DNA from: Saccoglossus kowalevskii | Taxonomy: Eukaryota > Hemichordata > Enteropneusta > Harrimaniidae | Direction of reading: 5' to 3' | DNA length: 64,000 nucleotides | Assembly (NCBI RefSeq): GCF_000003605.2 | Contig: NW_003140820.1 | Location: 217,160 to 281,159, forward strand | Part shown: piece by piece, positions 1 through 64,000 of the stretch | Layout of the letters: each line of letters opens with the position of its first letter | How positions within the stretch are numbered: position 1 is the first letter of the stretch | The notes under the pieces: model-generated | What the model was told of the DNA's origin: nothing | The model's database searches: none | Seen by the model: the letters and a program-made list of their open reading frames with translations, nothing else | Position numbers and translations under genes: made by a program

Positions 1-585
1 CTTGTGGTTTTTAACAAGAAGTCCAAAATATCACTTTTTACCAAAAATTACAAAAATATTCACCAAAATTAGAGAATTGAAGATATCATCACGAAATGAA
101 CAAATCTGAGAGAGGTCCACATGTAGTACCTATATATGTAGTATCAAAGCAATTGGACTTGCGGTTTTTAACAAGAAGTCGAAAATATCACTTTTTACCA
201 AAAATGACAAAAATATTCACCAAAATTAGAGAATTAAAGATATCATTACAAAATGAACAAATCTGAGAGAGGTCCACATGTAGTACCTATATATGTAATA
301 TCAAAGCAATTGCACTTGCGGTTTTTAACAAGAAGTCGAAAATATCACTTTTTACCAAAAATGACAAAAATATTCACCAAAATTAGAGAATTGAAGATAT
401 CAACATGAAATGAACAAACCTAAGAGAGGTCTACCCAAGGTACATATACACCAAGTATCAAAGCATTCAGGCTTGTAGTTTTCAAGAAGAAGTCGAAAAA
501 GTAAAACATTGACACGGACGACGGACGACGACGGACAATCACTCATATGATAAGCTCCGCTCGACAAAGTCGACAGCGGAGCTAA
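1..585 (+). mobile_element. Helentron-like element HINE-1, copy 1 (157-bp tandem core and terminal hairpin)
   Basis: Units begin with cttg(t/c)ggtttttaacaag at 1, 158, 315 and 472, a period of 157 bp. They are followed by a GACG-rich microsatellite (about 512-536) and a hairpin whose arms are agctccgct and agcggagct, ending in CTAA at 582-585. A tandem core, microsatellite, 3' hairpin and CTRR-type end fit non-autonomous Helitron/Helentron (HINE or pearl-type) elements. The left end is outside the window, in YARS1 intron 5. Confidence 0.6.
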
Positions 586-618
586 AAACACACATTAAAT
601 TAATAACTGTTATTTTAC

Positions 619-3600
619 CTTCTCAGCAAATGTAAAAATCTTGCGCTGATCAACTCCTCCAAACTGGCAGTCTACCTTGAGGTACTCTTCATCCAGCGCT
701 TGTAACCCTGGATACAGCAATCCACTTAGCAACGGATGATCCACTTGCTTAACAACCTCAGCACCTGCTTTCTTGGCATCATGCTGAAAAGGCAGCAATT
801 TAGTTTTGTGTATTTATTATAAACAGTAATATTTTTACTGGGACTGAATAGCATGAAAGTTGCCGTGATTTCTGCCTTTAGAAAGCCAATGAACATGTCA
901 CTGTTACAATATTACTTGAAGTTCATTTCTCTTGAAACTAATCTATGTTGCTAAGGCAACGACCACTGTACCATGTATTTCAATGGGCTCAGCCTGTGCT
1001 GCTGTGGAACGCCAGTTGAAGAGCCAACAGCTGAAGTAGAGAAAATAGCACACACTCAACTATGTGATAATCTTGAACAACCAAATTTACATAGGTTACA
1101 CTTGTAAGGGTAATCATGTTATACTGTTATACTCAAGGAGAGTCTCAACAACTAGCTAAAGTACAATTTCGTTATGAGTTCCCATCCGTTGTTTTTATCG
1201 CATGCGGTTGTCAGACGGTGAAAAAACTCTGATGTTCGTTCTCCAGAATAATGTACAATCCACAATTCTTTTTTTAGAACTCACCTGTGTGACTAATGAT
1301 GTCAATCTGTATACATCTAAGGTGTACTCTCTACAATATATAAAAATAAATAAATAAATATATCAATACGATGAAAATTCATTCCTGGAGTGTTATTTAT
1401 GATTTGTTTAGTATTAAGTCTTATTTACACATGATAGGCATGGCTGGTATATAGTTTATATAATCCTATACAATTGACAGTTTTAGCTGGATGAAATAAA
1501 TTACCGTAAAATCTGCATTAAAAGCTGCATCCTTAATAAAAGTCGCACCCATTCATTTTGAACAATTGAGAAGCAAAAATTCATCATTTCTCGTATGTGT
1601 AGATGCTCTAATAGAAACCACACTCCTCTGTTGCATTGTACCATTTTAATAGAAACCAAGGCTTCTAATACAAATTTTACAGTACATATATTGGCCTTGA
1701 TCTAGTCTGGTTCAATCATGTTGAATAAAGCCCACTGAATATACAACAACAAATCATTCACAATGCAGAAATTATTATTAATTATTATAGAAAACAAAGA
1801 GTATGCTGTGTAAGAATGCTTGCAGGCACTATAGCTTCACACTAAAACCACTCTATTTTTGCTCAAGTCAAATATTTCAATTTTATGCCAATGAAAACAT
1901 TTTTATCTTCATGAAAACTCACAATTTAACAATTGGCGAACATTTATAGCAACACAAATTTAAACACTGAAAACTTATACTGCAAAATGCCTAATTTTAA
2001 CTGCTAGAAATTTTTTACGATTTGATGACAAAATTTATGAAAATTAGTTTCTTTGAAATTAGTTTACAGTAGCTATAATCACCTAGAAAGCTCAAATTCT
2101 GTGCCACGAATAAACTTGAGTTTTTCCAATGGCACTCCGATGGATTCCAGCATTCCCTTGATGGCAGCTTCGTAGTACTGCGTTCTCAATGCCAGTAATT
2201 CCCACGGTGCTTTCATGTTATCTAGGTATGCATGGAGGTCAGCAAACAGAATCGTCACCTACACAAGTGAAAAACACTCAAACTAAGAAAACAATTTTCT
2301 CAAAATTTACTCCTGAGTTGCGTTCTTTTATTCTTCAGTATAAAGTGACTTGGTAAGAGAAAATAAATATACATGTACTTGTAAATTATGCAAATTTTCA
2401 TGAAATGTCTGAAAAATATCAACAACGTAATTTAGTTTTCTTCCAGCATAGTTTTAAAATGACATCAAAGAGAAAAAAGTCATGTGATTAATTATTCTTA
2501 AAGTTGATTCAAACAAACAATAATTATCAAAATGATAGGAAGCAAAATGATGTTTAAAACTCTTTTTGTTGGACTTACAGTGAAAGGCACAAAATTGTGC
2601 TTATAAACGTATATATATATATAAATCTATAAATTTATTCAAATTCTAATATTCAATAGCGATTGGCTGAAACATCGTCTACGATCATAATGTATGAGCA
2701 TGCTTTCCCATTACATAGCAACTGCCACTGCCCACATATTTAAAATGAGGTGCTTGCTGATTGGTTAATATTGAACTATCTCATTAATATTAACTAGAAC
2801 TAACATTAAAGGCACAATACTATTGCCGGATTGGTCAATTTTAATTCTAACATTTATTTTGAATTATAAAAACGTATATTTATAAAAACTTTATATTGAC
2901 CAAAGCTTTATGTCTTTACTGGACTCAATTACCGTAAGATGCGAACTTGGTTTTGACATCATCAGGGTTTGATTTCCCAAATGTTCATTTTACGTTTAAA
3001 CATTTTTCAGACATTATTTCCCACTGACTACAGATCTTGATTTAAATTTGTGAAAAAAAAAAAAATACCAAAAATATTTTTTAATCTGACAAAAGATGAC
3101 ACTTACATGACAATCAGCTCTGAGAAAATCAGCAATTTTACTCATTGGCACAAAATATGCTACATGAGGTTTTCCCGTTGTGGCAGTCCCCCAGTAGATA
3201 TTGATGTCTTTTCCATCTTTCAGCATCTGCAGAAGACGATCATCGCCGAGAACTTCCTGAAAGGTGAGAAAATGTAAAGAAACAATTCACTGACAGGAAA
3301 CAAAACCAGTCAGATATTAGAATCACAAATTACATGATGTATACCATATATATATATAAAGTTGATTGATTTCATCTGGTTCCAGGATGGTGGAAATTGA
3401 TTCTGATGCACAAAAATGGCCGCCATACAGCCATTTTGAATTTGATTGAAAAGCATGTGCATACGAAAGACATGACGTATTTGTGAAGTCTGAACATGAT
3501 TGGTCAAGGCATGTCAGAGATGTTCATCTTGAAACAGATTTGTTATAAAACAAAATGGCCACCTGTCTGCCATATCAAATCTAATAAAAAAAAATAATAT

Positions 3601-3940
3601 TTACCAAGGCAATGTTTGTACCAAGTTTGAATAAAACTTGTTTATGCACAACCAAGATCTTGGTTCTGAGAATATATTGTGTGGGGAACAATTGTCAGTA
3701 AAGATTCTGACTAAATTGTTGGACTGGCCAGTAAATATTTATTTGGGTCACCAACATTTTTTGTGATGTCAGTAGCACCAGTCAGTAGCAAAAAATGCAA
3801 ATTTCCAAGACTGTTAAGAAGCATACTTCATTGATCTAGTACAACATATCAATCATAGAAATTGAAACACAACACGCTACCTGTAAGTTCCTGGTGATCA
3901 AATGATGTCTCTTTTTCGCTTCATCTTCACTTGTTGCCAT
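619..3940 (-). CDS. YARS1: Cytoplasmic tyrosyl-tRNA synthetase, N-terminal part (5 exons)
   Basis: This gene attaches tyrosine to tRNA-Tyr in the cytosol (class I aminoacyl-tRNA synthetase). Coding exons in transcript order are 3881-3940, 3107-3256, 2083-2258, 1285-1330 and 619-783. All have GT-AG borders and join in one frame to give 199 codons. The start is the ATG at 3940, giving [20 protein letters not shown], which aligns with the human N-terminus. Exon 2 carries the [20 protein letters not shown] block of the Rossmann fold, with the HIGH-type motif read as HVAY. Exon 3 holds [20 protein letters not shown]. Exon 5 holds the tRNA and tyrosine contact region ending [16 protein letters not shown]. 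The KMSSS loop and any EMAPII-like tail lie before position 1, so the gene is cut by the window edge rather than broken. A MITE sits in intron 3. An AG just upstream of the ATG (minus-strand ttgttgcag, then atacc, then ATG) suggests a non-coding 5' exon, possibly ending at a gtaagt donor after 4778. Confidence 0.95.
1502..1684. mobile_element. TA-flanked MITE, family 2 (AATCTGTATTAGAAGC), copy 1
   Basis: TA|CCGTAAAATCTGCATTAAA at the left and aatacaaattttacag|TA at the right. The interior block tcatttctcgtatgtgtaga is shared by all three copies. It lies in YARS1 intron 3. Confidence 0.7.
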
Positions 3941-4078
3941 GGTATCTGCAACAAGATGTTTACAGATGGTATATATATATTGCAAGTTTCATATATTGGC
4001 ATACTGTTTGCTTTATTAGCAAACATTAAAGAAATGTTGTACATTATTACGTGAATTATATGTGAAATTAGTAAATGC

Positions 4079-4197
4079 TTAAAAGGCAGTGGTCGTCATG
4101 TCGCGTCCTGTTCGATACGAGACTCATAGCGATGTATAAAACATGTGTAAAATACATTGTTTGTTTACATGAACATGCGACGACCACCGCGCTTTAA
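4079..4197. mobile_element. TTAA-type MITE (GCAGTGGTCGTCG group), tandem copy 1
   Basis: TTAAAAGGCAGTGGTCGTCA at the left; cgacgaccaccgcgcTTTAA at the right, so the ends are inverted repeats of about 20 bp. Inside is gagactcatagcgatgtata. It lies in the YARS1 5' region. Confidence 0.65.
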
Positions 4198-4286
4198 TGG
4201 TAATATTTTTGTTTCTGTCTTAATTAGCAAACATTAAAGAAATGGTGTATATTATTACGTAGATTATATGTGAAATTAGTAAATGC

Positions 4287-4405
4287 TTAAAGGGCAGTGG
4301 TCGTCGTGTCGCGTCCTGTTCGATATGAGACTCATAGCGATGTATAAAACATGTGTAAAATACATTGTTTGTTTACATGAACATGCGACGACCACCGCGC
4401 TTTAA
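4287..4405. mobile_element. TTAA-type MITE (GCAGTGGTCGTCG group), tandem copy 2
   Basis: About 97% identical to the element 208 bp upstream, together with its flanks. It therefore arose by local tandem duplication rather than by a second insertion. Confidence 0.65.
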
Positions 4406-4778
4406 TGGTAATATTTTTCTGTCTGTCATAAGTATTTTCCCCAAGTTAAATAAGACATAAAGACTTTTCAGTGTACCCCACCCCTCACACGAACTCTAAC
4501 CCAAAGCTTCAAGCCCCAGTTTTATAGGTGTCCTCAAAAGGGGTATACACAATTAATTTGAGGGGGGGAGTCAGAGGGTTAGGTTAGAGGTGGGGTACAT
4601 TGGAAAGTCTTTCCATAAAAGCAATTCATATTATCAAAAGTGCCTACAGCCAAGCATAATACAGATGACTAATGGCTAGCTAATTAACCATTAGACACTT
4701 TGTGTCCATATGCCAAAACTGTCACTCACGGCACATATTAATTAAATTATGTCCATTAAATATAAATACTTACTTACA

Positions 4779-5447
4779 AGCAGATCTGAATTATTGGACA
4801 AAAACTATCAGAAATATTAGTTGTTTGAGTCGGTCGATGAAATGAGAATGGACGGTACTGTTCGAGACAGTTGGTACTCCTTCTTGGAAACACGTTTACC
4901 AATGTATTACATCAGATGGGAAAAATACACCCTAAGCTGGGTGAGATTAAACTACACATGGCCATGTCGAATGCATTGTTTGGATTTATAGTTTATATTA
5001 AAGTAAGCAATTCATCTTTATACTAAAATTCAATAATATTAATATTATAGACAGAATATTTAGGGCTACGATCGAAAATATCGGAAGTTACAATACAACG
5101 AAAGGCAGTCATACTAACGATACAGCCTGATTCAATTAGATGATTTCGGCAGTACTTCGAGCTTTATTTGCGACATCGTTTTGTTTATATTTCAATGAAT
5201 TTGTAAAAAAAAAAAATATACGCAGTTACAATATTGTGGATACCAAACAGAAATTATACATATTTCGTTATACAGGCGTTTCCTGTATTTACTCATACGA
5301 GAACACGAGGAATGACCGATATACCGTAAAATGGTACGATATGTCACGTGTTGCTTGACCTTTAAACCAGAAAAGCTCACCTCGGTTCGTTGTTGTGAAT
5401 ATTCTGTCACTGACCGGCTTTTGTGCCTGCATTGCCGCTAAACGAAG
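4779..5447. promoter_or_regulatory. Possible divergent promoter between YARS1 and AGPAT
   Basis: On the minus strand a gtaagt donor follows position 4778 (exon end ...gatctgctt), a candidate YARS1 5' exon. On the plus strand a gtatgt donor follows 5447 (exon end ...cgctaaacgaag), a candidate AGPAT 5' exon. The sequence between shows no repeat family seen elsewhere in the window. Both exons are inferred from splice consensus alone. Confidence 0.25.
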
Positions 5448-6039
5448 GTATGTATTGCAAAAATATTGTACCGTACTGTGAGGTGAACTCGGGAAGACAA
5501 CGTCATTTTAACGGCAAGTTAAAATAGAAAGAAAAAGTGTTTTCAGGTTGAATGTATTTCTCTGACTCAAGTTGAAAAAAAATGGTCATGTTCACTTGAT
5601 AATGCAGAGACATCGTCAATGATTTTGCAGTTAATTACTAATGTTTAAAGTGCCAAGCCTAGCGTCGTACTTAGCGCATTTTCAGGGCTTCTCGTATTAA
5701 AAAAACAAAACAGAAAACACTGGATACTATATAACAGTTTACTGCAGTTGTAAACATTCATTGCACACTGAGCAATGTACATCATGTATCAATTGACCCC
5801 ATGTCGTGTCAGATATTAAACAACAGTACAAACACCGTGGACATGGCGAGGATGTGTTCACAGTACCTTTGATGTGATGTACCATGGACCATGGAACTGG
5901 GGTTTATAGTTCCATGCATGGACGTACTAACATGGATGTACATAAACGAAAATTTAACAAGCAACACATTTTACGTAGACCCAAGTTTCTGAAAAAAAGT
6001 CACCAATAAGTAACAAAGGTTACTATTGTACCATTGTAC

Positions 6040-6240
6040 TACTGTGGAATACTTTATTTTCACTGTAATTAATTTTCGCTGAAAAGGCTTTTTGGGTGTT
6101 TTGTGTGGAATTTATTTTCACTGATTTTTGATGAGTTTAATGTAAAAGTATATTCGCTGGATTTTATTTTCATGGAAACATCCCTTCAGAGCGAAAATAG
6201 CGAAAATATATTCCAAGCGAAAATAAAGTATTCTACAGTA
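6040..6240. mobile_element. TA-flanked foldback MITE, family 1 (GAATACTTTATTTTCGC), copy 1
   Basis: Ends are TA|CTGTGGAATACTTTATTTT and its near inverse AAAATAAAGTATTCTACAG|TA. The interior is largely self-complementary (ttcgctgaaaaggc, gcgaaaatagcgaaaat). TA target sites suggest a Tc1/mariner-like source. Eight copies are visible in the window. Confidence 0.75.
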
Positions 6241-6292
6241 TTTGATTTATGAAGTGTATTTCATCCCATTTGCATACAAACTGATGATTAAT

Positions 6293-6484
6293 TACTGTAA
6301 AATGACTGGGTTTAAATTTATCATTTCAGGCATATTCAGTGGGTTTTAAATTCACGGTTTTATCATTTAGATAATGTGTTCTATGCTAAATTTTATATAT
6401 TCACTGGGTTGTAATTTACCACATTTTCCAGTCAGCAAAATAAGCAAAAGTAAAACCCAGTGAATAATTGACCCCTTTACAGTA
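6293..6484. mobile_element. TA-flanked MITE, family 3 (AAAATGACTGGGTT)
   Basis: TA|CTGTAAAATGACTGGGTTT at the left; aaacccagtgaataattgac near the right, ending CTTTACAG|TA. Degraded relatives occur near 9266-9470, 28690-28800 and 37840-38100. Confidence 0.55.
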
Positions 6485-6981
6485 ACTTTATAATACCATG
6501 TGCCAGATATGAAAAAATATGGCATGTTCTGATTAAGAGATCAGTATCAAGTGCAGCCTGGTTATCAGCTGATAACTTGATCTTCACCTTGAGGGCATTC
6601 ATAAGGACTACATTTTGAGAGGGTTACCATGCCGTCTTAATGATCCAAAATGATATATTGACTGCTACAAAATTTGTTCATGATTTACAGCATGTTTCTG
6701 AATTATTTAAATAAGTAAAAAACTGAATTTTAAACCACTTTTATGGGTTTTCACAGGACTGAAGGGTTCGCAAAATTGTCTGTGTTGGTCAAATCTGCTC
6801 AATCAAACCTAAGTAGTTGGCAAATTACTGTGCAAGATTGCTAACTGCCTCAATACTTTCTGAGACTTGCTGTAAAACATCACCCATCTGCAGAAGCCTC
6901 CATGGGTAGCTGAAATTAAGGATGTACATGACATTCGTTGGACAAAGCAGAAACAAAATAATACTGATTTATGACTTACAA

Positions 6982-7135
6982 TTAAAGCGGTAGGGTCGTT
7001 ACCTGTGCACATGCGGGAATTGAGTCCCAAGCAACGATAACAGCAACGCAAAGACTCATGGAAGACGCTTGTTTGTAAACAATGACATGCTATGGCCATC
7101 TGACGCATGCGCTGGTGACAACTCCCCCACTTTAA
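6982..7135. mobile_element. TTAA-type MITE (TTAAAGCGGTAGGG)
   Basis: TTAAAGCGGTAGGGTCGTTA at the left, ggtgacaactcccccacTTTAA at the right. Inside are acctgtgcacatgcgg and cgcatgcgctggtgac in inverse orientation. The TTAA borders match the Kolobok/piggyBac target site. Confidence 0.6.
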
Positions 7136-7483
7136 TACATGTTATTGTAGCCTTTGCAACACTCTATCCAAAAACTATAACACTGATGTCAACATTAATT
7201 ACGTCATGCGACTGCTAAATAAACAAAATTTTTACTTTTTGACGTGAACAGCTCAAGACATTAAATAAGTTCACAGTATTTTAGATCACTTTAATTTAGC
7301 GGGTCAGTGAGAATCACAAAAATTTTTAGAGGTAAAAATTTTCCGGGGGTACTACAACATTGAGTGAATTTCGCTAAATTTTGTCATCAGGAATGCCGTA
7401 CAATCCTGAAATTGTGAAAAATGTTAGCAGTGAAAATTAAGTGATTTACAGTATTTATATACCGGTATATATCATACTATGAA

Positions 7484-7609
7484 GTTATTACGAAGATACC
7501 TCAAAGTATGCTGGAAGACAGTACAGCGGCAGTATCGACCAACGTGCAGCGGAGGTCAATGTTACAGCGTACTGTCTGAGTGCATACTTTGAGGTATCTT
7601 CGTAATAAC
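7484..7609. repeat. Near-perfect 28-bp inverted repeat (hairpin, 126 bp)
   Basis: Arms gttattacgaagatacctca + aagtatgc (7484-7511) and the exact complement at 7582-7609, with further pairing inside (gacagtac/gtactgtc). It is likely a young foldback element. Related fragments occur near 23508 and 48830. Confidence 0.75.
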
Positions 7610-7883
7610 CTTATTATTATACATCTTTTCCTACCAAGGATACATCATGGGAATGCCAAAATCTAAAAAGTTTAGAACAGAATCAGTGAACTTCTTTGTA
7701 TGAAGTCCGGTTAAATTCTGGTGGCAGCCATGTTTGTTTTTATTATTAGAGGACACTTACACGTGCAATAACTCCATATTTGAATTTGCATTTCCTAATA
7801 TGGTAGGATGAAAATACCCCGTAAAATACCGCAAAATTACGGCACGCTGTAACTTATGGCGTTACGGTGACAGATGTATAATA

Positions 7884-8052
7884 ATGTAAAATACTTTTCT
7901 GTAGCTGGAGTTATTTTTCGCTGAAAATCTATTTTGGGTGTTTTGTGTGGAATATATTTTCACTGATTTTTGAAATGTAGAAAAAAAGGTATATTCGTTG
8001 GTTATATTTTCTCTGAATCATTCCTTCAGCAAAAATAAAGTATTTTACAGTG
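7884..8052. mobile_element. Foldback MITE family 1, copy 2 (diverged)
   Basis: It shares ttttgggtgttttgtgtgga and the ending gcaaaaataaagtattttac with the first copy. The left end is degraded and the middle shortened. Confidence 0.6.
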
Positions 8053-9658
8053 CATTATTTCATGCATAACAATAGCAACTTGTGTGTTTTTGCATTCTTT
8101 AATAAAAATGCACGTCCCATAATCCTGTGCATTGTAGTTTGTTGAAGAGAATGTTACACTGTGACTTTTTTGACTTCCTAAACTACAACAAATTTACCAA
8201 TAATGAACAAAAAAATGTTTATGGTAATTTTGATTCTGTTATTTGACCTTTATCACTTTACAGTTTGATTTACATCTGGTTGTAAAAAATATTCACAAAA
8301 TGATATCAATCCATGAAATAATAATCAAAGGTATGATTTAGGTAACATTTTTTGAAATCCTTAGGAATCTTTAAAAGGTTCACACAAGTAAGATTTTGCA
8401 GCTCAAAAATGTGTTGTTTTTTTTTGTTTTTTTTGTTTGTTTTTTTAAGTTTTACTACTAATTTTTCATCAGTATAATTTACCATTGGTAAATTGTAAAA
8501 AAAACAGCAATTTGTATGCACTGATTGCAAGAATGTTTAAAAATAATGTTCGATGTCACCATTATATGCATAGCTTCCATTTGTAACGTAATGGTCAAAT
8601 ACCGTACCTGCTCTGAAAATTTGATTTCCCACTACAAAAAAATATTGTGAAGCATCAGCCTCTACATAAGATAGGCAAAAAATTATGACAATTTATTTTT
8701 AAATAATGAGTGTGCATCGCCCAAGGACAACAAGATGTGTTTTTCAATTTTGTTTGGACGACCATCTGCTTAGGACTAAAAGCTTATTAACAGTAAAATC
8801 TAATATTATTAAATAAAAATACACTTTATTCATGGTCTAGATACCCTCATCTTCCAATCAGTCATGGAGATTTGTCATAAAACTATAAACATTGCTGTAT
8901 GCAATACCGTAATCCTTCTATAAATAGACTTTCTGCTTAGTGCTATGACACTAATTTGTTATTTTTCTCAATCACCTGGTTGGAAGTGGCAGTAATCAAA
9001 TGCTCTCAACCTATCATATTAATAATAGTGTTGGTAAAAAAATAAAAAAAGTTTTGTTTCTTGATTTTCCATGTTTCAGACTTTTTCTGATTGAAAATAT
9101 ATACCAACAATTTCATCTTTATTTCTACAATCAAATTTGACTTTATTTCTAATGGTTTTCACCGATAAAAACACATATTAGATCAAAGTCCAACTAAAGA
9201 ACTTTAAACTTTTATTTATTTTATTTAAATCATGTACAGCTTAGTTAATAAGCTAGTAACTAAATAAACTACTGTTAAAACATTTATTTTCACTGACATT
9301 TAATTTCACTTTTTTGATGTTTTGAGCATATTTACTGTGTTTTAATTTCACAAATTTGTTAAGGAACCAATCAGTTTTAGGGACGGCGTCAAAAGATCGA
9401 TTTAATTTAGTCAATTTCACTTATCAGCGAAAATAGCAAAATTAAAAATTATTAATAATACTGTACATGTTAGCATATGTTGATTTCATCCTAATAAATG
9501 TACAGTCTGGGTCACACTCACCCAGATCGTGCCTGCTTATTTCTTAGTAGATTTACCAGTAAATATGGCGTGATCCTATTGCATTGTCTCTTTTTATTTA
9601 CATGTAGACGACCTTTGATCTTTTGACCTCTGACACAGAACTAGACAACCTAACAGCA

Positions 9659-10431
9659 ATGTTGCTTGGAATTTTGAGGACTGCTTGGTTCTTGTTGTGT
9701 CTGCTCGTGTTCGGCTACACTTTCATTGTCAGCGGTATAATCATTAATTTGTTGCAATGTTGTTCACTCGTTATCTGGCCGTTCAGCAGGAAGATATATC
9801 GAATCATCAACTGCAAGCTGGCGTATTATCACTGGTGTCGTAAGTAAACTGCAGAAAATTCTTGATTTTCTTATGACGTGTAAATCCATTTCTTTAGATA
9901 TTTAACTTTTTCATTCATGAAAACTCAAATCCACTTTTCTCACTAAATTTTGGTTTTTTCATATTTTATTTAAAATTCTTATCAAACCCTGTAGGCAGTT
10001 ATGGCAAACACTAAACGTTCAAATTAGAAGAAACAAAATATTTCGGCTATAATTTGGCTAAGAAAACATGATATGCAGATTGTTGTAAGTTCCAATTTTG
10101 TGTAAATAAATAGTATATGACAAGTGTATAAAAAACCCACCCATTAATCTGAATTCAATAGTTGTATAAGGATTTCAGCAAAATACAATTGACACATAAT
10201 GTGAAGAAGCCATCTTACAAGGCCGAAATGAAAAAAATACATTTTTCTTTTTTTCATACTTTCTTTACATTCAATTTTAAGTTCTGATTCAAAATGGTTG
10301 ACATTGTTCAGATTTTGTTTGCAATGTATTAATTAATACATGTCATGTTGAATACAGTACTTGTTCAATGTGGATTTATTTATTTATTTATTTATTTACA
10401 TGTGTATTTATCTATTTATCTATTTATCTAT

Positions 10432-10514
<83 letters not shown>

Positions 10515-13500
10515 TCTATTTATTTATCTATTTATTTATTTATTTATCTATTTATTTATTTATTTATTCATTTATTTATCTATTTATTTATTTATTTATT
10601 CATTTATTTATTTATTACAAACAATCAATTATATTTTTCTTTGCAAAGAATTGGTATTTATAGGGAATTGGTGGTCAGGCTCTGAAATCGTTCTATACAG
10701 CGAGACGAAAGATCATCATATGTGGGGCCATGAGTCGTCCCTCATCATATTAAACCATCACGACGAGATTGATTGGCTGTTTGGCTGGATTTTATGTTTT
10801 CACTATAATGTGCTTGGTGTAAGTATGCCATAGCAAGCATGGTGCTAACACCGGCATGAAGTCTGAAGTTTTTTCTTCCTCGACATGAACATGGCGTGCT
10901 CACTGTTTAATTTTTTTTCTCTGCAACATTGTTTAGTTCAATAAGTAGTAGTACTTGGCTGAGTTTATTCTGACCCTTCTGCCAATACTTGTCTCACCCA
11001 CTGTTCAAAGTAGAACATTCCTCAATTCCCAGAATGCATTTCTCTCACCGAAAGTTGTGAGAAGGATCCTATTTAATCTCCGTTGTGAAATCCTCCAATG
11101 GTGAGCATAGCCACGTTCTGTTGGTAACAAGAACTTCTGATTTCAGCCAGGAGAGCTGACAGTCCAGCTCTCTGTATTTAAATAAATGATAACTCCATTC
11201 ACCTTACTATTCTGACAGAAATGGTGTACTTGACCGACTCGTGGTCAAGTAGCAATTGTGTGCTTTACATGACTGATGATGATGTCAAATATCTCGGTAA
11301 GGAGACGGCGCTGGTGATTATGAATCACAAATTTGATGTTGATTGGTTGTTTGGCTGGGTAATAACAGATCGGTACAAGTTATTAGGGGTGAGCATATCT
11401 CTTTAAATTCATGCCATATCTTTAATCCTTCATTAGCAGCAAGTTAAGCAAAATTGGACGTTTGTGACTCTCTAAATGCAAAGCATTCTGGATAAAGCCA
11501 TATATGAGCATTAATTCATGTTTTCATTTCTGGTTTTCATTTTTGTTTTGATTGGAAATCATTTTTTGTTTTCAACTAACAGACTGGTCCACTAATCAAG
11601 CTGTTTCCTTTTTAACAAAATAGACAAACTTTAATTTATCATAAATTTTGATTAAGACCTGTATAGCCATTATGGCCATTTATTTGAAAATTAACCCCAG
11701 AAAAATGATAGAAATGTTGCAACAACATATGGGTACTGAAAGTTGATGTTGTGGGCGATGCAATACCCAGAATCCTTTGCGACATGAAGAAAATCGCTGT
11801 CCGCTGATGCTAAACTTGTATCGTGTTGACTTGGTCCTTATGGGGAGGAATATTTTACAATGTATTTTTGTTTTGTTTCTATAACAAGTTTACCAAATTT
11901 TGACAATTGGATTTTCACGGTACAACTAAGAAAACTGAATTCAAACTGTGTACTAGTAGCAGCTTAATACTGTAAGTTTCGCAATTTATTGACGTATGTG
12001 AGCTCTTGTGAAAATCACTCTGGCTTCCTGTCTAAAAGCGACCGTTTTACAAAATGGCATTCATGCATCTGCTAACAAAAAAGGCATTGCAGGCGACAAG
12101 AAACGTAATATGAGGTAAATTGCTGTGGTGTTTGTCTCATCCACCATCTTCGCCTATCCCATCTTGGAAACTCGTGGGTCAAGTGCGTTAATCAGTGCTT
12201 TGTCTCATGAATCAATACTTGTAAAACTACCTTTTAAAGGACCCCAGTGAAAATGTATATTCACTGCGACTAAATTTCATAATTTCGGCAAAAGTTGTTT
12301 TATTACAGTATTTCCATGTAATGTGTAAGGCATTGCATATTAAAACAGTACATTGTTTTTTTGATGCCAGCCCTAAGGACCAATCAACACCTCTATGGAC
12401 CACAGTCATTCTCTACATGTGGGAACACTTCCAACTTGTACTCAATTACTTCTATACACAGTTACTTTATAAAACAAATATGTCACATTCAAAACTTTCC
12501 TTAAAGTCTCTCCTTTTTGTTTCCCTTAATTTTCACTATGCTTTATTTATTTAAAAATGACTAAAATGTGTTGTTTCTAAGTTTGAAGTGATCCCATCTC
12601 ATGGCTTTGCACACCTTAATGTATTAAATATAGTTTTTTGTTTGTTTTTTCATTTTATTATTCTTTGCAAGGTTCATCTGTTTGTTTCTCTCCTCTCTCC
12701 TCCTTGCCAATAACTTCCTCTCCTACAGTATCTAGCTTATGATGGTCTGAGAATATTGTATTTGAAATATTCTTATTTCTCTAAAAGTTTCATGTTCTGT
12801 AATTTATAGTTTATAGATCACTCAAGTTTAGACAATGTCAATAAAATAAGTGTATGCTCTGACCCCCTCTCTCAGTTGCCTGTCTTCCCTACAGTATAGT
12901 ACGAATGGAATCATCCTAAATTATATTCCCAGAATGCATTGCAGCATCACCATATTTTGCATACTGTGACTGTAGTCTGCACTTTCAGCATTCAAGGGAT
13001 TTTGTGATTTTCTTTTTCTTTACTGTTATTAGGGTGAGAGAGTAAGCATGTCGGAGGGGTGACTCAGGAATCTCTTCTTGGCCTTATTAGTACTAGTATT
13101 TGAATTCTACATTTGAACATGTAAATTTATCACTGACGTTTTTTTTCTTAACATGGGATAATCATATGTGAAAAAATTGTGTAAACTGTTTAATTTTCCC
13201 TGTCCCTTAGACCAGAAAAAAGTATGGGAGGAACATTCTCTGTTATCGGATGCATCACAGTGCGTTCATCTTAGTTGTTATGAATCTTAATAGCTCCAAT
13301 GTCAGCTGTGTCATGCCCCCTCCCTCCCTCCCTCCCTCCCTCCCCTTCCCTCAGACCACCATTTCCTGTTAGAGCTATATACTAATAAATTATATTCCAA
13401 TATCAAATAACATAATTTCCTTGCATTCAATTTTTCTTTTTACATTTTTTAAGAGTTCTGAACTTTTTTACTAATGCTGGCTGAATCCCTTATTGCAATT

Positions 13501-16500
13501 TCAATCTTATGTTATATATACAATGCTCTATATAATAAAATGTCTGCTCTCTGACATCTCAAAAACCACTGGCTGGCTAACTTGATAGTTATGCATATTC
13601 ATTTGAATATACCTATCTAAATGGAATTCTACAAATTACCTTAGGTTAATTAATTTGTCCACTTTTATCGTTTACATGTTTTGTTTAGTGAAAATACATT
13701 TCACACACTTCATGTCACCAAATAAATTTCAAATCTGAAATTAATGTACCGGTAATTTGAATATAATTACTGCCAATCTTTGCACGTTTTGTTGCTGTAT
13801 GTTGATACAATTATATCGAAAACAATGTTAAAGATTAAATCAAAATCAGTTTTAGATTTAATCTGTGCATATTGATTAGCTGATTTGCATAAACAATTAA
13901 TTGCATTTCAAATAAATATTTATATATGCCGCCGTGGAAGTTTTAGTTGAGAGCCTCTAGCTTTATTTAAATAAGATCTCTAAGCACCTCTAACTCCCAA
14001 CATTAAAGTAAAATGACTAACATACACTGCATATTGCTACATGCTCAGAATATATCTCACAATTATCCTTCAAATTATTGTGGAACACCTTTGGGGCGGG
14101 GTGTATAGACAGACAGTTGTGTTGCTTCGTTGAAACCCAGAGTCACTGTCCTCTATCATTATTTTCTGCATACACTTCAAATAACTTATTTTTTAGACTT
14201 GTACCTTTATGAATGTAATGAAAATTGAAATTAGTCAACATACTTGCCTTAAAGATTGACAATACTAGGACATATTGTGACCATACTTTACTTGTCTCTC
14301 TGTCCCTTCCAAGCCAGCATCTTGAAACAAGCCCTGAAATGTATTACTTGTACAAACTATGCACACATAAATATCTGTATCAGGTGGGGAATATATTTAT
14401 GAGTGTATTTGGCTGAATGAAGAAATACTGCGACAGATTGATAGCGTGACTAGCAATAGGAAATTTGGGTTGTAACAACAAATTTTGAATGAACATTTAG
14501 GGAACAGATTCAATAGAAGTTGATGAAACTCTGTAAAGTGTTTTAAGACACTGAAGATAGGGATCAAGGAAGTGGTCTAGGTGCTGCGATGCATCATATG
14601 AAGAGCTGGAAAAGTTTATGGGTTACAATTTGCTGCTGTGATTGAAACTTAATTGACTACATTAACTGTACTTTTTCACATAAAAATTATTTAAAAGCGA
14701 AAATAGCAAAATTAAAAAACCAACGAATTATGCGTTTACAGTACCAAAGATAGATACATAAAGGTTTACTGTACAGTGTTTAAAGAGTTTTATTTTAATA
14801 GCTTCGCTCATTTCTTTTTTCATGATCAAACCATTCCATGGTTAACAAGGTAATGTTATCATTTAATTCAAAGTTAAAACATGGAACTCTCAAAAAGCGA
14901 GATTATCATTATATATTGCATTGTTACCAATATATTTGTATTTCTATTTTTGGTAATATTGTTTTGTCAACTATCAATTCCATTGATGTGTAATAGTCTA
15001 TGTAAACACTTTACATCCCAATGAATGCAGTCCTCGTAATTGACTATTGACTAATTGACCGCCCGTTAGTTAATCAATGAATATGAGTGTGCTTCTGGTG
15101 TCACTGTAAACGCATAGCATTATCTTCTCTCTAATACTCAGTTTCGTTCATATTGAAACAATTTTGTAGGCTCTTAATCTTGACAAAATAATCTGATCTT
15201 ACTTGAGTAGAGCTTGTTTGTGTCAGTCCTGGAACAGTGACTCAAGTGTTTGTATCAAAACTTGTTTTAAAATGTAATGCCTTGTTTACTGAGCAGCAAG
15301 TAGACCTGGGGGGGGGGGGGGTCTTGATATTGCATCGCAGTACAGCCACAGAAAAATACAACAACATAATTTGCCACTGTTATTGTTATTGAATTTACTC
15401 ATTGCCTGTTGATACTGGTTTTTTTTTCATTCATTCTGTCTATTCATGGAAGCTTTTGGCAAACGATGAGACAACAATATTCTGAGCAGTGGCTTGATGC
15501 AGCTGTATTTCGTTATGTTAATTATTGGCTACAACATGATAATTACCATTTAATTAGTAGTATACTAAAACTATGATATATATATATATATATGATTATT
15601 ACTTTAACAATATCTGTCTTCACTTTCTGTCTGTCTGTATGCTCTGTTTTGTGACTTCGCTTCATCATGTGATTTAAGGTCAATTTGTATCACTAATCAT
15701 GTTATCATGCTTTGCTCTTGCTGCATGCATCCCATAATACTTCTTTCTGTACTGCTGCCGTTCGTCAATCACACACCTCACTGCTGATCGCTGCAACACA
15801 GGTAGGTGTTCGTTGCTCGTCGATTATTTTTTTATAAGTATAGTTCCATGTATTGGTAAGTACTGCAGGAGTTAAAAGCAGTTTATTGGAAAATTCACAA
15901 AGTGCAATATTGAAATGGTTGGATATTCTGATCTCTCACCTAGACCCTCATGACCCTTGGTTATTGGTGTCCCTGAATAATTCTCATGAGGAAAAACTTA
16001 GCTTTACCGTATTTGGTCTATCGGTAGTATGGTAGTACAATGTGCATTCACTTATGTAAATGAATTTATGGTCAAAATAAGTCATATTTTTAATAATCCA
16101 GTATATTATAAATATAACTGCTGGTTCACATGTGTTAATATCAGAGATGTGCTTCTAATAGAGAAAATACTGCACAATGCTCTGCTAAAAAGCTGCATAT
16201 CTATTTTTATTTTTGGCTTCTTTATGACAATTTGGGATTTTTTCAGAACCTTCGCACGATGAAATTAAGTAGTTATTCATCTATTGTATTTGTTCTATTA
16301 GAAGCGCATCTCCAATATAAATGCACATATGCCAAAAATTGCATATAAATTATGCTGGGTCTTTGCAATATTACTTTTTATTTGGGTGATATTTCACTGT
16401 GAAAAAAATTATTTAATGACCTCTAGGTGCGAGGTTGAATATGAATCCAAAATTTTGATGTATATAGACAATGCATGTTATGATATCAAGGTAGGTAATA

Positions 16501-19500
16501 GACGAGACGCAATGCAGTCTGTTGATATTTGTCAACCGACATTCTGTGTACAATCAGGTCTTTTGGTTTAGTACGTCTAAGAGTTTTATCCCTGGTAAAG
16601 CTTTCAAATTTGGTTCATTTCAGTGCAGAATTAAGCATTTTTTTTTACTGTACAGAGAGAAATTATAAAAAAAAAAATATTTTCAAATTTGCCAGCCTAC
16701 AGACCTGTATGTATACACTACTCTTATTATTGTAATTAAAATTATCAAGATGTATAATAAAATCATTTTAGTTTTTATAGTTGCTGAATTGTATAAATGT
16801 ATGTTTAATGTGTTTCCCATTGTATGTGCCAACATTATAATTTTGTCTTGCTTTTTGTGGCATGTTTATCACAAACTTTCATGAATTGTGTTTGTGTTTT
16901 CTTTACAGTAAATTAACATATATAATCACGAAATAATTTGATATTCAAATTAATCTTTGTTCAGTTTTAAAGCGTAATAGTCATCATGTGAAGTATACTG
17001 TGTGTATTCTTATTCATGCGGCATGCGAGAGTCTAAGGCCGTCATTTGGTTCTAAAATACTGTACTGCTTGGAATTTATTTTCGCTGAAGGGATGATTCC
17101 GTGAAAATAAAATCCAGCGAATATACTTTTTTTCCTATATTTCACATTAAACTCATCAAAAATCAGTGAAAATAAATTTCAAGCAAAACGCCCAAAAAGC
17201 CTTTTCAGCGAAAATTAATTCCAGCGAAAATAAAGTATTCCACAGTAGGCATCTCGGACAGTTGTCATTTTACAGTCGAAAAATGAAATAATTATTATCA
17301 ATTTTTACACATAACAAAAAAATATTCAACATATAAATAATTGTATAAATGAAATATGAACACATAATGCGCTATGCATATGACTGGCGTTTTAAACATG
17401 ATCGCAAATTTTAAAACGTCACCTATGATTTCGTATTCTAGTCTGTTCCCCTCAACACTGTTGTCCAGTTATACACCAATAATAGTGTATCTGTTCTTAG
17501 CACTGCATGGCCACTGAGTTGATGTTGTCATGTGACCTTCTCCAATCCACTTTGCGTAGTGTTAGTTGCTTTTACATGTTAGTAAGACTATGACCTCTGA
17601 CGTGTTTGAAATTTTTTCATATTGACTGATTTAAATGGGAAATTACATCACTTGCATAATATTTGCCATAGAGGGCGTACTTTGAATTGACAGTGCTAAT
17701 CTCTAAATCGTAGCATTCAAGTAACAGGTGTCAAAATAGTGCGAATCAATTTACTGGGTATGAATTTGTTAACGTCCCCTCAGAGTATAAGTAATACAGG
17801 CATATAATATATTAGAGATGAATTAGCGATATCAGGTAAAAATGTAATATTAGAGAAGCGTAAAATAATCAAGTAGTGTGATTCATTGAGTGACCATTAA
17901 TTAAATTTTTTTTCATATCTGAGTTGCTGTGATTGTAAGTGCATGTTGATTGTATTCTTTGAAAGACTTAGGTTCATTCATCGTCAAGGCAGCCTGCTAC
18001 AATTTTCACTGTTATATGTGCAAATTTACCTTAAGTTAAGGGGTACATATTAGCATATAGGAATCAGTGGTGGCTGAAAATTATTTCTAGACAATCCTTA
18101 GCACATATTTTTTGTTGTCTCTTAAAATCCACTTCAAAATTTTCATGTATTTCAATTATATAGACATATTGTTTATTTTATCTTTTTTTCAGTTTAAAAT
18201 TGTTGTTGCATACTCATTCATTATATATAATTTTTCTGCATATATTTGAAATTTTGAGTATTCCTCCAAAAAATTACCTTTGGATTTACTCCTGAATTAA
18301 AAATGTTTAAAAAAAATATGTTCAGTCTGACACATGTCCAATCAGGTGATGCTTTAGTTAAAAACTTCTTTTCTGCGATCTTAGTTTAGTACCGGCCAAT
18401 CTGATTGGTCAGCTGTGAAATACTGTCAAAGATTGATTGGGCAGTTTCTCTGTCATTCTGAATATCTAGGAGTAATTTAGTACTAGTAAATAGCCATGTA
18501 GGAATACACACAACAGAAAAATATATTAGTTATGTCATATTTACAATATTCTTGTTACATCCCTTTTTTGGTTGTCATGTCAACCCAATTTACATATTTT
18601 TGTCTTCATCTTTTAGGCATCTAAAGTGTTTGCAAAGAATTCGTTGAAGTATGTTCCATTTATCGGCTGGTCATGGATATTACTTGAGATGATATTTCTC
18701 CGAAGAGATTGGAATCGAGACAAACCGTACCTGATTGAGCAGCTCAAGGTTCTAGCGGAGTATCCGCTGCATTGCTGGGTGAGACATCATTATGCATAGA
18801 TAATACGGCAAATTTCTACATATCATCACTAATCCTTGTGTCATGTGATTAATAGATAATAGTTTCGAATTATAGGGCAATCAGTCAGTTTCTGTGCAAA
18901 AATGGTGGGTTCATATCTAGGTCGCAGGTTTCCCTAGTTTCCAGCATTCTGATTAGCTATCGAATAAACATTCGTTAGAAAATAGGAAATTGTCACATAT
19001 TTACAACAGAGAGTGCAAGTTTCTAAAGTAACAGCGAAACTTGTCCATTCATGAATACTTTCGATTGGCACAAACAAATGAGTAAACAAAAACTAAAATA
19101 GTGACAGTCGTATTAATAATTTCTGATTTTCGTATTCATGGCTAACTATTGTCACATTTCACTAAATAAACAAAATGTTTGTTGCATCTTCCAGAAAAAA
19201 GTATCAACACCTATAGATAATGTTGCATAATATTAAATTCCAAAATTGGAAGGAAAACAAGATTTGCAATTTTAAAAAAATAAAAAAGGAAGAAGTATTT
19301 ACCACCTTATTGCAATGTTGGGTTCATCATGAATAAAAAAACAAAACAGAAAAAGTGCGAACCATGTATTGTTTGTCATACACTGAAACTTGTACAAGTT
19401 TTTAGCTCCACTGCCAACTTTGTCAAGCAGAGCTTACCATACGAGTGATTGCCTGCCGTCATCTTTTTACTTTTTCGATTTCTTCTTCAAAACTACTTAT

Positions 19501-22500
19501 TGCTTTGATACTTACCGGTAGTGTATATGTATCTTCGGCAGAATTCTCTCAGATTTGTTCATTTTCTAATGATATCTTTAGTTCTTTAATTGAAATATGT
19601 ATTGCTAACAACGGAGCTATCTCAGCTGAGAGACTGCTTGTTCTCATAAAACATGTATGGCCCTTTTCTGAGCCACGACACAAAGAATGAACTACTTTAC
19701 TAATCACAATTTTGATGCAAAGAGTCTCTTTATACAAGCATTATTTTAATAAACAACATCAGGGAGGACTTATGCCTTGGAAGGTGTGGTAAATAAATTC
19801 AAACATGAATTATCTAATCTTGTTGACTATATGTAATTTTCATGGCCAGCTCTCACAATACAATTGACATTTAGTGTCTGGAACAAAAATATTTTATAAA
19901 TATTAAATGTTAAAAATGGCTTTTTTGTATTTATTAGGTGTGTATTGTACCTTGAATTTTTTCTCTTGTATTTCCATTTTAGACACTTCTTTTTTGTGAA
20001 GGAACTCGGTTCACAGAGTCAAAGAAAGCTCGTAGCAATGAAATAGCAAGAGCAAAAGGACTGCCAGAACTTAAACATCATCTATTGCCGAGGACCAAGG
20101 GATTTGTTGTTGTTATGGAGGCATTCAAGGGCAAAGGTAAAGAACAATTTTTATAGTTTGAGTTTTGGCCAAAGCCACTGTACCCGGGGTGAGTTTACGA
20201 CATACACAATGGGAAGGCCAAAGCCACTGCACCCTGGATGAGTGTACTACGGACGCAATTGGGAGAACAAAGCCACTGTATCCAAGGTGAGTGTACCACA
20301 GACACAATGGGGAGACCAAAGCCACAGTACTCTGGGTGAGTGTACCACACACACAATGGAAAGGCCAAAGCCAAAATGTACTATCAGTTCTTGCAGCAAA
20401 GAGAGCGAGAGAGAGCTGTGACATTCATATGTCAAAATTTGTTTTCCAAAAATACAAAAATGTATCTTCTAATGCTGTTCTATTTGTTTTTATGATATTT
20501 TCAGTTCCTGCTATCTATGACTGTACACTTTCATGTTCTGCTGATTATGCCGAACCTACTATGTATAATGTGGTGATGGGCAGAAAATGTCAAGGACACA
20601 TGCTTGTTAGGTGAGCCATCATTTATGTGAAGTTTAAATATATCTCAAAATGCACAGGAAAATATTTTTGAAAAGTGAAGTAGATTTCCAGCTCTCCCTT
20701 CTTCCTATAATTTTATTAGTCCCCGTTCGAACGAAGTCCGAAAACGGGGACTTATAATTCGGTCTCCGTCCGTCCATGCGTCTGGGCGTCTGTGCGTCCG
20801 TGCGTCCGTCCGGAGTCATATCTCAGAATCCCTTGGACCGATTCCGTTCATTCTTTGCTTGTGCCTAGTACTTTATGTGGGACATATGCACATGCAGTTG
20901 TTTAGCGATTTGATTCAAAATGGCCGACTGGCAGCCATCTTGTTTTTTGAAAATGTTGTATTTTGGACATGCTTTGTCAGTTTTCATTCAAACTTGGTAC
21001 ATAGATTATACATGTTAGGATACATGTCCATGATGATTTATTTCACAATTGGATCAAAGATGGCCGACTGGCAGCCATCTTGTTTTTGGAAAATGTAATA
21101 TTTTGGACATGCTTTGTCAGTTTTCATTCAAATTTAGTACATAGATCATACATGTTAGGATACATGTCCCCGACCGTCCGTGAGTTCTTGAGTCTGTCCG
21201 TCCGTCTGTCCGTCCGTCAGTCTGTCCGTCATATTTTAGAATCCTGTGGACCGATTCCGTTCATTCTTTGCATGTGCCTAGTACCTTATGTGGGACATAT
21301 GCACATGCAGTAGTTTAGCGATTCGATTCAAAATGGCCGACTGGCAGCCATCTTGTTTTTTGAAAATGTTGTATTTTGGACATGCTTTGTCAGTTGTCAT
21401 TCAAACTTGGTACATAGATTATACATGTTAGGATACATGTCCATAACGATTTATTTCACAATTGGATCAATGATGGCCAACTGGCAGGCATCTTGTTTTT
21501 GTTTTTTTATGCGGTATCTTGGACGTGCTCTGTCAGTTTTCATTCAAATTTGGCACATACATGTACTTTATACATGTTAGGATGCATGTCCATGACAATG
21601 TGTTTCAAAATCTGGTCAAGGATGGCCGATTGACAGCCATCTGACTTTTTGGCCTTACTACTATATTTCCACAATTTATGTACCATTTTCATTCGTATTT
21701 GGCACATCATACATATCAGTGTGTTTCAGAATCAGATCAAAGATGGCCGAATAACGGCTGTTTTTATTTTGGCCATATTACTATGACACGAAACACGTGT
21801 TTTGATGTAAATAAACAATCTGTTGTATACGCCACTTGGAATTCAAGTTTCAAGGACACACTCGCGACAACCCCTCCGCTTTAATATGATGAGCACAAAG
21901 AGAACTTAACGGGGACTGTGTCATTTTCAATGACTTGTTTAAATTAAGAATGACCTCTTGAAACAAACTCCTGCATTAAAGCAAAGGGATAGTCACCTGT
22001 GCACATGTGAGAATTGAGTTCTAAGGGATGATATCAACACATGCTAAAAACGCAAAGGCTCATGGGTATGTGTTAATGCTTACTGTAAAACATGTTGAAA
22101 AAGCGGCATGCAATTATAGCGAATTGTGGTAAAATGACATAATAGCGAAATGTTGATTTAGCGAATCTTTCTTGTCATTGTTGATTTCTTTGTTTGGCGG
22201 CCATTTTGAATTGATAATAAAGTCATTAGCGACATCTTGAATTAGCGAATCAGTTCCCTCTCTAAATTCGCGAAAAAGACATGCTCGCAAAAAAGACATG
22301 TTTTACAGTATTTGTAAACCACACAATATGGCCGTCTATCGCATGCACAGGTGACGAATCTCCCTGTTTGACAATTGTAATTTTGTTGCTTTTTTGGGGC
22401 AAGTTTTACAGTACAATCAAAGCTGTCTCTACAAGGTTGTACTTTCAACAAAAATTCTCTGAACACCACCCTCTGTGGCATCTTTTCAATTTTAAAATGT

Positions 22501-24953
22501 TATTTGTTTTTTGTTTCATGAAAAGTCTTCTCATGCATTTTTTTCTCTCAGACGAATAAAGATAACTGATGTTCCTACAGATACAGAAGAAAATACTGCC
22601 AACTTTTGTCACCAGATTTATCAATTTAAGGTAGAACTTTTTTTTTTATTTTCATTCGTATAAATATGATAGTTAGATCCTAATTCTGCTCTCAGTGTAC
22701 TGTCAGGTAGGCCAGGCAAACAAATAGTAATGTTTCTAGTTACGGTATCCATTGGTATCTTTAAAAAAAATAAAAAAGTAAAGAAAATACTATACGCACA
22801 TGTACATCAATTTTGCAAAAACAGATTGACTGTATGTAAATACAATACGCACATGTACATCAATTTTGCAAAAACAGATTGACTGTATGTAAATACAATA
22901 CGCACATGTACATCAATTTTGCAAAAACAGATTGACTGTATGTGAATCAGTAAATTTGAACATTTGTTTTGAAGTGTATTTGTATGTCAGTCAAAATCAA
23001 AGGCATAATAATTTTCATGCATCACAGCACCACATGGTAGTCAAAGATAATGAGAGTTCATACTAGTATCATGCATTGAGTGTTTTTCCAGGAAGAAGGG
23101 GTCAATGGGGGAGTAAATTGTAATTGTAATTTCTTCCTGGGCTTGGATAGTTATTAATCCAGTGATGTGATATTTCACTATTCTGCTTTATATGTCGTCC
23201 CTTTAATTATTAAATTGGTAATTTTTGTTTATTTGTATTTTTTTGTTTCAGGACAGAGCATATGAACATTTTCAGAAAAATCAAACATACGAAAATTTTG
23301 AAGGCGGCAAGTTCCATAAACATGTGATTCCAAGGCGTTATGCGTCCTTACTAATTGAGACGTTCTGGGTTTTAGTCCTCGCAGTTCCATCTTTTTATTA
23401 CTTTATAAGTCTGATGATAAACGGGTCTTTATGGGTGACTGTGACGGTGTTTGTCTTCATAGTGCTGTGTAAGTAATTGTAATAATAGCATATTCATCAT
23501 TTAATACAAGGTTATTACAAGAATACAAGTGATCATATTGACCAACGTCAGAGGTACATTACTTGGGGTTTGCAACGCGCATAGTACTGTATGGTGACAT
23601 CATGTCAAGATCTCATTCAAGTCTCATCTTGTAGATAGCGAAACTGATGCTACGATCTTCTGACATGACATAGGCGGTTTTTAATAAAACAATAAAACAT
23701 GTATTACCACATTCATAGTGAAAAAATGTAATACATTTCATACCGCAGTTCAGACAGAGATAACAAACCAAAATACACACTGTACAATACACCAGATTAG
23801 CCATGAACCATATTTAATATCTTCTTGACCTTGAGAAAAAAAATTGTGGTGGAACTAAGATTATTCTGCTGTATGATTTGATTTCTCGAAACCTAGCTGT
23901 CCTGTTCGTAATAGTGCCCTCAGTGTAACAAAACTCAATGACCCTTGAGAATACTCTCTACTGCACAGCGCCCTCTGTTGAAGAATTGATGAAACTTGCA
24001 AAATGTGTGCTCCTCAAGAATTTGACCAAAAACAATTTTTTTTTTAAATGAACACAAATATACCTGACAATTGTTGTCACATCTCTAGAATTTCAAGTAA
24101 TGTTTGAATACTTGATCCATAAGAGTCACATGAACTGGGATACAGTGAACCTGGTTTGTTTATGAAACAACATCTTGTTGACTTCTTGCCATTTTCATCA
24201 TCAACATCAACAAGTTCTTATTAAAAAAATTATTACTATTAGTGGATCAAGTAATTAAAATGTAGAAAAATAAATGACATAGGCTGTATGCACTTGTATC
24301 AATTTAGGCATGCATTGCTGACTATTTTGGTCATAAAATGGCTCCACAAACTATTTTAAACACCATATTTCAGGCATACATGCAGGGGTTTGACCATAGG
24401 TTCATCTGCTACGAATATTTGGACTGAATTTTTTGATCATCACGGTGGCTGTCTAAACTTGGTCTTGGAAAACACAAACATAGGCTCCTAACATATACCG
24501 TACATGTATGCTTGGTTGGTCCTTGCCTGGCAGATCAGTTCTTCAATAAAATTTTTTGATAATAAAATCAAATGGTGGGGGTAGTTTTTTCGTTACCCAG
24601 TGTTGTGTAGTAAATAAAACTTGAAGAAATTATGTGATGAGAGTGCTATAGGCGGCCGTGTGAATGCAATATACCGGTATGTGCAACAGGTTGAAAGGAA
24701 GCCCCTGGTCTGGTTGCATTCCCCTTATGTGAAGGCATATCAAAGGGGATATATCTGTTATGATATTCATAAAATACAAACACACAAGAGCTATGTAATC
24801 TCACAGATATCTATTTTTTTTGCAGCTGTTCTGTTGATACGTGCAATGATTTCTGTAACAGACAGACATCAAGGATCCACCTATGGAAAAGTAGCTCAGA
24901 AAGATGAAAACAACGGTATTGTTATGAATGGCAGTAATAAGAAAATACAATAG
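9659..24953 (+). CDS. 1-acylglycerol-3-phosphate acyltransferase, AGPAT3/AGPAT4 group
   Basis: The family moves an acyl chain from acyl-CoA to a lysophospholipid, classically lysophosphatidic acid, in ER or Golgi membranes. Coding exons are 9659-9839, then either 10649-10818 or 11219-11388, then 18617-18778, 19983-20136, 20505-20610, 22552-22630, 23252-23468 and 24826-24953. All borders are GT-AG and the sum is 1197 nt, i.e. 398 aa (human AGPAT4 is about 378). The start ATG at 9659 matches the vertebrate N-terminus in length; the TTG at 9623 does not. Seen in order: an N-terminal membrane segment (residues about 4-30); motif I NHX4D in the alternative exon; GWSWILLEMIFLRRDW (motif II); CEGTRFTESKKARS (motif III); LPRTKGF; VPAIYD (motif IV); two hydrophobic C-terminal stretches; and ISVTDRHQGSTYGK, equivalent to the vertebrate IGVTEI(D/E)KGS(A/S)YG. 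An acceptor at 9606 (tttacatgtag) implies an upstream non-coding exon. Orthology to AGPAT3 rather than AGPAT4 cannot be decided here. Confidence 0.95.
10373..10616 (+). repeat. TTTA microsatellite, about 240 bp
   Basis: About 60 units of TTTA/TTTATC with a few interruptions. It gives open frames in all three plus frames (repeating LFIY) that are not genes. It ends about 32 nt before the acceptor of AGPAT exon 2a. Confidence 0.97.
10649..10818 (+). CDS. Alternative catalytic exon 2a of the AGPAT gene
   Basis: This 170-nt exon completes the split codon C|AA (Gln) and adds 56 codons. It is flanked by the acceptor ttttctttgcaaag and the donor gtaagt. It encodes NWWSGSE followed by the motif I block LIILNHHDEIDWLFGW, then ends NVLG in phase 0, which joins ASKVFAKN of exon 3. 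The NHX4D motif is intact (N-H-H-D-E-I-D). The WWSG(S/T)E stretch is shared with vertebrate AGPAT3/4. The exon has the same length and phases as the one 400 nt downstream, with 24 of 57 residues identical by hand alignment. A long TTTA microsatellite ends about 32 nt before its acceptor. Confidence 0.88.
11219..11388 (+). CDS. Alternative catalytic exon 2b of the AGPAT gene
   Basis: This 170-nt exon has the same phases as exon 2a, with acceptor ctattctgacag and donor gtgagc. It encodes DSWSSSN, then GKETALVIMNHKFDVDWLFG, then DRYKLLG. The catalytic NHX4D is intact (N-H-K-F-D-V-D). Around motif I it is closer to vertebrate AGPAT3/4 (GKE..., NHKFEID or NHNFEID) than exon 2a is, but it has lost the WWSG(S/T)E form. 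If spliced directly after exon 2a it would read AAA TGG TGT ACT TGA and stop at the fifth codon, so the pair cannot be used in series. Confidence 0.9.
11389..18616 (+). other. Long AGPAT intron 2
   Basis: About 7.2 kb with no further copy of the catalytic exon seen (no second NHX4D/DWLFGW block). It holds one family 1 MITE, a short CCCT run near 13318-13345, a G-run near 15308 and a TA run near 15572. A donor-like cag|gtaggt at 15802 has no convincing exon in front of it. Confidence 0.5.
17058..17247. mobile_element. Foldback MITE family 1, copy 3 (reverse orientation)
   Basis: It begins TA|CTGTACTGCTTGGAATTT and ends gcgaaaataaagtattccac plus AG|TA. It is well preserved and lies in AGPAT intron 2. 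Confidence 0.75.
19402..19590 (-). mobile_element. HINE-1, copy 2 (3' end fragment)
   Basis: The reverse complement ends with the same GAGCTCC...GGAGCTAAAAA hairpin and CTAA terminus as the copy at the window start, preceded by part of one core unit. It lies in AGPAT intron 3. The match covers the terminal hairpin, the GACGGCAGG segment and the GAACAAATCTGAGA motif. Confidence 0.55.
20169..20372 (+). repeat. 49-bp tandem repeat with donor-like motifs
   Basis: ccaaagccac-type starts at 20169, 20218, 20267, 20316 and 20365, a constant 49-bp period. Each of the four units has a (g/a)tgagt motif resembling a 5' splice site. The array begins 33 nt after the real exon 4 donor of AGPAT. Confidence 0.9.
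20716..21946 (-). mobile_element. Helentron-like element HINE-2, copy A
   Basis: On the minus strand the element ends with a hairpin (aagtccccgtt ... aacggggact) followed by CTAA. Inside this is a GGAC-type microsatellite, then ~140-bp core units recognised by gccgactggcagccatcttg at 20923, 21063, 21336, 21478 and weaker ones after. The far boundary is set by loss of identity with copy B after tttaaatta. It lies in AGPAT intron 5, about 100 bp after exon 5. Reading frames in it (for example FWTCFVS...HSNLVHR) are repeat sequence, not genes. Confidence 0.6.
21976..22365. mobile_element. TTAA-type MITE split by a TA-type MITE
   Basis: It starts TTAAAGCAAAGGGATAGTCA and resembles 6982-7135 (cacctgtgcacatg, aattgagt, acgcaaaggctcatgg). 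The right part resumes at tatggccgtctatcgcatgc. The terminal TTAA on the right is not clear. Confidence 0.5.
22081..22309. mobile_element. TA-flanked MITE, family 4, nested in a TTAA-type MITE
   Basis: TA|CTGTAAAACATGTTGAAAA at the left and agacatgttttacag|TA at the right. Flanking sequence on both sides belongs to a TTAA element that begins at 21976, so this is a younger insertion. It lies in AGPAT intron 5. Confidence 0.65.
22793..22951 (+). repeat. 53-bp tandem repeat, three copies
   Basis: Units starting tacgcacatgtacatcaatt at 22793, 22846 and 22899, almost identical. In AGPAT intron 6. Confidence 0.9.
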
Positions 24954-25450
24954 ACTTGTATTATAGATAACTATAGATAGAAGTTTTTAAAAATGGTTGC
25001 CATGATGTTATGTTGGCTACATGGATAACTTTTTCTGATTATGAGATAAGAACTCTTAAAGAACAATTTTTAACAAATTGTCAGGATTTGTTTGAATAAT
25101 TACAAAACTATGTTACAATTACTCTGCCAGTATTGCTGAATTTCAAAATAGCTGCTTTGCATAATTATTGTCAACATGGCAATCATGATGTAATTTGCAT
25201 ACTTGGCTAACTTATTTGCATATAACAAATATAGAATTATTAGCTTACATTTAAAAATGGTGTTTTGCTGCTTTTATTGACTTATTTTCATATTGTTTTA
25301 AGGTGGTAATTAGCTTTACCGACCGATTTTCCTGAAGCAAGGTTTGAAACAAAAACTATGCAAACAAATTACTTGTTAAATTGTTTTTACATTAATGCTA
25401 AGCATTTCTAATACATGCAATGTACCATAACATAGCGGTATCTATAAACA

Positions 25451-25590
25451 CACATGACTTACCACAACCAATCATACTGCTTGTTTGGTTGTCACATGAC
25501 TCACACCAACCAATCATAATTCACGTTTCATTGTCACATGATTCATCACAACTAATCATAGTACTGGTTTGGACATCACATGGCTTTACA
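25451..25590 (+). repeat. 42-bp tandem repeat with CCAATCAT cores
   Basis: Units starting cacatg at 25451, 25493, 25535 and 25577. They carry (c/a)caaccaatcat-type sequence with moderate divergence and lie in the probable 3' UTR of the AGPAT gene. One similar unit occurs near 27478. Confidence 0.75.
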
Positions 25591-26990
25591 ACCAAGCATC
25601 TTAATGAAATTTGTCATGTGAGCTGCCCAATGTTGTGGTATAGTTCGAATGCATACAAATGAGTCGTCTGTGTGCCATAAAAATTAAATTCCGACTGCTG
25701 AGTTTTATTGGATATGTTTTACACTTTATGTATATTGCATTTTTTTTTTAAATTGTATAAATATTTTTAATTTAAAAAAGCAAAGTGATAGCTGTGACAA
25801 GTCTTTTAAATGCCGATAGTTCATCAACTCTTTTGATCGTTTTTTGTTTTTGCTTTTTCACTATTAAGAATGTCAGCTCATTACAAATACTGGTATTTCT
25901 CATTATTTATTTCTAAGCAAATCACATTGCATAAATTAGTGGTGTGTACTAAATGAATACCAACAAAACCAGTTCCATCTAGTTATTACCAACAAGCAAA
26001 TTAGACTGCTATATAGTCAACAGTCTTGTTGCTATGGTCATTTCAGTTGGAGTGATTTTGCTGTTAGTTTTTGGGTCAGCTTGAGAGAATACCTGCCTCT
26101 ATCTATCTGTAGGAGTCTTGCTGATAGTATTTTGCCAAACCAGAGGGCGGCAGGACTGTTATATATCTTTCTGACTCAACTGAGTTGAAAAAAAATTATC
26201 ATGTTTTAAAAGTTAAGTGGTATATAATTATTAATTTAGACAAGTCTTTCAGGATAAAATGTATAATTATTGTTTGAAAAAATGACAAAAATGGACCATT
26301 TTGAAATTTTTGTTGCAATTCATGTTGAAGCATTATTCATGAAAAAATAAATGTTTGTTAGATTTTGGGACAGACATATGTACCAGATTAATGGCTACAT
26401 CTGATTTTTTTTTTACCATGCATATACGTACAGACGTAACAAAACTACCAGTAATTTTAAAGTTATGCTGACGAAACCTTTTTACTATAGGAATCAAAGG
26501 TAACTAGCACAGGAATTGCCATGGTTGTATGACAAATTGTTTGTACAAAATAGTGATCAAAAGCATGAAATTAGGTCTTATGATAAAAGCCACATAAATC
26601 TGGTGAAAAGTTTTAATTGTGGCCAAATACTTTAGTGTATGAAGCCGGTAACTGGACAGGGTGGTGAGAATTAGCATAACTTGTTTGCTATGAATTTCAT
26701 TTTGAATCCTGCCTTATTTGGAATTCATATTTCCTAATAAGGTAGTGATGTAATTTACACACATTGGCTATGAAAAACACTTTTAATTCAATATTCAAAG
26801 ATTCTAATGTGAATATTAATCTAACCAACGATTCTAGATTTGTTGCAACTTGTGTGATAAAGATCTGAGGTCAAGGGTCGCATAATTATATTTTCATTGG
26901 TTCCTATTCATATTAGCATAATCATTCATGAACTATAAATCTAGAAATTGAGATTATAAATGAAGTCCATGTATATGTGAGCATTAGAGC

Positions 26991-27132
26991 TTAAATCGGG
27001 GGAGTTGTCACTTGCGCATGCATAAGATGGCCATTGCATGTCATTGTTTACCCATGAGCCTCTGCGTTTTTAGCATGTGTTATTGTCGCTTGGGACTCAA
27101 TGTATGCGCAGGTGAGGACTCTCCTGCTTTAA
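26991..27132. mobile_element. TTAA-type MITE, same group as 6982-7135
   Basis: TTAAATCGGGGGAGTTGTCA at the left and gaggactctcctgcTTTAA at the right. The interior holds gcgcatgcataagatggcca and tgggactcaatgtatgcgca. It explains the small open frame here. Confidence 0.6.
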
Positions 27133-28299
27133 GCTTCACAGTTGTTGCTAAAGTAAACAATGTATTTTGCTCAGATTGTATACGTTTCGTGGGACACATT
27201 AAACATGACATGTTGGATTCTTCAATATTGCCAATAACAGTATTTTATATAGGTATTCAGGCTAATAATATAGCAGGGAGATATTTCAGAATTCATGCTG
27301 TTTTCATGCATAATCTTATTAGTATGCAACATGTACAGAATGTATGAGAAAAAAATCATGTCTAATTCAAGGGCTATTTTAAGCTGTATAATACTTTTTT
27401 TTTGCTTGGAATTTATTTTTGTTGACACTGTAGATCAGCAAAGATTGAATCTAGTTACAATACTTATTTTCTCCAGTGGTGACTCACTACAACCAATCAT
27501 AGTGCTCATTCCAACTAAAATAAAGTAGTCTACAGTAAGAGACCTTGGATGCAAATGGTGGCAAGACACAAGACTTGTTTTCGCCCTTCAAATACTTTTC
27601 TTCCATCATAAAGTCTACTGTTCCGAATATTATGATTACATAGAAAGAAAGAAACATTTGAAGGGCAAAGTCAAGTCACATGGTTATCCCATTCTCAGCG
27701 AGATCTTGTAGCGATTTGCATCAAAGGTCAACTTAGATCAATACAGGGTAAACTGATCTGATTCAGGATTTTGAAACAAAACTATGTTCACTATTAAAAA
27801 ATCCTTATTGTTGTAATTTGTTGGCTTCTTGCAGTTTGTTGTTTGATTAAAATTTTACTGTTAAAGCAAAACTTGTTCAATCGATTTATTTTAAAAAAGG
27901 GCCGAAATATTATAAGAAAAAAAAATTGTATTGTTTGAAAGGTTGAATTATTAATATTATTTATGTTAATGTGATTGTGAAATCACTGATGCCAATGGAA
28001 GTAATTTTTGTTTAGAAGAAAGTGTGAAACTTAAAAAAAAAATCAAAAACTCAAAGGTGTAACTAGTTTTATTTCTTGACCACATGAAAAAAGATCATGA
28101 TGGCTTGATAGAATCTCAATGTGCCCATTTCCTGCCAAATGGTTGAATGTATTTTTCGCAAAAATGGGGTAGTCCATCACCCTCCTATCTGAAACTACAG
28201 CATTGATGGTACTAACATTTTTTTCAATACAGGAAATTAGAATTCTCACTTTGGGAGTGAAATTCAACTGAGGTTGATTTATCCCAATAAAGTCGTATT

Positions 28300-30630
28300 G
28301 AAAAATTTGCTTGCGTCTTCATTATCTCTCGCTATTCAGCGATATCACACACCCCGGGGTCTTTCCTGCCCAGTGAAAAGATGTTGCGTATTGATTAAAG
28401 CAATGTATTCGTCTGTTTACATCGGTTACCATAACAGCCAATGATTGATTCCTATATGGATTTCCAATTATGAGAAGGTTGTTATAAAATCCAATAAAAC
28501 TCTCTCACATATGCCTTTAACAAGAATGCCCTTCAGTGTGCAATAACCAGGACATCAAATTTAAACGATATCTCAGTCGTTTGTTAAATCATTCGTAGCA
28601 ATTTTAACTGCTCATTTGTACATTTCTATTTTTACCAAGTTATTTTTCCCTGTATAAGAGGGCTTAAAACTCTATAAATTAAATCTTTAAGAACAATTAC
28701 AATAGAACTGGTAAAAATCTATAAATTTAAAAACCAGTGAATATGATTAAATATTGATAGAGTGAAATTAAATATTCGTGAAAAGTAATGCTTTTACAGT
28801 AAGTACTACAGGAGATTCTAGAAATACAATTTATAAATTCGGTTTGATGTAATTAAAACTGGTGAAAAAAAATTGTGTTTTTGAGGACAAAATTTCATCA
28901 TGGTTTTGGACTCCCTATCTTGTATTAAATTGTCTTTTCTGTGCAAATGATTAGATAATTCACAAGTACATGTATTAATAAGTTTTATCAACAATGGCCT
29001 GTACATGCAAACTCGGTGAATTTTTTTTCTCACTAAATAATTTTTTTTGTCGCACTGTGTTGTGCATTTCGCAGTTTAATATATCTTGAAGGGGAAGTTA
29101 CACCATGTGGCTCTATACACAGTTTTTTATAACCAATAATTATTGTACTGTGGTCCTATAACTGAGAGCGCCAAATAAAAATCAACTATCGCAACCTGCA
29201 GCAACACAAATCTGCATAATTTATTCCATATTTTTTTTTTTTTTTTTAATTTTGGCATAAACTAAAATAAACTTTATATAAAATATTGCTACACCAAACA
29301 TTTAGACATTTTTGTGGGAAGGACTATGGCATTTAAATCTACACTTTAAGTTGCAATTGTGATATTGTATTTCTACAAACAAGCCATGCGGATTGCTTCA
29401 TTTACATGCGCTTTACTTATTTATTAGTAAATATCAGAATCTCATAAAATAAAATGATATTTATCATTAAACACAGAATAATGCATAAATAAATTAAGCA
29501 GTTTAATCATTTCAATAGTACGTTTTAATTTTATACATATTTATTTTATTTTTCTCTGATGGTTATAATGCATAATTTTTTCCAGATTTTTTAGTGGGTA
29601 AAATCTCTAATTGATCTTTATACTGAATAAAATGAAATAAAAAATATATCATCCTCGTAAAACACTTTTAAATTCCGAGTACTGCTAAGTGCAAATTTAC
29701 TACACCAGGCGAGAACTGAATAGGACATCCTAACAGGATATAACAACTAATTGCAAGGTGAGGAGTTGACTGTTACAAACTCTGGGGCAGAAAAAAGAAT
29801 TAAAGCTAATATATAAATAAAAACACGTTTGATAAAAGTTAAAAACAAATTTAAGAAAAACAAATAATTTTGCAGTATTTCCACCACCACTCTTTCCTCC
29901 CATAATGCATTGTACATTATCTTAAAAGCATACTGTACACAACAGTAAAATATTTAATTGCCCTCATAATAAAAGTCAGCATTATGTTTGCTGTAAGAGG
30001 AGAGGAATGCTTATAAACTGGGAGCTGCTGATTTAAACCTGGAACTTGAAAACAATAATTTATGAAATCACAAATCGAGCAGTATACGTACATCCTGACG
30101 TACATCCTGACGTACATCCTGACATCCTAAATCCACAAACACTGACAGCAAATCCTTTAATCTCTGCACAGTTCTAGAGAGATTCAATTTATGAATCACA
30201 CGTTTTAACCATAATGAATTCACAGCTATATATATATCCATTGCCATTTCAGCTCTGCTGCCTTGTAACCATAGTTTCCTGAAACTGAAGTGAGCATTTC
30301 ACCGTTATTTATAGACATTCTCATTTCATCAATAGAATAAGAATTTTTGCATGTAGTGTTTCATATTTTTTCCCTAGAGTGTCGATAAGAAATGTAAATA
30401 ATGTACAAGGAAAAAATCTTTGTTAATATTTTTGTCACTTATATAAATGAAAATTTTGTTGATTGTTATAGTAAATTTAAGCAATTAATATCTTATCATT
30501 AAAGAGGCAATGAATTAGTTATTCAAAATTGCTTTATTTTATATACAGCAAATGTAACCCTGATAAATATATACAGGTAATTTGAAGCACACTAGCATTT
30601 TCATTTCATTAGATAAATAAGGTTGTTTTC
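28300..30630. other. Gene-free AT-rich stretch
   Basis: No exon or element with clear ends recognised. There is a degraded family 3 MITE near 28690-28800 and a short 13-bp repeat (cgtacatcctga units) at about 30087-30125. Confidence 0.4.
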
Positions 30631-30953
30631 ATTGTTTCATTGGGTAAACACTACTGTCTTCATTATTGTATTGGATGAGCAATTTGTTTTTATTATTTCA
30701 TTGAATGAACACTGCTGTTTTCATTATTCAATTGGATGAGCAATGTTATTGTTTTTTTTATTTCATTGGTTAACACTGTTGTTTTCATTATTTAATTGGA
30801 TGAGCAATTTGTTTTTATTATTTCATTGAATGAACACTGGATGAGCAATGTTATTGTTTTTTTATTTCATTGGATGAACACTGTTGTTTTCATTATTTAA
30901 TTGGATGAGCAATTTGTTTTTATTATTTCATTGAATGAACACTGCTGTTTTCA

Positions 30954-31575
30954 NNNNNNNNNNNNNNNNNNNNNNNNNNNNNNNNNNNNNNNNNNNNNNN
31001 NNNNNNNNNNNNNNNNNNNNNNNNNNNNNNNNNNNNNNNNNNNNNNNNNNNNNNNNNNNNNNNNNNNNNNNNNNNNNNNNNNNNNNNNNNNNNNNNNNNN
31101 NNNNNNNNNNNNNNNNNNNNNNNNNNNNNNNNNNNNNNNNNNNNNNNNNNNNNNNNNNNNNNNNNNNNNNNNNNNNNNNNNNNNNNNNNNNNNNNNNNNN
31201 NNNNNNNNNNNNNNNNNNNNNNNNNNNNNNNNNNNNNNNNNNNNNNNNNNNNNNNNNNNNNNNNNNNNNNNNNNNNNNNNNNNNNNNNNNNNNNNNNNNN
31301 NNNNNNNNNNNNNNNNNNNNNNNNNNNNNNNNNNNNNNNNNNNNNNNNNNNNNNNNNNNNNNNNNNNNNNNNNNNNNNNNNNNNNNNNNNNNNNNNNNNN
31401 NNNNNNNNNNNNNNNNNNNNNNNNNNNNNNNNNNNNNNNNNNNNNNNNNNNNNNNNNNNNNNNNNNNNNNNNNNNNNNNNNNNNNNNNNNNNNNNNNNNN
31501 NNNNNNNNNNNNNNNNNNNNNNNNNNNNNNNNNNNNNNNNNNNNNNNNNNNNNNNNNNNNNNNNNNNNNNNNNNN
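30954..31575. other. Assembly gap (622 N)
   Basis: Run of N. Left flank is the 31-bp array, right flank is the inside of HINE-2. No feature can be called inside it. Confidence 1.
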
Positions 31576-32269
31576 CCGTTCATTCTTTGCATGTGCCTAG
31601 TACCTTATGTGGGACATATGCACATGCAGTGGTTTAGCGATTCCATTCAAAATGGCCGACTGGCAGCCATCTTGTTTTTTGAAAATGTTATATTTTGGAC
31701 ATGCTTTGTCAGTTGTCATTCAAACTTGGTACATAGATTATACATGTTAGGATACATGTCCATGACGATTTATTTTGCAATTGGATCAAAGATGGTCGAC
31801 TGGCAGGCATCTTGTTTTTGTTTTTTTATGCGGTATCTTGGACGTGCTCTGTCAGTTTTCATTCAAATTTGGCACATACATGTACTTTATACATGTTAGG
31901 ATGCATGTCCATGACAATTTGTTTCAAAATCTGGTCAAGGATGGCCGATTGACAGCCATCTGACTTTTTGGCCTTACTACTATATTTCCACAATTTATGT
32001 ACCATTTTCATTCGTATTTGGCACATACATCATACATATCAGTGTGTTTCATAATCAGATCAAAGATGGCTGAATAACGGCTGTTTTTATTTTGGCTATA
32101 TTACTATGACACGAAACAAGTGTTTTAATGTAAATAAACAATCTGTTGTATACGCCACTTGGAACTCAAGTTTCAAGGACACGCTCGCGACAACCCCTCC
32201 GCTTTAATATGACGAGCACAAAAAGAACTTAACGGGGACTGTGTCATTTTCAATGACTTGTTTAAATTA
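31576..32269 (-). mobile_element. HINE-2, copy B (partly lost in an assembly gap)
   Basis: This is nearly identical to 21257-21946 with scattered substitutions. Its terminal-hairpin end should fall inside the gap before 31576. The right end joins the 31-bp tandem array exactly where identity with copy A stops. If it is full length like copy A, it would begin near 31037, which agrees with the 622-N gap size. Confidence 0.65.
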
Positions 32270-32999
32270 GGTGAGCAATGTTTTTTTTATTTCATTGGAT
32301 GAACACTGCTGTTTTCATTATTTAATTGGGTGAGCAACGTTGTTGTTTTTTATTTCATTGGATGAACACTGCTGTTTTTATTATTTAATTGGTGAGCAAT
32401 GTTTTTTTGTTATTTCTATGGATGAACACTGCTGTTTTCATTTATTTAATTGGATGAGCAATGTGTGTTTATTATTTCATTGGATGAACACTGCTGTTTT
32501 CATTATTTAATTGGATGAGCAACGTTGTTGTTTTTTATTTCATTGGATGAACACTGCTGTTTGTATTATTTAATGGGTGAGCAATGTTTTTTTTATTATT
32601 TAAATGGGTGAGCAATGTGTTTTTATTATTTAAATGGATGAACACTGCTGTTTTTATTATTTAAATGGATGAACACTGCTGTTTTTATTATTTAAATGGA
32701 TGAACACTGCTGTTTTTATTATTTAAATGGATGAACACTGCTGTTTTTATTATTTAAATGGATGAACACTGCTGTTTTTATTATTTAAATGGATGAACAC
32801 TGCTGTTTTTATTATTTAAATGGATGAACACTGCTGTTTTTATTATTTAAATGGATGAACACTGCTGTTTTTATTATTTAAATGGGTGAACACTGCTGTT
32901 TTTATTATTTAAATGGGTGAACACTGCTGTTTTCATTATTTAATTGGATGAGCAATGTGTTTTTATTATTTCATTGGATGAACAGTGCTCTTAGTGTTC

Positions 33000-33230
33000 A
33001 TTTCATGATGACATCTTTATTTCTCTAATTTTGATGAATATTTTTGTCATTTTTGATAAAAAGTGATAGTTTCGACTTTCTTTCGAAGTATGATTGTTTT
33101 GATTTTATACATATAGGTACCTCAGGTGGACCTCTCACAGATTTGTTCAATTCGTGATGATAGCTTCAATTCGCTGATTTTGATGAATATTTTAAATGTC
33201 AGCTAAGAGGCTTCTTGTTTTTTTGGACTT
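33000..33230 (-). mobile_element. HINE-1, copy 3 (core units only)
   Basis: On the minus strand about one and a half core units can be read (GAACAAATCTGTGAGAGG, CAAAAATATTCATCAAAATT, AGTCGAAACTATCACTTTTT). No terminal hairpin is present. It directly abuts the end of the 31-bp tandem array, so it may have been the array's neighbour before expansion. Confidence 0.5.
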
Positions 33231-33583
33231 CTTTTGATATACAACAACTAGTACTAAATAAAAGTACTGAGATGCTGCCAACAGATTTAAAACCCATATC
33301 TTTAATTGTGCAGGATGATCTTCATTGTTTGTGTTGTGTGCACTCAAGTTTTGTGTTCTATTGAAATCTAATTTCTGAAGGTTCATTTGTTCTCAGTTTA
33401 ATCTGGGCAATTACACGAGTCTTTGTGCACTGTAGTTAACGGGCAAACAAAATTCTGGTCAATTTGAACTGAGTAATAATTACGTGTACATGATGTATAT
33501 AGAGAAGCGAATATATAACAATGCTAATTAGAACAGTAAATGGTGATGACACTGTCGTTATATTGAAATGTATGTGTACATAA

Positions 33584-33892
33584 TTAAAGGGGATTGGTTG
33601 TCGAGCTGCGCACATGTGCGATATTTGTGTTGATAAACATTGATTTTTCCACAATCCAGTGCACTCTTCTAATGAAAATCACAAGTATGAGGTTTGACCT
33701 GGGTGCGACTTGCACTAATTACCGCCAATGACTCCTTCGATACCTTCCAATCACCTAAAAAAATATCTAATTAAAACTTGGTAACGTCTCAGTTTGTACT
33801 CGTTGATCTGCGCAACAGTCAACGTCGCCATCTTTGTTAATATGAGATCCATATTTCTCGCACATGCGAGGCACGACGACTACCGCCCTTTA
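33584..33892. mobile_element. TTAA-type MITE, longer 309-bp variant
   Basis: TTAAAGGGGATTGGTTGTCG at the left, acgacgactaccgcccTTTAA at the right, with internal gcgcacatgtgcg and gcacatgcgagg. Confidence 0.55.
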
Positions 33893-34106
33893 ATCTATTA
33901 ATCAAATTAGTAGTTGCAACATATGTGGTCAGTTTAGTTCAAAGCACTTAAATTGCTTGTAATAGTGACGAAATTGATATACATGTAGTCACCAATTACG
34001 TTTTAGTTTCCAATGCAAATAATCACTGTCAAGTTCCCACAATGCAACACATCATCAAATTTACTATCACCTCAGTTACATCTAAGTACTTGTACTACAT
34101 ATTGAC

Positions 34107-34301
34107 ATCGCTTGGAATTTATCTTCGCTATTTTCACTTTCAAGGGATGATTCCGTGAAAATAAAATCCAGTGAATATACTTTTTTTCCTATATTTCACA
34201 TTAAACTTATCAAAAATCAGTAAAAATAAATTCCATACAAAACAGCCAAAAAGCCTTTTCAGCGAAAATTAATTCCAGTGATAATAAAGTATTTCACAGT
34301 A
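34107..34301. mobile_element. Foldback MITE family 1, copy 4 (left end lost)
   Basis: It runs from gcttggaatttatcttcgct to ataataaagtatttcacagt, in the same orientation as the copy in AGPAT intron 2. The first dozen terminal bases are missing. Confidence 0.65.
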
Positions 34302-35345
34302 TGCTTTTGTATCATTAATAAAAGTATGCTCATGAATTTAATTAACTATTTTGTACGATAGAGGACTTTCAACTACATTTGGTCATTGAGGCGTACATTC
34401 ACTTATCATCAGACACAACGACCGCGTCCATCCAATTAAATATGATTTTGTTATCTCTCCAGGGTTATGAATCTGTTTATTCATTGCTATGGTAACAGGA
34501 AAATTTACATTTTATAGGGAACCTGTTTTGTTGATGTTCCACGAAGCAACCAATGCAAACCAATTTTTTTAATATTCATATGAATTTTGTAGTAGGAATG
34601 ATGACTATAATATTTGGGCCATATTTTCATACATTCATGATAATTCATTTCTTATCAAAATTTGCCAAAAATTGATGGAAATTTTGAAATTAACTTTTTC
34701 TTATTGAAACTGCAATGAGGCGTACAACTGAGATATCATCAAAGATGACAGAACCCACCCATGCAAGTAAATTATGATTATTTGTATCTCTCTAGAATTG
34801 TCAGCCTGTTGCTATAGTAACAGTGAAAACTAAAATTGGGGTGGGCATGTTTACGTTCTACAAAACAACAAACTCAAAATGATTGATATTTCAGTCTTTT
34901 TAATACATAAAGTCACAATGTTAATGAAAATGAGCTTTTTAAAAGAAAATCTTTAAAAATTATCAGACAAAATTCTCATAGATTCATGATAAAGCTGAAA
35001 AATTTGATAAAACCCCATATTGTTTTTAGCTCAAACTTTAGATGATTCTTGTGTTCAATTTCAACAATTTTTGAAACAGGATTGATATTTAGAGCAACAC
35101 ATGTAATTTATTACTGTTATATAGTAACATTTTACCATATGTAGAAATAAACTTTGCTGGAGTCGTACAACATGGAGTGTGGGTGACATTCGCAAAATGT
35201 TGTTTCCATGAATAGCATTAAAACCTTTGAATCATGAAAAATCACAGCATTTATAAAAAAAAAATATATTTTCATGGGAATAAATTAAAGATAAATTAAT
35301 AATCAGAACTAAACATGCAAATCACATAATTATTGTATTTTCTCA

Positions 35346-35557
35346 TACTGTGGAATACTTTATTTTTGCTGAAATTAATTTTCACTGAAAAGGCTTTTTG
35401 GACGTTTGGTATAGAATTTATTTTCACTGATTTTTGATGAGTTTAATGTGAAATATAGAAAAAAATATATATTCATTGGATTTTATTTTCACGGAATCAT
35501 CCCTTCAGCAAAAATAGAGAAAATAAATTCCAAGTGTAAATAAAGTATTTTACAGTA
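35346..35557. mobile_element. Foldback MITE family 1, copy 5
   Basis: TA|CTGTGGAATACTTTATTTT at the left and aataaagtattttacag|TA at the right. Full length. Confidence 0.75.
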
Positions 35558-38500
35558 TTTGTTTTACCACAATTTTGATCTAGACCTGTAGACAATGACA
35601 ATGTCCAAAATTAAAAAAAAATTGAATTATAGAAAAATAATTTAAAAAAAACATCAACTTAGCAGAAAAATAATGGATAAATTAATCATTACAAATCACC
35701 ATTAGCTTAGAGTAGTATAATCTTGTGATCTGAACCCCCATTATCATTTGAGCTTAAATTATTAGGTTTAAGTTCAATTTGTGTGTGTGTGTGGGGGGGG
35801 GGGGTGTAATGAACTAAATATACTACTACATATGCCCTTGATATATGCACTTGAAACATAACAGTGTGAATCACAGTTATTTTTTTTTTTTTTAGAAATT
35901 TAGAAATAATAACAAATTAAGAACCAAATGAATATCAACAACAGTAAACAAAACAGTACCCTCCCTTCAAATAATGGTCTGCACCTTAATCATTGGCGAT
36001 CATATATTGGTTATATCTAACCTTCTCGAATCACAACCATCCTAAAAATCTTAAACCCTAAAATAGAATATTTGTTATTTCCCATATTTTTATCATTTGC
36101 AATCATATTATACTAATAAAAATGTTTATGATGTCCAAACTCCTGTTGCTTTTTCTTCACATAACCAAATAGTACCAATTAAAACCGTTACATAGCAGCA
36201 CGTTTTCCCATTGTGTATTTTTCATAATTATACTCAAATTCCAGTAAATTTTCAATAAAGATTATTATTCCGAATGTGTACATTATGTTGCAGCTTATAA
36301 CAAAGGGATTAAAATTGTAGATCACCTATCTCTATAGTGACAGACAGCTAAGGGAAAAAATGCATTTGAGCACCCAGTGCTGTATTACCATGGCAACATG
36401 GCAGCAGCCCGTGCAACAAATTATAAATGGTCATACAATTAACCGCTTAACGCCCTGCTGTAATTGATTCATTAATCATACTGAACTCATAAGGATTGAT
36501 AACACTCTCGCATGTGGCAAAGCGTTCAAAAAGACATATATCAATTACCTTACCTAATAACGGTCGTTACTCTGCCGTACTTGTCATGGACATTTCTGAT
36601 AATCAATGATATAATTGTGAACCAATCGATTACAATCGTTGTATGTTAATTCCAAATTTCTGGTAAAACAAGCAGACGGAATTATGTCGATAGAATTCAA
36701 TTAAAACAAGAGACAGAAAATATTTCTAAAATCATATCATTAATTAAAATTAATTATTCAAATACTGACAATATTTGAGTCTTTTTTTTTGTGAATGTTT
36801 ACTGAATTCTGAAAAGTATTCAGTGCAATATCTTTGTAAAATTAGCATAATGCATTATGAGAAATGGAAGCATTAAAAAACTTTTTCGGCATAATTTATT
36901 ATTCTTCGTGATTGGGTGTTTTAAATAAAAAAAAATGCTTGAGGTACTTAAATTAGTTTTTGAAATATGAACATCAACTAAATGCATTTTGCTCATTTTT
37001 CAATCAAAAATGGCCGCCAAAGTAGGAAATTTTTTTTTTTTAGATTTATTAGAGAAAATATTAATAGTTTGTTGTGCTTTTAAAATGTCTACAGTTAAAT
37101 TTGCATACAATTTTGTCATCATGACTCAGCAAGCAGGAGTCCCCAAAACAATGGTCTACAGCTGTTTCTACAGCGACCTTACCGATAGGTCATTAACCTA
37201 TCTCATGAGGGGTCATGGGTCATAACAATTTTATTTTTTAATATATATTTTCAGTCTCCAACTCAGTGTTCACAGCAACATAGAAACATTATTATTAAAA
37301 TGACATAGCTATGAAAAAATATGACATGGACGCTAGTCCTGTTAACTAACAGTAGCATAACAACTTTTTTTTCAGAATTCTCAAAAGATTTGATTAATCT
37401 TTTGCAATATAATTTATACAATCCTTGAACAAATTCTGAAAAAACAAAAACATATAAAATCCAAATTGTTATCCCCTTAATTATTATAAAAGTACAGATT
37501 AAAGAACAGGACTTACCTTAATAAGAAGTAGGAAACGAAAGCATCTAGATGCAATGGTTCTCAATCAAAACTTGGACTGATTTAAATGCTGTGATTATAT
37601 GACCTTATTTTTTGGCCAAAAAAAAAAAAATTTCTGGACCGCATTTCAATCAGTTTAGAAGTAGACTGAAAAATGAAAATGTGAAAAAGAATTAGAACTG
37701 TGCGTTAAAAAAAAACATTGTACCATTACATCACTTAATTGTTTTCTTCAATGTTTAAAGAAATTACAAAAGACTAAATACTCACTAAGTTAAATTTATG
37801 CATGAAACTTGCTCAGATATCCAATCTATACTTAAATTTTAATATTTACTGGGTTTTAATTTTTTTTTGGAAAAAAAATTGTTTTTGCTCCTACCATATG
37901 TTCTAAAATCTGGTGCAGCAACAAGTTTTTTGTTTTTTGCAGTCTTTTTTTTTCCTTTTTATAGTATTTTAGAGAAACCAAAAAAAAATGTCTATGGTGA
38001 CCAGAATCAGATTACCGGTACTGTATTTTCTTTTGGCCCTAGCTATCAATGAAATACATGTTTATTTGAAAATAAAACCCAGCAATTAATTTTAAGTCCT
38101 TTCCAAATGGTGTCTCTTCTATGGAGGAAAATTTCGGCACATCATAAGGCACATCTACTTTTGTAGACATGAAAGTGGTTTTGTTGAATTACTGCCTCAA
38201 TGATAATATTAAAGCTCCATAATCCCTGTTCATTCATACGGTATTTTGCACACATTACATAGGCAGATTAGTACAACTTGAATTGATAAGAATTATATAA
38301 ATCTGAAAAAAAAAAATATGAAAATTAATAAATGAATAAAACCTTAAATTATTGGCCCTCTCTGCAGTCTGAAAAACATATCACCTCCACCAATATAAAA
38401 GAAAAATTGTTACCAGAAGGCTTGATTACACTATAATTACCGCAAACAAAATTTTTTGAAAAAATAATATAAAAGGTAAAAAAATTGTAAGTTAATCAGA

Positions 38501-39611
38501 ACTTATTTTTACAAACCCCAAATACTGTGAACATTTTGTTTTATCTTCTGAGTGCAACTTTTGTCACATTCGAAAATTAAATCCAACAATTTTTTTGCAG
38601 ATTTTTCCCCAAAACTTTTAACATAACAATAGAAAAGTATATCTATTTGGTCGAAAATTATGAATAGAAATATACAAAATTATGCAAAATTTTACCCAAA
38701 AATTTTAGTAGAAATATTATGGCGCTCAAATCATTAATATGTTGTATAACACAATACTGACACACCCATAAACAGTACAGTGCGCTCACAGCTAGCAATG
38801 AGTCATTTCTTATTCAGACATTCCTACAGTTGTACAAGGACATCCACAAAAACTGAATAGCCTCTTGAAGTGCGGCTTTCCTGCTAAGGGTACAATATAT
38901 TTATCGATTTCAAGACTAGTGCAGGAATTACACGTGCGTGTAGACATTGTGTCTACATCCATTAAGTAAGAGCTATAACCGGCATGACAACAGTGATTAG
39001 AAAGTCACTATGTCTCCAAGGTGTCCTGTTGATGGTCTACTCAGTGGGGTATAGCACCGATGAAAAGCTCCCTAATGAACAGCAATCAACAGTTGAATAC
39101 AGCAGTTTATCTTTCATTATGGTGTGGTTTTCATGGCAACAACCATGCAATGTCAAGGATGAATCTATATCGTAGGGCAGCGATCAGGGAGATTGTTGAG
39201 TATTGTATTCATTGTGTTGAGTGAATTGTGTGAATATGCCACTGGTTTTATTTACATTTATCACAGGAATGTTATGCCCTAGGGGTGTGGGGTGGTACTA
39301 AACAAACTGACTAAATAAAATACATACAGGTATTGGGCAATTTTCTATTTTTTTTTTTTTTAGGTGGAGCAGATTACATCAGGTTTCACTGTATAGTAGA
39401 GTACTAATATCCGATCTACTATTATACCTGTCCCCACCATCATGTGACCCCCCCCCACACACACATTCTCTGCCTCAACCCCAACCGTACACCTGCCTAT
39501 AAAAATATCCTTCTAATTTCTTTTTTTTTATTTATATTGACCAGTATATCCATCGCTATAGTGACCATCTGATTTATAGGTTTCACAACTATACATATAT
39601 AGTATATGTGA

Positions 39612-39819
39612 TACTGTGGAATACTTTTCGCTGGAATTAATTTTCGCTGAAAAGGCTTTTTGGGCGTTTTGTATGGAACTTATTTTCACTGATTTTTGAT
39701 GAATTTAATGTGAAATATAGGAAAAAAAGTATATTCGCTGGATTTTATTTTCACGGAATCATCCATTCAGCGAAAATAGCGAAAATAAATTCCAAGCGAA
39801 AATAAAGTATTCTACAGTA
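39612..39819. mobile_element. Foldback MITE family 1, copy 6 (best preserved)
   Basis: TA|CTGTGGAATACTTTTCGCT at the left and gcgaaaataaagtattctac plus AG|TA at the right. It keeps the longest unbroken inverted repeat of the family here. Confidence 0.78.
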
Positions 39820-39930
39820 ATTAAATTTCTACTCAAAATGGAATACTCAGATATGGGTAGGTTAATGTAGACATAGGTCACAGGTCACACTGGGTGCAGG
39901 ATCTATGCGGACAATGCCTGTGGGTTTTGT

Positions 39931-40062
39931 TTAAAGAGCGGTGGGTCGCAATGAGCGCATGTTCAAATTTCATGTAAATAAACAATGCAATTTACACAGG
40001 TTGTATAGTTGCTATGAGTCCCATATCTAACAGGACGCGGTGCGTTGACCACTGCAATTTAA
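39931..40062. mobile_element. TTAA-type MITE, reverse orientation
   Basis: TTAAAGAGCGGTGGGTCGCA at the left and gcgttgaccactgcaaTTTAA at the right. The interior reads the 4079-4197 family in reverse (gtaaataaacaatgcaattt, tgctatgagtcccatatcta). Confidence 0.55.
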
Positions 40063-41175
40063 TTCAACCCAAAGCAACTTTCGTTACTTGTATTACATGA
40101 CTTTTTCCATATTTTTAGAAAAAAAAAATATGACAAAAACCTGCAGCCAATTGGAATTATTTACATCTGGTTTAGAATTATAGAAAAATGCATACAAATT
40201 TATATAATATTGCACTGAAATTTGGCAACAAATAATATGGCTTTAAAAGGATTCAATTTGGTGAAAATTCTATAACCTTTTTATATTTGTGTGAAACAAT
40301 AAGAAGAAAAAAAATTCCAGCTCCAACTGAATACCCAACATTACAGTTTTTGTCATAGGAATAATCACCATGGGAACACCAACTATAAACAAACCCTTTT
40401 TACACATCCACACCTCACATGGGATAAACAGTGAATGAACAGAAGCCAGATACACATGTATAAAATGTTGCCATGACAACAAGAATGGTCAGTGATTTCA
40501 GTGTCAACTTTTGAACTTCATAGCCTGGATGACTTTGAGGATTATTTTAGCAAAGTGTATTGACTCGCCAAGATTAAAAGTTTGTTCAGGATACACTTGC
40601 ATTTGTTTGCAATGTCAATAAAAGCAGTTGACACAAAAGGGACTCGATTTCCACGCACACGCAACTTCTTTCAAACTTGTAAAATTCTCATTTAACACTC
40701 AGCGATTCCCTTCCTGTGACTTATTTGGTTGTCCCGGCGACCAGTACCAACAAAAGAACATATGCGTACACTGTTTTGCTTCAATTAAAAGGTATTTTTG
40801 GGGAAATTATTCAATAATGTTGAGTGGTCGTTTAAGAACCAGCTGGCCACAGAACTGAGTGCTTCTGCAGTTTTATTGCTTTTCTAGCAACACGAAGCAA
40901 TCTCTATTTTAGAAGCAAATAACATAAAATTTCTGATGATAGATTTGAAATCAACAGCAGACGTACTGTGAAGAAATGAATTTGGCAAGATTGAGTCTGA
41001 AAATAAAGAAATATTATGTAATTATTTAAGGATTATCATTTAAGGAGTCTGATTTATGCAAGTATTTAAGGATTCCAAGAATGAAATCCAATTACTAACC
41101 ACTTGTGTCATTTACAGAGAAAAAAAACAAGTATATTTTGAATTCAGCAATAAACATCGTGATTTCTAATACATG

Positions 41176-41330
41176 TACTGTAAAATAGTTTATTGTTTAT
41201 AGCTGGAATTAATTTTTTTGTATGGAGTTTAAATTCACTGATTTTCGATGAGTTGAATGTGAAATATAGGAAAATGAGGTATATTCGCTGTATTTTAATC
41301 CCTTCAGCGAAAATAAATTATTTTACATTA
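41176..41330. mobile_element. Foldback MITE family 1, copy 7 (shortened)
   Basis: TA|CTGTAAAATAGTTTATTGT at the left; the right end ttcagcgaaaataaattatt is degraded. It has inserted into a degenerate local repeat (atttaaggat units) that continues on both sides. Confidence 0.55.
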
Positions 41331-41968
41331 TAAGGGGTCAAATTTAAGGATTATGATTTAAGGCATCGTATCAAGGGGTCTTATTTAAGGAGTCTGATTA
41401 TTATAATAATTAGTCTGATTAAGGATTTGGATTTAAGGATTCTAATTTACAAAGCCTGATTCAAGTTTTCATGCGATTTTGTGAAAAGATCTAATCATGA
41501 AAAGTTAAACAGCAAAGTTTTTCGGGAGTGAAACGGCAAGAGTAGAAACAGCTGTGACTGGACAATCAGCAGTCATAATGGATAAGAGGATTAGCTATTT
41601 CACAATCAGACGACAATTTTTGTATGGTTTAAAAATGCCAAAGGGATTTGTTTGCTTAACCTTTTCACCACCAGTTCCTTCTTTTCATCATAAATTCACA
41701 AAATAGTCCCGTTATAGTCTGCATTTTCCTTCACATGATTGGGACAAAAATAGCCAAATTTTATGAGTAATGGCTGAAAATAGAGTCAAATTTTGTCTGT
41801 TGGCTACAAAAGTTAAGGGCTATTTCCAGAAATATTGAAGAATATAAGAAAAAGTGCAGAAGACTGGGTGAGCAAATCTGGTGGTGAAAAGGGTAAAGCT
41901 GCTTACATTTTTGTACACAAAGGAGCATTTTTACAGCAATAGCCTGTTTATTTGACTGCTGTTCTGCC

Positions 41969-42151
41969 TACTGTGAAATAATTTATTTTCGCTATAGAAT
42001 GATTCAGTGAAACTAAAATCCAGCGAATATATCTTTTTTTCTATATTCCACATTCAACTTGTCAAAAATCAGTGAAAATAAATTCCATACAAAACATCTA
42101 AAGTCCTTTCAGAGAAAATTAATTCCAGCAAAAATAAAGTATTATACAGTA
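41969..42151. mobile_element. Foldback MITE family 1, copy 8 (reverse orientation)
   Basis: TA|CTGTGAAATAATTTATTTT at the left and aaaaataaagtattatacag|TA at the right. Confidence 0.7.
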
Positions 42152-42701
42152 TTATGCTTTATATTTCATCTCCATGATCCATGGATACCCTGGATCAACG
42201 TTGACTAATAAACATAGCATCCGCTAATCAAAAGGAAGATTTCTCAAAATCATGTGATTTTTGCAGTTTTCAACCTCCATCTAAGGAGAATCTTAAGATA
42301 TATTGCTCAAAATATAGTTTGACTAAGCAGCGTTAATATTTAGGTAAAAAAGGCCATAAGTAAAATAAAATTAAGTCAGAAACCAGACTAAACAAGGGGT
42401 GTGATATACTTGCATAAGCCATGTTTGCTAAAAATCAGCAAACTTGATATGGGGGAAAAAACTTTGCTTTGCTTCCGTATTAGCTTCATATTAGAAATGT
42501 ACATACACATGTTTGATCCCCCCCCACAAAAAACAAAACAAAAAACAAAATCAAATTAACAAGATTAGTTCACAGTCCCTCTAGAGGGACTGTGATTAGT
42601 TTAAGGATTTTAGTCTTTGTCGTCACTGCACTCATCATTCAAATAGTAATTGAAGGGATTCATATCCATTTCATAAATGATAGAAACGTGACAGCAATTA
42701 G

Positions 42702-42885
42702 TACCGTAAAATCTGTATTAGAAGCCGCATCCCTAATAGAAGTCGGACCCATTCTTTTTAAACAATTGGGAACCAAAAAATCATCATTTCTCATATGTGT
42801 AGATGCTCTAATAGAAGCCGCACCCCCTCTATTGGATTGTACCATTTTAATAGAAGCCGCGGTTTCTAATACAGATTTTACAGTA
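42702..42885. mobile_element. MITE family 2, copy 2
   Basis: TA|CCGTAAAATCTGTATTAGA and the near inverse tctaatacagattttacag|TA. It is the best preserved copy and accounts for the apparent reading frames on both strands here. Confidence 0.78.
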
Positions 42886-44607
42886 TGGCTTATATACACC
42901 TATAGACAGTTCCTGTTTTCTTAGCAACAGATAGAACAAGTTTACTTGTTCCCGTGTCACTAAACAACCAAATAAAACAAAAACAAAAAGAAGCTTTTTC
43001 AATTTAAACTCGGAATTAAAGGTATCAAATAAATTGTTAGTTTTGCTCAATACATTTGATTTACTGAAAATTAATTTAATCTGTGATTGGTTTATTCGGC
43101 TTGACAACAGCCAATCAGTAGGGGTGTTATAAATTGGAATGACTCTCGAGGAGTGTGAACAAAATTTCCGATACTTCAAGCACTTTTTTTTATTGACGGG
43201 CAAATGTGATTCATATGACAGTTAAACTAGGTTGAATCCAGCAACACAACCCAAGAATTTTTTCCCGCCAAAATTGTTATGATAATTTTGCATCAAAGGG
43301 AAATAATTTACTGCGTACAAATCCTGACCAAAATTAAAAAAAAAATTATCAGGGTTTTATTTTGTGAATAACGACAGGTGGACTTTGACGATCAAAGGGT
43401 TAAGCACGCACCAACAGTGAGTCAAAACAAACTTACAGTCAGGGAGCATGGGACTTTAAGTTAAAGAATGCTAAGTAGCACGGGTAAACAAATCTTGTAC
43501 AAGAATTCAGCATGGTTGAATGGCCAAAGTAAACAAAATCAGCTCAAGTATTGGACATGTTTCTTTAATTATCAAAGAGATTTGTTGATAGGTTTTAAAT
43601 CTGTCTCGTTCGTTAGTTTACGCTTTCCATTGGTCCTCGGTAACTGTACAATGCTTGGTTGCCGCCATTGAAATCACAAACCAAACACAAACTAGAAGTC
43701 ACCCTGCTGAACAACGACGACGAATAAATAATATCAGTTGTTAGAAATCAATATATTTTAAAATTATATGTATGTGCTATGACTTTACGTACACCGCTAG
43801 AACCGGTTTGTATTGTTCGTAATGTATACTGACAACCAATGTTGAGTTTTTGTTTATATACTAGGGGTTTGATGCATTCAAATGATCGTGCGACAGCGCT
43901 AATGAGATTTCAATCAGTAGGGCAAGGCATATGTATGTTTGTTTAGTATGGTTCGCAACGTATGCACCCCCTCGTGAATTGAAAAATAAGTCTTGTCAAA
44001 CCAGTGCAACAATGAAGGCATACCAACAACAATGACAATTCTGTGTCTTATTTTTTGTCCGTAAATTCCATTCAAGACAGCACGAACAATACCACTTCAA
44101 TAAAGACTTTGGCAACTCCCTGTATATGTATTCTAATTTTTTTAAATAATAAATAAAACCACGTAAGGGAGTGAGTTTCTGTGTGGTGTGAACCATTTAG
44201 TTCCCCTTTAATTTACAAAGTCATTTTGTGTAAAACTTTTTAAAAAGGTTATTGACATACAATAAAATCGGGTACATAAATTGTACTGAATAGCTAAGGC
44301 AACAATGTAATAAAATGAAATTGCCACACAAAAAAAAGAAAAAACGCAATAAAGATTTGTTTTTCAGTTATTTTTTTCGTTCATTTATTCACAGTTGGTG
44401 TTGGCAATTTATATAAAAAAAATACAAAAACGTATTTATCTCCAATACTAGTTAAATTAGAAATAATTTACAACAAGTGATAATCATTGCAACCACAAAA
44501 TTTTCATTTCATTGCATCTTTTTTTGGCAATAGGATCAAGTTCAAGTCCCTTTTAAGTATCCATGACAACTCCACCCCACTGCATCAATTGCGATCTGAT
44601 ATGTAAA

Positions 44608-46857
44608 TTAACAAGACACCGTTGCTTTGGGATGCATGGGTTCCCATTTGATGACTTCCTCACCACGTCGTTCGCCACGTTTTGAATTAAAATCCTTCAG
44701 CAGTACCGTCTGTCCTTTTTTCGAAGCGATAATACTCTGCTTTAGTTGCTTTTGCAGTTCGCGTATGATTGTCCGCATGTCGAGAGCGGGGTAGCTGGAT
44801 CTTCGTAAAGTTTCTGTTGGGGGGAAAGCTAAAATAAAGTCCCCAACAGTTGGAGGAGGACGGTTACGACTCACACCTTTGGAGTGTAAATTAGACAATG
44901 AGTCGGCCATTGGTCTCTGACGAAATGACATCCTGGTTTTAGCACCACTCACTGTGTTACCGGTACTTCTTTGTTGTGCTGGGATATTGGATCCAAATTT
45001 ACCCGATATATGGTATTGGGTTTTCTGCGCCATACCCATATGAGTCTGAGCTCGATTGTAACGATTTGGTGGCTTGTCGGGAGGATGGGGTATGACAACG
45101 GCAGCTGAGGAACTCTGCTTGGGATGCATGTCAGTTTCCTGAAACGTACTTGATCTTGAGTAATTTGCAACATGCAAAGACGAATCTGCTCCTGATGTAT
45201 GTTGATTTTCTTTGTGTGACTGAAGAGTCTCACAATGATTTTCAACATGTTGTTTTGATTCATCAATATCTGGCAATGACAGGGCATGTGACATAGAATT
45301 TGAACTTTTCGTGCTGATCGCACCGTCAGATTGTACTGATACTTTCGTTTCATTGCTTAATTTATTCTGTCCGATGGTCGTCTGTCTTGTCCGGCCACCA
45401 CGATAATCCCTCCTGATAGTTCCGGGTTTTCTGTGTGATGCTGTTTTTGTAGTTGACACTGTGGCAACTCCTTTATATGTCTTTTCGTTTGAAGCTGTAT
45501 CCGTATTGCCACCACGGCTACTTGCGCTACTAGCACCTTTACTGGAAGACCTACTTGGTGATCTCCGATCTTCTACAACATTCTTACTGATACTCGGCAG
45601 CCTGCTACCAGAATGCGTAGAACTGACTGATGTTTTTTTACGTGGCGACATTGAGGTGTTGTTAGTTTTACGATAATTTAGTCCGTAGTTGTTTGGTCGG
45701 CCATAAGTCTGGCGTATTAGATTGGCACGAAATGCCTCCCCACCCTTCTCGCTATCTTTTTCCGTAAAAGACAGCATATCAATAAGGTCATTCAGCATTG
45801 GTTTCTTGACTTGTTGATCAATCGGGCAGTCTACTCCGAGCGCAGGACTGAAATTAACTTCAAGCAACCAGGGTTTCATGTTTTCGTCAATCAAAATGTC
45901 AAAGCCGAATAGCTCAAAGCAGTTTGAAATCTTTGGAACAGACTGCACTTGAGCTAGAATGGTAAGATTGACAATGTTACTTATGCGTTGCCATAGTAAT
46001 GAGTCATCGATATTCTGTTGATGAAAGTAGTTGCGTAGGGTAGTCAGACTCCATTTGCATCCAGGTCCGACTCTCTCCTTATCAGTTGTATAGGACGGAC
46101 TTAGTTTGTTGATGCTGGTATTAGTAAGGTGCGAGAATCGGTTGTCCAAAGTCGTTAAGTCAAATTTCTCAGTACCGAAACGTACCAGACCTTCCTTGTA
46201 AATGTAAATGTTCAAAGGGTGAAAGCAGGACACGTTAACGTAGATACGTAAATCAAATTTATACCCTGAAATCAGCAGCGGGTTGTTAATGTACTGTTGC
46301 ACCACTGCTGAACAGTCATACTGTAAATCTTTGAGATCTCGAAATATGAAAATACCACGGCCACGGGATAAATCAGCTGGCTTGCATATCCACAGAATTT
46401 CTTTCTCTTCACTATTCTGCTTCATTTTTGTATACTCTGCAACATATTTGGTGTAATCGTTTGGCAAGTTAAACCCTACCGGTGTAAAATTATAAACATG
46501 CACACCATAGACCCCTCTCATGCGTCGCATGGTTCGGGAAAGTGAATCCTTCTTGGTTATGGCAGTTGTCTTGGGGAAATGATTGATGCGTTGCCATGGT
46601 AATATATCATTGTAGTCAGATAGTCGGAAACGTGTGGTCTTCCACCAGAGATTCCATTCATGTTCTTCATTTTCACCCTCTTCGAACTCTATCCACCCCC
46701 TTTCCAAGAGGGCCATTCGTACTGCTTCTGGGCCATTGTCAAGTCGGAAAACGAACGAGTTGTTGCTCAGTTTGGAACTGACTGGCGTAACACTTGTAGA
46801 CTCGCTGTCATAGTCTGAGACATCGCTGTCAATCGATGACATTGGACGGTATGACAT
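44608..46857 (-). CDS. TTLL2: Tubulin tyrosine ligase-like protein 2 (probable tubulin polyglutamylase)
   Basis: TTLL enzymes use ATP to add glutamate (or glycine) side chains to tubulin tails on ciliary and other stable microtubules; TTLL2 is a probable polyglutamylase. The open frame is a single coding exon of 749 aa from the ATG at 46857; the frame runs further upstream only through non-ATG codons. The TTL/ATP-grasp core covers residues about 35-360: WICKPADLSRGRGIFIF (about 156-172), YKFDLRIYV (about 199-207), EGLVRFGTEKFDL (about 222-234), HLTNTSINK (243-251), and CFELFGFDILIDENMKPW followed by LLEVNFSPAL (about 313-340). A Ser/Arg/Lys-rich tail follows, ending with GDFILAFPPTETLRR and IIRELQKQLKQ, which resembles the end of human TTLL2. 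A minus-strand acceptor (tttttttcag) at 46960 and a donor (gcgag then gtaagt) near 47774 suggest a 5' UTR intron. An AATAAA on the minus strand at 44384-44389 fits a short 3' UTR. Confidence 0.95.
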   Translation of the reverse strand: MSYRPMSSIDSDVSDYDSESTSVTPVSSKLSNNSFVFRLDNGPEAVRMALLERGWIEFEEGENEEHEWNLWWKTTRFRLSDYNDILPWQRINHFPKTTAITKKDSLSRTMRRMRGVYGVHVYNFTPVGFNLPNDYTKYVAEYTKMKQNSEEKEILWICKPADLSRGRGIFIFRDLKDLQYDCSAVVQQYINNPLLISGYKFDLRIYVNVSCFHPLNIYIYKEGLVRFGTEKFDLTTLDNRFSHLTNTSINKLSPSYTTDKERVGPGCKWSLTTLRNYFHQQNIDDSLLWQRISNIVNLTILAQVQSVPKISNCFELFGFDILIDENMKPWLLEVNFSPALGVDCPIDQQVKKPMLNDLIDMLSFTEKDSEKGGEAFRANLIRQTYGRPNNYGLNYRKTNNTSMSPRKKTSVSSTHSGSRLPSISKNVVEDRRSPSRSSSKGASSASSRGGNTDTASNEKTYKGVATVSTTKTASHRKPGTIRRDYRGGRTRQTTIGQNKLSNETKVSVQSDGAISTKSSNSMSHALSLPDIDESKQHVENHCETLQSHKENQHTSGADSSLHVANYSRSSTFQETDMHPKQSSSAAVVIPHPPDKPPNRYNRAQTHMGMAQKTQYHISGKFGSNIPAQQRSTGNTVSGAKTRMSFRQRPMADSLSNLHSKGVSRNRPPPTVGDFILAFPPTETLRRSSYPALDMRTIIRELQKQLKQSIIASKKGQTVLLKDFNSKRGERRGEEVIKWEPMHPKATVSC

Positions 46858-46957
46858 TGTCGTAAAAAGAAAATATTCAGGTGATTGAAGCAGTGCACGT
46901 CCCACTTGGCATTGTTTAGGGAAAGATATGGTTTACTGTGCTTTCCACTTCAGTGGT

Positions 46958-47790
46958 TTCTGAAAAAAAAATAGGAAAAGCAATTGAATTCCGTTACAAA
47001 GCGCCAGGTCACTGTATACTACTTGAGGAAATAAAAACCCCTGAATGCTACTCGATTTAGTACATGTAAATCCCTATATTTTAACATCAACAAGCGTCAT
47101 TCAGGGGGTCCGTCGCCGGGGTCTGATAAAATTACACGGGCTTGCGACATCAATACGCATTAAAACATGTGTAATAGGTTCCCCCAAACATGGTAACCCG
47201 TCAGACCTAAACTATGGATAATAAATAAGTAGTCAGTAAAAAATACCTTCAATTGCTACCCGAAACTCATAAAATCAAAAGCAAAAGTTGTAAATAGTTA
47301 TTAAACATACCGGTTACACAATTCACTCAATAACAGTACAAGTTCACGGTCAACAACGAACGGGGAATACTTTGCGTTAACAACGATAAAGTTATTTTAA
47401 AACGCCTATGAAAAAAAAACACAGCAGCATAGCAGGGCGAAGGGCGGTGTTGTGTAAGTACGAGTACTTGTATGTGTTGACATGCCCATGCGTGATCTTT
47501 CGAGTGGAAACAATCTCGGGCGACAACAGATTTACTTGACAAAACCGCTGCAATTGTCCAACGCCGATTAGATTGTGTCTGGGGCATATATTATAGTAAT
47601 CGCGACATTTATGTGCCGATTTTTTTCAAGTGTGATATTTGCCTGCCAGGTTTGGAAACCGTTGTGAAACTATGTGAAACTGGGCCCCTTCAGTTTTATA
47701 CATATATATATAATCGCCACTGGCGAACGTGGCCGATAGCCGAGTGAGTAACTCCCGCCAAAAACACGCTGACTTACCTCGCTAACAAGT
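46958..47790 (-). promoter_or_regulatory. Candidate TTLL2 5' UTR intron and upstream exon
   Basis: Reading the minus strand, gttagcgag is followed by gtaagtcagcg near 47774, a strong donor. The matching acceptor is a T-run ending in cag at 46960, about 100 nt before the TTLL2 ATG. This is inference from splice consensus only; no transcript data are available. The DNA between has no convincing coding potential, and the TTLL2 start of transcription would then lie above 47775. Confidence 0.4.
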
Positions 47791-48560
47791 CATCATTTAA
47801 GAATAAAAACCTGCGGCGAAGAATGGACAAGACATACGCACGGGAGAATTATCCTAAGCGAGGGACACTGACTTGACAGTGTAAACAGCGAGCCGAGCAA
47901 CCTACACTACCACTAGGCCGGAGATTCGTCACTGAACTGAATGGAGATTGTTTGGAGTTCGATCACTCCTAATTTGCATAAGAATGGAACGCGCATAACA
48001 TAGTTTGGTTTCTAGGCTAGGAACCCGCTAGGAAACGACATAGCTTCACTCAATGGCATAGTCAACTTTATATTGAAGAAAAATACATGCCCCGCGCATG
48101 AACAGTGGAAGTCTGAGTGAAAATCAACGGATACAAAAGAACGCATTCAGCGGCTACTGTAAATACGAACACTGTATTTTATCGGTTGATGTGGAGGCGC
48201 TATGTAATTCGCAATCCCTTAGCAACGACGCGTTTCACGTTCTTTTGGTTTTGCTTTTTAAATAAAAACAAAACAAAATCCTCACTATAGGGTGTGTATT
48301 GCTGCCAGAAAAAGCATGACATGTGTGTCTAAAAATATACACAGACAACACTGACAGATGAAGTGCAGACGAATTATATTGGAACCAGGACTGCGAGAGG
48401 TGATGTCACTGCAGCAACGTGCGTGGGGGTCGTATGTACTCTTGTTGTCATAGCGATCTGACGGACGTCGATGCTCTAAATTCAAGTATATATGAGTATA
48501 TAGATTAAAGTTGACCGTTATTTTCACACAGCAGAATCACGCAGATCAAGTGTTTATATA

Positions 48561-48692
48561 TTAAAGGGCGGCAGTCGTCGTGCCGCGTCTTGTTTGATAT
48601 GGGACTCATAGCGACGCATACAACGTGTGTAAAATGCATTGTTTATTTACACGAAATTCGAACACGCGCTGCGCGACGACCACCGCGCTTTA
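48561..48692. mobile_element. TTAA-type MITE (GCAGTGGTCGTCG group)
   Basis: TTAAAGGGCGGCAGTCGTCG at the left and cgacgaccaccgcgcTTTAA at the right; interior gggactcatagcgacgcata. Same family as 4079-4197, upstream of TTLL2. Confidence 0.7.
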
Positions 48693-51600
48693 ATATTATA
48701 GAAAATTGCTAGGGCGTGAATCCTTATACTAGTACATACAATACTGTACGTTCTAGTTTGTTAGACCAACCGTGTCTACAGTCACGAGTCCAATCCAGGG
48801 TACAATTCACGAGGCTGGATCCCGGATCATGAAGTTATATTACGAGGATACAGTCGTGACCGCGTGCGACGTTAAAAATCTATTTATATAAATGTTTTTT
48901 TCTCCTGAATTTCACGCTATCTAAGAGACGTTCTTTTCTAAGCATATTCGCCCGCATTGGTTCGTTTATTTGACCATCGCCTCAGTGTCGACAGCAATTC
49001 AGACGATTTTTCCTAGACTGTGTTTCAAAGTTACTGTTTATCAACGTTCTGATATGCGTCAGGCCACAGTCCCTCAACACGGACTGTTGTCAGGTGTACT
49101 CTTTGAACACCATAATGTTTCCTGCCAAAATTAAGCCATAACATTTTGCACACTTTACTAATTTTGGTTCAAATAGACATAATTTCCTATTGGCTACATC
49201 TTTTGATCAAAATTTGTAAACAAAAATGGATTTGGTTTGATTTTATGAAAACTGACGCTTATATTAATCCGGGCTTAATCTATTACTGGTGACACACGAA
49301 ACATGTCAATGTATTATCGTATAAGACAGGCCGCGATAACGCTTATCATTACTATCAGTGTGCCAGTTCCTCCAAGTTTCAATCCCATAATTCAACACTG
49401 TTTTAACAAAGCCCGTGTTTACATTGTGACTGCTGGTAACGCAATTATTTCACGATTAATCTCGTTACGATGGCGGATCCGAACACGCGACTAGTTAGTA
49501 ATTGTACTCAGAAGAATAAAAAAATAACAGCGCTGAACATGTCAACATGCACCGATCCGTACCCAGTCCATCCCAGGTTCATCCCCAACTAACTACATGT
49601 ATTACTGAGAACGAAACAACAGCCCAACCAGAAGTATTGCAATATACAAGTAGCTCCCTGATTTGTTTACAAAGTAGCAATATTAATATCAGAGTACAAA
49701 CTGCTACAGTTGAACCATCTATATTACTATTTTATAAGCGAATATATATATTGCTGGTTAGGTTCATTTTTCGTACACACGTCATTGGATAATTTATGAG
49801 AAAAAAAACACGGTTGCCGGCATTTTACTTCGGAAGCAGATATGTCAAACTATATCTTGAACAATATCCTAACATTGCCTCGACGGGATCCTTCCGTTTT
49901 AAATCTATCAAGTTCATGTTTTACGGTGCATTTCCATTTTTATAGTTCTACAATCCGGACATAGACAATATGTCTATACACAGCGATAGTATTTTGTGGT
50001 ACTTTCCGTTTATTAGTATAATAAACTAACCCCGGAAACTAACCGCCATGTTTACACATATCGTCCGTCATCACCCGAAGCGCATGGCTTCAAGTTCACG
50101 AACTTGATGTAAACAAACTCTAACGCGAATTCAATCAATTGCCGAATAGACGGACCTCACTGACGAAAATGCCTGTCGTTACAGGTATTACCATTTTAAT
50201 CGATGTATGAAGTTTATATTTCTACTTTAAAATGTTCCCCTTTTCTGACTCTATATGATGTGTTTTGGTTACCGGCACGGTAGTCACGTGACCAGTGTTC
50301 AGCAACAGATGAGCTTCGACCGTACATTCTATTAACGTTATCTAACATTCCAACAAAGTAATTTGTAAATAGTATTTCATTAAGATTTATTGATTCTATG
50401 ACGTTTATATATTGATTACCATTTAACACATATTAATTACTAACGCGTAATCCATCTGTTTTATGTCGATATCTGATAATTAATGGTTGTGCTCAAGTTG
50501 ATAATTCTGATTAAAAAACGAGATAATCCGTGTTAATCTATCTGTACAGGTACGCAAATGTTCTCTTTATTATTCGAACGGAAGACCGTCCATGCTTCCA
50601 TTCAGCGGTATTATCGATCGGTCCCGGGAGTGAAGCTATCTCGTTTCTAAAACCATTGTTAGTGACCGTCTTTTAAACGTACTCCACCCTATTTTAACGA
50701 ACAAAGGTAAATCTGGGTCAACCACAAATCAATATTACAATGCAAAGGAATTAAACGGAGTACACTGCCTGGGGGGTAATTATATTATGTAGCGACGATT
50801 GGGAGCACGTAGGTCAAGGGTGCCAGTCGCTGCAATCCCATGCGTGTCCTGAGACGGCTCTTCAAGATAACCATTTTATAATTATGTCATTGGGCCGGCA
50901 TACTATTATTTTAGACTAACGTTATTCCTCCCCAATCAAATATTCGCCACATTTACAACAAATTGTCGATTTAAAATACATCTTTGCATCATTTTTTTGA
51001 TGTCACATATTCCGCTTTCATTCAATCATTGCGACTCGGACATTTATTCATGTCGCAAGTGCAGTAAAGTGACCACAGAGGGCGCCATTTTAAAGTCAAA
51101 GCTAGTAAAACATTTCGCGCAGAATTTTGTTGTTGTTAGAACACGCACGGTTACTAAAACAGTAACCGTGGTTAGAACCATCGTCCCCGGTGTCGAGGAA
51201 AGGTCCGTTGGTACCTTCAATGGTTAGAATAAATAGCTTCATTTGTTTCGAATCATGCATCGAAGATCTATATGTAAGGAAAGATATATTCGTAGTTGTA
51301 TCATAGGCAATCTGTGTTCTTGAAAAAAACAAAAGAAAGTAACTTACTAAAGTCGCCACTAGAGGCTTTATTATAAATCACAGCAGGTGAAAAATTGCCA
51401 AAAATCGACTCAGACGCGAAAAGGAACCCGGACAATGTAGAATAACGTTCTGAAACCTATACTGTTCAAGATCAACTAATTTTTATGAGAAAATGGTCGA
51501 CTCGAGTCGATTCGGAAAGCTGAAGGGGAACAAATATGCTATACTTTTACTTTATTTGTTTTTTGCTTTGTAAAGCCGAAACAATTCTCAATACCATTTT

Positions 51601-54600
51601 AGCTTCAAATTTCCCACCTATACACACTGAATGCTTGGTTCTTGGTTCGATAGCAAATTCCAATGATATATGGTTATTAAATAATAAAACACTAATTGAA
51701 TGTCTATATCAGCAATAAATGCTCCAGATATAAGCATGAGGTCATATAACCAGATATGGGTATTAAAAATGTAGATCAGGTCTTGTGTGCAATGTATTCA
51801 AAATTACAGTGTCTATCTGCAATACTACTTAATTTGTATGGTTGATGGTAACTAGTATATCCCCGCTGGTAACATGTCAGGAATAATAAACTTTAAACGT
51901 TGAACATAATCTTGTCGTGGTACTAAATAATATGAATACAAAACAAAAAAACACAAAAAAAACTGCGTTATTTTTCAAATTTCTCTAGGATGAGAGACAA
52001 AATCTTTTTTTGGTCTAATTTATTTCAATGTCATAATGCATTGTTCACATACATGCATTACAGTCATGTCATAATTAATTACATACACTGACAATGATTA
52101 TGTTAAAATATCTTGTTTATTGCATCAACACGTATTATCTAATACAATTATAATCACAAAATAACACTTGGCGCATAACATTAGTTTTTCCAGAAATGAT
52201 TGCAACAATCCAACGGTTGAAATAATGTGTAGAATTTGGGGTCACACAGAATCCTAGCTACAAAAATATTGGAGCCAGTCAAAGAAAAAACAAGGAGCTT
52301 GGACATGCACAACATTTTAGGAAAGTCAAAACGAGGCAGTATGAATGATACAGAAAGATTCAATGAGGATTAAAGAGTGGTGATGGCGCTGTTGAAAAGG
52401 ATGATGAACTAAAAGATCTTGTAAAACGTATCATAGTATGAGAGAAGTATTCAGAGAATGATGTGGCAGCGATGATGAATGCAAATAGCCAAGCAGGGTC
52501 TGATAAGTAAAGACACGATCGTATGGCTACTAGACAGCCCCTATTTCGATTCCGCATGTTATTCCGCACATCACAACATTGCACAATTTACAATCAAGCT
52601 TCTCAGCTAAATACAAGCTAGATTCATAAAACATGTCTGGCATCACAAATAACATACAAAATGTAATAGTTCACTCAGCCTCTTTTAAAAGTGCATTGAC
52701 ACAATACAATGATCACATGACATTATCCCAAGAATGCAATTGGTGGATATACATACACTAAAGAAATCTTCCGAGTTTGTGATTTTTATCATTTCCAGTG
52801 AGAAGAAGTTTTAAAAGTTCTTTACAATGCATGAAAAAAATAAATATAAAACAATAAATTTTGTACCCAACAGTTTCTGCCTCACTTTTTATTCAAAGAA
52901 AAAAATCACTGATACTAGATTATGTGCCCACTCCCTCTCCTAGAGAACATTTTTCTCATGAAAGTACAGAGATTTATAGCTAAAAGTTCCCAGTAAACAT
53001 GCAAGGTTAACATAAAAGCAAGTTGTTTATTTCACCAAGTGAGTATATTTTCCACATCAAATCTGCTAAAAAGTAAATACAACTCATTTCACAGTATCAG
53101 TGTTGTACTATTTAAATAATACAGGCCTTTTTAGTACTCTGCTTTTATTGTCTAATTCTTTGTGAGGTTTCTGAGACCGTTTTTCAATGTGATTGACATG
53201 AAAACATCTATAAACCGTATAGACTGGATGATACAACAAGCGAGCATGTCAGAAGTCACTAAGACCAGCCATACTGGACTGGATTACATAAATCTAATCA
53301 TACGTAATACATTTTTCCAGATAAATGTTGGATGCAACATTCCTTATCATTCTCTGTTTTTTTTCCAAAAAAAAAATGCATTCCCTACAAACCTTGCTAT
53401 TGATCGATAGACTTTATCAGTTTTTAAAGATTATTCAATACATGCACATTTGAAGTGCCATAGTCCCTTAGAAGACTTGGTGTGTGGTATGTGTAGACAA
53501 CTGATTATTTTACACATACATTATGGGACCCACATTGAACATTTTCTAGTACAGCGGCAGTGGCATTTTAAAATATGTATTCATCTTTATAATACAAGTA
53601 CTAGTATTTAATAACTAATTTTGTACATATCCCTCAAAGTACATGTGTGCAAATAAAAAATCATCATGTGATGTACTTTACTGACACTTGAAAAAAAGTT
53701 ATATACTAATGCACGAGAGGATAAGAAATTCAGGGTGACTAGATAAAAAAAATAAGTTAACAGGTGATAATACTGTATTGATTAAATAGTTGTACAGGTA
53801 ATGATATTAATTTAAAACACTCGCGCACTAGAAAGGGAGTTCTAGACCAAAATCTGAAATTTTATCTATTAATAATACTCCGTCAGAAAATATTGTTCCA
53901 AAGTTTATTGAAATTTGTCACAAGAACTACTAACATTTATATATGTAAGAATACACAAAGACCTGAAGCTACAACAATACTGACATACATGTACTTTTAA
54001 ATATAAAACAAGAAAAAAATATATAATACTCCTACACTGTGTGTAAGTAAATAATATGTACATTGACTGACAATTGCATCACTTCGAAAGTGGCAACTAC
54101 AAGTGACGAGAAAGTATAAAATAAAAGTTAAAAAAAAATTCACTCTTGATAAACAAGACATATTTATACTTGAATATATTCAGAACTGACTATAAATGTT
54201 TTTTGATACTGCAAGATGCAGTTTGGGGGTCAACAGTTTTTCTCACCACTGTTTTGTCCCCTGTTGTGTATACACTTTCTGCAAACCTCTCCAACAAAAC
54301 AAATATTACTGATAGGGATTGTAGATAAAAAAAAAAATCATATGGACAGCAAAATTAATTTTTTTCATTTTGGGAATGGGTGGAAGTTTCAAGGGTGGTT
54401 TCAAGAACATAGTTTTACATAGTTCATTATAATAATTTTGCACTGACAAATTTTCATTCATGAGGTGATGGGGTGATGTTTAACAAAGATTACGTTTGCT
54501 CCATGCAATATTTAATTATCTATTGCCCCTTTAAGATTGTGTTTAAAATGTTTAGACCGGGGGGAGTTGTCACTTATGCATACAACAGCCATAGTGTATA

Positions 54601-55125
54601 GTTGTTTATGAATACTGTAACATCTGTATTAGAAGCTGCATCGCCATACCCATTCTTTTTGAATAATTGAGAACCAAAAATTCGTCATTTCTCATATGTG
54701 TTGATGCTCTAATAGAATCTGCAGTCCCTCTGTTGCAATCCACCATTTTAATAGAATGCGCTGCTTCTAATACAGATTTTACAGTAGAAATTTACTCGTG
54801 AACCTTTGCGTTTTAGCATGTGTTGTTATCCTACGTATTTGAAGGCAATGAGTATTAAGCTATAAATATCCAAACCAATTACTTTAGAAGGTGACAAACT
54901 TTTAACATAGCAAACCTGATCGCTTTGTGTGAAGGATCAGAAGCTGCCAATGGTAATGAACAAAGGTCATCTCAGCTCAGTTTTATAATAATTTTTTTTT
55001 TCACAAGGAAGATTCAATAGCCTGGCAGATAGTAAGCAGATAGTAAAATATTACCATGGAAACCAGTGGTTTGAAAATACAGTACCATTATGACTCAAGA
55101 CCTCTGAATACTGACAATCCATGCT
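48693..55125. other. No recognised gene between TTLL2 and TMEM50 copy 1
   Basis: 48700-51500 is less AT-rich and free of the repeat families seen elsewhere, which could mark regulatory DNA or an unrecognised gene. 51500-55125 is AT-rich with many short open frames, none with a domain I know. Part of it may be 3' UTR of TMEM50 copy 1. Confidence 0.35.
54613..54786. mobile_element. MITE family 2, copy 3, nested in a TTAA-type MITE remnant
   Basis: TA|CTGTAACATCTGTATTAGA to ctaatacagattttacag|TA. Flanks on both sides (ccggggggagttgtcactta; cctttgcgttttagcatgtg) belong to the TTAA MITE family of 26991-27132, so this copy inserted into an older one. Confidence 0.7.
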
Positions 55126-61194
<6,069 letters not shown>

Positions 61195-61591
61195 TTCGTT
61201 ACTGCTTATCAACCACGACGGTAACAAAAATCGGCACCGAGTTTCTGACTGTCAAAATTATTCCCTTCCGGTTCGACAATTCTATTCCATTGAACACAGT
61301 TTCCAGTCGATCGAGATTTTCAGCGCACGACAAAATAATTTCACAGTAAATATAAGGAGCCAATACACGCCTCGAATAAGTCTCGTCTTTAACTAAATTT
61401 GATCTGTCGATTTATTCACGACTATGTATGTGCGTGATAGATCAACAATACAGTAAAGAAGATGGCTTCCCAAGTCAACCGGGTCAAAGTATAGGTGAAA
61501 GGTTGTTGATTTAATGAGGGCGCTGTTGACGCTCCATTCTCCAGTTGGACATTTCGTGGATACACATGTATACGTGAATACGTATCTGGGG

Positions 61592-61739
61592 CAGTGGCGG
61601 ATCCAGCAAAATGTATTGGGGGCCAAGCTTCGCTTAAGATATACGGAGCGTAAATCGCACAGAAGCTATGCGTAATCCAGATGATATGAATCGTCATGCT
61701 TTTGGGAGGGGCCATGCCCCCCCCCTGGATCCGCCACTG
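61592..61739. mobile_element. hAT-type MITE with perfect 8-bp target duplication
   Basis: The ends are CAGTGGCGGATCCAG and its exact inverse CTGGATCCGCCACTG. The element is flanked on both sides by ATCTGGGG (61584-61591 and 61740-61747). Fifteen perfect terminal bases and an 8-bp duplication are diagnostic of the hAT superfamily. At 148 bp it has no coding capacity. It lies between the two TMEM50 start codons, about 400 bp upstream of copy 1, and looks young. Confidence 0.85.
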
Positions 61740-62699
61740 ATCTGGGGCAGATCCAGAGGATGGGGTCTGAACGGGTTAAATAGGACACACGTCCTGGTAC
61801 TTTCGTTGGTATAAAAAGCGAAAATGAGTTTATTTTATGATATTTCGGCATAATTTCTGAGACTTATCTCCTTGTTTCAGCTGCTTGAGTAAATGTTAAG
61901 AAACAAAAAAAAAAATCATTAAAATGTTCCAATTGTGCGTGTTTGTAACGCTGTCATACCAACAAGAGCACCAAATCGGCGTATATTTTACTACTATCAG
62001 TAAATCATCAATCGATTATTGTAGTAGACTCAAAACCTGGAGTAAGTATAATCTTTTCAACTAGGGATGTTTAATTTTATTGCATGAATTATATGCTCGA
62101 AGATATTTTAAACCATGACTTAGCACAGGTCTTTCTTGTTTTACTGTGATAATGCATACTGGGTCTTGGGACGGAATTTACGAACCGGGGGTAACGTGGT
62201 ATTTATTTGTAGAGTGATTTGATGGTAGCGAATTTAGAGTTGTTTCTAATATGTATTCAATAGTTGTCGGAATGAAGTAGAAAAAATACCAAACGTAAAA
62301 AAACAAAACAAGTGTTGATATGATCTACATCTCGTTCTGTTAAAATAGATGCCGTCTTATATATTTATAAAGAATGTAGTGTTGTACTGTTTTTGTTGGT
62401 CGCTAGACATAAAAAGTGCTTGATGGTTCATTCATTTTCAGCCGATGCCGGATGTATAAACATAACCATGAAGTATGAATTATTATGTAACACATACAGA
62501 CTCATGTTTACGTATACCGTTTGGTAGAGGTATGCGCATAGTAAACAGACGAGAGTTAAGTCATTCTACATCCGGTGTATAATATAAAGTTACAGAGCTT
62601 TGTCTACGTACTGCGGCAGGTTGGTCCATGCAGATTTATTGACCCTGAATAACCTCTGCACTGACGTACACCGGACTAGTTAATGGTTAATTCAATATG

Positions 62700-62780
62700 G
62701 CGCAGCCAATGCATAGAAGAGGGATATAAACAGGTTGTCAACATTGCCGCGTCTTTGCGTTGGAAAACCTGCTACGAAAT
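62700..62780 (+). promoter_or_regulatory. Candidate promoter of TMEM50 copy 2
   Basis: A CCAAT motif at 62706-62710 is followed by gggatataaac, with TATAAA at 62725-62730, about 200 nt upstream of the ATG. The spacing from CCAAT to TATA is shorter than usual, so only the TATA-like part is a reasonable candidate. Inference from motif and position. Confidence 0.3.
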
Positions 62781-62925
62781 ATATTTGATACATAATATTT
62801 AACGGTTTGAGCTGTTACATCGACCTACTGGGATCGATACAAGTCGAGGGAGGTCGCCTCCTTCTTTGTCCCAACTTCACGTTTACTCAATAATTTATTT
62901 ATAAACACAAAGCTTTTTATACAAA

Positions 62926-63509
62926 ATGTCGGGCTGGTTGGATAACGTGAGATGTCCTAGTTGTACGTGTGAGTGTGGATGTTTGGCTGTTGTCGCCGAG
63001 AAGAGGAACATGATATCTTCAGCAGCAGCCGGAACACTCGTAAGTACACGTTGATGTAATATGTGTAGTCAGTCATTCGTACGTAATATAGACAAACAAT
63101 TCGACTGGTAGTTAGTCATAAATATAAAAACAAATATATAGCCTGCCTTCACGTATACGTCAACCTCGGGTAAACAGCCACGAAAGAAAACAGTTTGACA
63201 AATTCGGGAGTACTATCTAAAAAACAACAACAACATTTGTTTTTTGAGACAAAGTTAAAACTTCGTTCAGAAATTTGGGTTCTAATAATGTCAATTATCC
63301 CGACAAAGTCGCGTGAATGGCGCCATTCAACGACGGCCCGAAATTTTATGACAATTTTATGATTATTGTGCAATTAATGGAATGGTATTTTGATTCCAGT
63401 TTTTCGTCGGTTGGTGGTTGTATATTGATGCAATGGTGGCCTGTGACTCCGACGATTATCATTTAGCGTTTATGACATGCGGCATCGTGGGATCATTAGC
63501 GTTTGCTAT
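62926..63509 (+). CDS. TMEM50 family membrane protein, copy 2 (first two exons)
   Basis: Exon 1 (62926-63039) encodes MSGWLDNVRCPSCTCECGCL then AVVAEKRNMISSAAAGTL. Exon 2 (63400-63509) encodes FFVGWWLYIDAMVACDSDDY and onward to GIVGSLAFA plus two bases of an ATG codon. Donors gtaagt follow both exons and the acceptor is gattccag. The phases (0, then 2) are identical to copy 1 on the opposite strand, which supports origin by duplication of the whole gene. The remaining exons should lie beyond 64000. The N-terminal region has a denser Cys cluster than copy 1. Confidence 0.93.
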
Positions 63510-64000
63510 GTAAGTATTAAGAAGAGAAGACAAAACCATCGCAAGAACTCGTAATGTATCAAAAAAGAAAAACACGTCGATACTCTACAATAGATTGTGT
63601 GGTCTGTAAGTTTATTATTATTATTATTTTTCGAGACCACTCACGACACTTCCAGGATAACCATAGAAGCCACATTCGATCGGATCAGTTTGTAGTTGCA
63701 CATTCACACATGAACAACAAGTTCAGGTCCATCGTTCTTGACTGTGCGCACGTGTCAAGAAAGAAGATTTTCACAGCGATAAAAAAACAAATGTAAAATG
63801 ATATAGTATTATATAGAAAATTAAAATGACATATTAGAACAAATTTGGATAAGATACTATGGCAACTAATATGGCCTTTATTATTTACTCACATAATATA
63901 ATTTACCGGCGCCATCAATTCCAAAATACTAAGCAAATAACACCGAATAAACGGCAACGTAAAGACTATGTTATTAAGCATCCTTTTTTTGGGGATGCCC

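Follow-up and report, generated by a model that had tools for sequence, protein, structure and literature searches.

The window, by which we mean the whole stretch of 64,000 nucleotides of Saccoglossus kowalevskii DNA analysed here, carries on its forward strand an AGPAT3/4-like acyltransferase gene whose coding sequence (9659-24953), read directly from the letters and rebuilt by script, is intact and has GT-AG introns throughout (Table 1). The second coding exon of this gene is present in two versions, 2a and 2b. Each of them measures 170 nt, is bounded by GT-AG sites, is entered in phase 1 and left in phase 0, and encodes the same region of 57 residues, with the NHX4D motif of the family within it. 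With its flanks, exon 2a reads tttgcaaag/AATTGG...CTTGGT/gtaagt and exon 2b ttctgacag/AAATGG...TTAGGG/gtgagc, the slashes marking the borders. Their translations are QLVFIGNWWSGSEIVLYSETKDHHMWGHESSLIILNHHDEIDWLFGWILCFHYNVLG for 2a and QMVYLTDSWSSSNCVLYMTDDDVKYLGKETALVIMNHKFDVDWLFGWVITDRYKLLG for 2b. Spliced models that take 2a alone or 2b alone both yield a full product of 398 residues, while those joining 2a to 2b meet a stop after 121 residues, four residues into the second exon, and those skipping both stop after 62 residues. The initial annotation had given the positions, lengths, phases and identity counts of the two exons, and our scripted reconstruction of the region returned the same values; it had further proposed that joining both exons or neither breaks the frame, which these stops bear out, and that the isoforms differ in this region only, which is right at the level of sequence. 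The runs of N in the window lie at 30954-31575 and 56557-56925, and no assembly gap is found near the exon pair.

Table 1. Coding exons and neighbouring elements of the AGPAT3/4-like gene (positions are those of the window; the slash marks an exon border)
Feature	Position	Strand	Remarks
Coding exon 1	9659..9839	+	Start ATG at 9659; hydrophobic N-terminal segment; donor C/gtaagt in phase 1; matched in assembly search
(ATTT) array, 60.8 copies	10374..10616	+	Intronic, shortly before exon 2a
Exon 2a, 170 nt, catalytic: WWSGSE ... NHHDEID	10649..10818	+	Motif I at 10753-10773
Intron between 2a and 2b, 400 nt	10819..11218	+	
Exon 2b, 170 nt, catalytic: SWSSSN ... NHKFDVD	11219..11388	+	Motif I at 11323-11343
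Exon 3 (ASKVFAKNSLKYVPFIGWSW...)	18617..18778	+	Motif II FLRR
Exon 4	19983..20136	+	Motif III EGTR; motif IV LLPRTKG
Exon 5	20505..20610	+	Spliced model, matched in assembly search
Exon 6	22552..22630	+	Spliced model, matched in assembly search
Exon 7	23252..23468	+	Spliced model, matched in assembly search
Exon 8, stop codon TAG	24826..24953	+	Spliced model, matched in assembly search

Two minisatellites are also lodged in introns of the gene, one at 20167-20373 (49-bp unit, 4.2 copies) and the other at 22785-22947 (53-bp unit, 3.1 copies, 98% match).

The domains of the product are those of an AGPAT3/4-like acyltransferase. The acyltransferase domain PF01553 scores 45.0 bits in the 2a form and 46.1 bits in the 2b form, and the C-terminal domain PF16076 scores 64.9 and 65.0 bits, respectively. 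The four motifs of the family, recognized by the rules given in PMC6688108, follow one another in the expected order, I being NHHDEID or NHKFDVD, II FLRR, III EGTR and IV LLPRTKG; by our count, the key residues of motif I are N96, H97 and D102. Compared with working versions of the human AGPAT3 and AGPAT4 sequences, the two family members covered, 157-159 of the 398 residues are identical (about 40%). When the 572-Mb assembly was searched with the 2a isoform, each of the nine exons was found once. Among the best candidates scored (10 and 13), the search brought up no further AGPAT3/4-like gene; apart from these exons, the protein matched only contig C1047, and that distantly (E = 6.6e-4 and 0.0013). 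The gene therefore seems, from this search, to be the only one of its kind in the assembly. A parallel search with PF01553 gave 11 matches, that on C1047 among them, several being paired on one contig (C4616, C1919). Because it missed the gene of the window itself, this second search is no test for further AGPAT3/4-like genes, and it illustrates that an exon-by-exon domain search can miss intron-rich members of the acyltransferase family. Finally, one scan of viral contigs returned 10 pattern matches, none of which encodes a relative.

How similar are the two exons, and what does the similarity tell us? At the protein level, 24 of 57 residues are identical and 37 of 57 are identical or similar (BLOSUM62), while at the nucleotide level identity is 86/170. 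This identity is distributed very unevenly along the codons, with 26/56 at first positions, 42/57 at second positions and 18/57 at third positions. Third positions are thus near random and second positions are kept. We simulated neutral divergence by placing 84 changes at random sites of either exon, with 20,000 runs per direction. The mean amino-acid identity fell to 11.5 and 11.8, and no run in either direction attained the observed 24; of the 20,000 simulated copies in each direction, just 620 and 841, respectively, were still free of stops. A scan of the window for paired stop-free frames of 57 codons, 200-2999 nt apart, sharing 20 or more identities and limited to segments of at least 14 distinct residues, gave 59 matches in three clusters, two of them in a dispersed repeat at about 20.9-21.5 kb and the third being the 2a/2b pair. 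None of six first-order Markov control sequences gave such a pair, even at 16 identities. When each exon was used as a tblastn query against the window, it found the other at E = 6.6e-15, and the next best match stood at E = 0.66. The resemblance of the two exons is not due to chance. A third copy of exon 2 was found neither in the 64-kb window by tblastn nor among the best assembly candidates scored (10 and 13).

The repeat that accounts for the two other clusters deserves a word of its own. It lies at 20679-21500 and again at about 31580-31900 of the window, has internal near-copies and has kept long open frames (QNGRLAAILFFENV...); these internal copies make up the sole other paired frames of the scan.

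Two trivial sources of an exon pair were considered and rejected. Alleles, or a duplication created during assembly, do not agree with a nucleotide identity of 86/170 and with the lack of any gap nearby. Two separate genes are not in keeping with the single set of flanking exons that serves both copies, no second set having been found among the best assembly candidates scored.

The two copies have been under coding constraint since they were duplicated. Because their third positions are so far gone, both were probably selected at the protein level for most of the time since the split: with third positions so decayed, a copy left to drift freely would have lost its second positions too. If one copy has fallen out of use, it can have done so only recently. 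Comparison with the working versions of the human sequences goes in the same direction. Without gaps, exon 2a matches AGPAT3 and AGPAT4 at 25 and 22 of 57 residues, and exon 2b at 23 and 23; of the residues common to the two human proteins, six are retained by 2a alone and six others by 2b alone. Judged from these counts and from the nearly equal Pfam scores of the two isoforms, neither exon gives the impression of having decayed. Both are probably still selected today.

Taken together, equal length, identical phases, homology and the mark of coding selection, along with the broken frames that result from joint inclusion or joint skipping, make it likely that 2a and 2b are tandem-duplicated mutually exclusive exons, with exclusion enforced at least by the reading frame. 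This had been the reading of the initial annotation, and it comes out well supported. In such a scenario an ancient tandem duplication would have doubled exon 2, the carrier of NHX4D, and neither copy would have been lost since, with the pre-mRNA now being spliced as 1-2a-3 or as 1-2b-3. A full protein comes from the single-exon forms only, because each exon has a length of 170 nt (2 modulo 3). Both exons would be used in mRNA, by a choice that is presumably regulated, and transcripts with both exons or with neither would run into the early stops and be lost to nonsense-mediated decay. The outcome would be two enzymes of 398 residues with the N-terminus, motifs II-IV and the C-terminal domain in common, probably differing in activity, substrate fit or membrane seating, and probably deployed according to tissue or stage.

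This design is a familiar one. In the human census of mutually exclusive exon clusters described in PMC5740500, the largest class, 377 of 629 clusters (60%), has exon lengths not divisible by three, exactly as 2a and 2b do; 57 clusters (9%) show possible steric interference and five have incompatible U2 and U12 acceptors. The same source reports reads that join both exons for 83 of these 377 clusters, so that the frame rule does not stop splicing itself. One may then ask whether double inclusion is the very purpose of the pair, the second exon serving mainly to make early-stop transcripts that lower expression of the gene. The stop four residues into the second exon is what such a regulated off-switch would need, but a poison exon need not keep 57 homologous, constrained codons together with an intact catalytic motif, and we regard this explanation as very improbable.

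What could govern the choice of exon? The acceptor of exon 2a is the sole one of the eight in the gene to end in AAG, the others ending in CAG or TAG, and it is preceded by 289 nt free of AG, as against 17-87 nt at the seven other acceptors. This long AG-free stretch is there because of the (ATTT) array, which may be a regulatory element or platform, a role that is our inference, or may be an ordinary microsatellite. The odd acceptor and the long array in front of it could be taken to speak for one exon, 2a, being vestigial, a former alternative exon now out of use, its frame still open because the loss is recent. Set against this are the contrast between second and third codon positions, the absence of any stop, the exact retention of length and phase, and the six family residues that each copy alone has kept (by the working versions of human AGPAT3 and AGPAT4). 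That one of the exons is vestigial is, in our judgement, unlikely, and we retain the reading in which both serve as mutually exclusive exons.

As for the means of exclusion beyond the frame, the introns offer few hints. A branch-point-like TGCTAAC, tied for best by our own simple score, is found 29 nt after the 2a donor, with AGs coming after it. The AG-free stretch before the 2b acceptor covers 49 nt of the 400-nt intron and holds other branch-point candidates. Exclusion by steric hindrance, or by a distant branch point of the kind known in OGDH, is not supported, this AG-free run being just 49 nt long. We also looked for competing pairing between introns, in a test that covered the intron sequence outside the (ATTT) array and, of the downstream intron, its first 812 nt. 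In 31, 5 and 23 of 60 shuffles the duplex energy was as good as that of the real introns, which is a weak test, as near-whole introns were used; the lowest count, 5/60, belonged to the intervening intron paired with the first 812 nt of the downstream intron. The longest complementary runs were of 12, 12 and 13 nt, within the range of 20 shuffles each. Over the sequence covered, neither duplex energies nor longest runs gave a clear signal of competing intron pairing.

The swapped segment begins where the N-terminal region ends and extends through NHX4D; in this surrounding of the catalytic histidine and aspartate, 33 of 57 positions differ between the two versions. All four X of the motif are among them (HDEI in 2a, KFDV in 2b). 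Both exons retain the catalytic N, H and D, along with the hydrophobic residues found five positions ahead of H and directly ahead of D (PMC6688108). Two residues beyond the catalytic histidine, at exon position 39, 2a has D, while 2b has F, as do the working versions of human AGPAT3 and AGPAT4. Two readings of these differences have to be balanced against one another. In the first, which the initial annotation had proposed, the swap is a strict substrate switch, the two enzymes differing in their preference for an acyl donor or acceptor. Replacement of every X residue, and of much of the stretch before the motif, would fit such a switch, and there are precedents: in C. elegans, exchange of core exons of the same length changes the substrate of COQ-2 (PMC7434440), and the gate exons of ACSL6 change activity on oleate about tenfold (PMC2868784). 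Against it, human tandem-exon swaps tend to avoid ligand-binding residues, a trend for which the authors cite enrichment at protein ends (PMC9741552), and reviews link motif I to catalysis or to the acceptor rather than to the donor. Specifically, one review connects the acyl acceptor with motifs I and III, and the donor with motif IV (PMC6688108). Elsewhere it is motifs II and III that are tied to acceptor binding, motif I being essential for activity, with motif I mutants of the E. coli GPAT losing Vmax and showing no change in Km; the same review records a dissenting proposal for LPCAT1, where acyl-CoA would bind at motif II (PMC4280512). On this basis the swapped exon points more to rate or to acceptor handling than to donor choice; an altered rate, fit of the acceptor or seating in the membrane is no less likely an outcome than an altered acyl donor. 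A solved relative on which to place the swapped residues with respect to the substrate tunnel was sought in the PDB. A single-sequence search with the full isoforms matched no chain at E up to 1 and did not reach the Thermotoga PlsC structure (PMC6688108); a search with a fragment matched BlaR1 alone (E 0.29-0.93), which we took as noise. All considered, we would hold a strict switch of substrate to be a serious possibility, falling a little short of an even chance.

In the second reading the substrates stay the same, and the exons tune the level of activity, stability, placement in a membrane or organelle, or the fit to a partner. Retention of the catalytic core and of its hydrophobic neighbours in both exons is consistent with this, as is the observation that changes made by human tandem exons are mostly conservative (PMC9741552). 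Yet the exchange of F for D at position 39 is large for mere fine tuning. We consider this reading a possible one, in which our confidence stays below even. It is also only tentatively that we put forward the broadest form of the proposal, namely that one AGPAT3/4 gene, through splicing of its NHX4D exon, makes two acyltransferases that differ in substrate use, obtaining from a single locus a diversity that vertebrates derive from the paralogues AGPAT3 and AGPAT4, and thereby setting the acyl or head-group composition of phospholipids. Vertebrate AGPAT3 and AGPAT4 share with the present gene the order of motifs, the C-terminal domain and, by the working versions of the human sequences, about 40% of residues, but they are two separate genes, in contrast with one gene with two catalytic exons.

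Among known systems, we would single out coq-2 as the closest precedent, by analogy of design. In C. elegans its exons 6a and 6e, 134 nt each, are mutually exclusive, and which of them is taken alters part of the enzyme core and thereby the substrate; exon pairs of a similar kind are reported in parasitic helminths, annelids and molluscs (PMC7434440). Like 2a and 2b, these are homologous exons in tandem, of equal length that is not a multiple of three, which swap a core part of a membrane-bound enzyme of a lipid pathway. The differences are that enzyme and fold are others, that the AGPAT swap includes the catalytic His/Asp motif itself, and that coq-2 is backed by RNA, genetic and comparative evidence, the AGPAT pair being a candidate predicted from genome sequence. 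A search of the present assembly for COQ2-type exon pairs yielded, for its part, six UbiA matches. The Y-gate and F-gate of human ACSL6 and ACSL1 provide another parallel, with alternative exons of a fatty-acyl enzyme changing the gate of the active site and the activity (PMC2868784, PMC1543647). There, the swap concerns 26 residues of an acyl-CoA synthetase, against 57 residues, the catalytic motif included, of an acyltransferase; the gate exons can also both be skipped, giving a form with an activity not reliably distinguishable from control (PMC2868784). Splicing also changes the preferred lipid of CYP4F3, which is a human cytochrome P450 spliced in a tissue-specific way (Christmas et al. 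1999, 2001, as cited in PMC7434440). Mutually exclusive homologous exons are found in further metabolic enzymes. In OGDH, exons 4a and 4b exclude one another through distant branch points, placed close to the donor of the intron that separates them (PMC7969005), a mechanism that is unsupported for 2a and 2b. In KHK, the swapped part includes a catalytic arginine, which both versions retain (PMC9741552).

How uncommon is a swap of this kind? Human tandem-exon swaps involve 14% of residues and 10.7% of predicted functional residues, for which the authors cite mostly enrichment at protein ends (PMC9741552). With these figures in mind, exchange of the catalytic motif itself would be somewhat unusual. 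Splice events that change the core of a catalytic site together with its specificity are rare according to the authors of PMC7434440, who cite CYP4F3. Among the open-licence PubMed Central papers listed by our searches, we found no case of mutually exclusive or duplicated exons in an AGPAT or LPAAT gene, in agreement with the initial annotation, which had known of none in AGPAT3/4. The main text of PMC9741552 does not contain the words acyltransferase, ACSL or AGPAT, and the acyltransferase passages of PMC12442299 concern tafazzin. We have here, then, a known gene design, a probable mutually exclusive exon pair, in a gene for which these papers gave no earlier report. Should both exons be used, nature would have set up a paired experiment on the residues that flank NHX4D, within a protein otherwise identical and in a family where a single-sequence search reached no solved relative, and would provide a case of membrane lipid composition set by splicing.

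Several other features of the window and of the assembly may be recorded. On the reverse strand, at 44608-46932, an uninterrupted frame of 774 residues encodes a tubulin-tyrosine ligase domain (PF03133, E 5.5e-80); located beside an intron-rich gene, it could be a retrogene or a TTLL gene with a large exon. On the forward strand, at 57021-57326, just after the second run of N, a frame with a THAP domain (PF05485, E 4.1e-10) is possibly part of a transposon-derived gene. The mitochondrial contig C4830, of 17,037 bases, has an unusual gene order, with COX1 between ND1 and COX2 and on the opposite strand, and reads TGA as Trp. Its AAA codons fall at sites that we take to be conserved lysines. The ND1 frame is open under the invertebrate mitochondrial code and broken under the vertebrate one.
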